49,930 nucleotides of DNA from an uncultured Schlesneria sp. (lineage in GTDB: Bacteria; Planctomycetota; Planctomycetia; Planctomycetales; Planctomycetaceae), in assembly GCA_903899985.1 (NCBI GenBank), contig CAIULL010000295.1:1-49930 (forward strand), written 5' to 3'. Numbering within the stretch: the first letter of the stretch is position 1; every line of letters starts with the position of its first letter. A model generated the notes under the pieces. That model did no database searches and was not told the origin of the DNA. It was given only the letters and a program-made list of their open reading frames with translations. Positions 1 to 49,930 of this stretch are shown one piece after another. The position numbers and the translations under genes are program-made.

Positions 1-130
1 CCTCCCATTGGGTTGCGGGCGATGCCCGCGCCAGGCTCTTCGTGTCCTTCGTGGTGGAATAATTCACGAAAAGTCGACCGAGACAACAGATTCGATTACG
101 TCACCAGGGTGAGAATCCATCGCATGAATG

Positions 131-196
131 CCTTCCAAACATTAAGAACGTACGTTTGTTGTTTCTATTGACACGCGACATGCGTACTTCTATTTT
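131..196 (+). promoter_or_regulatory. Promoter-like block with conserved upstream box
   Basis: A TTGACA hexamer at 168-173 is followed, after a 17-base spacer, by TATTTT at 191-196, a plausible sigma-70 type promoter. About 37 bases before the -35 lies ccttccaaacattaagaa (131-148). A nearly identical box (17 of 18 bases) stands 38 bases before another TTGACA at 49751, ahead of the gene at the right edge. No convincing gene follows here; the first ATG downstream (198) opens only six codons. It may be the promoter of a lost gene. Promoter activity is inferred from hexamers alone. Confidence 0.4.
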
Positions 197-560
197 TATG
201 TCGCACTATCTTGAGTAGATGCAAAAGCATTCGCAACGTGTCGCGCACAGTCAACATTGCTCCGATGCTGGCTCGAACAATAGCGGGGCAGGCACCGAGA
301 AGTACGGAGCCAGTCCCGGTTTTGTTCGAACCTGACGAGGACAATTGATCTTTGACATCTCGGAAAGAAGCTTATTCGGATCATTCCGGCATCGACTTGA
401 GTCGCTGGACGATCCGTTGGGGTTCGTTGTTTGGCGGCCATCAGCGGCTGCTTGTTTTCGTACTTTCGTTTTCCGCGAATTGAAGAGGTAAACCAATCAC
501 GAAAACACGAAAGTTCGAAAGCACGAAAAAGAGAAGATTTTGAGCAAAACGAAGGATGAA

Positions 561-971
561 GGGAATCGAACTCAGGTGAACTCGCGCGAAGTCGCGCGAA
601 CTTTTTAGTGGCAAAACGGCGGGAAGCGGTCACCAAAAGCCTATGAATTACGACGAATGGTCGAAGTCGCGCGAAGTCGCGCGAACTTTTGCACCAGATT
701 ACTCGGCGGCGGGATGATTGTAGAATGGATGTGAAGAGTTTTGAATTGATGGATACGAAGGTCACTAAGTCGCATTAGACCTTCGGTCAATTATTTGTTC
801 AGGGTCGGGAGACTCGCGCACAACGCGAACGAATGATGATGGGATTCGAACTCAGGTGAACTCGCGCGAACTTTTTAGTGGCAAAAACGAAGGAAGCGGT
901 CGCTAAAAGCCTATGAATTAGGACGAATGGTCGAAGTCGCGCGAACTTTTGCGCCAGATTTCTCGGCGGCG
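561..971. repeat. Duplicated ~130-150 bp segment with decamer repeats
   Basis: The segment at 561-712 recurs at 841-971, starting near ggga[a/t]tcgaactcaggtgaa and ending near gccagatt[t/a]ctcggcggcg. The first copy has an extra gtcgcgcgaa decamer at two places (591-600 and 676-685), so copy length varies by whole decamers. The intervening 713-840 is not repeated. No gene is credible in 1-1110: open frames on the minus strand run through the repeats and have low-complexity arginine/serine-rich translations. Bases 449-530 also hold degenerate inverted ttcgtactttcg / cgaaagttcgaa tracts. Confidence 0.75.
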
Positions 972-1038
972 CGGGGCCGCAGCGTGGAAAAGAGAATTTC
1001 TTGAATTGTTGAGCAGCAAGGTGATGAAGGTGCTAGGG

Positions 1039-1080
1039 CAAAGGCCCGATGACCACCCCCGCGGGAGGGGTGGGGTGGCG
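1039..1080. repeat. GC-rich palindrome, copy of the 'caaaggcccg' repeat family
   Basis: The stretch caaaggcccgatgaccaccc followed by a ccacccc...ggggtgg stem matches a segment at 8685-8724 (caaaggcccgttgaccaccg, then another GC-rich stem). It lies just past the stop codon of the DUF1501 gene, so it may also act as a transcription end. No T-run follows on the gene's strand. Confidence 0.55.
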
Positions 1081-1110
1081 TTTTTCGTTGGGTACGATGT
1101 TCGCGGCGCT

Positions 1111-2580
1111 TTACGCGAACAATTGTGTGATTGGTTGACCGTCGGATAGGCGGCTTGGGCGGCCGGTCATGTCGTGGATTTCTGTTGCGGGGTCGATACC
1201 GAAGCGCCAGAAGATTGTTGCGGCCAGGTCCGATGGCGTGACCGGGTCGCTGGCAGGGAAGGCTCCCATGCTGTCGCTGGCTCCGAAGACGGAGCCTCCT
1301 TTGACTCCGCCTCCCGCTAACAGCACCGTGTAGCAATCGGGCCAGTGGTCGCGGCCTCCGTCGGCGTTGATCTTTGGCGTACGGCCGAATTCGCCCATGG
1401 CGACGACAAGAGTCGAATCGAGCAGGCCACGGACTTCGAGATCTTCAATCAGGGCACTGAGGCTCTGGTCAGCAAGGGGCAACAGGTGCGACTTGTGCTG
1501 GTTGAAGTTCTTGAAGTGGGAATCCCAGTTCTGGCCCTGCTGACGGAAGTCGTAAACATTGACAAATGGGACTCCCGCTTCGACCATCCGCCGGGCGAGC
1601 AGCAGGTTCTGACCACGCATCTGTCGACCGTAGCCCATTTCCGATCCGTTTCCGCCGCCGCCCCCTTCGCCGACACTCGAGGGGGCAGGGCCGAACCCGT
1701 AGCGGTCTCGCATCTGGGCTGTCTCATGCGACAGGTCGAGTGCTCGACGCAAGGTTTCGGAACCGAGCAGTTGAAACGCTTTATCGCAAAACATCCGCCA
1801 CTGTTCGCCCACGGGTGTTGGGGCACTCGACGAAGCAGCCAGTTCGAGCGTATCGAGTAACCGGCGTCTGTCCGAGATCAGCGACGAAGTGTGTCCGGCG
1901 GGAAGGGTCAACGCACCGGCTCGATAGGTTTTTGTTTCCACATCGACCGAAATCTGCAGCGGATCGAATTTCGTTCCAAGAAAGCCGCCCCCCTGACATG
2001 GGGTGTCGACAACGTTGTGAAAGACAAATGGGAGTGCCGCGTGCGGAATCTCGATCCGCTTGCTCTGCCAGAGGTAGCTGAGGCAGGCTCCAAAACAGGG
2101 ATAGAACTGATTGATTGGTGCGAACTCTTCCCGGTCACCGTTCGGAGATGGGCGGCCTGTCAGGGCCTCGGTCGAAGCCGAGTCATGCAACCGGTTGTTG
2201 TGATGCATGCTCCGAATTAGCGCGACTTTATCCATTACGCGAGACATCTTTGGCAGATGTTCGCTGACAAAGATCCCAGGTGCCGATGTCGCGATCTGCC
2301 GGAATTCACCTCGAACGTCAGACGGTGCGTTCGGCTTCATGTCGTATGTATCGAGGTGGCTGGGGCCCCCATAATAGAAAACGACGATGCACGATTTAAT
2401 GGGAGACGCGGATGCGGGTTTCGTCAGGGGAATTCCTGACTGGGCGAGTCCCGCTTGTGCGTGCCACAGTCCCGCCAGATTCAATCCGACAGCACTGCCC
2501 GTGAATTGCAGTGCGCTTCGACGATTCAATCGGTGTTCAAATTGAGTGTCTTCAGGACGATCACGCATTGGGGGACTCAT
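1111..2580 (-). CDS. DUF1501 domain-containing secreted protein
   Basis: This 489-residue protein belongs to the DUF1501 family, a planctomycete-expanded branch of the alkaline phosphatase/sulfatase fold whose enzymatic role is not established. The N-terminus has a twin-arginine motif (NRRSALQF) and a hydrophobic stretch ending AQAGLAQ, so Tat export is likely. Family landmarks are visible: FYYGGPSHLDTYDMKP near residue 70, GEFGRTPK, and GGRDHWP in the C-terminal third, where metal-binding Asp/His are expected. A glycine-rich loop (GEGGGGGNG) interrupts the middle. I chose ATG at 2580; TTG at 2583 and ATG at 2565 are alternatives and none has a clear ribosome site. DUF1501 genes usually sit beside a DUF1549/DUF1553 gene, but no such partner is adjacent. 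A GC-rich palindrome lies just downstream. Confidence 0.92.
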   Translation of the reverse strand: MSPPMRDRPEDTQFEHRLNRRSALQFTGSAVGLNLAGLWHAQAGLAQSGIPLTKPASASPIKSCIVVFYYGGPSHLDTYDMKPNAPSDVRGEFRQIATSAPGIFVSEHLPKMSRVMDKVALIRSMHHNNRLHDSASTEALTGRPSPNGDREEFAPINQFYPCFGACLSYLWQSKRIEIPHAALPFVFHNVVDTPCQGGGFLGTKFDPLQISVDVETKTYRAGALTLPAGHTSSLISDRRRLLDTLELAASSSAPTPVGEQWRMFCDKAFQLLGSETLRRALDLSHETAQMRDRYGFGPAPSSVGEGGGGGNGSEMGYGRQMRGQNLLLARRMVEAGVPFVNVYDFRQQGQNWDSHFKNFNQHKSHLLPLADQSLSALIEDLEVRGLLDSTLVVAMGEFGRTPKINADGGRDHWPDCYTVLLAGGGVKGGSVFGASDSMGAFPASDPVTPSDLAATIFWRFGIDPATEIHDMTGRPSRLSDGQPITQLFA

Positions 2581-2703
2581 CAAACACTAATGGCGATATC
2601 ATCAAACATGACCAATGTGACAAATTGGAGGGGGGACGCCAAGTGCAAAGCGCTTTGAAGCAAGGGTACGCAATACAATTTGTACCATCTGCCGGGCGAA
2701 GAG

Positions 2704-2733
2704 CACTGCTTGATCGAGGACGATCAAGCAGTG
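2704..2733. repeat. Perfect 13-bp palindrome of the 'cactgcttga' family
   Basis: The arms cactgcttgatcg (2704-2716) and cgatcaagcagtg (2721-2733) are perfect complements around the loop agga. It lies between the stop of the acetamidase-like gene and the start of the DUF1501 gene, both on the minus strand. Related hairpins occur at 29300, 29409, 30957, 35195 and 41121. In this copy both stem and loop have changed together relative to the others (gatcg/cgatc for gaccg/cggtc), which indicates that pairing is conserved. Confidence 0.8.
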
Positions 2734-2750
2734 GCACAGGAGGTTTGAAA

Positions 2751-3644
2751 TCAGGTCTGGGAATGTATTACCGGATGCGGAACGACTGCGATAACGATGG
2801 GAGATGCTGGACCGCCGAGCCTCAACTCGACATTGGCAGAAACGTACGCGTACGCTTCGAAGGGGGTGAGAGAAAACTGAGTCACCAGAAGGTCATACGC
2901 CTGCCGCGTGGCAAGCTGTGATGCCTGTTCGATCGTCCCGTGTTCGTTCAAGACGGACAGGCAAAGGGTGCGATCTTCAAGCACGATTCGCGGGGCGATC
3001 AGTGGCAGATTCTTTTCGACTGTGACTCGAACGGTCGCTTCGCCTGACGCTTCGAGGCTGATGTGGGCTGGTTCACCGGTCCCCATGGCGGCATGCAGAT
3101 CGCCGATTGAAAGCCAGGCTCCTGAGGTCTGTACGGGAATTAGCAAGGTTGCTCCGACGTGCAGTTCGCGAAGATCGAGATTGCCACCGAAGTGATACGC
3201 CGGTTCCAGTGTTGATGCGGTTCCTGTCTCGGGGGCGAGTCCGATGCATCCGATCATCGGCGACAGTGGGACTTGCAATCGGTCACTGAGGGCGATCTGG
3301 CCATTAGTGATCGCTAATGGGCGAACCTGAAGTTCGTCTGTCAAATCACCCAGCGGACCATACCCGGGAATCCAGACAGCCCAGGCTCGCCGGATGTGGA
3401 TATCGATAATTTCGATTTTCAGTGCGTCTCCAGGCTCGGCGGTGCGGACAACTACGGGACCGGTGACGATGTTGTAGTCCTCGTCAGGAATCTCGTCCGG
3501 TGATTCGCCGCGCCACAATCGCTCGTACGCTTCATCTGTGGTTTCGAACGTCACGACGTCCCCCGAATCGATTTCAAGAGCCGGTTGAGCTTTCCGTGCG
3601 AAGGCTCGCTGACGATGGGATCTCGGGACGAAGTGGTTGTTCAC
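2751..3644 (-). CDS. Acetamidase/formamidase family protein (FmdA/AmdA)
   Basis: This 297-residue cytoplasmic protein matches the FmdA/AmdA family, zinc-type hydrolases of short amides such as formamide and acetamide. Diagnostic segments include VTGPVVVRTAEPGDALKI, AYHFGGNLDLRELHVGAT and GDLHAAMGTGE, where the family's conserved acidic and histidine residues lie. The length is typical of the compact bacterial form. The start is a GTG at 3644, separated by one base from the TAA of the upstream decarboxylase gene (3646-3648), so the two are almost certainly co-transcribed and coupled. The substrate cannot be read from sequence. The pairing suggests the two enzymes act on one pathway, possibly turnover of a keto acid and a related amide, but that is inference. 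Confidence 0.9.
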   Translation of the reverse strand: MNNHFVPRSHRQRAFARKAQPALEIDSGDVVTFETTDEAYERLWRGESPDEIPDEDYNIVTGPVVVRTAEPGDALKIEIIDIHIRRAWAVWIPGYGPLGDLTDELQVRPLAITNGQIALSDRLQVPLSPMIGCIGLAPETGTASTLEPAYHFGGNLDLRELHVGATLLIPVQTSGAWLSIGDLHAAMGTGEPAHISLEASGEATVRVTVEKNLPLIAPRIVLEDRTLCLSVLNEHGTIEQASQLATRQAYDLLVTQFSLTPFEAYAYVSANVELRLGGPASPIVIAVVPHPVIHSQT

Positions 3645-3645
3645 G

Positions 3646-5334
3646 TTACAGCCTTTTTGAAAGTCCTTCAGCCAGGCGCTTCAGTGCCTGACTGATATCG
3701 TCGGGTTCGAGGTGTACGTTCAAAATACTGAAGGCGTCTTTGTGGGCGAGTGCTGCGTTCAGCGACTGATCCAGATCACCTTCCGTGCGGACCTCAAAGC
3801 CCCAGCCACCGCCGAGAAGATCGGGCATGCGATGGTAGTTCCAGTTCAAAATGTCGTTAAAGGGACCATCCTGAAGGAATCTTTCCGTCGTATATCCCTT
3901 GTTATTCAGAACGATGACAATCGGGTTGAAGCCGTGTCGGACCGCAGTGGAAAGTTCCATGCAGGTCATCTGAAACGCCCCGTCACCGACGAGTACGATC
4001 GGGCGTCGGTCGGGGGCGGCGACGTTGACGCCAATCGACGCCGGCACGGCGAAGCCCATCGATGTGTAATAGGCGGGGCTGATGAATTCGGTCTTACGGA
4101 AAATTGTCAGGTCGGCTGCCCCAAACAAACAGTCGCCGACATCCGCGATCACAATCATCGATTCGTCGAGCAGATCATTGATCCTGGCGAACAGTCTGGC
4201 GTTCGTAATCTTGGCGTTGGGTTTCAACACAAACTTCGTATCGGCCCCCTTAGGCTTGGCGAGCATCGTTCGTTTGGGAACCTTCAGTTCAAGTTGTCCC
4301 AGCCCGCGTACGAAGTCTGTCACCAGAATATCATGGAAGTGATGGTGCGAGATCCGTGTCTGATCAGCTGTCGAATAGATCGATTTTGCCGGATCGAGAT
4401 TGGCTGTGAAAATTCCCATGTCGATATCGGTCAGAAAGGCCCCCAGCATGATCAGGCAATCGCTCTCTTCGACGTACTGACGCAAAGCGTCCCGGCACAT
4501 GGCCCCTTCGTACACACCGAGATAGAGCGGGTGCTTTTCGCTGACTACCGATTTTCCCAGCAGGGTGGCACACATCGGAATCGAATTCTTTTCAGCGAAC
4601 TTGACGACTTCGTCTTCCAGTCCGAAGCGGTGCATTTCGACACCCGCAATAATGACGGGCTTCTTGCTGGCGTTGATGGTTCGCTTCGCTTCGGCGAGCG
4701 ACTCGCGCAGGGCGTCTTTGTCGCTGATGAATGTTTCGGTTTTGGGGACATGCGGATAGGGGCATTTTGTATGGACGCGGTCACGAGGGAGTTCCAGGTA
4801 GACTGGTCGCTTCAGTCGCACGGCGGTTTCCAGGCAGCGATCGATTTCTCGAAACGCGGTTAACGGGTCTTCGAGCGAAGCACTGGCAACCGTAATCTTT
4901 TCGAAGACCTCACGCTGAGTATTGAAGTCTCGCACGCGATGGTGCAGCAGGGGGTTCGAGCGTCGTTCGTCGACACCGGGGGCACCACTGATGACAACAA
5001 CGGGCGATTTCTCTGCGAACGCTCCCGCGATCGAATTGCAGAGGCTGAGGCCTCCCACGCAATACGTGACACAAACGGCACCGATGCCATTGATGCGGGC
5101 ATAACCATCAGCGGCATACCCTGCGCAATCTTCGCGAGTACACCCGATGACCTTGATGGGGCTGTCTTCGAGCATTCCATAAAACTGGAGTACGAAATCA
5201 CCGGGGATACCAAAAATATCTGTCAGCCCGAAATCCTGAAGTCGCTGGATGAGGTAGCTGCCAATCGTCAGTTCGACTTTTGTTTTTGTGGCGGGTTTGG
5301 CTTTCGTCTTCGCTATAATCGATTTTTTAGCCAT
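3646..5334 (-). CDS. Thiamine-diphosphate alpha-keto acid decarboxylase (PDC/IPDC-like)
   Basis: A 562-residue ThDP enzyme of the pyruvate/indolepyruvate decarboxylase class, which converts a 2-keto acid to an aldehyde and CO2. The ThDP-activating glutamate lies in [15 protein letters not shown] (Glu68). The paired active-site histidines typical of decarboxylases, rather than acetolactate synthases, are His131-His132 in [10 protein letters not shown]. The Mg-ThDP motif begins at GDG (450-452) and ends at the Asn pair 477-478. The order is the standard PYR, central and PP domains. A lysine/alanine-rich N-terminal tail (residues 1-20) precedes the PYR domain. The ATG is preceded by gaggga with a suitable spacing. 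Substrate preference (pyruvate, phenylpyruvate, indolepyruvate, branched chain) is not determinable here. It heads a two-gene operon with the acetamidase-like gene and is divergent from the BtpA-like gene. Confidence 0.9.
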
Positions 5335-5454
5335 TTTGGTCCCTCGATCGAGATAGGATCAGGTTTTGAATTCGGAACAAATCATTCGGCCTCAGTTGCA
5401 AAGTATCTGTCCGTTCCCGAAAGTCCGCAAGACGCTTTTCAAGGAGCCTTGACG

Positions 5455-6255
5455 ATGTTACTTGCCAAATGGTCATCTTTGTCATGTCCCGTGATCGGGA
5501 TGTTGCATGCCCCTCCCCTTCCCGGCTCGCCCGAGTACGAAGGTGAAATGGCATCGGTTCGTCAGACAGTTCTTCGCGATGCCGAAGCTCTGGTCGAGGG
5601 TGGTGTTGACGGACTGATGCTTGAGAACTTCGGGGATTCGCCGTTTTATCCGGATCGAGTTCCGGCGATTACTGTCGCGGCCATCACCGCGCTGGCCAGC
5701 GATCTGCGGTGGCGCTTTGATGTTCCGCTTGGGATTAACGTCCTGAGAAACGACGGTCGAAGTGCTCTTGCCATCGCAGCCGCCTGTGGAGCGTCTTTTA
5801 TTCGAGTGAATGTCCTTTGCGGTGCGCGAGTGGCGGATCAAGGCCTGTTGCAAGGGATCGCTCACGATCTTTTGCGAGAACGAGCCAACTTGCGAGCCTC
5901 ATCCATTCAGATCTGGGCGGATGTTGACGTCAAGCATTCTGCTGCGTTCGCCGACCGGCCTCTGGCTGACGAAGTGCAGGATTTGATCGACCGAGGGAAA
6001 GCCGACGCGGTGATTGTCTCGGGATCAGCGACCGGGCAGCCGGTTGATCTGGGGACGCTGAGCATCGTCAAAGATGCGGCCCGGTCGACGCCAGTCCTGG
6101 TGGGGAGTGGAGTCAACTCGGAGACGATCCACCTGATGCTGCCTTATGCCAACGGTGCGATTGTTGGATCGAGTCTCAAACAGGATGGCAGCGTCTGGAA
6201 GCCGGTCGACGTTGCCCGAGTCAGACAGTTGGTTCATGCGGCGCATCGTTCGTAA
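5455..6255 (+). CDS. BtpA/SgcQ family protein
   Basis: This 266-residue protein matches the BtpA family, predicted TIM-barrel proteins. BtpA itself is needed for photosystem I accumulation in cyanobacteria, while homologues in non-phototrophs have no settled role and sometimes sit in sugar or nucleoside gene sets. Recognisable segments are PVIGMLHAPPLPGSPEYEG at the start, VDGLMLENFGDSPF, IWADVDVKHSA and GSGVNSETI near the end. I chose ATG 5455 because aaggag lies at 5441-5446; the frame is open further upstream but that part is antisense to the decarboxylase gene. There is no sign of photosynthesis genes, so a photosystem role is unlikely. Confidence 0.88.
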   Translation: MLLAKWSSLSCPVIGMLHAPPLPGSPEYEGEMASVRQTVLRDAEALVEGGVDGLMLENFGDSPFYPDRVPAITVAAITALASDLRWRFDVPLGINVLRNDGRSALAIAAACGASFIRVNVLCGARVADQGLLQGIAHDLLRERANLRASSIQIWADVDVKHSAAFADRPLADEVQDLIDRGKADAVIVSGSATGQPVDLGTLSIVKDAARSTPVLVGSGVNSETIHLMLPYANGAIVGSSLKQDGSVWKPVDVARVRQLVHAAHRS

Positions 6256-6560
6256 ACGTCACGCCGGATGGGAAAATGTGAACAAGTCAAAGTCTGGCGT
6301 GAATCGAAAAAGTTGATGACGTTCGACGGGGCACCCATCGGACTGACCCGCTATACTCTGTTCTAGACACGACGAGGCGAGTTGTGTTCGCTCTCGGGTG
6401 CTGACGAGTCGGCCGGGTGAGCTGGTTGTTAGAAATGTCTCGAAGTGACTGGTTGCGGTCCGGTGGCGCGGGTGTCTTCAATGATTGCATTCTTCCACGG
6501 TGCAGGAAGTGGATGTCGATCTGGCTGGAATGACGAAGTCGGTTTTGCTTGAAGGATTAG
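6256..6560. other. Intergenic spacer, no gene seen
   Basis: About 305 bases between the BtpA-like gene and the helicase gene. A TATACT hexamer occurs at 6352-6357 but without a well-placed -35 partner. No hairpin with a T-run and no credible open frame were found. Confidence 0.5.
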
Positions 6561-8561
6561 ATGGTGGCTCTTGGCGTGAATGATGTTCTCGGTGACGGTG
6601 GCAGCATTGCGCGAAGGCTGAAAAACTACGAATCCAGGCCTCAGCAAATTGAGATGGCTAATGCGGTCGAGCGTGCCATCGAGAATCGTCAGCATCTGGT
6701 CGTTGAAGCTGGCACGGGGACCGGCAAAAGCTTTGCCTATCTTGTTCCGACGATTCTCGCCGCAACCGCCAAGCAGGGTGAAGGGGGCAAGCGGAAAAAA
6801 GTCATCATTTCCACCCATACCATCAGCCTTCAGGAGCAATTGTTCGGCAAGGATATTCCGTTCCTCAACGCCGTAATGCCGGTGGAGTTTTCAGCCGTGC
6901 TGGTCAAGGGACGATCGAACTATATCAGCCTTCGGCGGATGAAAGGGGCGGTCGATCGGTCGAATTCTCTTTATTCGCGCCCCGATGAGATTGCTCAACT
7001 GGAGAAGATCGTGGAGTGGTCACGGAATACCACTGACGGCAGTCTGGCGGATCTTGAATTCAAACCGATGTCGAATGTGTGGGACGAAGTACACAGTGAC
7101 CATGGCAATTGCATGGGCAAGAAATGTCCGACTCACGAACAGTGCCTTTATTACAAGGCTCGTCGCCGGATCTGGAACGCCGATGTGATGGTTGTGAATC
7201 ATGCACTCTTCTTTGCGGATTTGTCGCTGCGACGCGAAGGAGTCAGCCTGTTGCCTGAATACGACGTCGTTGTGTTTGACGAGGCACATACGGTCGAACA
7301 GGTGGCGGCAGACCACCTTGGTTTGTCGGTTTCGAACGGCCAGGTCGAATACATGCTGGGAAAGCTGTACAACGATCGGACTCAAAAAGGGCTGCTGATG
7401 CGCCTGACAACCTCCAATTCGTCGACGTTAAATCTTCAGCGCGAATCGCTTCAGCTTGTCGACCGGATCCGGTTCGTGGCTCGCGACCTTTTCGACGCCG
7501 TCCACGAGAGTCAACGAAGTCAGGCGGCGAAGAATGGCCGTTTCCGAAAACCGCTCGATATCAAAAATGACGTCAGTCCGGCACTAAAAGAACTCGGGTC
7601 GATGATCCTGCAGCTCAGTTCACATATCACATCGGAAGAGGAGCGGATCGAATATACCTCCGGGGCCGAGCGGTGTTCCGGGCTGGCTGACACTTTAAAT
7701 ACCTGGCTGCAACAGGGGGCAGAGGATGCTGTCTACTGGCTGGAGACGAGCGGGCAGAACCAGCAACGAATCAAACTGGTCTCAGCCCCCATCGACGTCG
7801 GGCCCGTTCTGCGTGACGAACTTTTCAACAAAATCAGCACGGTTGTGTTGACGAGTGCGACACTCGCCGTGGGGGGGCAAAGTTTTGAGTTTATTCGAAA
7901 TCGTCTAGGACTGACCAAATCGAACGAGAAAAAGGTTGGCAGCCCGTTCGATTATCGATCCCAGATGAAATTGATTCTGCCCGAAGGAATGCCTGACCCC
8001 AGCGAAGCACCGACGGCTTATGAATCGGCTGTCTGTGACCGGATTCAACAATACGTCGAAATGACGAATGGGCACGCGTTTGTCCTGTTTACCAGTTATC
8101 AGATGCTGCGCAACTGTGCTCGGCGCCTGACTCCCTGGTTCGTTTCGAAGAACATGAACCTGTATTCGCAGGGGGAGGATATGCCCCGCACGATGTTGCT
8201 GGAAAAATTTCGCAACGATCCGGCCGGGGTCCTGTTCGGAGCTGACAGCTTCTGGCAGGGGGTTGATGTTCCCGGTGACGCACTTCAGAACGTGATCATC
8301 ACGAAGCTGCCGTTCAGCGTACCGGATCACCCTTTGCTTGAGGCGCGGTTGGAAGCGATCCGTACGGCGGGGGGAAACCCGTTTATGGATTATCAGGTCC
8401 CCGAAGCGGTCATCAAATTGAAGCAGGGATTTGGTCGATTAATTCGTACTCGAACCGATAGCGGAATCGTGGTGATTCTTGATCCGCGGGTGAAAACCAA
8501 GCGTTATGGACAATTGTTCCTAGACAGTCTGCCTGATTGTGAAGTGGTTCATGACCCGTAA
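6561..8561 (+). CDS. DinG/XPD-like ATP-dependent helicase
   Basis: A 666-residue superfamily 2 helicase of the DinG/YoaA group, which unwinds damaged or R-loop containing DNA 5' to 3'. Walker A is GTGTGKS at residues 51-57, the DEAH box is residues 240-243, and the C-terminal motifs include SFWQGVDVPGD and QGFGRLIRTR. The iron-sulfur insertion is present, with Cys184, Cys189 and Cys195 in CMGKKCPTHEQC. The position where the first of the four cluster cysteines is normally found (after KGRSNY) is Ser123 instead. No exonuclease domain precedes the helicase. The ATG at 6561 lacks a strong ribosome site; ATG 6582 and ATG 6654 are in-frame alternatives, but the latter would remove the Q-motif region, so an early start is preferred. 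Confidence 0.92.
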   Translation: MVALGVNDVLGDGGSIARRLKNYESRPQQIEMANAVERAIENRQHLVVEAGTGTGKSFAYLVPTILAATAKQGEGGKRKKVIISTHTISLQEQLFGKDIPFLNAVMPVEFSAVLVKGRSNYISLRRMKGAVDRSNSLYSRPDEIAQLEKIVEWSRNTTDGSLADLEFKPMSNVWDEVHSDHGNCMGKKCPTHEQCLYYKARRRIWNADVMVVNHALFFADLSLRREGVSLLPEYDVVVFDEAHTVEQVAADHLGLSVSNGQVEYMLGKLYNDRTQKGLLMRLTTSNSSTLNLQRESLQLVDRIRFVARDLFDAVHESQRSQAAKNGRFRKPLDIKNDVSPALKELGSMILQLSSHITSEEERIEYTSGAERCSGLADTLNTWLQQGAEDAVYWLETSGQNQQRIKLVSAPIDVGPVLRDELFNKISTVVLTSATLAVGGQSFEFIRNRLGLTKSNEKKVGSPFDYRSQMKLILPEGMPDPSEAPTAYESAVCDRIQQYVEMTNGHAFVLFTSYQMLRNCARRLTPWFVSKNMNLYSQGEDMPRTMLLEKFRNDPAGVLFGADSFWQGVDVPGDALQNVIITKLPFSVPDHPLLEARLEAIRTAGGNPFMDYQVPEAVIKLKQGFGRLIRTRTDSGIVVILDPRVKTKRYGQLFLDSLPDCEVVHDP

Positions 8562-8589
8562 GGTGCGAACGTAGTGAAGGGTTTCACTG

Positions 8590-8727
8590 CAGCAACACCA
8601 ACCCCTCCCCTGCGGGGTGTAACGGGCCTTTTGCTTGGGAAGCTGATTTCGATCAGAACAGTGAGTTGTGCTCATTGCTTGTGCAAAGGCCCGTTGACCA
8701 CCGCCACGGGGGCGGTGGGGTTTCGTT
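8590..8727. repeat. Inverted-repeat element of the 'caaaggcccg' family
   Basis: The left part (8590-8634) ends in aacgggccttttgc and the right part (8685-8727) begins gcaaaggcccgttgaccacc, so the two ends are inverted copies. Each end continues outward into its own GC-rich stem (cccctcccctgcggggtg on the left, ccaccgccacgggggcggtgg on the right). The right end closely matches 1039-1077. The arrangement looks like a small non-autonomous element about 140 bases long between the helicase and methyltransferase genes. The latter starts about 90 bases later. Confidence 0.6.
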
Positions 8728-8818
8728 TCAACGGCCAATTTGGACATTTGAACGACCGACTCCTGAATATGCACCATTCGATAACTAACAGCTGACCAAT
8801 TCACGCTGCCTTCGCAAC

Positions 8819-10042
8819 ATGTTTTTTGTATCTCTATCTACTTGCGTTGAAATTAACACCGTGTCCGACGAACCAACACTCGATCCCAACGATGAATGCC
8901 GTCTCCTTGGCGAACTTCGCGTAACACCGCAAATCTTCGCACAGATAGAGACGTCCAGCGGTTCCGAACTTGCGCTACAGTCGAAGCTGCGTCGGGATTA
9001 TCCTGACGATCTGGTCCGAGCCGCTGTATCACTCTATCAGTTGCGAAAACGAGGGCTCGCGAAATTCACCCGCGCCAGCCAGATGTGGTTCGATCGCCAG
9101 GGATTGGAACAGTCGACAACGGAAACTGTCTCACGATACAAGGCGACGCGATTTTCAGGAGCGGTCTGGGATCTTTGTAGCGGCATAGGTAGCGACACTT
9201 TGTCGTTGGCCTCTCACTGCGACGTGACCGCCGTTGATATCAATCCAGCCGCAGGACTGCGAACGCTGTGGAATGCCGAGGTCTACAATGTTGCTGATCG
9301 CGTAAAAACGATTTCTGCCGATGTTCGTGAACTGAAGGAACTGGAGGGGCTGGTTCATATCGATCCAGATCGCCGGCCCGGATCGGGAGGGCGAGTTTCG
9401 CGGATTGAAGATTATGTCCCCGGTCTGGAATTTCTGCAGGAACTGATGACGCGATGTCGCGGTGGTGCCATCAAGGTCAGCCCTGCCAGCAACTTTGGGG
9501 GGAAGTTTCCAGACGCGGAAATCGAGCTGATCAGTCTGAACGGTGAATGTAAGGAAGCAACCGTCTGGTTCGGCGAACTTGCCCGTGACACACTCTTTCG
9601 TGCAACCGTTTTGCCTGAGGGAGAAAGTCTTGCAGGGCACCCGCTGGAGGTTGCCGTCCCGGTTGCGCCCCTCGGTCGATTTCTCTATGACCCCGATCCG
9701 GCCGTGGTTCGAGCAGGATTGGTTGATGTGATGGCGGATCGACTGGGGCTATATCGTCTGGACAGTGCTGAAGAATACCTGACATCGGACCAGCCGGTTC
9801 ATTCGCCGTTTGTCCAGACGTTTGAGGTCCTGGGGAATCTTCCCAACAATGAACGAGACTTGAAGGGATGGTTGCGGACGTCCGGTTTCGGTCCGCTGGA
9901 AATCAAATGCCGGCACATTCCGGTTCAAGCCGATGTGTTGCGTCGTCGATTGCCACTGAGCGGAAGCGATCCCGGTGTTGTCGTTTTCGCTCGACTGGAT
10001 GGCAAGGCAAGGATTATTGTGGCACGCCGAGTTATCTCTTGA
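8819..10042 (+). CDS. Class I SAM-dependent methyltransferase with THUMP-like C-terminal domain
   Basis: The protein has 407 residues from ATG 8819, or 393 from GTG 8861, which begins more naturally (VSDEPTLDPNDE); neither start has a clear ribosome site. The central Rossmann fold shows methyltransferase motif I as VWDLCSGIGSDTLSLA followed by the acidic strand VTAVDIN, and HIDPDRR supplies the motif IV-like catalytic region. The C-terminal ~90 residues (GWLRTSGFGPLEIKCRHI onward) resemble the THUMP-like domain found in a family of uncharacterised, presumably RNA-directed methyltransferases. The target is unknown. A long inverted repeat follows its stop codon. Confidence 0.85.
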   Translation: MFFVSLSTCVEINTVSDEPTLDPNDECRLLGELRVTPQIFAQIETSSGSELALQSKLRRDYPDDLVRAAVSLYQLRKRGLAKFTRASQMWFDRQGLEQSTTETVSRYKATRFSGAVWDLCSGIGSDTLSLASHCDVTAVDINPAAGLRTLWNAEVYNVADRVKTISADVRELKELEGLVHIDPDRRPGSGGRVSRIEDYVPGLEFLQELMTRCRGGAIKVSPASNFGGKFPDAEIELISLNGECKEATVWFGELARDTLFRATVLPEGESLAGHPLEVAVPVAPLGRFLYDPDPAVVRAGLVDVMADRLGLYRLDSAEEYLTSDQPVHSPFVQTFEVLGNLPNNERDLKGWLRTSGFGPLEIKCRHIPVQADVLRRRLPLSGSDPGVVVFARLDGKARIIVARRVIS

Positions 10043-10073
10043 GATGGCTTAAAAGATTGGTGCGAACAAAGAG

Positions 10074-10169
10074 GGGGTCGGGCGTTCAAATTTCAAAAAT
10101 GGCCGTTGCGCCACAGGAATGTCATGAAACCGTTCACAGGCCATTTTTGAAATTTGAACACACGACCCC
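10074..10169. repeat. 96-bp element with perfect 20-bp inverted repeats
   Basis: ttcaaatttcaaaaatggcc (10085-10104) is the exact reverse complement of 10139-10158. Outside these, ggggtcg (10074-10080) pairs with cgacccc (10163-10169), separated by a few unpaired bases. The central loop is 34 bases. It sits between the methyltransferase stop and the PSD1 start. No T-run follows, so a classical terminator is unlikely. It resembles a miniature palindromic element, and no second copy was found in the window. Confidence 0.85.
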
Positions 10170-10194
10170 AGAACAGTCAGTTAGGAATCCGCAG

Positions 10195-13100
10195 ATGTCT
10201 TTTCCAATCCAAAAGAAATCAAATTTCCCGTTCCTTATTACGGCGCTGCTGATTGTTATTTCCTGTGGGTTTGGTTGTTCGGCTTCAGCGATTGCCGCCG
10301 ATCAATCTCTGACCTACGACAAAGATGTCCGCCCGATCCTGTCGCAATTCTGCTTCAAGTGTCATGGACCCGATGATGGGCAACGTCAGGCTGGGTTAAG
10401 GCTGGACACAAGAGACGGAGCCACTTCGATTGTTGATTCCGGTCAGAAGGCGATTGTGCCCGGGAATGTCGATCAGAGTGAGCTCGTCCGTCGAATTCTG
10501 TCAGAGGATCCTGACGTGCGAATGCCACCTCCGTCGACGAAGTTCACGCTGACGGACGCTCAAAAAACAACTTTGAAACGATGGGTTGCTTCGGGGGCGA
10601 CTTACACGGCTCATTGGGCTTTTGTGCCGCCAAAGCGACCTGCCATTCCCTTGGTTCTTGGCAACGTGGCTCCATCGTCGCTGCTTTCGCCGATTGATTC
10701 ATTCATTGTGAGCCGGCTGGCCGGTGCGCAGCTGACGCCGTCTTTGCCAGCAGACCGTTACACATTGATCCGCCGAGCGTCACTCGATCTGATCGGATTA
10801 CCTCCTACGCCCGAAGAAGCGGACGAATTCGTCAGTGATGCGTCTCCCGATGCCTACGAAAAGCTGCTCGACCGATTGCTGGCCTCTCCGCACTACGGAG
10901 AGCGCTGGGGTCGAAAGTGGCTCGATCTGGCTCGTTATGCTGATACGAATGGATATGAGAAAGACCGAAAGCGAACGATGTGGCCTTACCGCGACTGGGT
11001 CATCAATTCGATCAACGCCGATCTTCCGTATGACCAGTTTACGATCGAGCAACTGGCGGGAGACATGCTTCCTGACGCGTCCATCGATCAGCGCATCGCG
11101 ACGGGGTTTCATCGAAATACGATGCTCAATGAAGAAGGAGGGATCGACCCGCTGGAGTTTCGCTTCTACGCGATGACCGATCGCGTGAGCACAACTGCCA
11201 CGACGTGGTTGGGGCTGACGCTTGGTTGTGCCCAGTGCCACACCCACAAGTATGATCCGATCACACACCGCGACTATTACGGTTTCTTTGCGTTACTCAA
11301 TAATGCTGACGAACCTGAGATGGAAATTGTCCCCCCGACACTTGCGTCGCGACGGGTTGAGATTGAGCGTGAGATCGAGAAACGTGAAGCAGACCTGCCA
11401 AACCGGTTCCCTCTGCCAGACGAGTTTGAATGGCATACCGTAAAGCCGATCAGTGCGACTTCCGGCAAGGGGGCAAAGTTAGAAGTCAAAAGCGACTTAA
11501 CTGTCCTCGTCAGCGGAGACAATCCCGATACCGATCTTTATCTGATTGATTGCGAAGCCAGTCAGCCCGATATGACTGCCGTCAGGCTCGAAGTCTTGAC
11601 CGACCCAAGTCTGCCGAACACAGGGCCAGGCCGTACGCGCCACGGTAATTTTGTGCTATCGGAAATTTCTATCGCACAGTTCGACGCTGAACGACCGGGT
11701 GAGTTGCATTCGCTGAAATTTACTCGTGCCACCGCGGACTTTTCACAGAAGAATTACGGAGTCGAAAAGGCGATTGACGGTGATGTTGAGGCGAAAGCCG
11801 GGTGGGCGATCGCCACCGAGACAGGTCGTTTGAACGTCGATCGAACTGCCTATTTCTACCTGGAAAAGCCTGCGAAGACAGAAACCGCTAATTCTCGGTT
11901 CAGAATCTCACTCGCTCAGCAGTTCGGTACGCAGCACACGATTGGAAAGTTTCGAATCAGCTTCGGCCGTTTGCGACCAACGGGTGGCTTGTCCGAAGCG
12001 GAGCGTCGGAAGGCACATTTCGCTGAGAAATACCATCAATGGCGAAGTCGGGAAAAGGAACGACTGGCGACATGGACTCCGTTACAGCCGGTTTCAGCGA
12101 CCAGTAATCTGCCATTGCTGACGATCCTAGAGGATGGCTCGATTCTTGCGAGTGGCGATCAATCCAAACGCGACATCTACGAAGTGAGTCTGGCGAATCC
12201 TCTCCAACGTGTGACCGCGCTTCGGATTGAAGTGATGCCTGATCCGCGTCTTCCGAAAAAGGGCCCCGGCCGCGTTTTTTATGAAGGACCGTTCGGCGAC
12301 TTTTTCTTGAGCGAGGTCTCACTCGCGTCCCAGGGCCAACCGATCAAGCTCGTCCATGCCTCACACAGCTTCGCCAGCGGACCGGGGGCGTCTGCGTGTC
12401 TCGATGGCAATCAGCAAACCGGCTGGTCGATTGACGGAGGACAAGGGAAGTCACATGTCGCGGTCTTTCGGTTCGAGAAACCAGTCACAGGAGTCAAGCA
12501 GTTCGATCTCACATTGTTATTCGAAAAGTACTACGCCGCAGGGCTGGGGCGTTTTCGGATTTCAGTGACAGACGATTCGAGAGATGTCGAAGCCAGCCCG
12601 CTTCCGACCAACCTTGAAGGTCTGGTACGGCAAAGCACCGCCGAGGATTCACAGCCGCCCGAATTGATTCGATTTTTCTGCAGTATTGCGCCCGAACTTG
12701 CGAACGAACGCAAGCCGATCGACGACTTGCGAAAGCAGGCCATATCGGCAACGACGGCTCTCGTGATGAGTGAACGTCCCTCAAATAATCCGCGAAAAAC
12801 GTTCCGTTACCATCGAGGTGAATTCCTGCAACCGAGGGAGCCTGTGGCACCGGCCGGACTGTCGATGCTGCCGCCACTTCGTTCCGATCGGCCCCTCGAT
12901 CGGTTGTCTTTGGCACAATGGCTGGTGAGTGCCGAGAATCCGTTGTCAGCACGAGTCACAGTCAACCGTCACTGGTCAATCTTGTTCGGACGTGGAATCG
13001 TCCGCACGACGGAAGATTTTGGCAGCCAGGGAGCCAGTCCCACTCATCCAGAATTGCTCGACTGGCTCGCCATCCAGCTTGCTGGCATCGCAGAAGCAGG

Positions 13101-13854
13101 ACAAAACGACGCGAAGCCTTTGTCGCAATCCTGGTCGATCAAACGATTGCATCGACTGCTGGCATCAAGTGCCACGTACAGGCAATCATCACGTGTCTCG
13201 CCTGAGTTGCTCGCCAAAGATCCATCAAACGAACTTATGGCGCGAGGGCCCCGGTTGCGATTGGAAGCAGAGCAGATCCGGGATCTCGCCCTGAAGGTCA
13301 GCGGAGTCTTATCCGAAAAGGTGGGAGGCCCCAGTGTCTTTCCACCTCAGCCAGCAAGCGTGACGACGGAAGGGACATACGGCTCGCTCGCCTGGACTGT
13401 CAGCACGGGTGAAGACCGTTTCCGAAGATCACTCTATACATTCTCAAAAAGGACGTCTCCTTACGCGATGTTCATGACCTTCGACGGCCCGAGCGGCGAG
13501 GCCTGTATTGCTCGACGCGAAGTGACCAATACACCGCTTCAGGCTTTGACCATGTTGAACGACACGGTTCTGGTCGAAGCTGCTCAGTCACTTGGTGTCG
13601 AGTTCGCAGTTCGGGCTGAGTCTGATTCGGAAAAACTGAAATACCTGTTCCGCCGCTGCGTCACTCGCCCTCCCACCGCCGAAGAATCGCAAGTGTTACA
13701 ACGGTTTTGTCAGGATCAGTTCGCGAGACTGGAAAGCAAGGAGCTTGATCCGATGGCGATTGCTGGTCCTGGCGAGAAAGCCGTTCACCGAGCTGCCTAT
13801 ACTCTGGTCGCACGGGCATTGTTAAATCTGGACGAAACAATCACTCGGGAGTGA
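10195..13854 (+). CDS. PSD1 family secreted protein (PSCyt1-DUF1549-DUF1553)
   Basis: A 1219-residue secreted protein of the planctomycete-specific 'PSD1' family. Residues 1-37 form a signal peptide ending near SAIAA. The PSCyt1 domain carries a haem-type CxxCH (Cys53, Cys56, His57) in CFKCHGPDDG. DUF1549 follows (about 125-370) with the family hallmark CAQCHTHKYDP, a second CxxCH at 345-349. DUF1553 occupies the C-terminal part, with PLSARVTVNRHW, SATYRQSS and NTPLQALTMLND. Between them lie two similar blocks (roughly 446-500 and 658-712), each with a D-x-Y...LRIEV..DP.LP..GPGR...F.LSE pattern, suggesting duplicated discoidin-like carbohydrate-binding domains. Start ATG 10195 follows aggaatccgcag, while the upstream open frame is antisense or repeat. 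Family members usually pair with a DUF1501 gene, but none is adjacent. Confidence 0.93.
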   Translation: MSFPIQKKSNFPFLITALLIVISCGFGCSASAIAADQSLTYDKDVRPILSQFCFKCHGPDDGQRQAGLRLDTRDGATSIVDSGQKAIVPGNVDQSELVRRILSEDPDVRMPPPSTKFTLTDAQKTTLKRWVASGATYTAHWAFVPPKRPAIPLVLGNVAPSSLLSPIDSFIVSRLAGAQLTPSLPADRYTLIRRASLDLIGLPPTPEEADEFVSDASPDAYEKLLDRLLASPHYGERWGRKWLDLARYADTNGYEKDRKRTMWPYRDWVINSINADLPYDQFTIEQLAGDMLPDASIDQRIATGFHRNTMLNEEGGIDPLEFRFYAMTDRVSTTATTWLGLTLGCAQCHTHKYDPITHRDYYGFFALLNNADEPEMEIVPPTLASRRVEIEREIEKREADLPNRFPLPDEFEWHTVKPISATSGKGAKLEVKSDLTVLVSGDNPDTDLYLIDCEASQPDMTAVRLEVLTDPSLPNTGPGRTRHGNFVLSEISIAQFDAERPGELHSLKFTRATADFSQKNYGVEKAIDGDVEAKAGWAIATETGRLNVDRTAYFYLEKPAKTETANSRFRISLAQQFGTQHTIGKFRISFGRLRPTGGLSEAERRKAHFAEKYHQWRSREKERLATWTPLQPVSATSNLPLLTILEDGSILASGDQSKRDIYEVSLANPLQRVTALRIEVMPDPRLPKKGPGRVFYEGPFGDFFLSEVSLASQGQPIKLVHASHSFASGPGASACLDGNQQTGWSIDGGQGKSHVAVFRFEKPVTGVKQFDLTLLFEKYYAAGLGRFRISVTDDSRDVEASPLPTNLEGLVRQSTAEDSQPPELIRFFCSIAPELANERKPIDDLRKQAISATTALVMSERPSNNPRKTFRYHRGEFLQPREPVAPAGLSMLPPLRSDRPLDRLSLAQWLVSAENPLSARVTVNRHWSILFGRGIVRTTEDFGSQGASPTHPELLDWLAIQLAGIAEAGQNDAKPLSQSWSIKRLHRLLASSATYRQSSRVSPELLAKDPSNELMARGPRLRLEAEQIRDLALKVSGVLSEKVGGPSVFPPQPASVTTEGTYGSLAWTVSTGEDRFRRSLYTFSKRTSPYAMFMTFDGPSGEACIARREVTNTPLQALTMLNDTVLVEAAQSLGVEFAVRAESDSEKLKYLFRRCVTRPPTAEESQVLQRFCQDQFARLESKELDPMAIAGPGEKAVHRAAYTLVARALLNLDETITRE

Positions 13855-13976
13855 GTTTCGCGTCCGATTGCGATATCGCACTCCCCAAAATGTTGCCGGT
13901 TTGGCAAAATGGAACAGGCATCCACTGTCGTGAATCATTGCGACGAGACCCAGACGTCGCTTTTCGGAGAGTTTGA

Positions 13977-14642
13977 ATGATTGGTCGAGGAGCTGTACCC
14001 GATAACCACGAACTGTTCCAGGCAGGGCGTATATCGCAGCGCGGTGAACCGTCGTGGGAGGTTGCGTACTGTTTTCCGCGGCAGGGGGAATGGACCGACG
14101 AAGACTTTCTGGCATTTGAATCATCCAATTTTCCCGTCGAGCTTGTTGATGGTTGCCTGGAGTTCCTGCCGATGCCGACATACAGCCATCAAAGGTTGGT
14201 CCGCTTTCTTTTTCTGCAGCTTGACCGAGCGGCGCAATTGTCTCGTCGCGGGGAAGCCTCGTTTGCGCCATGTCCGATTCGCCTGTGGGATTCGCGCTTT
14301 CGTGAGCCAGACGTTTTCTTTCTCAGTGCCGAACGAGTTGCTCGGCGGGAGGACCCTCCACAAGGGGCTGAAATTGTGATCGAAGTCCTCAGTCAAGGTC
14401 AGTCGAATCGGGAACGTGATCTGGTCATTAAACGAAATGACTATGCGAGAGCGCAGATTCCCGAATACTGGATCGTCGATCCGGAACAAGTGTCCGTTAC
14501 GGTGCTGGTTCTGTCTCGAGATCAGTATCTCGTTCATGGAGAATTCATGCCAGATTCGATCGCGACTTCAGTATTCCTGCCCGAATTCTCCGTGAACGTC
14601 ACCGACCTCTTTGCGTCAGCCCAAACAGACGTTCACGGATAA
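13977..14642 (+). CDS. Uma2 family (DUF820) putative endonuclease
   Basis: A 221-residue Uma2/DUF820 protein, a PD-(D/E)XK-like nuclease fold that is hugely amplified in planctomycetes and cyanobacteria, with no firmly established function. Visible elements are WTDEDFLAFE at the start, VELVDGCLEFLPMPT (the family's 'E..dG.l..mp' strand), REPDVFFL with the catalytic-type Asp, IVIEVLSQGQSNRERD with the Glu, and YARAQIPEYWIVDPE. The core acidic residues are intact. The ATG at 13977 has ggaga at 13966-13970. It stands alone, 122 bases after the PSD1 gene and convergent with the small minus-strand gene. Confidence 0.9.
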   Translation: MIGRGAVPDNHELFQAGRISQRGEPSWEVAYCFPRQGEWTDEDFLAFESSNFPVELVDGCLEFLPMPTYSHQRLVRFLFLQLDRAAQLSRRGEASFAPCPIRLWDSRFREPDVFFLSAERVARREDPPQGAEIVIEVLSQGQSNRERDLVIKRNDYARAQIPEYWIVDPEQVSVTVLVLSRDQYLVHGEFMPDSIATSVFLPEFSVNVTDLFASAQTDVHG

Positions 14643-14680
14643 GCTGCGAAAAAAAAAGCGGGTGCCATGTCTTGTTGCGA

Positions 14681-14914
14681 CTATTTGGCGTCGTTCTGAG
14701 GAGTATTTCCTTCAGGCGAATCGGGCGAAGTCAGCCAGTTCGCGATGACGGGATAATCTTCACGATTATGGCTGACGACGCTTGAATGTCTTCGAGCATG
14801 TGTGCGGCGATGTTCGTCGTCATCGTCACTACTATCTGCGTAGGCCGGGACCATAACGCTCAGCACCATTAATTGCGCGATTCCAAAACTAAACATTCCA
14901 CGAATTGAATCCAT
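14681..14914 (-). CDS. Small secreted hypothetical protein
   Basis: A 77-residue protein with a probable signal peptide (hydrophobic FGIAQLMVLSVMVPAYA, cleavage after AYA) followed by a very hydrophilic mature part: an acidic SSDDDDEH run, histidine/arginine-rich RRTHARRHSS and a polar tail. I do not recognise a family. The ATG at 14914 has a purine-rich gaagaaagaagag tract upstream. The Asp/His-rich mature peptide could bind metal, but that is speculation. It converges with the Uma2 gene, with 38 bases between stops. Confidence 0.6.
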   Translation of the reverse strand: MDSIRGMFSFGIAQLMVLSVMVPAYADSSDDDDEHRRTHARRHSSVVSHNREDYPVIANWLTSPDSPEGNTPQNDAK

Positions 14915-15484
14915 AAGACACTCTTCTTTCTTCCAACATGAACCCTGTCCTGTCAGCGAAGACTGGACACAAACCGAAACAACTCGGAGTCAACCGAGAC
15001 GCCATCAAGTTTCTTTTAAAGCACGCAGGCTGATTGCTGGCCGATTGCGGAATCATTCGCCATGCGGTGTCGCGCTCACGAAACATTCTGTATGTCAAAT
15101 GTCACTATTCTTAATTACGACAAATGTCCGCTGTCGTTCCAGAGGAAGTTGGCTTCCCTTTCAAAGATTCAAGCTATTGCGCTTACGAGCGATTACAGAG
15201 GTGAAAGGAACCGTCGATTCTTTCGAAAAAGTGAAGAATCGCGGCTGACATAATGAATGTTGGCGAGCTAAGGGAATTCGTAATATTCGTTGGCGATGTC
15301 AGCGATCGCGCCGACTGAGGCGGTGTCGGGAGCGTCCAGATCGGCACGGGTGGCCTCGTTAATTACTCAGCCAACGGCTGAACTCTTTTGTTCACCCAGG
15401 GCTGTCAACGTGTGTCGATCACCTTGTTTTGCGCGACGAAAACCTTTTTATGGCGTTGGCGACCGGAATCGTTCGCCATGGCAA
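14915..15484. other. Intergenic region, no convincing gene
   Basis: 570 bases upstream of the small secreted protein and downstream of aroA. Open frames are short and lack family resemblance. On the minus strand 15273-15420 translates to a protein-like tail (ADLDAPDTASVGAIADIANE) interrupted by a TGA, so a decayed gene end is possible but unproven. No repeats of the window's families were noticed. Confidence 0.4.
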
Positions 15485-16768
15485 TCATCTCGCAGAAGCA
15501 CACAGCCGATTCAGGTCTTCAAAGTAATCTGGATAGGTCTTTGATGTACATTCCGGGTCAGCGATCTTGATCCCGGGAACGCGTAGACCTAACAGAGCAA
15601 AACTCATCGCCATGCGGTGATCGTCATAGGTGGCGACCGTGCCGCCGTGCAGTGTGCCTGGATGGATAGTCATCCCGTCTGGGTGCTCATCAACGGCCAA
15701 GCCAAGTCGTTGCAGTTCTGTCACCACGGCGGTGACACGATCCGTCTCTTTCAGCCGCATGTGAGCCACGTTACGGATCCGCGTCGGGCCTTTCGCGAAG
15801 GGGGCCACACATGCCAGAGTCTGAGCCGTATCACTAATGGCATTCATGTCGATGTCGATTCCATGTAATGGACGCCCATGGACGGTCACGCTGTCTGCAT
15901 TCCAAGTCACCTGGCAGCCCATCTGTTCGAGTGCCCGTACGAAGTGAATGTCCCCTTGCAGGGCATTTGCATGCAAGCCTTCGACTGTCACGGTTCCACC
16001 GGTGACAGCGGCCAGGCCGAAGAAATAGCTCGCCGCAGATGCGTCCGGTTCAATGTCATAATCCGTCGCATGATATGCTTGTGGGGTTGCGAGAAAGACA
16101 CTCGGATGCGGGCGGTCGATCGAGACACCGAACTGACGCATCGCTGCCAGTGTCATCTCGACGTAGGGTTCGGAAACCATTTCTCCCGCCAGACGAATCT
16201 CGACCGGTCCCTCAGCACAAGGAGCAGCCATCAGAACGGCGCTGAGGAATTGACTCGACAAATTGGCGTTGATCGAAATCGTGCCACCCTTCAGGCCACG
16301 TCCGGTCACGACCACCGGCGGGCAGTCGTTGCCCGATTCGCAATCGGCTGTGATACCGAACTGTCGCAAGGCCGTGACGAGATCCCCGATGGGACGCTCA
16401 CGCATGCGAGTGTTGCCATCGAGTCGGAATCGGCCATGTCCCAATGCACACAGAGCCGTGAGAAATCGAATGCTGGTCCCGCTGTTTTCCAGCCACAAGT
16501 CTGCTTGCGTCGCGGGAGGATGGCCGCCGCAGCCTTCAATCCTCACTGTTCGATCAGCCAGAGATTGCTCAACCGTCAGCCCCAGCCTTTTCAAACTGTC
16601 GATCATGACCTGAGTGTCGCGGCTGTCCAGAACCCCCGTCAGTCGTGACGTTCCGTGTGACAAAGCCGCAATGACGAGCGCTCGATTGGTCAGACTCTTA
16701 GAACCCGGTGGTCGAATCGAACCGGTAACAGAGCCGGAAACGGGTTGAATTTCGAGAACATTCGTCAT
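15485..16768 (-). CDS. aroA: 3-phosphoshikimate 1-carboxyvinyltransferase (EPSP synthase)
   Basis: EPSP synthase transfers enolpyruvate from PEP to shikimate 3-phosphate in the sixth step of the shikimate pathway, in the cytosol. The 427-residue protein has the expected two-domain length. Signatures are clear: [17 protein letters not shown] at the N-terminus (phosphate-binding Lys), [14 protein letters not shown], the family motif [29 protein letters not shown] and RLKETDRV. I chose ATG 16768; a TTG two codons earlier (16774) is closer to the ggag at 16780-16783, so either may be used. The gene stands alone; its upstream side holds a REP sequence of the RAYT cluster. Confidence 0.95.
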
Positions 16769-16824
16769 TATCAATCAGGCTCCAAATATCACAGCACCGG
16801 ATCGCCGTCAGGCGAGCCGACTTT

Positions 16825-16862
16825 CGGGAGGGCGAGGCTCCCGCCGAGCCGCTTAGTCGATG
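16825..16862 (+). repeat. REP sequence, left flank of the RAYT gene
   Basis: A 38-base unit beginning cgggagggcgag, then the hairpin ggctc-ccgcc-gagcc (16836-16850), then a conserved gc..agtcgatg tail. The g(g)gag before a short imperfect stem is the usual layout of repetitive extragenic palindromes associated with RAYT transposases. Copies occur inverted at 17580-17617 (one mismatch), direct at 19616-19653 and inverted at 43407-43444. Confidence 0.85.
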
Positions 16863-16997
16863 GATTCACCTACTTTGCGTCTCGGCGTGAACCCCGCATT
16901 TGAGGTTGAAAAACGTTTGTTGGTTTACGCGAGAGTCGCGTTCGCAAAAGGATTTCGCCAATCGAAATCCGTCATTCTTAAACGCTTGATGATTCGT

Positions 16998-17477
16998 TCA
17001 CCATTCTTCCCATCTCAATTCGTTAAGTACACCCTGAAATGGCCAATCATCGGGGCGTTCAACCAGTTTGTGGCGAATCGGATTCATGTGAACATAATCC
17101 CACTTTTCCTCGTACTGCCTTCCAGTTCGCATACGAGTATCCCAGTCGTCTGTCTGCCAACGATGGCCATTGATCTTATGCCGCTTCGTAAATTGTGATT
17201 TCCAATACGTAACCCGTTTTTTAAAGTCGATCTCATCCTTCGTCATCGCTGCGAAGAGATGGATGTGATCGGGCATGATCATGTACCGGCCAACCAACCA
17301 CGCGGATGCGTCGGTCCAAACTTCGCGTAAAAGATGATGAACGTCGTCACTCGCAAGCCACGGCTTGCGATCCTTTGTGCAGACCGTGTGGAAAACAATC
17401 GTTGGTTGACCATCGACATAAAGAATGCCGTCTGCCGGATGTTTGCGTTGAGGAAACAAGGAATTAGAGTCAGTCAT
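16998..17477 (-). CDS. REP-associated tyrosine transposase (RAYT, Y1_Tnp/IS200-like)
   Basis: A 159-residue single-strand DNA transposase of the Y1 family. The HUH metal-binding motif is HIH within YMIMPDHIHLFAA, and the RAYT C-terminal signature containing the expected nucleophile tyrosine is WDYVHMNPIRHKLVERPDD. Start ATG 17477 begins MTDSNSLFPQRKHP; the frame is open upstream but that part crosses the flanking REP. The 159-residue length fits compact RAYTs and key residues are intact, so it may be active. Its flanking inverted REPs and further copies in the window are its probable substrates or products. It lies between aroA and the DUF58 gene, all on the minus strand. Confidence 0.9.
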   Translation of the reverse strand: MTDSNSLFPQRKHPADGILYVDGQPTIVFHTVCTKDRKPWLASDDVHHLLREVWTDASAWLVGRYMIMPDHIHLFAAMTKDEIDFKKRVTYWKSQFTKRHKINGHRWQTDDWDTRMRTGRQYEEKWDYVHMNPIRHKLVERPDDWPFQGVLNELRWEEW

Positions 17478-17579
17478 TTGAGTGCGAAGTTTATTAGTCT
17501 TGGGATGAAAAGATCGCCTTAAGGGCGAGGCACATTTCTGGAGGGAGAAGCTCATAACCCGCAGCGAAATAGGGACACG

Positions 17580-17617
17580 CATCGACTTAGCGGCTCGGCG
17601 GGAGCCTCGCCCTCCCG
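17580..17617 (-). repeat. REP sequence, right flank of the RAYT gene (inverted)
   Basis: Reverse complement of the unit at 16825-16862 with one difference (taagt for ttagt in the tail). The hairpin is ggctcggcgggagcc at 17592-17606. It is located upstream of the RAYT start and just past the stop of the DUF58 gene. Confidence 0.85.
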
Positions 17618-17642
17618 TTAGAGATGCCCTGCCACAGAACAT

Positions 17643-18593
17643 TCATCTTCGGGCGATTCGGGTTCGGCTGTTGCCTCGGGTCTGCATGCGGACGCGAATG
17701 ATCTCGGGCAGTGCTGTTTCCAGCGGTGTGTCTGTACTCATCCGATGGTAGACCAGGCCCAGTCTGGCACAAATCCCCTCGATCGATTTCAGGTGTTCTC
17801 CAAACCGTGACAGGTATTCTTTTCGAATCGCTGCAGGATCGACGTAAAGCCGACGATCGGTCTCAAGATCGACGAACAGCTCCGGGGCGCCGAATTGAAA
17901 CTGAAGCTCTTCGGGGTCGAGGACATGAAAGACGACCACATCCTGACCCCGGACGGTCAAGCTTCCCAGGCTGAGCTCCAACGTTTCCAGTGGAGCCAGC
18001 AGGTCGGAAATCAGAACCAGCATCCCACGCTTATTCAGACGTTCGGCAATTTGTTCCAGAGGCTTGGCGAGATGTGTTGTCGAGCCCTCGGCGTTTCTTT
18101 CCAGTGAAACCATCAATCGCCGCAGATGACCTGATCGAAACCGGGGTGGAATGAAATCTTCGATTTCGGCAGAAAACGTGGCCAGGCCGACCGCATCTCG
18201 TTGATTTGACAAGAAGTAGGCAAACGTCGCGGCGAGTGTCCTGGCATAGTCAGATTTCGTATAGCCGATCGAACCAAAGTTCATCGACTTGCTGGCGTCG
18301 AGAAGCAGCAGGCACCGCAGGTTGGTTTCGTCTTCGAAGCGTTTGATGTAGTAGCGGTCGGTCCGGGCAAACAGCTTCCAGTCGAGATGCCGCAGATCAT
18401 CCCCTTGCGTGTATTGACGATATTCCGTGAATTCGACCGAGAAGCCGTGATAGGGGCTTCGGTTTAACCCGGTCATGAATCCCTGCACGACATGTTTGGC
18501 TCGCAATTCGAGCGATTTCAATTGCATTAACGTGGCCGGGTCGATGTACCCTTCGGCTGGCTGGCTCGATTTGGCTGGAGCAGATGAATTCAA
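17643..18593 (-). CDS. DUF58 domain-containing protein (vWA-like)
   Basis: A 316-residue DUF58 protein. The family has a von Willebrand A-like fold and usually partners MoxR AAA+ ATPases in chaperone-like or cell-envelope functions. Family segments: YIDPATLMQLKSLELRAKHVVQGF near the start, FTEYRQYTQGDDLRHLDWK, YYIKRFEDETNLRCLLLLD and the MIDAS-like DASKSM. I prefer a TTG start at 18593 because gagg stands seven bases upstream and the upstream gene's stop (18613) is then 19 bases away; an ATG at 18680 would add 29 residues and overlap that gene. No MoxR gene is present. The upstream neighbour is instead a RAD55/KaiC-like ATPase. Confidence 0.85.
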   Translation of the reverse strand: MNSSAPAKSSQPAEGYIDPATLMQLKSLELRAKHVVQGFMTGLNRSPYHGFSVEFTEYRQYTQGDDLRHLDWKLFARTDRYYIKRFEDETNLRCLLLLDASKSMNFGSIGYTKSDYARTLAATFAYFLSNQRDAVGLATFSAEIEDFIPPRFRSGHLRRLMVSLERNAEGSTTHLAKPLEQIAERLNKRGMLVLISDLLAPLETLELSLGSLTVRGQDVVVFHVLDPEELQFQFGAPELFVDLETDRRLYVDPAAIRKEYLSRFGEHLKSIEGICARLGLVYHRMSTDTPLETALPEIIRVRMQTRGNSRTRIARR

Positions 18594-18612
18594 AATCAGA
18601 CCTCGTGTCGTG

Positions 18613-19503
18613 TTACGTCTTTGGAAAAACAATTCCCGAATCAACGATTTCGAACGGGACGATCCCGTCGTCGGCAGCACTTCCCCGGTGTTTGGCGATA
18701 TGCAGTGCCCGGCGCATGCGATTTCCCTCCCGGACTTTCCCCATCAGGATGATCGTATTCGCATTACAAAGTTCATCGCCGCTTTCGATCGGTCGGTTGA
18801 TCAGATCGTCCAGCCGAACTTCGTGCGATGTATACATCAACATGGTGGCCAGTTTGGTGTGATCGTAGGCATGTTGTTGAACGGTCGCTTCATTTGCGCG
18901 GAAGTTGACACGAAACAGGTCGCGAGCAACCCAGTCGTGGTCCTTATGCAGAATCTGGTGATAGATGTAGTCGAATAACTGGAATTGAAATGAATCGCTG
19001 GCACGATCGACCGGTTCAACGCCATCGATCACGGCTCGACGAACCCCATGAGCGAAGTTCCCGTAGAAGAAGGCGATTGCCTGATCGAGTTTCTTATTCA
19101 GTTCGGCTCGCCATTCGGCCCATTGTTCTTTATCAAGGTCTCGCATGGTCACTCGGCGGCCCGTGCGATCAAACACATGGAAGTAGTCGGTACGGATCTG
19201 TTCCCTGTTCCAGACATCTTCGGGTGCATTCGGTGCGTCCATCAGTCGCGATTTCAACGCCCATTCGAACATGCGTTGAGCATAATCGGCATGGTTCTGA
19301 GCGTCGCCGCGTGAGGTCATATCGAACAGGATGCCTCGTTCACCTTCCTGCTGCTTTCCCGCATTGGCGAATTGAAGTCCCAGCTGAGTCTTCCCGATCC
19401 CGGTTGCCCCCATCACCACGGTCAATGTTCCGGGGATCAGGCCACCTCCCAAAAGTTCGTCCAGAGCCGGGATACCCGTTGAGAATCGATCCGAATGCGC
19501 CAT
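18613..19503 (-). CDS. RAD55/KaiC-like RecA-superfamily ATPase
   Basis: A 296-residue single-domain RecA-fold ATPase. The N-terminus has the KaiC/RAD55 entry FSTGIPALDELLGGGLIPG, Walker A is GATGIGKT (about 32-39), and a Walker B-like strand RRAVIDGVEP lies in the middle. The C-terminal half is charged and contains no second KaiC domain. ATG 19503 begins MAHSDRFSTG; the upstream extension of the frame runs through a REP sequence and is not coding. The substrate or partner is unknown. It precedes the DUF58 gene by 19 bases, so an ATPase plus DUF58 operon is likely, taking the place of the more usual MoxR-DUF58 pair. Confidence 0.82.
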   Translation of the reverse strand: MAHSDRFSTGIPALDELLGGGLIPGTLTVVMGATGIGKTQLGLQFANAGKQQEGERGILFDMTSRGDAQNHADYAQRMFEWALKSRLMDAPNAPEDVWNREQIRTDYFHVFDRTGRRVTMRDLDKEQWAEWRAELNKKLDQAIAFFYGNFAHGVRRAVIDGVEPVDRASDSFQFQLFDYIYHQILHKDHDWVARDLFRVNFRANEATVQQHAYDHTKLATMLMYTSHEVRLDDLINRPIESGDELCNANTIILMGKVREGNRMRRALHIAKHRGSAADDGIVPFEIVDSGIVFPKT

Positions 19504-19615
19504 TGAAAACCCGTCGTATTGCTGTGGTAAGAGGTTCTTTACGAGATTGCCCGAGGCTGGACAGCGAGGAACACTGCCAGACACCCGGCAGATATTAGCA
19601 TCCCGCTGCAAAAGT

Positions 19616-19653
19616 CGGGAGGGCGAGGCTTCTGCCGAGCCGCGCAGTCGATG
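19616..19653 (+). repeat. REP sequence, dispersed copy
   Basis: Same unit as at 16825 but with ggcttctgccgagcc in the hairpin, so one stem pair becomes G-T. Similarity to the left RAYT flank continues weakly for about 25 bases downstream (cctgcttcgcgg...gcggaaccc). It lies upstream of the RAD55-like gene, about 2 kb from the RAYT. Confidence 0.8.
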
Positions 19654-19769
19654 CTGGACCTGCTTCGCGGAACTGCGGAACCCACTTCCTCCCGATGTTG
19701 CCAGTTCCTTGCAAGACATTCAGGTTACCGGGAACGCACTGCCTTGATGAGGCGTCTGAGAAACTTTCT

Positions 19770-20063
19770 TTAAACTGTTTTCTCTCCGCCATCGCTGAAA
19801 TCCACGATGACACTTTTCTCGGTATCGTCATAAGACAGATTCGTATCAATTCGTGCTGCAACGTGTTTGACGCTACTGATTCCGATGTGATACCGTTTCG
19901 TATCCTTTTCGATCACCACCAGTCGCTCTGCGGCAGCTTCCCTCAGGATATCCGCAGGTTTTCGGCTTTCTGCCGATGTATGAATCGTTTGAAAAAGTTG
20001 CTTGAAGCACGAGCCCTGAGCCATCCCCGAATCGATTGTTTTCCCGAAATAGGCGACTTCCAT
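19770..20063 (-). CDS. Small conserved-looking hypothetical protein
   Basis: A possible 97-residue protein (84 residues if ATG 20024 is used). I do not recognise a family, but the composition is protein-like: a helical first half (QLFQTIHTSAESRKPADI), then alternating hydrophobic strands (RLVVIEKDTKRYHIGIS, SVIVDFSDGGEK). No strong ribosome site is visible for either ATG. The longer form begins on top of the start codon of the divergent surface-protein gene (20062), so the two starts face each other with a 2-base overlap. It could still be a spurious frame. Confidence 0.45.
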   Translation of the reverse strand: MEVAYFGKTIDSGMAQGSCFKQLFQTIHTSAESRKPADILREAAAERLVVIEKDTKRYHIGISSVKHVAARIDTNLSYDDTEKSVIVDFSDGGEKTV

Positions 20064-23000
20064 GCGAACGCGATCGTGGCTGCGGAATCTATGGCATTCA
20101 CTCGGAATCCAATCCAGTCGCGTTGATCGATCCCAAACGAAAGCCCGACGGCGTCGAACCCGACAGTCGGTTGAAGCGCTCGAGTCGCGGATGCTGCTGA
20201 CGGCACCGACCGTCGCCTCGGTCAACCTCGCCGGTGGGGCTGTGACGAACGCGACGACGACGAGTTGGACTGCGACATTCAGCCAGGCGGTGTCGGGGGT
20301 CGATCCAACGGATTTTCAACTGGCAGAGACAGGAACGGTTGGAGCGACCCTGACCCAGGTGACCCCGGTTAGCAGTTCGGTCTATACCGTCACTGTCAGC
20401 GGCATCACCGGAAACGGCACGTTAGGGCTGAATCTGATTAATGACGGATCGATCAATACTTCGGGAACGGCATTAAGCGGTGGAACATTCACCGGCCAGA
20501 TCGAAACCATCGATCACGTCGCACCATTTGTTCAATCGATCAATCGCACGAATCCATCCAGCGCCACGACATCGACAAACTCCGTCACGTTTACCGCGAC
20601 GTTCAGCGAGTCGGTGACGGGTGTCACCTCAAACGCATTTACCTTGACGGAAACGGGAGGCGTTACTGCATCATCTCCCACTGTCACGCCGGTCAATGCA
20701 TCGGTCTATACGGTGACTGTGAGCGGGATCACTGGCACAGGGACACTGGGGCTGAATCTGGTCGATACGAACGTCATCAAGGACACGGCAGGAAACACGC
20801 TTGTCACCTCCAGCGTGGCAGCCAGCTTTGCCACCCAGGCGACGTTCGCCACGGGGGCGGGGCCATTTTCAGCAACGCTGGGTGATGTGAACAGCGACGG
20901 CAAGCCTGACCTGGTCGTCACGAACCAAAGCAGCACCACAGCCAGTGTGTTGCTTGGTAACGGAGATGGCACGTTCCAGTCCCAGGCCACTTTTCCGATC
21001 GGGCCGAATCCGACCGCTGCAACCCTGGCGGACGTGAACGGAGACGGCAAACTCGACATTCTCGTTCCCAGTGCCAACAACAATAACGTGAGTGTCTTGC
21101 TGGGAAACGGAAACGGGACGTTCCAGGCTCAGCTGACCTTTGCCACGGGAACCCAGCCGACTTCGGTGGCCGCGGCGGATCTGAACGGCGACGGGAAGAA
21201 AGATCTCGTTGTCACGAACTATCAAAGCAATACCGTCAGCGTATTGCTCGGTAACGGAAATGGGACGTTTACGACTCAGACAACCTACGCCACTGGTTCG
21301 TCACCAAATGCCGTAGCAATCGGAGATCTGAACGGGGACGGAATCCCGGATCTCATCGTTTCGAATGAAGTCAGCAACACCGTGAGCGTACTGATGGGGA
21401 ATGGAAACGGGACGTTCCAGGCTCAACAGACATTTGCCACGGGGACACAGCCAATGTCCGTGGCGTTGACAGATATCAACAGGGATGGCAAGCCTGATCT
21501 CGTGGTGGCGAACTTTGGCAGCAATAACGTGGGCGTGTTGCTGGGCAACGGAAACGGAACGTTTCAGTCCCAACTCACTCTCGCCACAGGATCGGGACCC
21601 GAATCTGTGGCAGTGGGGGACATGAACGGCGACGGAATCCCTGACCTTGTCGTCGCCAATCGATTAAGCGATTCTGTCAGTGTCCTCTTGCGGAACGGAA
21701 GTGGGTTCCTGCCTCAAACCACTTTCGCGACCGGCCATAATCCAAGCTCGGTCTCGCTGGCGGATGTGAACGGAGATGGCAGGCTCGATATCGCGGTCTC
21801 CAATTACGGCAGCAATACCGCGAGCGTGTTGCTGGCGAACGGAAATGGCAACTTCACAGGTCAGGTCTATACATTGGTGGCAGGCGCCGCCATCACGTCG
21901 CCGACCAGCACCAATCTGGCCAGCACCTCAGCAACGCTGGGTGGCAATGTCACCAGCGACGGCGGTAACGTGATCACTGAACGTGGAGTTGTTTACGCCC
22001 TGACGAGCGTCAATCCAAACCCTCAAATCGGGGGCACGGGAGTCACCAAAGTTCCGACGACCGGCACGACAGGGGTTTTCACAACAAACGTCAGTAATCT
22101 GACTCCCGGTGCCGTTTATTCCTTCTCTGCTTACGCAACAAACAGCGTCGGTACGACATACACATCGCCTGTTTCAATCTTCTCCACACCCACTGTGAAT
22201 CCTCCGTCCGTTTCAGGTGTGTCTGATCCGTCCGGTAACCCGCTTGCCGCGGGAGGCACGCTGGCGTCACCCCCGAATTCGTTATCCGTCGCGTTTACTG
22301 ATAACATGAATACCGCCTCAGGCGGCGCCAACAGCGTGACCAATCCATCGAACTGGTTGCTGTTCCGTTACGGAATTGATGTCTCAAACCAGCTGACGTC
22401 AATCGCGTTCGCGTTGAACCCGACGAGCCTCCAATATGTTGCGACACTCTCGTTTGCGACGCCGTTAATTCAAGGTGGATATCAACTGATCGCGCGGCAG
22501 GCGATCCAGGACGTGAGCGGCAGGTCGTTGAGCGGATCGGGTGGTACGTCGCCAAATGATTTCCGACTGAACTTCTATGTCGCGCAAACTGTGGGTGTCA
22601 CGACCGATATCGCCCCCTATCTCTACAACGTTGAACCATCGTCGCTGGTTGCGACCGCGTCTCTCGCGAGCCCCGTGACCTCATCGCTCTACGTCTTTGA
22701 CGCCGATACGCTGAACTGGGCCTCGGCCACTGTTCAGATCGGGATTAACTATCAATCCGGCGAAGACGTTCTCAGCTTCTCGAATACCGCCACGCCGAAT
22801 ATTACGGCATCTTGGAATGCCGCCACGGGGACGCTAACGCTCAGCGGGTCCGATACGGTGTCCGACTACCGGACCGCCTTGCACAACGTGACCTATACCG
22901 ACACAAGCGCGACGCCTGACACCGCATTGACCCGGACGATCTATTTCGAGGCCAACGACGGACTGTTACTCAGCAATGTGGTGTCCCGGGATGTCAACGT

Positions 23001-24234
23001 TCTGGGCTCCAGCATTCCTGCAGTCCTTTCGGGAGTCAACGGTACGGGAACATTCTTCCAGGGCTATCCTGCCATCGCGCTCGCTGCAAACCTGGTTATC
23101 ACTGATCCGAACACGGTGAATCTTTCCAGCGCGACAGTTTCGTTCACCAACTGGCAGGGCGAAGACCGTCTCGACTTCAATAATATTTTCGCCGATCAGC
23201 ATACATTTACTCAGGATCTGACCGCTCACACGGCGACCTTCACCATTACGGGTGCCGATCTGGTTGATCATTATCAGACTTTGCTGCGATCTGTGATCTA
23301 CTGGGATGTCAGCGGTAATCCGGTGACGACCCCTCGTGTGGCGAATTTTTCCGTGACTGACGGACTTTCGACCAGCAACACCGTGACACGGAATACGATT
23401 GTCTCGGCCGTGAATCAGGCACCAACGCTGACATCGATCGAGACGAGTTCATTGTTCAGCAAGGCAAACGATCCGGCATATCCCCCTCAACCGATCTCAA
23501 ACACGTTGCTCGTCGGCGACCCCGACAGCAACAACCTGACGAAGGCGACGGTCCAGATCACCTCTGGCTATGAAAACGACGCCAACGGAACGGATCTCCT
23601 GGCTTTCACGAACCAGCTGGGAATCATGGGTTCGTTTAATGCCGCAACCGGAACGCTGACACTTTCGGGGTCAAGCGCTGTTGGCAATTACCGCACGGCC
23701 CTGCGATCGGTCACGTTCAGCACATCAGGCACTGCCCCGAGCACAGCGACCCGAACCCTGACAATTTATGCCACTGACGACTACACTCCCACGCCAGCGA
23801 CCAGCCTGTCCGCCACGCGAACGGTAACCGTTCAGACAACGAATCTTCCTCCGGCGCTATCCGGTGTTCCCAATTCACCCCTGGCCTACGTGCGGAATGC
23901 GACTGCAGCAGCGATTTCGCCAAGTGCCCTGATCTACGATCCTGACAGCATCAATCTGGCCAGTGCCACGATTCAGGTCACCGGCAATTATCAAGCTGGG
24001 CTGGACCTACTGGCCGCGACGGTTGTTTCAGGGATCACCCAGAATTTCAATGCCGCAACTGGAACGCTAACCCTTTCGGGGCTTTCATCGCTGGCGAATT
24101 ATCAGACCGTGCTTCAATCGGTAACGTTCTACACGACGAGCGCAGCAAACACGCTGTCGCGAATGATCGGTGTCACGCTGAACGATGGTCTGGCGAACAG
24201 CACAACGGTTTCGCGGGGAGTAACATTGAGTTAA
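20062..24234 (+). CDS. Giant planctomycete surface protein with Ig-like, FG-GAP and cadherin-like repeats
   Basis: A 1390-residue exported protein. Residues 36-50 hold the planctomycete extracellular signature VEALESRMLLTAP after an arginine-rich segment, the usual N-terminus of cell-surface proteins in this phylum. Then come two Ig/SwmB-like domains (about 46-255), seven FG-GAP/VCBS-type repeats of about 50 residues (260-602) with calcium-loop motifs such as DVNGDGKLD and GNGNGTFQ, a fibronectin III-like domain (608-712), a Big_5-like domain (713-845) and four cadherin-like repeats of about 135 residues (846-1390). It probably forms a calcium-stabilised adhesin or outer coat. It ends abruptly after the last repeat with no dockerin, PEP-CTERM or membrane anchor, and debris of another gene starts about five bases later, so C-terminal truncation is possible. 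ATG 20062 has only a weak site (aggcg). Confidence 0.88.
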   Translation: MRTRSWLRNLWHSLGIQSSRVDRSQTKARRRRTRQSVEALESRMLLTAPTVASVNLAGGAVTNATTTSWTATFSQAVSGVDPTDFQLAETGTVGATLTQVTPVSSSVYTVTVSGITGNGTLGLNLINDGSINTSGTALSGGTFTGQIETIDHVAPFVQSINRTNPSSATTSTNSVTFTATFSESVTGVTSNAFTLTETGGVTASSPTVTPVNASVYTVTVSGITGTGTLGLNLVDTNVIKDTAGNTLVTSSVAASFATQATFATGAGPFSATLGDVNSDGKPDLVVTNQSSTTASVLLGNGDGTFQSQATFPIGPNPTAATLADVNGDGKLDILVPSANNNNVSVLLGNGNGTFQAQLTFATGTQPTSVAAADLNGDGKKDLVVTNYQSNTVSVLLGNGNGTFTTQTTYATGSSPNAVAIGDLNGDGIPDLIVSNEVSNTVSVLMGNGNGTFQAQQTFATGTQPMSVALTDINRDGKPDLVVANFGSNNVGVLLGNGNGTFQSQLTLATGSGPESVAVGDMNGDGIPDLVVANRLSDSVSVLLRNGSGFLPQTTFATGHNPSSVSLADVNGDGRLDIAVSNYGSNTASVLLANGNGNFTGQVYTLVAGAAITSPTSTNLASTSATLGGNVTSDGGNVITERGVVYALTSVNPNPQIGGTGVTKVPTTGTTGVFTTNVSNLTPGAVYSFSAYATNSVGTTYTSPVSIFSTPTVNPPSVSGVSDPSGNPLAAGGTLASPPNSLSVAFTDNMNTASGGANSVTNPSNWLLFRYGIDVSNQLTSIAFALNPTSLQYVATLSFATPLIQGGYQLIARQAIQDVSGRSLSGSGGTSPNDFRLNFYVAQTVGVTTDIAPYLYNVEPSSLVATASLASPVTSSLYVFDADTLNWASATVQIGINYQSGEDVLSFSNTATPNITASWNAATGTLTLSGSDTVSDYRTALHNVTYTDTSATPDTALTRTIYFEANDGLLLSNVVSRDVNVLGSSIPAVLSGVNGTGTFFQGYPAIALAANLVITDPNTVNLSSATVSFTNWQGEDRLDFNNIFADQHTFTQDLTAHTATFTITGADLVDHYQTLLRSVIYWDVSGNPVTTPRVANFSVTDGLSTSNTVTRNTIVSAVNQAPTLTSIETSSLFSKANDPAYPPQPISNTLLVGDPDSNNLTKATVQITSGYENDANGTDLLAFTNQLGIMGSFNAATGTLTLSGSSAVGNYRTALRSVTFSTSGTAPSTATRTLTIYATDDYTPTPATSLSATRTVTVQTTNLPPALSGVPNSPLAYVRNATAAAISPSALIYDPDSINLASATIQVTGNYQAGLDLLAATVVSGITQNFNAATGTLTLSGLSSLANYQTVLQSVTFYTTSAANTLSRMIGVTLNDGLANSTTVSRGVTLS

Positions 24235-24239
24235 TCCGA

Positions 24240-24530
24240 TTTTCGCATTTCGTGCAGTACGCTCCAATTCGACCTGCGGATCGTTAAACTTCACCCCGTC
24301 GGCAAAGACGGCATGATTGAGGCAGGTCAATTTTTTGTCATGTGCGATGCTGCGCGCGGCAAATTCTCTGGTTGACGCGCTGTGATTGACCAGCTTTCGG
24401 TCAACAATGCTTTGAGCAAAGTCTTTCACCGGACCTTCCTGCGGTACTCAGGTAATGCAGGATTGCGAGTTCGCTGACTGACTCATCGTTGGCTCCCCAG
24501 TCGTTATGTTGAGATGTGGGAGTGTGAGGC
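24240..24530 (-). pseudogene. Probable decayed gene fragment
   Basis: On the minus strand, 24240-24447 translates to a protein-like stretch (VKDFAQSIVDRKLVNHSAST... ending FADGVKFNDPQVELERTAR), and 24445-24530 in another frame gives HNDWGANDESVSELAILHYL. Together they read like one protein with a frameshift near 24440, cut off at about 24240 where the surface-protein gene ends. I do not recognise the family. No start, ribosome site or intact ORF is visible. This is an inference from composition only. Confidence 0.35.
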
Positions 24531-25080
24531 CTCTACCGATTTTAGTGGCGGCACAACTGCTAACGCGTCACAGAGGGGTGTTGTCGCAGTCGCTTGCTGA
24601 GCGAGTACGCACCTTCGGGTTGTCTCAAAACGAGTTCAACTCCTGGGTTGGGATTCCAAAGGCTAACCAGAAATCCCGTATCCACAGCTTACTGGTCTGG
24701 ACCCATCGGCGAAGGGTGATTTCTCGATTTGCAAGCGGTTTTCTGCGGCGACGCGTACTTGACCTCGCTTTTTTGTGTTCGCGAGTGGCTTAGCATCTCT
24801 ATCCAACTAATGCCAGTTGTATGGGATCTCAGGATTGTTCGCATTTTATTCCGAACAGTCATTGCCGTTTGCCAGCCCTTCCTGAATCTACGCAATTAAA
24901 TTCAGATTTCATTCGGTGAGGACGATTCTTTACGTGACAACACTGAAGCGTCGAATGGCCAAGTCTCGGGGTGCATCGACAAGGTACGACCCTCTAACAC
25001 TCGTGTTTCTGGACGTTAGTCTGAGAATTTCAAATCTGGTTTTTTGGAAACTGTGGCACCTACTTTAGAAAGTGACTTCG
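24531..25080. other. Intergenic region before the PEP-CTERM gene
   Basis: About 550 bases with no credible gene; a plus-strand frame at 24506-24793 has no family resemblance or ribosome site. It presumably contains the promoter of the PEP-CTERM gene, but no clear hexamer pair was found. Confidence 0.4.
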
Positions 25081-25869
25081 ATGATTCTGGCCTCTCATTT
25101 CAAACGGTTCTTTCGGGCAGCGGTTCTGTCAACTGTCGCGCTGGCATGGCAAGGTTCGGCCTTTGCCGGTCCCATCGCAATTCAAGCTCCTAGTGGGCTT
25201 CATGCAGGTGATCAGTTCCGCATCATTTTCGTGACGCCCGACGTCGTCAACGCGGTGTCAAACAACATCACCACGTACGATAACTTCGTCAACACGGAAG
25301 CCGCCGGCGCGACCTACAACGGTCAAACGATTCACTGGTCCGCTGTCGGTTCGACAGACGCAGTCGACGCGAAAGTCCATATTGGACAAACCGGCGCTGC
25401 TGTTTACATGGCTAACGGTACCGAAGTGTCGACTTCGGACAACAGCACAGGCTTGTGGTCCGGCGGTGACCTGCTCGCTCAACCGACTCAGGATCTTGCT
25501 GGTAATTCTTATACCTCGGGAGTGGTTTGGACCGGTACAAGCGGAATCGGCACCGAGTATAACACGGCTGTTCCCGGCCAAGGGACTGTCTACTGGGGTT
25601 TGGGTGCGACCAACAACGTTACAGACAAGGGCACGACCTACATCAATAACGTCGAAGTCGGAAGCTTGCATGCGACCGTCGGTAGCTATGACTGGATTTC
25701 GCTCGGCTTTGGTGTCGGCCTTGCCCCACGAACGAACTCCTACCAGGTCTACGGGATCTCGGATGTCCTGACCGTTCCCGCCGCTGTGCCTGAACCCTCG
25801 ACATTCCTGATTTCAGGTTTGGGAATTGTCGCGATTGGCGTTGCCAAGCGATTTCGCAAGAAGATCTGA
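25081..25869 (+). CDS. PEP-CTERM sorting domain protein
   Basis: A 262-residue exported protein. The N-terminus is a signal peptide (FFRAAVLSTVALAWQGSAFA, cleavage after AFA). The C-terminus has the full PEP-CTERM tripartite signal: VPEPST, a hydrophobic helix (FLISGLGIVAIGVA) and the basic KRFRKKI tail, which directs processing by exosortase and delivery to the cell surface or extracellular matrix. The mature part is rich in Gly, Thr, Asn and Ser and probably beta-structured; no catalytic motif is visible. I chose ATG 25081; an in-frame GTG at 25072 is possible. A strong terminator follows. No exosortase gene is in the window. Confidence 0.88.
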   Translation: MILASHFKRFFRAAVLSTVALAWQGSAFAGPIAIQAPSGLHAGDQFRIIFVTPDVVNAVSNNITTYDNFVNTEAAGATYNGQTIHWSAVGSTDAVDAKVHIGQTGAAVYMANGTEVSTSDNSTGLWSGGDLLAQPTQDLAGNSYTSGVVWTGTSGIGTEYNTAVPGQGTVYWGLGATNNVTDKGTTYINNVEVGSLHATVGSYDWISLGFGVGLAPRTNSYQVYGISDVLTVPAAVPEPSTFLISGLGIVAIGVAKRFRKKI

Positions 25870-25942
25870 TTCTTGCTGATCAACGTATCTGAAGACTAAC
25901 GTCAATCAATCTTCCGAAGTTCGTTAGTCATGAAATAAAAGA

Positions 25943-25976
25943 AGCGTGCCGTTCAAACGGCACGCTTTTTTCTTTT
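25943..25976 (+). terminator. Rho-independent terminator after the PEP-CTERM gene
   Basis: A perfect 11-bp stem, aagcgtgccgt (25943-25953) with acggcacgctt (25958-25968), and a tcaa loop, followed by a run of T residues broken by one C. It lies 74 bases past the stop. This is the clearest intrinsic terminator in the window. Confidence 0.92.
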
Positions 25977-26331
25977 AACCCCTGTCGTCGATCTGCCCGA
26001 CGCAAAAGCAATCGGCCTTTTGCAGCGAAATAGATCCTGCGTATGAGATTCAGCCTGACGGTTCTGTGGACGCTTCAAGCCCGCACGGGAGGGTGTGCCG
26101 CACGGAGAAAGGTCGTGTTTCAGCTTGTGGGGTATCGCTTGAGTTCTTCGCAAACCGAAAGGCACATACTTCCTTTCCGGCGTCGTTATTCACTTGGCAC
26201 GGAACTGGCGACGGCTTCATGCCGCGGCATTTTTTTACCCTGACCGTTGCACCTTCGGCGAACATTCGTATGTTGCATGTGCCTAAAGCGCAATTCTGCA
26301 TTGCACGGTTGATAAAAGGAACGTGATCGTG
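25977..26331. other. Intergenic region, nothing recognised
   Basis: About 355 bases between the terminator and the SGNH-like gene. Several short frames overlap each other on both strands and none resembles a family. No repeat of the window's families was found. Confidence 0.4.
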
Positions 26332-27231
26332 ATGAGTCGTCGATTGGGAATGCTACCCATTTCCGTTTTTTGCTGGATGTCAATTGCTTCGGTCATGTCA
26401 GGCGAGGAATCCAAGGCCAGGCTTGAATTAATCGACGGCGATCGTGTCATCCTGCTCGGGGGCACATTTATCGAGCGAGAAGGGCAGTTCGGCTACCTTG
26501 AGACCGCCATGACCACCGCCTGGCCGAATCGGCGCGTCACGTTTCGGAATCTTGGCTGGAGCGGTGATACAGTTTGGGCAGAAAGCCGGGGGATCTTTGA
26601 TCCGGCACAGGCTGGGTATCAACGGATGATCGAACTGGTCAAGGAGCTGAAGCCAACACTGATCATCCTGAATTACGGGCAGAATGAGTCGTTTGCGGGC
26701 GAAGCGGGACTTCCCAGATTCGTCGCTCAGTATGAAAAACTGTGCGATGACGTGAAAGTGACAGGGGCGCGACTTGCCTTCATGACGCCACATCAGTGGG
26801 AGCGTGCACCTTCGCCGTTGCCGGATGCCAGTCGGCAGAATCCGATCCTGGCAAAGTACGCCGCTGCCGTTCGCGAGTTGGCCATTCGAAGAAATGCACC
26901 GTTGATCGATCTGTTTCAACTCCCCTCTTCCGGCAGCAATCTCACCGAAAACGGGCTTCATTTCAGCGAACGGGGCTACGCGACGCTGGTCGCGGCCGTG
27001 CAGACTCAGCAGAATTGGCCGCGGCTTTCCCCCAGTGATGAAAAGAATGAAGCAGTTCGGCGTAAAATTGTGGAAAAGAACATGCAGTTCTTTCACCGCT
27101 GGCGACCGCAAAACATTACTTATCTGACTGGTTTTCGAAAACATGAACAGGGAAACAACGCCGTCGAGATCGCTCAATTCGACCCGATTGTCGAGAAAAT
27201 CGAAACCGAGATTGCTGAGATTAATCGTTGA
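26332..27231 (+). CDS. SGNH/GDSL-hydrolase-like secreted protein with atypical active site
   Basis: A 299-residue protein with a signal peptide (LPISVFCWMSIASVMSG) and an SGNH-hydrolase fold. Block I reads VILLGGTFIER where GDSxxE is expected, so the nucleophile serine position is threonine. Block II (NLGWSGDTV) is normal, block III is NYGQNES, and the block V histidine is in ENGLHFSERGY with no Asp three residues before it. SGNH enzymes cleave esters or acetyl groups from carbohydrates, but these substitutions raise doubt about catalysis. Start: ATG 26332 or GTG 26329, both downstream of aagga at 26316-26320. A conserved C-terminal tail (MQFFHRWRPQNITYLTGFRK) suggests a planctomycete-type subfamily. 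Confidence 0.82.
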   Translation: MSRRLGMLPISVFCWMSIASVMSGEESKARLELIDGDRVILLGGTFIEREGQFGYLETAMTTAWPNRRVTFRNLGWSGDTVWAESRGIFDPAQAGYQRMIELVKELKPTLIILNYGQNESFAGEAGLPRFVAQYEKLCDDVKVTGARLAFMTPHQWERAPSPLPDASRQNPILAKYAAAVRELAIRRNAPLIDLFQLPSSGSNLTENGLHFSERGYATLVAAVQTQQNWPRLSPSDEKNEAVRRKIVEKNMQFFHRWRPQNITYLTGFRKHEQGNNAVEIAQFDPIVEKIETEIAEINR

Positions 27232-27553
27232 CGTGCCTCACAGGGGCTGCGTCAGGAACTCTTTAAACCGAAGATTAAAAACGCGAAACAATCACGTGAT
27301 CTTGAAGGGTTTCGTCGCTCGACATTCACAGTCAGATCCTCTTGCCCGCACGCCCCTGAAATTCTGTTGTAATAGCGTCCCTGAATTCTTTTTCGTGAGC
27401 TTCGTACTGTTCGTGGTAAGAATGTTTTTGTTCAATCCGAATTGTTGACAACCTGACCCAAAAACAGTCGTTGCCTTTGCCGTTTTCAGCAACAAAACTC
27501 TGTTGGCTGTTGGCGACAATTGAATGTTGGATCAACTGAAGGGCCAATCCGAT
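27232..27553. other. Intergenic region, no gene seen
   Basis: About 320 bases. A ttttcgtgagcttcgtactgttcgtgg tract near 27391 resembles the cttcgtgtccttcgtgg tract at 38-56, a degenerate low-information motif. No hairpin terminator or credible ORF was found. Confidence 0.4.
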
Positions 27554-28234
27554 ATGTTCCGATCTCGTCTTGTCTTGAGTTTGTTGATTGCAGCTGAGCT
27601 TTCGATCGGTTGTGGAGGCCCCCCTCCTCGACCCGTCCGGCCAATGCGACCTGAGATGGAGACATCGGATGCGGCATCGACGCCGACACCGGACTCAGGT
27701 TTATCGACAACCTCCTCAAAACCTGATGCGGTAAAGAACGAACACGACATGCCAATCAGGCCTGTCGAGCTGATCGAAACGGATTGGGCCGGGCTTCAAT
27801 CCCTGATCGAACAGCAAAAAGGAAAAATTGTCGTCGTTGACGTCTGGTCCACGGCATGCGAGCCGTGTATGAAAGAATTCCCATTTCTCATCGCCTTACA
27901 TCAACGGTTCCTCAACGATGTGACGGCGATTTCTTTCGACGTCGATTATGCGGGAATCAAAAGCAAGCCACCGTCTTATTACCGCGAACGCGTCCTTAAG
28001 TTTCTCGGCTCACAAATTGAGAATTCGGTGCTGCATCGGATGTGCACGACGGCTGCCGAAGATTTGTTTGATGCCATCAAGCTCGATTCGATTCCCGCCG
28101 TCTATGTTTACGGGCGAGACGGAACGCTGCTAAAACGCTTCGATGGATCATCCGGTGAGTCCGAAGGTGTGTCGTATGAAAAACAGGTGATTCCGCTTGT
28201 CGGTGACCTGGTTCAACGCGATCCTGCAAAATAG
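27554..28234 (+). CDS. TlpA-like thioredoxin-fold lipoprotein
   Basis: A 226-residue lipoprotein. The N-terminus has a type II signal peptide ending in LSIGC, then a Pro/Arg/Thr/Ser-rich linker (about residues 20-75), then a thioredoxin fold. The redox motif is CEPC in VVVDVWSTACEPCMKEFPFL, preceded by the expected W, and the cis-proline strand is DSIPAVYVYGRDG. TlpA-type proteins reduce disulfides in the periplasm, for example in cytochrome c maturation or oxidative defence. ATG 27554 has gaaggg upstream; the frame extends 10 codons further to 27524. It is 11 bases upstream of the alpha/beta hydrolase gene and co-transcribed with it. Confidence 0.88.
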   Translation: MFRSRLVLSLLIAAELSIGCGGPPPRPVRPMRPEMETSDAASTPTPDSGLSTTSSKPDAVKNEHDMPIRPVELIETDWAGLQSLIEQQKGKIVVVDVWSTACEPCMKEFPFLIALHQRFLNDVTAISFDVDYAGIKSKPPSYYRERVLKFLGSQIENSVLHRMCTTAAEDLFDAIKLDSIPAVYVYGRDGTLLKRFDGSSGESEGVSYEKQVIPLVGDLVQRDPAK

Positions 28235-28245
28235 AAAGAGATCCG

Positions 28246-29274
28246 ATGTACGTTCGAACCGTCTGCTGCATGGTGATGCTGGTCGTTTCGACCTCGGCCT
28301 GGTCGCAGGAAAAACCGGCTCTGCAGACATATCAGGCGACAGACAGGTTGGCTGTTGGTGATGAACCGTCAGAGGACGCGAGGCAGTGTTTGAACGAACT
28401 GGTCTGGAAACCCGGTTCTTTTGAAGTCACGGTCCAACCGAACGTGCATCCGCTTGATCCCGCAATCGTCCGGTTTCCCTCGCCCCGACCGAGTGGCGTT
28501 GCGGTGAACGATCTTGTCGCGCTGGAATGGTATTCGGCAAAGAATGAGAAGAACGAAGTGATCGATGCGCCGGCCATCATCGTCGTGCATGAATCGGGTT
28601 CAGGCATGACAGTTGGGCGATTGATCGCCAAAGCCCTGCACGCCCAGGGTCTGCACGCATTCATGATCCATCTTCCCACATATGGACTGCGTCGTCCTGA
28701 GCCGACTGCAGAACAGCCCCCTCAGGAACTGGTGTTCGCGGTGATGAAACAGGGAATTACTGACGCCAGGCGTGCTCGCGACGCCGTCGCAGCGCTGCCG
28801 CACGTCGATACCCGGTCAATCAGTATCCAGGGAACAAGCCTCGGAGGTTTTGTCACCGCGACCACGGCGGGACTCGATCGCGGGTTCACGACCGTGCATA
28901 TCATGGTCGCCGGCGGAAACCTCTACGAAGTTGTTGCGAACGGCAAGCGAGAAGCAGGAAAGTTGCGAGAGACACTCGCTGCTGCCGGGATTACGGGGGA
29001 TCAGTTAAAGCGATTGTTCGCACCGATCGAGCCATTGCGGCTGGCTCATCGTTATGACCGCAAGAATACGTGGTTGTATACCGCCAGCCAGGACCAGGTT
29101 GTCCCTCCTGAGCATGCCACCGCGTTACGCAAGGCGGCAGGACTGGATGTCGATCACGAGATGATTCTTCCCGCCGACCATTATTCGGGCATTGTTTATA
29201 CCCCCGTGATCGTGGCTGATATCGCGAAAAAGATTCGTGAAGAACTGGCCACCCGGGACGGCTCGGCGAAGTAA
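28246..29274 (+). CDS. Secreted alpha/beta hydrolase
   Basis: A 342-residue protein with a signal peptide (MLVVSTSAWSQ) and an alpha/beta-hydrolase fold. The nucleophile elbow is GTSLGG (about residues 194-199), a candidate acid is Asp in ASQDQVVPPEHA, and the histidine is in ADHYSGIVY near the C-terminus, giving a plausible catalytic triad of the dienelactone-hydrolase/prolyl-oligopeptidase type. The oxyanion region is IVVHESGSGMTVGRL. The substrate is unknown. The last 14 codons and the stop are included in a 109-base tandem duplication, so the 3' end is present twice. Confidence 0.88.
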   Translation: MYVRTVCCMVMLVVSTSAWSQEKPALQTYQATDRLAVGDEPSEDARQCLNELVWKPGSFEVTVQPNVHPLDPAIVRFPSPRPSGVAVNDLVALEWYSAKNEKNEVIDAPAIIVVHESGSGMTVGRLIAKALHAQGLHAFMIHLPTYGLRRPEPTAEQPPQELVFAVMKQGITDARRARDAVAALPHVDTRSISIQGTSLGGFVTATTAGLDRGFTTVHIMVAGGNLYEVVANGKREAGKLRETLAAAGITGDQLKRLFAPIEPLRLAHRYDRKNTWLYTASQDQVVPPEHATALRKAAGLDVDHEMILPADHYSGIVYTPVIVADIAKKIREELATRDGSAK

Positions 29275-29450
29275 GATCACGTCGCGCGATCGACTGTGCC
29301 ACTGCTTGACCGTCCCCGGTCAAGCAGTGCTGCAAAAGAATATTCGTGAAGACTAGGCCACCCGGAACGGCTCGGCGAAGTAAGATCACGTCGCGCGATC
29401 GACCGTGCCACTGCTTGACCGTCCCCGGTCAAGCAGTGCCGAATTGCAAA
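29233..29450 (+). repeat. 109-bp tandem duplication spanning a gene's 3' end
   Basis: Copy 1 is 29233-29341 and copy 2 is 29342-29450, with a period of exactly 109 bases and only a few differences. The unit contains the last 14 codons and stop of the hydrolase gene plus the palindrome cactgcttgaccg-tccc-cggtcaagcagtg, so the palindrome occurs at 29300-29329 and again at 29409-29438. The arrangement suggests a recent local duplication, perhaps by replication slippage at the hairpin. Confidence 0.9.
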
Positions 29451-29501
29451 ACAAACTTTGATGCGAAGCCACTGCTTCTACGAAGACTTCGAAGCAGTGG
29501 C
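29409..29501. repeat. Two-hairpin repeat unit (copy C)
   Basis: Hairpin 1 (29409-29438) is perfect: cactgcttgaccg, loop tccc, cggtcaagcagtg. After 29 bases, hairpin 2 (29468-29501) has gccactgcttc pairing with gaagcagtggc. The same two-hairpin order and spacing recurs at 30957-31049, and in split form at 41121-41420. It lies at the 3' ends of two convergent genes. Confidence 0.85.
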
Positions 29502-29529
29502 ATATCAAGCGAACCAGAAGAACGATCCA

Positions 29530-30723
29530 TCACGTCGTTGCCCGATAGGCTGCGTTGGCGGCACCCACACCTGCACCTGCTGGAATCTTCAGTCCCTGGT
29601 CCAGCAAACATTTTTCCAGCGAGGCGAGAAAGACCAGGACATTGGCGGCGCTCGATCCCGAACCCATCAGGCCGATTCGCCACGTCTTCCCCTTCATCGG
29701 ACCAAGACCACCACCGATCTCGATGCCGAATTCGTTGAGTAATTGTTTGCGAACCGCAGCATCATCGGCTCCGTTGGGAATCCAGACCGCGTTCAGCATC
29801 GGAAGTTGTTGTCCTTCCTTGACGGAATACTCCAGCCCCATCGCTTTCAGCCCCGCCTTCAGGGCGAGATGGTTCCGCTGATGCCGGGCAAAACGAGCTT
29901 CCAGGCCCTCTTCCAGCACGATCCGCAATGCCTCGTGCAGACCATAGTTCATGTTGATCGGAGCGGTATGGTGATAGGCTCGGTTGCTACCCCAATAATC
30001 TTTTACCATCTGCATATCGAGGTACCAGCTTTGGACCTTGGTCTTGCGGGCGTCGATCGCCGCGACCGCTCGATCACTGAATGTCACCGGTGCGAGTCCC
30101 GGTGGGCAGCTCAGGCACTTCTGTGTCCCGCTGTAGACGGCGTCAAGTTGCCAGGCATCGACTTCGACAGGCTGCCCGCCGAGCGAAGTTACGCAATCGA
30201 CGGCGATCAGGGCACCATGCTCATGACAAATCCGAGCAATATCGACGACAGGCTGTGACGCCCCTGTTGACGTTTCCGCGTTCACGATCCCCAGAACTTT
30301 GGGGCGATGCAGTTTGACGGCGGCTTCGATTTCTTCCGACGAAAAAATCTCGCCGAAGGGGCGTTCCAGCTTGATCACTTCAGCACCGCAGCGGCCTGCC
30401 ACATCGGCCATACGTCCGCCGAACACACCGTTAACGCAGACGATCATTTTGTCGCCCGGTTCGATCAGATTAGCGACAACCGTTTCCATCCCGGCACTAC
30501 CCGTTCCGCTGACGGCCAGAGTCAGTTTGTTCTGCGTGCGGAAAACCTGCCGCAGCATGGTCTGGGTTTCGTCCATGATCTTCAGAAAGTACGGGTCAAG
30601 ATGCCCGACTGTCTGAGCCGCCATCGCCAGCAGAACGCGAGGATGAATATCGCTGGGGCCAGGCCCCATCAGAATACGTCGAGGTGGTGCGACCGGGCCG
30701 GGAATCGGTGTTGAATTTGTCAT
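29530..30723 (-). CDS. Alanine/serine-glyoxylate aminotransferase family (class V PLP)
   Basis: A 397-residue PLP-dependent transaminase of the AGXT/PucG/serine-glyoxylate aminotransferase family, using glyoxylate or pyruvate as acceptor. Landmarks: [15 protein letters not shown] at the start, [50 protein letters not shown] with the PLP-ring Asp, and [15 protein letters not shown] with the Schiff-base lysine. ATG 30723 begins [10 protein letters not shown]; a TTG eleven codons upstream has no ribosome site. Expected role: glycine/serine/glyoxylate interconversion in the cytosol. It is framed by two copies of the two-hairpin repeat (29409 and 30957). Confidence 0.93.
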
Positions 30724-30956
30724 GTGAGGTTTCAATGGAAAAGGGGGAGATTTCAATCAGATGAAGATTTGTTTAACGGACTTTCCGCGAAATTCGTGAA
30801 TGGCGCCCTATCCGACTGAAGGCTCAACACGAGCGACAATCGGCAGTGAGGCGCGAGGTTCTATCTATTATAAACAGGCACGTCCTGACTTCACACTCGA
30901 TGCATCGTATTGAGAGGTTTGGCGGGGTGCCTTGCCAATGTTTTCAATCCCTGTGC

Positions 30957-31049
30957 CACTGTTTGACCGTCCTCGGTCAAGCAGTGCCGAATTGCACAAC
31001 AACCTTTGGTACGAAGCCACTACTTCTACGCGGACTCCGAAGCAGTGGC
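30957..31049. repeat. Two-hairpin repeat unit (copy D)
   Basis: Hairpin 1 (30957-30986) is cactgtttgaccg / cggtcaagcagtg with loop tcct. Hairpin 2 (31016-31049) is gccactacttc / gaagcagtggc. The spacer (ccgaattgcacaacaac...) is clearly homologous to that of the copy at 29409. It lies in the 428-base gap 30724-31151, between the start of the aminotransferase gene and the stop of the amidohydrolase gene. The rest of that gap shows no gene. Confidence 0.85.
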
Positions 31050-31151
31050 ACAAGATTTGTCAGGAACGGTCATATCGAATCTCTCGACATTTTCGTTGAT
31101 TCGTCAAAACGTCGTGCTGATGCCAAAGCCAATCCCGCCAGAAAACGAAAA

Positions 31152-32588
31152 TTATTGGACACCCGGCGAGTTTCGATAGTCGAGAGGTGGTTTCTGGCCG
31201 GGCAACAGCAGGGGTTCGTATTTTCGGCCTGCCAGCCGCTTGGTATGTTCCGCCTTGGCCTGAGCGATGACGTCGGGCTCCTTCATCAGATCCCAGACGC
31301 TTGCTGCCAGAGTGCGAGCGGCGAGCTGCATTCCCTGTTTGCCAATCGATGTGCCGCTCGCCGCGACCGCCTGCCAGGAATGCGATGCTGTGCCGGGAAC
31401 GAAGCAGGCGGTGGTGAAACCAGCCGTCGGGACGACCCACGACACATCCCCCACATCGGTCGAACCTTTGCCGACTTCGCCACTGGTATCGGTCACCTGG
31501 CTGATTGATTCCAGCGGTTGTGGCTTCACTAGAGTTTGCCGAATTCGTTGAGCGAATTCTGTCTGCTGCGGGTCATATTGCATGTCGTTCAATTGTCGAA
31601 GGTTCACGAGCGCCACCTGAGCCAGCCGATCGTTTGGCAGCAATTCCATGGTCCCGCCTAGATAGATTTCATCCAGTTTCGTCTCGGTGGCAAGTGCCCC
31701 TGCTTGAGCACACTTGACCAGCCTGGGGTATAGCTCGCGAACAGTTTCGGCTTTGGGGTGGCGGATATAGAAAAAGACTTCGGCGAAATCGGGGACAACA
31801 TTTGGTGCCGACCCGCCATTGGTGATGACGTGATGAATGCGAGTAAAGTCGGGGGTATGCTCACGCATCAATTCCGAGGCATGGCAGGTCAATTCGATGG
31901 CGTCCAGTGCCGAACGCCCTTGTTCCGGGGAACCGGCGGCATGTGCACTGCGCCCATGAAAGCGGAACTTAACAGCGGCACGTGACAGACACGACGAATC
32001 ACCAGCCGTGTTGCGTCCCGAGGGATGCCAGTGGAGTGCGGCGTCAACATCGTTGAACAACCCGGCTCGCACCATAAACGTCTTGCCGCTCCCCCCTTCT
32101 TCGGCGGGACACCCGTAAAAGCGAACGGTCCCGCTCAGATTCCCTGATTTGATCTGTTCCGCCACGGCGATGGCCGCCGAAGCGGACGCGGTTCCGAACA
32201 GATGATGGCCGCAGGCATGACCATAGTTGGCCCGCTCTCGCGGCAATTGTTCCGGGACAGCTTGCTGAGAAAGTCCCGGCAGCGCGTCATATTCGCCGAG
32301 AATGGCGATGACAGGTTTCCCCGTTCCAAATGTCGCGGTGAAAGCCGTTGGAATGTCGGCGACACCACGTTCGACTTGAAAGCCCGCGTGTTCCAGTTGG
32401 TCGGCCAGCAGCTTCGAGGATTCGACCTCCTGATAACCCGGTTCTGCCAGATTCCAGATCTTCAGGGCAATCTCCCATGTCGCCTGTTCGCGCTGTCGAA
32501 TGCTGGTCGACAGCGCCTCTTTCTGGGCAAATGCGGATGGAGAAAACAGCATGAGAAAACTCAGGCCGGTCATGAATCGGATTAACAT
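31152..32588 (-). CDS. M20 family amidohydrolase (AbgB-like), secreted
   Basis: A 478-residue metallopeptidase-fold amidohydrolase. The N-terminal signal peptide (LIRFMTGLSFLMLFSPSAFA) implies export. M20 features: ILGEYDALPGLSQ, GHACGHHLFGTAS (metal-binding His and catalytic region), GCPAEEGGSGK (Glu pair) and a C-terminal GSTDVGDVSWVVP block typical of the AbgB/p-aminobenzoyl-glutamate hydrolase branch rather than classic carboxypeptidases. The lid domain (FRFHGRSAHAAGSPEQGRSA) is present. ATG 32588 has agggg seven bases upstream; the open frame beyond it is not used. The true substrate, likely an N-acyl amino acid or peptide, is unknown. It lies 104 bases downstream of the LolD-type gene, same strand. 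Confidence 0.9.
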   Translation of the reverse strand: MLIRFMTGLSFLMLFSPSAFAQKEALSTSIRQREQATWEIALKIWNLAEPGYQEVESSKLLADQLEHAGFQVERGVADIPTAFTATFGTGKPVIAILGEYDALPGLSQQAVPEQLPRERANYGHACGHHLFGTASASAAIAVAEQIKSGNLSGTVRFYGCPAEEGGSGKTFMVRAGLFNDVDAALHWHPSGRNTAGDSSCLSRAAVKFRFHGRSAHAAGSPEQGRSALDAIELTCHASELMREHTPDFTRIHHVITNGGSAPNVVPDFAEVFFYIRHPKAETVRELYPRLVKCAQAGALATETKLDEIYLGGTMELLPNDRLAQVALVNLRQLNDMQYDPQQTEFAQRIRQTLVKPQPLESISQVTDTSGEVGKGSTDVGDVSWVVPTAGFTTACFVPGTASHSWQAVAASGTSIGKQGMQLAARTLAASVWDLMKEPDVIAQAKAEHTKRLAGRKYEPLLLPGQKPPLDYRNSPGVQ

Positions 32589-32692
32589 CAAAATCCCCTG
32601 ACGGTTATTGGTTTTTAAGACGCACGTCCTGCGGCTCGTCTTTCGCGGGCGGATCGGTTCCTCGAAAACGGTTCGTCCGCCAGGTCGAGACT

Positions 32693-33385
32693 TCATTTCG
32701 ACGACTGTTCTTCGAGCAGCCCGTCTTTCAACGCACAATGTCTTGGAAAACGGCCAGCCAGTTCCGGGCTGTGCGTGACGCAAATCAGCAGTGTGTTTTG
32801 TTCGCGGTTCAATTCCAGTAACAGAGAACCGACGCTCTCGGCAGTGGCCCGATCGAGGTTGCCGGTTGGTTCATCTGCCAGAAGGAGTACCGGAGAATTA
32901 ATCAGTGACCGGCACACCGCGACTCGCTGCCGCTCACCTCCCGACAATTGCGCGGGACGATGAGTCAGGCGATCAGATAAACCGACTCGCCGCAATAATT
33001 CGCGAGCCCTCAATTCGGCCGCCGCATCGGCACCTTGACCTGCGAGTGTCGGAATCAGGACATTTTCGAGAACGGAACATTGGGGTAGTAGATGATGATC
33101 CTGAAAAATAAAGCCAACTTGAGTGTTCCGAAAACGTGCCAGTTCGCCATCGTTCAGCCCATCAAGCTGTTGGCCTGCAAGGGTCACACGACCGGAGGTC
33201 GGCGAATCGAGTGCTCCAAGAATGTAAAGCAAGGTGCTTTTACCGGAACCCGATGGTCCGGTTACGGCCAGTGCGTCGCCGCGATCCATGGCCAGATTGA
33301 CACCTCGCAGAATGGATAAAGGGCCTTCGGTTGTCTGATAACTTTTCGTCAACTGTTCAACGACAAGTGTCGTGGGGGCTGTCAT
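32693..33385 (-). CDS. ABC transporter ATP-binding protein, LolD/MacB type
   Basis: A 230-residue ATPase subunit of the LolD/MacB/FtsE class. Walker A GPSGSGKST is at residues 43-51, the Q-loop is FIFQDHHLLPQ, the signature LSGGERQRV, Walker B LLLADEP followed by the D-loop GNLD, and the H-loop is in ICVTHS. The subfamily hallmark between Walker A and the Q-loop (LGALDSPTSGRV) favours LolD-like export of lipoproteins or antibiotics. No FtsX-type permease gene is adjacent on either side, so it would have to partner a permease encoded elsewhere. It is divergent from the DUF1501 gene at 33599. Confidence 0.9.
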   Translation of the reverse strand: MTAPTTLVVEQLTKSYQTTEGPLSILRGVNLAMDRGDALAVTGPSGSGKSTLLYILGALDSPTSGRVTLAGQQLDGLNDGELARFRNTQVGFIFQDHHLLPQCSVLENVLIPTLAGQGADAAAELRARELLRRVGLSDRLTHRPAQLSGGERQRVAVCRSLINSPVLLLADEPTGNLDRATAESVGSLLLELNREQNTLLICVTHSPELAGRFPRHCALKDGLLEEQSSK

Positions 33386-33598
33386 TGGAGTCGTTCCAGA
33401 TGATGTGGATCGTCAGTCGGGTAGTGTTCCAGGCCTTCATCTTCGGCGGAGGGCTGCTGCATTTCCAGTGAGTCGACTCAATTGTCTTGGTGACTGGGGG
33501 CGATCGGAATGCAAATGCAGCGACAATACGGTAAAACCGGGGTTCTGAAACATCAGCCACGTGAAGCCTTGGCGACCTGATGCCCAGGAGGTAATGAG

Positions 33599-35047
33599 AT
33601 GACGTTTTTCGATCGTAACCTTGAAATCACTCGACGCCATTTTTTTCAGGACTGCCGCGTCGGGGTGGGAAAAATCGCCTTGGCGTCGCTGTTGGCGCCG
33701 GCGGGCGGGTCCGTGCGGGCCGAGAGTTCAAAGATAGCTCCCCTTGCGAATCCGATGGCACCCCGTGCTTCGCATTATGCCCCCAAGGCGAAAGCGGTCA
33801 TTCATCTGTTTATGGCAGGGGCTCCCAGTCAACTCGATCTCTTTGATTACAAACCCAAATTAAAGGAATACGAAGGAAAGCCGGTTCCGCCTGAGATTGT
33901 GGGTGGACAGCGATACGCGTTTATCCGACCCGACGCTCATTGTCTTGGCCCGCGATTCAAATTCTCCCGGCACGGGGAATCAGGAGCCGAACTTTCTGAG
34001 GCGCTGGTCCATCTCCCCAAGATTGTCGATCAAATCACGATCCTCAAAGCGGTCCATACCGATCAGTTCAATCACGCCCCGGCTCAAATTTTTCTCAACA
34101 CCGGATTTTCACAACCGGGCCGCCCGAGTATTGGTTCCTGGGTCACATACGGATTAGGCGCGGATGCCGACGACCTTCCCGCGTTCGTCGTGATGTCCAC
34201 CGGAGGAGGAATTAGCGGAGGAGCCGCGAACTGGTCCAGCGGATTTTTATCCACGAATTATGCAGGTGTCCGTTTGCGGAATCAGGGAGACCCGATCCTT
34301 GATGTTTCCAGCCCGGCGGGGATTGATCCCCAATTGCAACGTGAATCGCTGAATCTGATCAGCAATCTGAATCAACAACGGTTGAATACTGTCGGCGACC
34401 CGGAAATCGCCACCCGAATTTCATCGTATGAAATGGCCTTCCGTTTGCAGACATCAGCCCCGGAGCTCATGAATCTGAAAAGTGAGACCAAAGAGACACT
34501 CGATCTTTATGGCTGCGATCCGGATAAGCCCTCGTTCGCTCGGGCCTGTCTGCTGGCTCGCCGAATGGTTCAACGGGGTGTTCGATTCATTAATATCTAT
34601 CACGAAGGCTGGGATGCCCATTCGGATGTTGCAGGGAATTTGCGCAACAACTTGAAGAACACCGACCAGGCCTCAACGGCCCTCGTGCAGGATCTGGCGC
34701 GGCATGGTCTTCTGGACGAAACACTTGTGGTCTGGGGTGGTGAATTCGGTCGGACGCCAATGGTGGAATCCAACACGGCCCTGGGTCGAAGTCTTGGCCG
34801 CGATCATCATCCTCAGGCCTTTACGATGTGGCTGGCGGGGGGCGGAGTCAAGCGAGGTCTGACCTGGGGAGCCACCGATGAGCTGGGATTCAACATTGTC
34901 GATAAACCGATTCATGTGCACGACCTGCAGGCAACAATCTTGCATCTTCTGGGCCTGGACCATGAACGACTGACGGCGTTTCATGCCGGCCGCGAGTTCC
35001 GTCTGACCGATGTGCACGGGAAAGTCGTGCATGAAATCTTGTCCTGA
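33599..35047 (+). CDS. DUF1501 domain-containing secreted protein
   Basis: A 482-residue DUF1501 protein. A twin-arginine motif (ITRRHFFQDC) and hydrophobic segment (GKIALASLLAPAGG) indicate Tat export. Core motifs are HLFMAGAPSQLDLFDYKPKL, GGEFGRTPM and GRDHHPQAFTMWLAGGGVKRG. The last is characteristic of the large subgroup encoded beside DUF1553 genes, but none is present here. It has the best ribosome site in the window: aggagg at 33586-33591, seven bases before the ATG. It is monocistronic; the next gene starts 333 bases downstream, beyond a hairpin repeat. Confidence 0.93.
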   Translation: MTFFDRNLEITRRHFFQDCRVGVGKIALASLLAPAGGSVRAESSKIAPLANPMAPRASHYAPKAKAVIHLFMAGAPSQLDLFDYKPKLKEYEGKPVPPEIVGGQRYAFIRPDAHCLGPRFKFSRHGESGAELSEALVHLPKIVDQITILKAVHTDQFNHAPAQIFLNTGFSQPGRPSIGSWVTYGLGADADDLPAFVVMSTGGGISGGAANWSSGFLSTNYAGVRLRNQGDPILDVSSPAGIDPQLQRESLNLISNLNQQRLNTVGDPEIATRISSYEMAFRLQTSAPELMNLKSETKETLDLYGCDPDKPSFARACLLARRMVQRGVRFINIYHEGWDAHSDVAGNLRNNLKNTDQASTALVQDLARHGLLDETLVVWGGEFGRTPMVESNTALGRSLGRDHHPQAFTMWLAGGGVKRGLTWGATDELGFNIVDKPIHVHDLQATILHLLGLDHERLTAFHAGREFRLTDVHGKVVHEILS

Positions 35048-35194
35048 AATCGCTCGTCCGCAACCTCCGAAAGCTCAGCGTTTTCGGTTACGATCTGAAC
35101 GCCGGAATCCCTCGATCGATGTAACCTGTCCGAGATGGCTGAACTGAAGAGAGAAACCCTGGTGCCTGGTAAACGCTTAAAGTTCGGGTTAAGT

Positions 35195-35228
35195 GCCACT
35201 GCATCGGAGTCTTCTCCGAAGCAGTGGC
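35195..35228. repeat. Hairpin 2-type repeat (copy E)
   Basis: gccactgc (35195-35202) pairs with gcagtggc (35221-35228), and inside it cggag (35205-35209) pairs with ctccg (35214-35218). It is related to the second hairpin of the units at 29468 and 31016, here without a first hairpin. It lies in the 333-base spacer 35048-35380, which otherwise holds no gene. Confidence 0.75.
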
Positions 35229-35380
35229 TTCACTTCCCAGGCAATAAAAGTGCACTGGGTGACCGAAAAGGCTCATCAAGTGGCACCTGATTCATGAGAA
35301 TGGACAACGCACGAGAAGTTTTTGATCTGAACGCGATCTGTTGTTGACTGTTTGACCTGGCTGAAATTGAAAGGAAATTG

Positions 35381-36112
35381 ATGGCTGTTACTGGATTGAC
35401 GAAGGAACAACTCGACGCCTTGCGGCAGTTTGATTCGCCGACGATTTGCAATGCTGTCGAGTTGTGGAACTTACGGCCGCGAAATACGGGCTATATGAGC
35501 CTGGCGATCAAGGCTTGCTTTCCGGCGTTTCCACCGATGGTCGGATACGCATTGACCTCCACGTTCCGAAGTATGGCACCACCACGTGGTGGCGACGCTT
35601 ATGGAAGCATCGGTGCACAGTTGGACGCCTTCGGGGACATTCCTGGTCCACCCGTGATTGTTTTTCAAGACCTTGATGAACCGAGCGCTTCGGCGACATT
35701 CGGTGAAGTCATGTGTTCCACCTACAAGCGGTTTGGAGCGCAAGGTCTGATCACGTCAGGGACCGGTCGCGACCTCGCTCAGGTCGAAGCATTGGGGTTT
35801 CCCACATTCACGAATGGTGCCTGTGCGGCGCACGGTTACTGTCATATTCTGACAATCAACGGCCCGGTGACGGTTGGCGGAATGATCATCTATCCGGGCG
35901 ACCTCCTGCATGGCGACCTGAACGGGGTCACCACGATTCCCACAGAAATCGCCACGGAAGTTCCCGAGGTCTGCCGTGAGATTGCCCGTGCGGAAGCGAT
36001 TGTGCTCGACTATCTCAAACGAGAAAACGTCACCACCACGGGATTTAATGCGGCGCGAAAAGAATGCGGTGACGCAATCAATGCTCTTGGTAAAAGATTA
36101 CGGAGCGATTGA
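35381..36112 (+). CDS. RraA family protein (aldolase-like)
   Basis: A 243-residue RraA/HMG-aldolase fold protein. Members include the RNase E inhibitor RraA and class II 4-hydroxy-4-methyl-2-oxoglutarate/oxaloacetate-type aldolases. Visible: [13 protein letters not shown] at the start, [25 protein letters not shown] with the substrate/metal Arg-Asp, then [13 protein letters not shown] and [16 protein letters not shown]. It is longer than E. coli RraA (about 160 residues), which favours an enzymatic or regulatory relative. ATG 35381 has aaagga upstream. It starts a compact operon: the TAXI protein begins 3 bases after its stop. Confidence 0.88.
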
Positions 36113-36115
36113 AAA

Positions 36116-37462
36116 ATGGGTGGTGGCGTGGCACGGAACGTCGAAAAACATCGATCTTCGTTGTTGACCTGGCTTGCCGTATTGCTTGTCTGTGTCGGCG
36201 GGATGGTCACAACCTATTACCTCTTTGTCGAGGCTCCGCCTCCGCGTCGCCTTGTCATTGCCACCGGTGCCAGGGAAGGTGCCTACTACCGATTCGCGCA
36301 ACAATATGCCGAACTGTTAAAACCTGAGGGAATCACCTTAGAGATTCGCTCCACTGAGGGGTCCGTCGAGAACCTGAGACTGCTCATGGATGAGCAGTCG
36401 GACGTGACGGTGGCGTTTGTTCAGACGGGGATTGCTGATCCCCTGCAGAGTGAATCGCTATTCGCGCTTGCCAGTCTCTATCGAGAACCGCTCTGGATTT
36501 TCTTTCAGGGATCGGAAGTGATTGACCGCTTGACTCAGCTCAAGGGACGGCGAATCGGAATTGGATCAACAGGAAGTGGAACCCAAGGCATCGCACTTCA
36601 GCTATTGAAGGCGAACGGGTTTGACGAAAAATCAGACCTGTTATTAAGCCTTGGTAGCAACGATGCCGCCGACGCTCTTGAAAAGAAAGAAATCGATGCG
36701 GCGTTTTTTGTTGCTGGTATTAATGCTGAATATATTCGACGACTGATTACGAATCCCGATGTCCATCTGGTCGAACTGGCACATACAGAAACGTACGAAC
36801 GACAATTCCGGTTTCTGACGTCCGTGACAATTCATGAGGGATTGCTCGATCTCCAGCAGAACATTCCATCGAAAGACATCGAATTGATTGCCCCCGCCGC
36901 AACGTTGGTGGCTCATCACTCAATTCACCCGGCGCTGGTGTCATTATTGCTGAAAGTCGCTGGCAAGGTTCATTCAAAAGGAGATCTACTGTCGAATGTG
37001 GGAGAATTCCCATCCTCGCAGATGACGGACCTTCCGTTGAGCGAGGATGCTGCGCGATTCTTCCGTGCCGGACCTCCGGTGCTGCAACGGTACTTGCCAT
37101 TCTGGCTGGCGTCGCTTGTTGACCGGCTGAAAATCATGATCATTCCTCTGGTCATGCTGTTGATGCCCTTATTGCGAGTCGCTCCTCCTCTTGTCCGGTG
37201 GCAGACACGCCGCAAGATCTATAAATGGTACGCCGAACTGCGTCAGATCGATCAACGGACAATTAAAGGGATGTCTCGTGACGAAGCGACCCAGTCCCTG
37301 GAACATCTTCAACGATTGGAACAGCGGATTGCACGAGTCGGTGTTCCTCTCAGTTATATGGAAGAATATTACAACTTGAGGCTGCATCTGCATCTCGTTC
37401 GTACTCATGTCAATTTGATTCTCAGACCAAACGATGGCGTTGTTTCAGGAGCTGCCAAGTGA
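36116..37462 (+). CDS. TAXI family TRAP-type solute-binding protein, double membrane anchor
   Basis: A 448-residue protein. An N-terminal transmembrane helix (about 17-38, LLTWLAVLLVCVGGMVTTYY) is followed by a TAXI periplasmic binding domain: VIATGAREGAYYRFAQQYAELL, IRSTEGSVENLRLL, GIGSTGSGTQGIALQLL. A second hydrophobic helix lies near residues 337-360 (IMIIPLVMLLMPLL), then a basic, helical, probably cytoplasmic tail (YAELRQIDQRTIKGMS...). Classical TAXI proteins are soluble and feed TRAP permeases, but no DctQ/DctM-type permease is present. With both ends anchored, it could be a sensor or a binding subunit for the oxidoreductase encoded next. Its TGA overlaps the GTG start of that gene (GTGA), implying translational coupling. 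Confidence 0.88.
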   Translation: MGGGVARNVEKHRSSLLTWLAVLLVCVGGMVTTYYLFVEAPPPRRLVIATGAREGAYYRFAQQYAELLKPEGITLEIRSTEGSVENLRLLMDEQSDVTVAFVQTGIADPLQSESLFALASLYREPLWIFFQGSEVIDRLTQLKGRRIGIGSTGSGTQGIALQLLKANGFDEKSDLLLSLGSNDAADALEKKEIDAAFFVAGINAEYIRRLITNPDVHLVELAHTETYERQFRFLTSVTIHEGLLDLQQNIPSKDIELIAPAATLVAHHSIHPALVSLLLKVAGKVHSKGDLLSNVGEFPSSQMTDLPLSEDAARFFRAGPPVLQRYLPFWLASLVDRLKIMIIPLVMLLMPLLRVAPPLVRWQTRRKIYKWYAELRQIDQRTIKGMSRDEATQSLEHLQRLEQRIARVGVPLSYMEEYYNLRLHLHLVRTHVNLILRPNDGVVSGAAK

Positions 37463-40400
37463 CTGCTGCGATCAAGGATGATTTTCCACTGGGGATTGCT
37501 GGTTTCTCGTTTGCGGACCTGTACGAACCGCGGCGGTTGCGTCACTTGCACGAAGAGTTCTGGAAATATGCAGGTAATGTCAGTCCGGATCTTGCCACTC
37601 GTTTTGCAAGGCTTGACGAACCTACACTGACAAAGCCGCACGTGTCTGAGGTCCTGATCGATGTGGCGGGGCTTCTTGGAGATTTTCTGGGCCGCTTGTT
37701 CGATATTCGCAGTGATGTCGAGCGTTTGTCAGACGAGACACTCAGTTACGAGAAGATCTTTCAATTCAAACAGGACTTTCTGCGAACTCGCGTCTTCAAG
37801 CATTTTGGTAAGGTGAGTCTTGACGACGCGGCCTATCAAGTCCTCGAACAGGAAGTTCAACGACTTGTTGTCGCCGTTCCACTGCAACAAGATCCCGAGA
37901 TCCGTTTTGCGGAAACCGTACTGACGCTGCTGCACTGCCAGTACGCCTTGGCGGGCAAGGCCGATGATTCGCAGAACGCCGCAGCAGAAAGAATCTGCGC
38001 CCATCGAACCGAAGGGACGCTCGGCGAAAAAGTGGAACAAGCGCTGTCTGTGCTTGGTGATTGGTGCGTTCAAGTGAATGCCACGCCCGAGCGACGGCGC
38101 CTGGTTGACGGGTGGGTTTCGTTTACACGACCGGAAACATTGGACTATGAACAACTTGTTCAGATTGAACGACCTCAAGCTGATCTTCAGGAACTGATCG
38201 TCGGTCCACACGAACATCGACGTCAACGGGACGGATTTAAACTGACTGATGCTCGCATGGATCGAAAAGAGTATCTGCGCGAGATCGACTATTGTGTCAT
38301 CTGCCATCCGCGTGAAAAGGACTCGTGCTCGCACGGTCTTCGAGACAAATCTGGTGGATTGCAGCGCAATCCCCTGGGGATTGCTCTCGCAGGCTGTCCG
38401 CTCGAAGAACGAATCTCCGAGATGCATCAGTTGCGTAAGCGCGGCGCTGCCATCGCCGCGTTGGCGATGATCATGCTCGACAATCCGATGTGTCCCGGGA
38501 CGGGGCACCGGATCTGCAACGACTGCATGAAAGGTTGCATCTTTCAAAAACAGGACCCTGTCAACATTCCCCAGGCCGAAACAGGGGTCGTCAGTGATGT
38601 CCTGAATCTGCCGTTGGGGTTCGAAATCTACAGCCTGCTGACGCGATTCAATCCCCTGAATCGACGCCGCCCGTACGCGCTTCCCTACAACGGCGTTGAT
38701 GTGATGGTTGTCGGTCTGGGGCCTGCGGGTTACACGCTGGCTCATTATCTGGCTAACGAAGGGTTTGGAGTGGTCGGTATCGACGGCCTGAAGCTGGAAC
38801 CGATTTCTGATTCGCTGACCGGTCAGGGCAGACCGGTGGCGACTCCGATTCGCGACTTCGGGATTTTGAAACAAGAGTTGGATCAGCGGGTTCTGGCGGG
38901 GTTCGGAGGGGTCTCTGAATATGGCATCACCGTCCGCTGGGACAAGACTTTTCTCGCCGTGATGTACCTGACGCTGTTGCGACGCCGAAACGTCCGATTT
39001 TTTGGTGGCGTTCGCTTTGGAGGAACGCTGACTATCGACGATGCCTGGGAACTTGGATTCCGCCACGTTGCACTGGCCACGGGAGCGGGCAAGCCGACGA
39101 TCGTCCCCATGAAGAACCATATTCTTCGTGGTATCAGGACCGCCAGCGATTTTCTGATGGCGCTGCAATTGACCGGTGCCTTCAAAAAGTCGACCCTGGC
39201 CAATTTACAGGTCCGGCTTCCCGGAATCGTCATCGGTGGCGGTTTGACCGCGATCGACACCGCCACCGAAATGCTGGCCTACTATCCTGTCCAGGTGGAA
39301 AAAACGCTGGAACAGTTCGAGAAACTGACGGCCGAATTCGGTGAACAAAGTGTCTGGAGTATGTGCGATCCGGAAGAGTCTGAGATTCTTCAAACGTTCC
39401 TGGAACATGGCCGGGCCGTGCGTGCAGAAAGAGACGCCGCTCGACGCGATCAGCGACTGCCGGATCTTGCCGGTTTGTGTGATCAATGGGGTGGCGTTTC
39501 GGTCGCGTATCGGAAACGGATGGTCGATTCCCCCGCGTATCGATTGAACCATGAAGAAGTCGTCAAGGCTCTGGAAGAAGGGATTCGCTTCGTCGAAAAC
39601 GTGGTCCCGACGGAAGCAATTCCCGATTCCTACTACGCCGTTTCGGCCATTCGTTTCAAACGGGCCGACGGCCAGGAAGTCGTACTTCCCGCGAGGGCTG
39701 TCTGTTACGCCGCCGGTACGACCCCCAATACGGTCTGTGAACGCGAGGCCCCGGGAAGTTTCCAACTGGATGCCGAAGGACGGTTCTTCCAGAAGCACAA
39801 GCTCGTTCCGGATGCCGACGGATGGAAGCTGGAGCCTGTTCACGAAGTGTCGCGAGAAGCGTTCTTCATGTCGTACGAAAACCAGGGTCGGTTCGTGTCG
39901 TTCTACGGCGATAATCACCCTGACTTTGCGGGAAACGTCGTCAAAGCGATGGCGTCTGCCAAGCATGGCATCCGTCAGGTGACGCGCCTGTTTGCCAAAG
40001 AGATTGCTCGTGCGGAACACGAAACGACGCCGCTCGAAAAATTCAACAACTTGACTCAACGTCTGGATGAAGCCCTCGTCCCTCGGGTGGTTGAGGTCAA
40101 ACGTTTAAATTCGAAGATCATCGAAGTCATCGTGAAGGCTCCGTACGCTGCTCGTCGGTTTCAGCCTGGCCAGTTCTACCGCCTGCAAAACTACGAATCG
40201 CGAGCGCCACTGGTCGATGGGATCAGGATGACGCTGGAAGGAATCGCCTTGACGGGTGCCTGGGTCGATCCCGAACGAGACCTTTTGAGCATGATCGTAC
40301 TGGAAATGGGGGTGAGCTCGCGGTTGTGTGCCGTGCTGAAGCCCGGGGAACCTGTGGTCGTGATGGGACCGACGGGTGCGCCGAGCGAAACTCCCGCCGG

Positions 40401-41076
40401 GGAAACTGTGCTGCTGGCAGGTGGAGGATTGGGTAACGCGGTGCTGTTCTCGATCGGCAAAGCGCTGCGCGCACGCGGTTCGCGCGTTATTTATTTTGCC
40501 GGCTATAAAGATCACGAAGGACTCTTCTTTCAGGATGCCCTCGAAGAGGCGACCGATCAAGTTGTCTGGTCGGTTGATAAGGGTGAGCCGATCATCCCGC
40601 ACCGGAAGTCAGACTTGTCATTCGTCGGAAACATTGTGCAGTCGATGCTCGCTTATGCGAGGGGTGAACTTTCCGGCACGCCCATGATTCCGCTGAATGA
40701 AGTCGATCGCATTATTGCCATTGGCTCTGATCGCATGATGGCCGCCGTGTCGGAAGCCCGGCATACGGTTCTCAAGCCGTACCTTAAGCCGAATCATGTG
40801 GGGATCGCCTCGATCAATTCCATGATGCAGTGCATGATGAAGGAAGTCTGCGGACAATGTGTCCAGCAACACGTTGATCCGACCACAAAGTCGCCGACTG
40901 AAGTCGTATTCTCTTGTTTCAACCAGGACCAGGAGATGGACTGCGTGGATTTCGCAAACCTTCGGCAACGACTTCGCACGAACAGCCTTTCAGAAAAGCT
41001 GACCAACCGGTTCCTGGACTTACTGATTGCTCACAGCGACCAGGAAGGCCAGAACCTGATGAACGTTCAACAATAA
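37459..41076 (+). CDS. Fused NfnAB-like iron-sulfur flavoprotein oxidoreductase
   Basis: A 1205-residue multidomain oxidoreductase. Residues 1-270 are a helical region I do not recognise. Residues 275-365 resemble the GltD/NfnB N-terminal 4Fe-4S domain: cysteines at 279, 282, 290, 313, 345, 353, 356 and 360, with GCPLEERISEMHQL and RICNDCMKGCIFQKQDPVNI. An FAD-binding Rossmann motif GLGPAG lies at 419-424, a second dinucleotide motif IGGGLTAIDTATE near 591-603, and AVCYAAGTTPNTV later. From about 870 a ferredoxin-reductase/PyrK-NfnA-like module follows (VEVKRLNSKIIEVIVKAP, RFQPGQFYRL, LAGGGLGNAVLFSIGKAL near 984), ending with Cys1125, 1131, 1134, 1153 and 1162 in a PyrK/NfnA-type cluster (VCGQCV...SCFNQDQEMDCVDF). 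NfnAB bifurcates electrons between NAD(P)H and ferredoxin in two subunits; here both are in one chain. The GTG start overlaps the TAXI stop by 4 bases. The function is inferred. Confidence 0.85.
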   Translation: MTAAIKDDFPLGIAGFSFADLYEPRRLRHLHEEFWKYAGNVSPDLATRFARLDEPTLTKPHVSEVLIDVAGLLGDFLGRLFDIRSDVERLSDETLSYEKIFQFKQDFLRTRVFKHFGKVSLDDAAYQVLEQEVQRLVVAVPLQQDPEIRFAETVLTLLHCQYALAGKADDSQNAAAERICAHRTEGTLGEKVEQALSVLGDWCVQVNATPERRRLVDGWVSFTRPETLDYEQLVQIERPQADLQELIVGPHEHRRQRDGFKLTDARMDRKEYLREIDYCVICHPREKDSCSHGLRDKSGGLQRNPLGIALAGCPLEERISEMHQLRKRGAAIAALAMIMLDNPMCPGTGHRICNDCMKGCIFQKQDPVNIPQAETGVVSDVLNLPLGFEIYSLLTRFNPLNRRRPYALPYNGVDVMVVGLGPAGYTLAHYLANEGFGVVGIDGLKLEPISDSLTGQGRPVATPIRDFGILKQELDQRVLAGFGGVSEYGITVRWDKTFLAVMYLTLLRRRNVRFFGGVRFGGTLTIDDAWELGFRHVALATGAGKPTIVPMKNHILRGIRTASDFLMALQLTGAFKKSTLANLQVRLPGIVIGGGLTAIDTATEMLAYYPVQVEKTLEQFEKLTAEFGEQSVWSMCDPEESEILQTFLEHGRAVRAERDAARRDQRLPDLAGLCDQWGGVSVAYRKRMVDSPAYRLNHEEVVKALEEGIRFVENVVPTEAIPDSYYAVSAIRFKRADGQEVVLPARAVCYAAGTTPNTVCEREAPGSFQLDAEGRFFQKHKLVPDADGWKLEPVHEVSREAFFMSYENQGRFVSFYGDNHPDFAGNVVKAMASAKHGIRQVTRLFAKEIARAEHETTPLEKFNNLTQRLDEALVPRVVEVKRLNSKIIEVIVKAPYAARRFQPGQFYRLQNYESRAPLVDGIRMTLEGIALTGAWVDPERDLLSMIVLEMGVSSRLCAVLKPGEPVVVMGPTGAPSETPAGETVLLAGGGLGNAVLFSIGKALRARGSRVIYFAGYKDHEGLFFQDALEEATDQVVWSVDKGEPIIPHRKSDLSFVGNIVQSMLAYARGELSGTPMIPLNEVDRIIAIGSDRMMAAVSEARHTVLKPYLKPNHVGIASINSMMQCMMKEVCGQCVQQHVDPTTKSPTEVVFSCFNQDQEMDCVDFANLRQRLRTNSLSEKLTNRFLDLLIAHSDQEGQNLMNVQQ

Positions 41077-41221
41077 CCCGCGGGAAACTCGTGCTTTGTC
41101 AATCGGCGAAGTCAGGGTGCCACTGCATGACCGTCTTCGGTCACGCAGTGCTCTTCAATTACGGATTTAAAACGCAAAAACACTGCGTCGGAGAAGACTC
41201 CAGCGAGGCGTTGCCTCAGAC

Positions 41222-41353
41222 CAAAGTAGCCGTCTCGCTCCGCGAGACGAAAGCCGAATTGCAGCAGACCACGGCTGGCACTTGAAAGCTCCGACGGATC
41301 ACAAGGTCAATGGCGATTCGGCTTTCTTCTCGCGGAGCGAGAAGGCCACTTTG
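41222..41353. mobile_element. Small element with 39-bp inverted repeats
   Basis: 41222-41260 (caaagtagccgtctcgctcc...) and the reverse complement of 41315-41353 agree at about 34 of 39 bases. Each arm itself contains a small palindrome (tctcgctccgcgaga or its relative). The element has no coding capacity. It lies within the segment that splits copy F of the two-hairpin repeat, so it, or a slightly larger unit, is probably the inserted DNA. Confidence 0.65.
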
Positions 41354-41394
41354 AAAAAAAACCTGAAACTTGACTCATTGAGTCAGGTTTCAAG
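41354..41394 (-). terminator. Probable terminator of the DUF1501 gene (minus strand)
   Basis: A near-palindrome, cctgaaacttgactca (41362-41377) with tgagtcaggtttcaag (41379-41394), pairs at 14 of 16 positions. On the minus strand it is followed directly by eight T residues (complement of 41354-41361). It lies 120 bases beyond the DUF1501 stop at 41514. The very short loop means the inner pairs must open. Confidence 0.65.
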
Positions 41395-41513
41395 CGTGAA
41401 GAAGTCCGATGCAGTGGCACGGTACTTGGACACCCGTTTTAACACATCCATCGCGCTTCGACCTGCTGGACCTGCTGGGAAAATCTCAGCTTCAGGTCAG
41501 CATGCGGTCACGA

Positions 41514-42929
41514 TCATGCCCGTAACAGTTCGCTGATCGGCTCGCCGAAAGGAAGAATTGGCATCGGTCGACCACGATGATCGGGGAACGAATCGGAATA
41601 GTCGATTCCCAGGTGCCGATAGACAGTGGCCCAAAGATCGTTCGGCGTTAATGGGCGGTCTGCGGGGTGTTCCCCTTTGGAGTTGGTTGAGCCGATGACC
41701 AGACCGGTGTTAACGGCACCAGCCATGATAAACGACATCGCTTGTGGCCAGTGATCGCGACCGGGCTGACGGACACCAGTTTGTGACCCGACAGAACTCT
41801 CCAGTCGCGGCGTTCGTCCAAACTCGCCCGTCACAAGGATCAGCGTCCGACGGTCTAGGCCACGCTGCTGAACGTCGTCAATCAACGCGGTGACGGCCTG
41901 ATCATAAATCGGAAGTCGGACTTTCAGGTCATCCCAGATATGGCAGTTCACCGCGTGCGAGTCCCAGTTGTAAACCCCTTGCTTCAGCTGTGGCACTCCG
42001 GATTGATAGGGGTTTTCCATGATGACCGTGACGAAATTCACGCCGGCCTCGACCAGGCGACGTGCCATCAAGGCCCGCTGGCCCCAGCAATGTCGTCCGT
42101 AGCGGTCTCGAGTTGCGTCGGATTCCAGCGACAGGTCAAACGCCTTTTTCGCCCGGTCACTGGTCAACATGCTGACCGCTCGCTGCTGATAACGGTCCAT
42201 CGATTCCATCAGTCGCGAGGCATCGATCTGACGTTCGATGCGGTCCAGGCTTCCGAGCAACGACATGCGATCATTGACCCGTCGTCCCACACTTTCCAGC
42301 GGGCTGATGTTCGGAACGACAAAATTCGGGGCGGTGGGATCACCTTCGACCGTGAATGGTAGATATGACGGTCCAAGATACGCAGCACCTTGAGCGAACA
42401 CGTCGCCGGTTCGGCCTCCAGGATTCAGCGACACATAATTCGGAATGCCAATGTTTTGACGTTCCCGAATCTTGGCCACGATCGATCCCGTTGCCGGCGC
42501 ATCATTGACGGTATCGACCGGAGTTAACGGGACTCGACCCGTCATCATCCGCTTATGGCCGCCGCCGTGATCGGCAAAAGTATGTGCCACCGATCGAATG
42601 ACCGAATAACGGTCAGCCATCGCAGCGTGTCGAGGCATCAGTTCACACACATCAAGCCCGGCGACGTTTGTCGGAATCGGATGAAACGCACCGCGATATT
42701 CCGCCGCTGCGTTTGGCTTCATGTCGTACATGTCCATATGCGGCGGACCGCCGGGCAGCCACACAAAGATGACCGAGGTCTCCTGGTCGATCGGCTTTCC
42801 AGCCTCCGCAGCACTGGCTCGCAAACGGAACAGATCCGGCAAACAGAGTCCACCCGCCCCAAGCATCCCGGCAGAAATGAATTCACGTCGTCGGACGGGT
42901 CCCGAACACAAACGAGTTGTTAACGCCAT
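41514..42929 (-). CDS. DUF1501 domain-containing secreted protein
   Basis: A 471-residue DUF1501 protein with a twin-arginine signal (VRRREFISAGMLGAGGLCLP). Core motifs: IFVWLPGGPPHMDMYDMKP, VAHTFADHGGGHKRMMTG, VTGEFGRTPR and PGRDHWPQAMSFIMAG. ATG 42929 has ggaag six bases upstream. It is the third DUF1501 gene in the window and, like the others, lacks an adjacent DUF1553 partner. It is convergent with the NfnAB-like gene across a repeat-filled spacer. The enzymatic role is unknown for the family. Confidence 0.93.
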   Translation of the reverse strand: MALTTRLCSGPVRRREFISAGMLGAGGLCLPDLFRLRASAAEAGKPIDQETSVIFVWLPGGPPHMDMYDMKPNAAAEYRGAFHPIPTNVAGLDVCELMPRHAAMADRYSVIRSVAHTFADHGGGHKRMMTGRVPLTPVDTVNDAPATGSIVAKIRERQNIGIPNYVSLNPGGRTGDVFAQGAAYLGPSYLPFTVEGDPTAPNFVVPNISPLESVGRRVNDRMSLLGSLDRIERQIDASRLMESMDRYQQRAVSMLTSDRAKKAFDLSLESDATRDRYGRHCWGQRALMARRLVEAGVNFVTVIMENPYQSGVPQLKQGVYNWDSHAVNCHIWDDLKVRLPIYDQAVTALIDDVQQRGLDRRTLILVTGEFGRTPRLESSVGSQTGVRQPGRDHWPQAMSFIMAGAVNTGLVIGSTNSKGEHPADRPLTPNDLWATVYRHLGIDYSDSFPDHRGRPMPILPFGEPISELLRA

Positions 42930-43166
42930 GAAAATCTTCCGAACTCTGTGGTAATAACGATGCGGCTATTCTTGTGCTCGAAAGCAGATCCTCAGGTCAA
43001 CTCACGAGCAGCAGCCGTCGCATTGCCGTTGCATGATAACGAATTTCCCACAACGCATCAGCCCTGATCTATGCTATCGGCCAAAAATCTAAGCTTGTAT
43101 CAGTTTTATCGCCTCGTGAGGTTCGAAGAGGACTCCGCTGGAAGCCCCACTCCACCCATACCGCAG

Positions 43167-43346
43167 CCTCTTTATCGTTTAACCGCGCCTCGCAGAGAAG
43201 CGGGACCAAAGCGGCAAGTTTGCCGTCAGCCGAGGTGTCATTTCTCGCTGAGGCTTTGCGAAAAGCCGGGTCTGCGGCAACGCTCGAAGAAATCGGCTGG
43301 ACGCCGATTCGCCTGCGCCGATGGCTACGGGTTAAACGATGAGAGG
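43167..43346. mobile_element. MITE-like element with ~17-bp terminal inverted repeats
   Basis: cctctttatcgtttaacc (43167-43184) is mirrored by ggttaaacgatgagagg (43330-43346), with one small mismatch or indel. The 180-base interior has no credible gene. It lies in the 538-base spacer 42930-43467 between the DUF1501 gene start and the ABC ATPase stop. The remainder of that spacer holds a REP copy and nothing else recognisable. Confidence 0.6.
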
Positions 43347-43406
43347 CTATTTGGGTGATCCTGGCGCCCGATCCCCTCCTGCACAGCGCCGCGAAGTCGC
43401 TATGTG

Positions 43407-43444
43407 CATTCGGTCAGCGGCTCGGCGGGAGCCTCGCCCTCCCG
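43407..43444 (-). repeat. REP sequence, distant dispersed copy
   Basis: The reverse complement matches the RAYT-flanking unit (cgggagggcgaggctcccgc, then cgagccgct) with a diverged tail. It lies 24 bases beyond the stop of the sugar-type ABC ATPase, 26 kb from the RAYT. Confidence 0.8.
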
Positions 43445-43467
43445 TAGGATTTCCGGAGCACCCGAGG

Positions 43468-45021
43468 CTACGCCATGACTGTTGTCGCCGCTTCCATCAG
43501 CTTTTGCTCGGTGAACTCACCCCGCTTGAATTCGGCGGTGGCCCGACCTTCACACAGCACCATGATGCGGTCACACACGGTAATCAGTTCGGGCAATTCG
43601 CTGGAAGTAATGATGATTGCCAGGCCTTGTCCACACAGCTCGTCAATCAGTCGATAGATCTCGGCCTTGGCTCCAACATCGATCCCACGCGTGGGATCAT
43701 CCAGCAACAAAAGCTTGGGGCGAGTCCTGAGTGCTCGAGCAATGATGCACTTCTGCTGGTTACCGCCGCTCAGGCTGGTAATTGATGCTTCACGACCTGC
43801 TGTTTTCACTCGTAACGATGCGATCGATTCGTCCGCCGCACGGTTTTCGGCACCCGCGCTGATGAAACCGGCTGTGGCGACCTCTGATAACGATGACAAC
43901 GTGATGTGCTCGCGAACCGTCATTTCGGTGAAGATGCCGTAACGCTTGCGATCCTCTGTCACCAGGCCGATTCCCGCACGCAATGCCTGATTAGGATGAG
44001 CAAACTGGACGGGCCGGCCTTCCAGTTCGATACGGCCTTGCGGTGGCTCAGGACTTGCGCCGAACAAACATTCGAGAAGTTCGGTTCTGCCCGCTCCCAT
44101 CAATCCTGCAAATCCAAGCACTTCTCCCCGTCGAACGGTGAAGCTGACGTCTTTCAATCGCCATTGCCGGACATGGCCTCGCCAGGGGAGCGACAGTTGT
44201 TCGACTTTCAAGACTTCGGCACCGGCAGATCGATTGGCCCCGAAGTCACTGGCGCCAATTTCGCGACCAACCATCAGATGAGTCACCTCGCGCGGCGAAG
44301 TGGCGGAACGGTCGAGCGTCTTCACGACCTGACCGTCTCGCAAGATCGTGATCCGGTCGGCATTCTGGAAGATCTCGTCCATTTTGTGCGAGATATAAAC
44401 GATCGTCACACCCTGGCTGCGCAAGCGGCCGATAATTCGAAACAACCGCTCGACCTCCGATTCGGTCAGTGCGCTGGTTGGCTCATCCATAATCAAGGTC
44501 CGCTTTGCCGGATCTTGACCAGAATCACTTCGTGCGGTTGACCCTAACGATAAGGCTTTGGCGATCTCAACAAGTTGCTGATCACCGATTCTGAGTGTTC
44601 GAACGGCCGCACGGGGGTCGATGCGGCAGTCAAGTTGTTCGAACAACTGTGCCGCTTCCCGTTCCATCCTGTGGTCATCCAGCAGACCAAGCGGCGTCCG
44701 CAATTCACGACCGAGGAAGATATTCGCGGCGACGGACAGGTCGCTTACGAGGTTCAATTCCTGATGAATGATACTGATGCCGCGTGATTCGGCGTCACGG
44801 GTTCCACGCACCACGAGAGGCTGCCCAGCCAGTTCGATCTGCCCGTCATACTCGGTAATGACGCCGGACAGGATTTTCATCAACGTGCTTTTACCGGCGC
44901 CGTTCTCGCCGCACAGGGCGTGAAACTCACCTGGCAGGACGTCGAAGCTGACACCGTCGAGCGCCGTGACAGCGTGAAAACGCTTGGTCACGCGATCAAA
45001 TCGAATCAGCGGCAGTGTCAT
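43468..45021 (-). CDS. Sugar-type ABC transporter ATPase (RbsA/MglA family)
   Basis: A 517-residue protein with two fused ATPase domains, as in the ribose/galactose (CUT2) import family. The N-terminal domain has Walker A GENGAGKS (38-45) and Walker B LIMDEPTSAL, with the degenerate signature expected of this family. The C-terminal domain has the usual reduced Walker A (GLMGAGRTE), a full signature SGGNQQKCIIARAL and DDPTRGIDVGAKAEI. ATG 45021 has agga upstream. The usual permease and periplasmic sugar-binding genes are not next to it; the operon ends here. It follows the M24 peptidase gene by 8 bases. The sugar is not predictable. Confidence 0.92.
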   Translation of the reverse strand: MTLPLIRFDRVTKRFHAVTALDGVSFDVLPGEFHALCGENGAGKSTLMKILSGVITEYDGQIELAGQPLVVRGTRDAESRGISIIHQELNLVSDLSVAANIFLGRELRTPLGLLDDHRMEREAAQLFEQLDCRIDPRAAVRTLRIGDQQLVEIAKALSLGSTARSDSGQDPAKRTLIMDEPTSALTESEVERLFRIIGRLRSQGVTIVYISHKMDEIFQNADRITILRDGQVVKTLDRSATSPREVTHLMVGREIGASDFGANRSAGAEVLKVEQLSLPWRGHVRQWRLKDVSFTVRRGEVLGFAGLMGAGRTELLECLFGASPEPPQGRIELEGRPVQFAHPNQALRAGIGLVTEDRKRYGIFTEMTVREHITLSSLSEVATAGFISAGAENRAADESIASLRVKTAGREASITSLSGGNQQKCIIARALRTRPKLLLLDDPTRGIDVGAKAEIYRLIDELCGQGLAIIITSSELPELITVCDRIMVLCEGRATAEFKRGEFTEQKLMEAATTVMA

Positions 45022-45029
45022 GGCGAATC

Positions 45030-46208
45030 CTAGGTCAGCGAGATTACGTGATTACTGAGTCGTTCATAGCCGGTTTCAGTAATCAGATAATTATGTTCGA
45101 TGCGGATGCCGCCAATCCCTTCAACGTACAGGCCCGGTTCCAGTGTGATGACATCCCCTTCCAGGAGGACGTCTTCACTATCAGGAACGAGAATTGGCGC
45201 TTCAGGATGCGCCAGCCCGATCCCGTGTCCTGCGTGGTGGGCAAACCTTTCAGCCAGGCCCGCTTCGAGGATTGGCTTGTTGACGGCATGGAACACGTCT
45301 TTGGCTCTGGTTCCTGCTTTCAGGACCGACTCGCCACCACGTTGAGCGGCCGAAACCAGGTCGTAAAGACGACGCTGTTCGGAATTCGGCTCGCCTACCG
45401 TCATGCAATTGGTGAAGTCAGACCGATAGCCTTCCAGCACGACGGAATAATCGAGCGTGAACATGTCACCGTTTTGCAGTTTGTGATGAGTGGGCAATCC
45501 GCCGACTTTCGGAGCAGCCGCCGAAGCGGCGCGGAAGTCACCATAGATCAGACCGGGACGTCCTGCTGCCGCGATCGCGGCATGCTGGACCTCGCAGAAG
45601 ATCTCGAACTCGCTGATCCCTGGCCGGATGATTTCACGCAGTCGCAGCATCCCCGCTTCACCCGCTCGCATGCATTCCTTCAGCAGGGCGATTTCGTCGG
45701 GGTGCTTCTGGCGTCTCAGGGACCTCAGGATTGTTCCCAGGTCGATCGCACCTGGTTTGCCCACGTCTTTCGCTTCGGTTTTGACCGAGTGTTGTTCGTG
45801 ATCCAACCCGAGCAGTTCAAACGCCCCGACTGGCAACCATTCGGCTTCGACCGCACCGCTTCGCCCGTATAACCGGTCGGCGATCTGTTCGGCAGCCTTA
45901 AGCAGTGCATGGTCACGGTTGATGACCGAATGCTTATGGTCATACCACTTGACCATGACTTCGCCATCAACGAAGGGGTCGGCTGATCGTGACTTGAGCG
46001 AGAAATTATCGCCGAGCAGGGTTGCCTTACCGTCTCGCTCCAGCAGCAGCCAGCATCGCTCACCCGCCGAAAACGTCAGCGGATGAATCCAGAAGTTCGA
46101 CAGATATAAAACATGTCGCGGGTCAGCAATCAACATCCACTCACATGACGTTGGAACGGACTCCCACAACAGAGCACGACGAGCCAGGCATCCTTCTCGT
46201 GTCAGCAT
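45030..46208 (-). CDS. M24 family metallopeptidase (Xaa-Pro aminopeptidase-like)
   Basis: A 392-residue 'pita-bread' fold peptidase. The N-terminal creatinase-like domain ([17 protein letters not shown]) precedes the catalytic domain, where metal ligands are visible as Asp in [19 protein letters not shown] (two Asp), His in [15 protein letters not shown], Glu in [10 protein letters not shown] and Glu in [11 protein letters not shown], so it should be active. Such enzymes remove N-terminal residues before proline or act on related dipeptides. The ATG at 46208 has no clear ribosome site; it begins 27 bases after trxB and precedes the ABC ATPase by 8 bases. Confidence 0.92.
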
Positions 46209-46235
46209 TTATGACGGCTTTCAAATTTGGTTTTG

Positions 46236-47282
46236 TTAATGGAATCCATGGCTGCCCAGCCATCGCTCTGCGTCCAGCGCGGCCATACACCCTGTTCCCG
46301 CCGAGGTGATTGCCTGGCGGTAGTAACTATCGGCGACATCACCCGCCGCGAAGACACCATCGACGCTGGTGTTCGTGCGGAAAGGGAGTGCATAGACAAT
46401 ATAACCCTTGTCGTCGGTCTGCACCTGACCTGCCAGGAAGTCGGTGTTCGGCGTATGCCCGATTGCACAGAACATCCCCGTCGCCTCGATCACTTCCGAC
46501 GAAGAATCTTGCAGGTTTCTCAAGCGAACACCGGTCACACCACGGGTTTCATCACCCAGGACTTCGTCGACACCCGAAAACCATTTGACTTTGATTTTCG
46601 GATTGTCGAGGACTCGTTGAGCCATAATCTTGCTCGCGCGAAATTCACCCCGACGATGGACGAGATAGACCGTGGACGCGAACTTCGAAAGGTAACTGGC
46701 TTCTTCCATCGCACTGTCGCCGCCGCCAATGACGACAAGCGGTTTATTGCGGAATCGAGGGAGGGCCCCATCGCACACGGCACAGGCCGAAACGCCTCGA
46801 TTTTTATAGAGATCTTCCGAAGGAAGTCCCAGGTAGTTGGCTCGGGCACCCGTCGCAATGATCAGCGCATGGGTGGAGATTTTCTCTCCCTGCAGCAACG
46901 ACAAATCAAACGGCTTCTTCGACAGATCGACGGAAACGACATCGTCCGTAATGATCCGGGTTCCGAAGTTTTTGGCCTGCTGCCGCATCAATTCCATCAA
47001 TTCCGGCCCGGTCACACCTGTCATGTGAGGGTCACGATAGGGGACATTTTCTTCGGGCAACGATGACTTCAGGTAGGGAGACAAATCACCGGCAGGAAAG
47101 CCGGGATAGTTTTCGACCTCGGTTGTCATCGAGAGTTGACCGAGCGGCAATGTTCCGCGGATTCGATTCTCTTCGGTAATCGCCCCCTCAATGACCAGCG
47201 GGTCAAGGTTGGCTCTTGCTGCATAAATGGCTGCCGACCAACCGGCAGGTCCAGACCCGATAATGACCACGCGTTCCGTCAC
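46236..47282 (-). CDS. trxB: Thioredoxin reductase
   Basis: A 348-residue NADPH-dependent FAD enzyme that reduces thioredoxin in the cytosol. FAD motif [14 protein letters not shown] is at the N-terminus, the redox-active CAVC is Cys167/Cys170, the NADPH-binding segment is [12 protein letters not shown], and [16 protein letters not shown] is near the C-terminus. Compared with the E. coli enzyme (about 320 residues) there is an extra segment after [12 protein letters not shown] (about 60-90). The start is GTG 47282 with gaggag seven bases upstream, a strong site. It is the first gene of the trxB / M24 peptidase / ABC ATPase operon. Confidence 0.95.
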
Positions 47283-48594
47283 GCTGAAACTCCTCTAAAA
47301 CTGATTTATGAAAGCGATCAATGAATATTTTGTATTCGGCGAAGTATAGGCAGAAATGCAGGAGCGAACACGACGATGAGGGTTGTCATCATTGGTTATC
47401 CGACATTTCCGAGTTCTGCGCTTCGCCGTAAACGACTTATTTGACATCACAAAGGGAGACGATACTCGCGGGAACGAACGACAGCAACCTTCCCGCCGCG
47501 GTCAAATCCGGCATTCTCGCGTCGCCAAAGCATGGCACGTCTCAATCAGGACGATGCGCTTTAAGCCCAAGCGGGACAATATCGTCAGCGAACGGACCGG
47601 ATAATTCAGAAGCCCGAAGCGCCAGCGAGGGATCTTCTCTTCGATTTCACAAGAACACGCCGCCTCGATCAACAGAATTACGATCCCAGGATTAAGCCTT
47701 TGAAGTTGCGCACTTAAGATTTTTGGACAGAAATCAAGAACGAAATGCAAAGCACATCAGGGGCGGATTTGATAACCGTCGAGTTCTGAAATTTTCGGTT
47801 TCTCACGGAGGCACTGAGACACAGAGGAGCACTCAAACCTGCCCGCGAATCGCGCGCGTCATACTCTTCTTTTCCCTGTACTGAACCCCAACTTCAGCAA
47901 ATTGCCGTGCTGCATTCCGATCAGATGCAGAAATGACAGCATTTTTAAGGCACTCTTTCCGATGGCGTCCTCTTGTATCTCCGTGAGAGAACTATTCATC
48001 GATCGAAAGTCCGCTTTGATCGGACTTCTATACCCTGTCCCTGCCTCACTCCTCTTGAGGAACTTGTCTAAGGAGATCAATGGAGGTGTTGTTAAAGTCT
48101 CGCTGGTCCTTGGAGCGGGAACTCCTGGCAAATCGCTTGTCGCGGCTTTCTGTTCTCTCCCCGATTTGAAATTCTGACAAATTCAAAATCCGCCAAGTGG
48201 GGGAATCCGCTTTAGTCATCAGATGTACGTCAATTCTTGCATCGTCCAAATTCACCCAACGGAAACCTGCTCTTAAGGCCTCAAACGCGAAATTTCATAG
48301 GATTAAGCGTGGGGTTAGCGATTCAGGATGTTTTTCGATGATTCTTGACGATGTCGTCACGTTCAATCGACTAGGTTCGTGAGCCGAATCGCCAACAATG
48401 AATAATGAATCATCCGGGCTGAGCTTTTTGTTTTAATCACGACAATGCCTGATCAGGCTGCGATTCATCATCTCTCAGAACACCAATCGGAAATCCCCCA
48501 GCACAACAATGGGAAAAAACCCACAGATCGCTTTTGCATGAAAACGAATTTCTGTTACATTCCTTCAGAATCCCGAAAGCAAAGGGGTAATTCT
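47283..48594. other. 1.3-kb gene-poor region upstream of trxB and the tRNA
   Basis: No convincing gene was found on either strand; the open frames are short, overlapping and unlike known families. Present are a perfect 7-bp hairpin aagtccg-ctttgat-cggactt (48007-48027), a gaagcccgaagcgccagcga tract (47610-47629) whose translation SEARSASEG looks like low-complexity repeat-derived sequence, and a tctcacggaggcactgagacacagagg tract. The trxB promoter should be in the left part, but no clear hexamers were found. Confidence 0.45.
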
Positions 48595-48667
48595 GGGGCG
48601 GTAGCTCAGTTGGGAGAGCGCTGCGTTCGCAATGCAGAGGTCGGGGGTTCAACTCCCCTCCGCTCCA
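48595..48667 (+). tRNA. tRNA-Ala (anticodon CGC)
   Basis: A 73-base tRNA folds fully: acceptor ggggcgg with ccgctcc (one G-T pair), D arm gctc...gagc, anticodon stem ctgcg/tgcag (one G-T pair) with loop ttcgcaa giving anticodon CGC for GCG alanine codons, variable loop aggtc, T arm ggggg-ttcaact-cccct, discriminator A. The 3' CCA is not encoded, since ctcg follows. A terminator-like hairpin lies 30 bases downstream. Confidence 0.95.
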
Positions 48668-48696
48668 CTCGAAAAGCCTTGTTCTCGAACAGAAAG

Positions 48697-48731
48697 AGCC
48701 TTGTTCATAATCTTTGTGGACAAGGCTTTTT
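48697..48731 (+). terminator. Probable terminator after tRNA-Ala
   Basis: agccttgt (48697-48704) pairs with acaaggct (48720-48727) around a 15-base loop, followed directly by a short T-run. A further agccttgt at 48675-48682 offers an alternative left arm. Confidence 0.65.
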
Positions 48732-48841
48732 CGTTTGACTGGTTCGTTTTGCGTTCCAGACACCACTTTATCTGCGTCTGTCGGTGAACAGATTAAGAGG
48801 TGGCGACAACGTTTCCTTTGGCAGATTAAGGGGAGACTTGA

Positions 48842-49201
48842 TCAGACGGACTTCTGCTGCGCGTACATCCAATACCCGAGAAGTGCACCGCCCAATGCGC
48901 AATTAACGAAATTCGCCGTAATCGCCCCCTGGATATTCCAAAAGGAGTAGCCGATAACGATCCCAACGACCCAAAGTGAAAAGAGGGTTGCGACTAATAA
49001 GCTGTCGATGTCTTGTTTTTGATTGCCATACTCGTCGCAACTCTTGACGAGATCTCGCTCAATCGTCAGCCCAAGCCAAATTGCAAAAAACACGGGTAGC
49101 AAAATCGTACCACCGACCAATCCAATCAGTGTCGATCGAATCATCCCAGCGGTATCGTCGGGCAACCTCAAGCTCGAATTCCAATCCATTGAAGTAATCA
49201 T
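48842..49201 (-). CDS. Small integral membrane protein, unknown function
   Basis: A 119-residue hypothetical protein with three probable transmembrane helices: about 22-46 (STLIGLVGGTILLPVFFAIW), 68-87 (LLVATLFSLWVVGIVIGY) and 94-113 (ITANFVNCALGGALLGYWMY), separated by a polar loop containing KSCDEYGNQKQD. No family is recognised. ATG 49201 or ATG 49189 could be the start; neither has a good ribosome site. It is isolated, convergent with the tRNA. Confidence 0.72.
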   Translation of the reverse strand: MITSMDWNSSLRLPDDTAGMIRSTLIGLVGGTILLPVFFAIWLGLTIERDLVKSCDEYGNQKQDIDSLLVATLFSLWVVGIVIGYSFWNIQGAITANFVNCALGGALLGYWMYAQQKSV

Positions 49202-49452
49202 TTATTCAACCACAAGCATATCGGACTCAGGTCTGGTAAAAAAAATGCATTCACGGCAATTAAATTTCCAGGCCCATTTTACGGAAGGAATTTAGGCCAC
49301 GTATGGCAATAAGACAAGTCAATTTTATTAAAAAGAGATGAAACTTCGGTTTTTTTGCATGATGTATAGTGGACGTAGGTGTAGTGTTTGGTGTTTCGAT
49401 CTCTCGAGAATGTTCTGTTGGTCATAGACTGTTTCGATTCCGGTAAATTGCG

Positions 49453-49629
49453 ATGTCCCTCGGCCCGGCGCCGCCAGTGTCGCCCACGTCGGAAAAAACG
49501 TAGGAGATTTACAAGAAGCACCAACAGTTGGATGCCGAGATCAGTGGCGAATTACTGAACGATCCGGAAGGGTCGGAAGTTGGCTGCCCGGAATCCGCGA
49601 TCAACGCCTTAGTCTTACCTGGCACCTGA
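49453..49629 (+). pseudogene. Small reading frame interrupted by an in-frame TAG
   Basis: From ATG 49453 the frame reads 16 codons to TAG (49501-49503), then continues 41 sense codons to TGA (49627-49629). The second part contains EIYKKHQQLDAEISGELL, which resembles the HxxLDxxI pattern of short helical DUF465/YdcH-like proteins. It may be a nonsense-mutated small gene or remnant. No ribosome site is evident, so it could equally be chance. Confidence 0.25.
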
Positions 49630-49712
49630 GCAAACGGGCCAGAAAGATCCTCCCGGTCGTATACGCCTGGTAAGACCTGTTCTTTTCTTCAAAATCCTCT
49701 GTTTTCTTGCAC

Positions 49713-49779
49713 ACCTTCCAAACGTTAAGAAGATATACCGGCTTTTCGTGTTGACAATATATGTCGGCATGTTATCGTT
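49713..49779 (+). promoter_or_regulatory. Promoter-like block of the right-edge gene
   Basis: TTGACA at 49751-49756 with a weak -10 (tatcgt, 49773-49778), preceded 38 bases upstream by ccttccaaacgttaagaa, the same box found 37 bases before TTGACA at the left end of the window. It would drive the gene starting at 49827. Confidence 0.45.
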
Positions 49780-49826
49780 GCGTCATGTGATTTACGTTTT
49801 GATTTTACCGGCAGAAGGGGTTTCAA

Positions 49827-49930
49827 ATGGTTCAGCGGTTTTCGTCACGGGAAGAAGCGAAGCAGCAGGCGATTGAGCGGCAGCGGCAGTTGGGGGTGAC
49901 GGCCTATCGGCCGAAGGGGTATCGATACAA
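49827..49930 (+). CDS. Start of a hypothetical protein, cut by the window edge
   Basis: The first 34 codons of an open frame (MVQRFSSREEAKQQAIERQR..., then VTAYRPKGYRYN) are present; the rest lies outside. ATG 49827 has agaagggg seven bases upstream, a strong ribosome site, and a promoter-like block lies 50-110 bases before. The visible part is a charged amphipathic helix rich in Gln, Arg and Glu. No family is recognised. Confidence 0.6.
   Translation, partial: MVQRFSSREEAKQQAIERQRQLGVTAYRPKGYRY

Follow-up and report, generated by a model that had tools for sequence, protein, structure and literature searches.

The 1205-residue product of the third of three closely packed genes in the window (the whole 49,930-nucleotide stretch of DNA analysed, contig C295 of a genome of 8.0 Mb rated 99.97% complete) is probably a one-chain, presumably soluble, Nfn-like flavoprotein linked to NAD(P)H, with a GltD-type module followed by a PyrK-type module, and the RraA-like and TAXI proteins encoded ahead of it are most likely not its partners. 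The three genes form a tight operon on the forward (+) strand, to which all feature coordinates below refer. An RraA-like gene of the aldolase/decarboxylase type (35378..36112, 244 aa, TTG start with an alternative ATG at 35381) is followed by a gene for a TAXI-family solute-binding protein (36116..37462, 448 aa) and by the flavoprotein gene (37459..41076, GTG start). The placement of these genes in the first-pass annotation was confirmed by the ORF calls and by family scores above the respective cut-offs, namely PF03737 with 72.3 bits (cut-off 24.5) for the RraA-like protein, and PF16868 with 97.2 bits (cut-off 27) and TIGR02122 with 104.8 bits (cut-off 84.35) for the TAXI protein. The junctions were likewise found as described there: the TAXI gene starts 3 bases past the RraA-like gene, and its stop overlaps the GTG start of the flavoprotein gene by 4 bases (GTGA). 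Both junctions also occur in three other congeneric genomes, and since the TAXI/flavoprotein overlap is kept in these four genomes in total, the two genes have probably been co-translated ever since these genomes shared an ancestor. On either side of the three genes lie two unlike proteins (window 33599-35047 and 41514-42929) which we take to be of the DUF1501 type; each is about 25-26% identical to orthologues of the other, and both flanks are kept in the congener locus L038. Elsewhere in the window (4939-6255) a protein of the BtpA family is extended at its N-terminus by about 180 residues that have no Pfam match.

The flavoprotein can confidently be assigned to a chain of NfnB plus NfnA type from its sequence, its predicted fold and its invariant ligands, as had been proposed. 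The AlphaFold model (residues 1-1196 of 1205) has a pLDDT of 89.2 and a pTM of 0.89, and the structural comparison suggested in the first-pass annotation bore the proposal out, the large subunit of NfnI ranking first in Foldseek against the PDB with a target TM of 0.82 and the small subunit reaching a target TM of 0.84, so that both FAD-type modules, one with the NfnB and one with the NfnA fold, are predicted to be present. The query-normalised TM values are low (0.33 for the large and 0.21 for the small subunit) because each NfnI subunit spans one module. Rank 2 was held by Xfn. The NCBIfam model PRK06567 (NF005128) matched all 18 members of alignment A1 (the window's copy and 17 other members from the phylum), and its best stretch in the window's protein covers residues 62-1013 and profile positions 54-924 of 1031, thereby taking in most of the N-terminal domain; with 581.2 bits against a cut-off of 1072, the flavoprotein is by that model not a member. 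A hydrophobic stretch at 942-960 sits, by hydropathy, within the reductase module, and the protein is presumably soluble, no membrane anchor having been recognised. A stand-alone NfnA/PyrK-like frame with one in-frame TGA inside the match was seen elsewhere in the window's genome (contig C110, 41783-42640).

Ligand conservation was assessed in an alignment of 56 sequences (A2), comprising the window's copy and 55 of 80 named loci; 56 had been tried and one, L127, was left out for an unread residue. All 11 cluster cysteines and E374 are invariant in 56/56 sequences from nine phyla, and the conservation of the cysteines in homologues, which the first-pass annotation had made decisive, thus held. 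Two [4Fe-4S] ligand motifs of GltD/NfnB type (C279, C282, C290, C313, C353, C356, C360 and E374; 38293..38580) lie with their GCP, later Cys and Glu positions in register with the Pyrococcus NfnI large subunit in a profile alignment, and the set of seven Cys and one Glu expected from bifurcating Nfn for two such clusters is present in 56/56 sequences. In Thermotoga NfnB the distal cluster is held by C39, C42, C47 and C100 and the proximal one by C51, C90, C96 and E117, as given in the consulted part of PMC7596348. On this model the putative distal ligands here were assigned as C279, C282, C290 and C360 and the proximal ones as C313, C353, C356 and E374. For C279, C282 and C290 the motif is the sole guide, since the interval from C290 to C313 counts 22 residues against 3 in NfnB. 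The FAD/NAD(P) Rossmann module (38698..39945) was delimited by alignment and predicted fold and contains GxGPAG at 419-424, GGG at 593-595, a helical insertion at about 605-680 and YR[KR] at 684-686. The tested glycine motifs and Y684-R685 are also without exception in 56/56 sequences, residue 686 being Lys in 43 and Arg in 13. The PyrK/NfnA-type reductase module (40084..41001), recognised by profile matches, Foldseek and alignment, has GGGLG at 988-992 and the cysteine cluster of its own that had been noted earlier, a Cys4 motif of [2Fe-2S] type (C1125, C1131, C1134 and C1153) with Cys at all four positions in 56/56 sequences. With its four cysteines this motif resembles that of PyrK, and in our reading the C1125 position is the counterpart of an Asp in the Pyrococcus protein. 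YR[KR] aligns with the YRR of NfnB, a motif described as NADP-related in the consulted part of PMC7596348.

Ahead of these modules stands a domain folded as residues 1-263 (37459..38247), mostly helical with helices from 18 to 216 and a predicted pLDDT of 92.2. The first-pass annotation had called it an unrecognised helical domain, and so it proved: Pfam gave no match for the window's copy and a marginal match in 1/52 members, a PDB sequence search with the domain gave no match, and a PDB fold search gave none at E < 0.001, the best being 0.89. It is conserved throughout the family, with L21, L30, F76, F81, E147, L233 and V234 invariant in the 56-sequence alignment. A second alignment (A3), which joins 51 of these loci to the window's copy (L077, L089, L114 and L143 are absent, the last two lacking the motif used for cutting), shows an invariance of residues 257-263 that arises partly by construction through that cutting motif, a bias from which the 56-sequence alignment is free. 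The domain is also kept in members from other phyla, and in 8/9 of their genomes tested no TAXI match exceeded the cut-off. As a feature of the family that occurs where TAXI is absent, it is therefore not a TAXI adaptor by origin, and a conserved domain for which these searches recognised no relative is the concrete question that the flavoprotein family raises.

The flavoprotein was found in 7/59 relatives at E 1e-20 and in 25/392 genomes of the phylum at E 1e-60. A scan of genome contigs gave at least 581 matching stretches; a relative at E 1e-3 is encoded by 554 of them, and the best 80 of these 554 were examined as named loci; among these best 80 the phyla are Planctomycetota, Acidobacteriota, Myxococcota, Pseudomonadota, Nitrospirota, Ignavibacteriota, Chlorobiota, Actinomycetota and Armatimonadota. 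Viral contigs contained no pattern match to the flavoprotein, and a viral fold library gave two partial matches at E < 0.001 with query TM of 0.13 and 0.17. A quick tree, with 14/71 inner branches open, was used solely to place the closest relatives of the window's copy; in it a Proteobacteria MAG groups, at full support, with this copy and that of the congener G006. Ten changes of the planctomycete label are required on that tree, starred branches forcing six of them; the figure of ten is somewhat inflated, as three further planctomycete rows, including the window's, are unlabelled. The gene was likely gained horizontally. In one planctomycete locus (L065, G138:C39, 1592-5718) the flavoprotein gene is present as two overlapping frames, through a frameshift or an assembly error, and in several copies among the 24 loci of neighbour cluster 1 the flavoprotein gene is overlain or closely flanked by a second cluster of very long frames, probably shadow frames of the opposite strand. 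Two deltaproteobacterial loci (L132 and L138) encode on the same strand, some 2 kb ahead of the flavoprotein, a protein with two CxxCxxCxxxCP-type motifs that we presume to be GlpC/heterodisulfide-reductase-like.

The TAXI protein has hydrophobic segments at 20-38 and 338-356. The membrane helices claimed for both of its ends were thus found as two segments, but the second is not terminal, being followed by about 92 residues that start with basic ones. A homologue on a Pseudomonas plasmid, 37.8% identical, has a similar second segment and tail and no flavoprotein among its annotated neighbours, and in 20/22 planctomycete TAXI homologues a hydrophobic segment falls within the final 40% of the sequence, the two misses perhaps being wrong frames. 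Because these homologues show likewise, the second segment and tail are a trait of a wider subfamily. The DctM permease (PF06808) had no match across the whole genome, in agreement with the earlier statement that a TRAP permease is missing, and from its hydropathy the TAXI protein is a binding protein with two membrane anchors, for which no permease was found.

Linkage of the three genes is narrow. With tblastn, TAXI adjoins the flavoprotein in 3/92 distinct other loci having at least 1.5 kb upstream, all three from the same genus with flavoproteins 91-93% identical to the window's, and RraA stands beside TAXI in the same three loci. The 92 are among 105 distinct other loci, a number reached by removing six duplicates and including a few pieces of one gene, and the 105-locus counts exclude L016 and the window's own locus (L002). 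An adjacency table lacks 23/113 locus records, probably where an overlap rule kept another long frame instead of the flavoprotein, and the tblastn counts cover these except for L016. In the congener G006 (flavoprotein 83% identical) the flavoprotein is on C79, TAXI on C57 and RraA on C127, and G002 has the RraA-TAXI pair and no flavoprotein match. TAXI is found at E 1e-8 in 25/59 relatives, including 13/15 of the genus, and an RraA-like homologue at E 1e-40 in 47/59, own genome included. Beyond the four linked genomes, and with G022, G023 and G052 left out, 18 of these 25 TAXI-bearing relatives had their TAXI neighbourhoods inspected; RraA adjoins TAXI in G002 only, and the flavoprotein does so in 0/18. 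Among the 59, each of the seven relatives carrying the flavoprotein also shows some TAXI match at E 1e-8, five of them being of the same genus and one match being weak (26% identity). Across the phylum, TAXI occurs at E 1e-10 in 50/392 genomes and overlaps with the 25 flavoprotein carriers in the window's genome only, leaving 0/24 other carriers with a match (Fisher p for depletion 0.057 without the own genome and 0.23 with it, kinship ignored). Nine flavoprotein genomes from other phyla gave a TAXI-domain match at E 0.001 in three, one of them above the cut-off. A coupling of TAXI and flavoprotein across phyla was accordingly rejected, given adjacency in one genus and, in the phylum sample, co-occurrence in the window's own genome only. 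As to whether the pair is unique to this genome, a point raised in the first-pass annotation, this is nearly but not literally so, three further congeners having it.

It had been proposed that the TAXI protein senses a solute outside the cell and controls the flavoprotein at the membrane through its cytoplasmic tail. The translational overlap kept in four genomes would fit, as would two membrane segments with basic residues after the second, which suit a tail inside the cell, and the TAXI match in every carrier among the 59 relatives. That such control operates is nevertheless very unlikely, considering the adjacency in one genus and the 0/24 other carriers, the similar tail of the Pseudomonas protein with no flavoprotein annotated nearby, the conservation of the N-terminal domain in genomes of which most lack a TAXI match over the cut-off, and the three separate contigs in G006. 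Since RraA and TAXI stand beside the flavoprotein only in few close relatives, a membrane-controlled redox machine is unlikely. It would be similarly far-fetched, if conceivable, that a Schlesneria subclade has placed a horizontally gained Nfn-like enzyme under translational coupling, with the TAXI tail docking on the N-terminal helical domain, as a recent redox switch controlled by an extracellular ligand and built from two otherwise unlinked parts. With the flavoprotein gene, RraA and TAXI make up an operon specific to this lineage, most likely without being mechanistic partners of the enzyme; the TAXI link is best understood as a gene arrangement local to one genus and looks of little importance.

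For the flavoprotein as a one-chain NAD(P)H-linked enzyme, homology suggests that hydride would be accepted or donated at an NADP(H) site of the GltD module, that electrons would pass to the FAD of this module and its two [4Fe-4S] clusters, and that they may continue through the Cys4 [2Fe-2S] cluster to a second FAD and an NAD(H) site of the PyrK module, the net role being that of a transhydrogenase or an NAD(P)H:iron-sulfur-carrier oxidoreductase. The domain architecture, predicted fold and invariant ligand residues are observed; from them we infer cofactor loading, nucleotide preference, direction of flow and an outside redox partner. One homologue lies in an informative gene order, the one such order found: on the Acidithiobacillus caldus plasmid pTcM1 (L228:1650-9324) a probable operon runs GntR, fumarate-reductase-type flavoprotein, small 4Fe-4S protein, HEAT-repeat protein, the ferredoxin FdxA and the flavoprotein homologue. 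This homologue is 44% identical to the window's protein, and its NAD site may be lost since GGGLG of the PyrK module reads AGRWG.

Whether electrons are bifurcated in such an enzyme, with NADPH, NAD+ and ferredoxin coupled at the FAD of the GltD module as in NfnAB, is doubtful though possible. The modules are those of NfnAB, the top fold match is an NfnI subunit, and the divergent A. caldus homologue adjoins FdxA; against this, the second-ranked match Xfn is not known to bifurcate, the carriers include loci titled Myxococcus, Corallococcus, Polyangium and Pyrinomonas, which we take to be aerobes, and the window's genome has no match to the PFOR profile TIGR02176 and a weak one, below cut-off, to TIGR03710. 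Invariant E374 aligns with a Glu of the Pyrococcus NfnI large subunit, which in our reading corresponds to the proximal ligand Glu117 of Thermotoga NfnB (consulted part of PMC7596348), but the [2Fe-2S] motif is Cys4 and not the Asp(Cys)3 given for Pyrococcus in the title of a cited work. It is somewhat easier to imagine, while still short of probable, that the enzyme is a non-bifurcating NAD(P)H:acceptor oxidoreductase for a dedicated iron-sulfur partner. The related enzyme DsrL serves DsrAB in this manner according to the same part of PMC7596348. The A. caldus order, with its fumarate-reductase-type flavoprotein, small 4Fe-4S protein and FdxA, and the PyrK-like character presumed for the Cys4 motif point the same way. 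However, no conserved partner gene of the family was found by neighbour clustering, the adjacent-gene list, ten downstream genes or a ferredoxin motif; a C..C..C...CP motif outside the gene occurs within 6 kb in 3/112 loci, and the ten downstream neighbours are diverse (four without Pfam match, two glycosyltransferases and four each of a different kind). A role as small subunit of glutamate synthase, suggested by the GltD-type module and by database names, is scarcely credible, as a separate GltD-like gene is on contig C284 of the genome and the window has no frame of the size of the large subunit, which is about 1,500 aa, the longest being 1390 aa with FG-GAP repeats.

Compared with published TAXI proteins, the window's protein is familiar in part. 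Membrane-tethered TAXI proteins (PMC11574862) and TAXI proteins with non-TRAP partners, such as TAXI-GltS of Bordetella (PMC12344293), are already in print, and Roden et al. 2023 is cited on membrane anchoring or non-TRAP partners in PMC11574862. As far as the consulted parts of these two papers describe them, those systems have in common with the window's protein the family, the membrane attachment and the absence of an adjoining TRAP permease; the window's protein differs in having two membrane segments and a tail, with no transporter gene recognised beside it.

The flavoprotein shares with the Nfn enzymes of Thermotoga (NfnAB) and Pyrococcus (NfnI) both modules, the cluster motifs, the GGG motifs and YR[K/R] at the NADP site, and is set apart from them by its single chain and extra N-terminal domain, from NfnB by the wider C290-C313 interval, from NfnI by a helical insertion of about 75 residues where NfnI has 8, and from the Asp(Cys)3 site titled for Pyrococcus by its Cys4. 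The family occurs in at least nine phyla, including genera known as aerobes, and its wholly invariant cluster ligands together with the Cys4 [2Fe-2S] motif make it well suited to testing which features bifurcation needs. That NfnA and NfnB are normally separate, as the first-pass annotation had it, is partly true only, because fused homologues are among the four Nfn patterns described in the consulted part of PMC6405883, where the fused forms concerned are uncharacterised and a single aerobe is credited with an Nfn homologue. In Pattern C of that scheme the NfnB-type part comes first and an NfnA-type FAD/NAD/[2Fe-2S] module forms the C-terminal part; the pattern exceeds the other (Clostridium/Bacteroides) fusions in length by about 200 residues, has Mobiluncus curtisii ADI67453 as its type and is named there in Actinobacteria, Alpha- and Gammaproteobacteria (PMC6405883). 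The window's protein has the same order on one chain without overlap, so it is not new in kind. With about 450 residues more than the Clostridium autoethanogenum fusion (2,274 bp, 757 aa) it shares the order of Pattern C and apparently not its stated length, and its family extends beyond the groups named for that pattern in the consulted text to Planctomycetota, Acidobacteriota, Myxococcota, Nitrospirota, Ignavibacteriota, Chlorobiota and Armatimonadota, the Mobiluncus protein being compared by its description only. The flavoprotein is therefore classed as one more of the fused Nfn-like flavoproteins, distinct from PRK06567 and from proven bifurcating Nfn.
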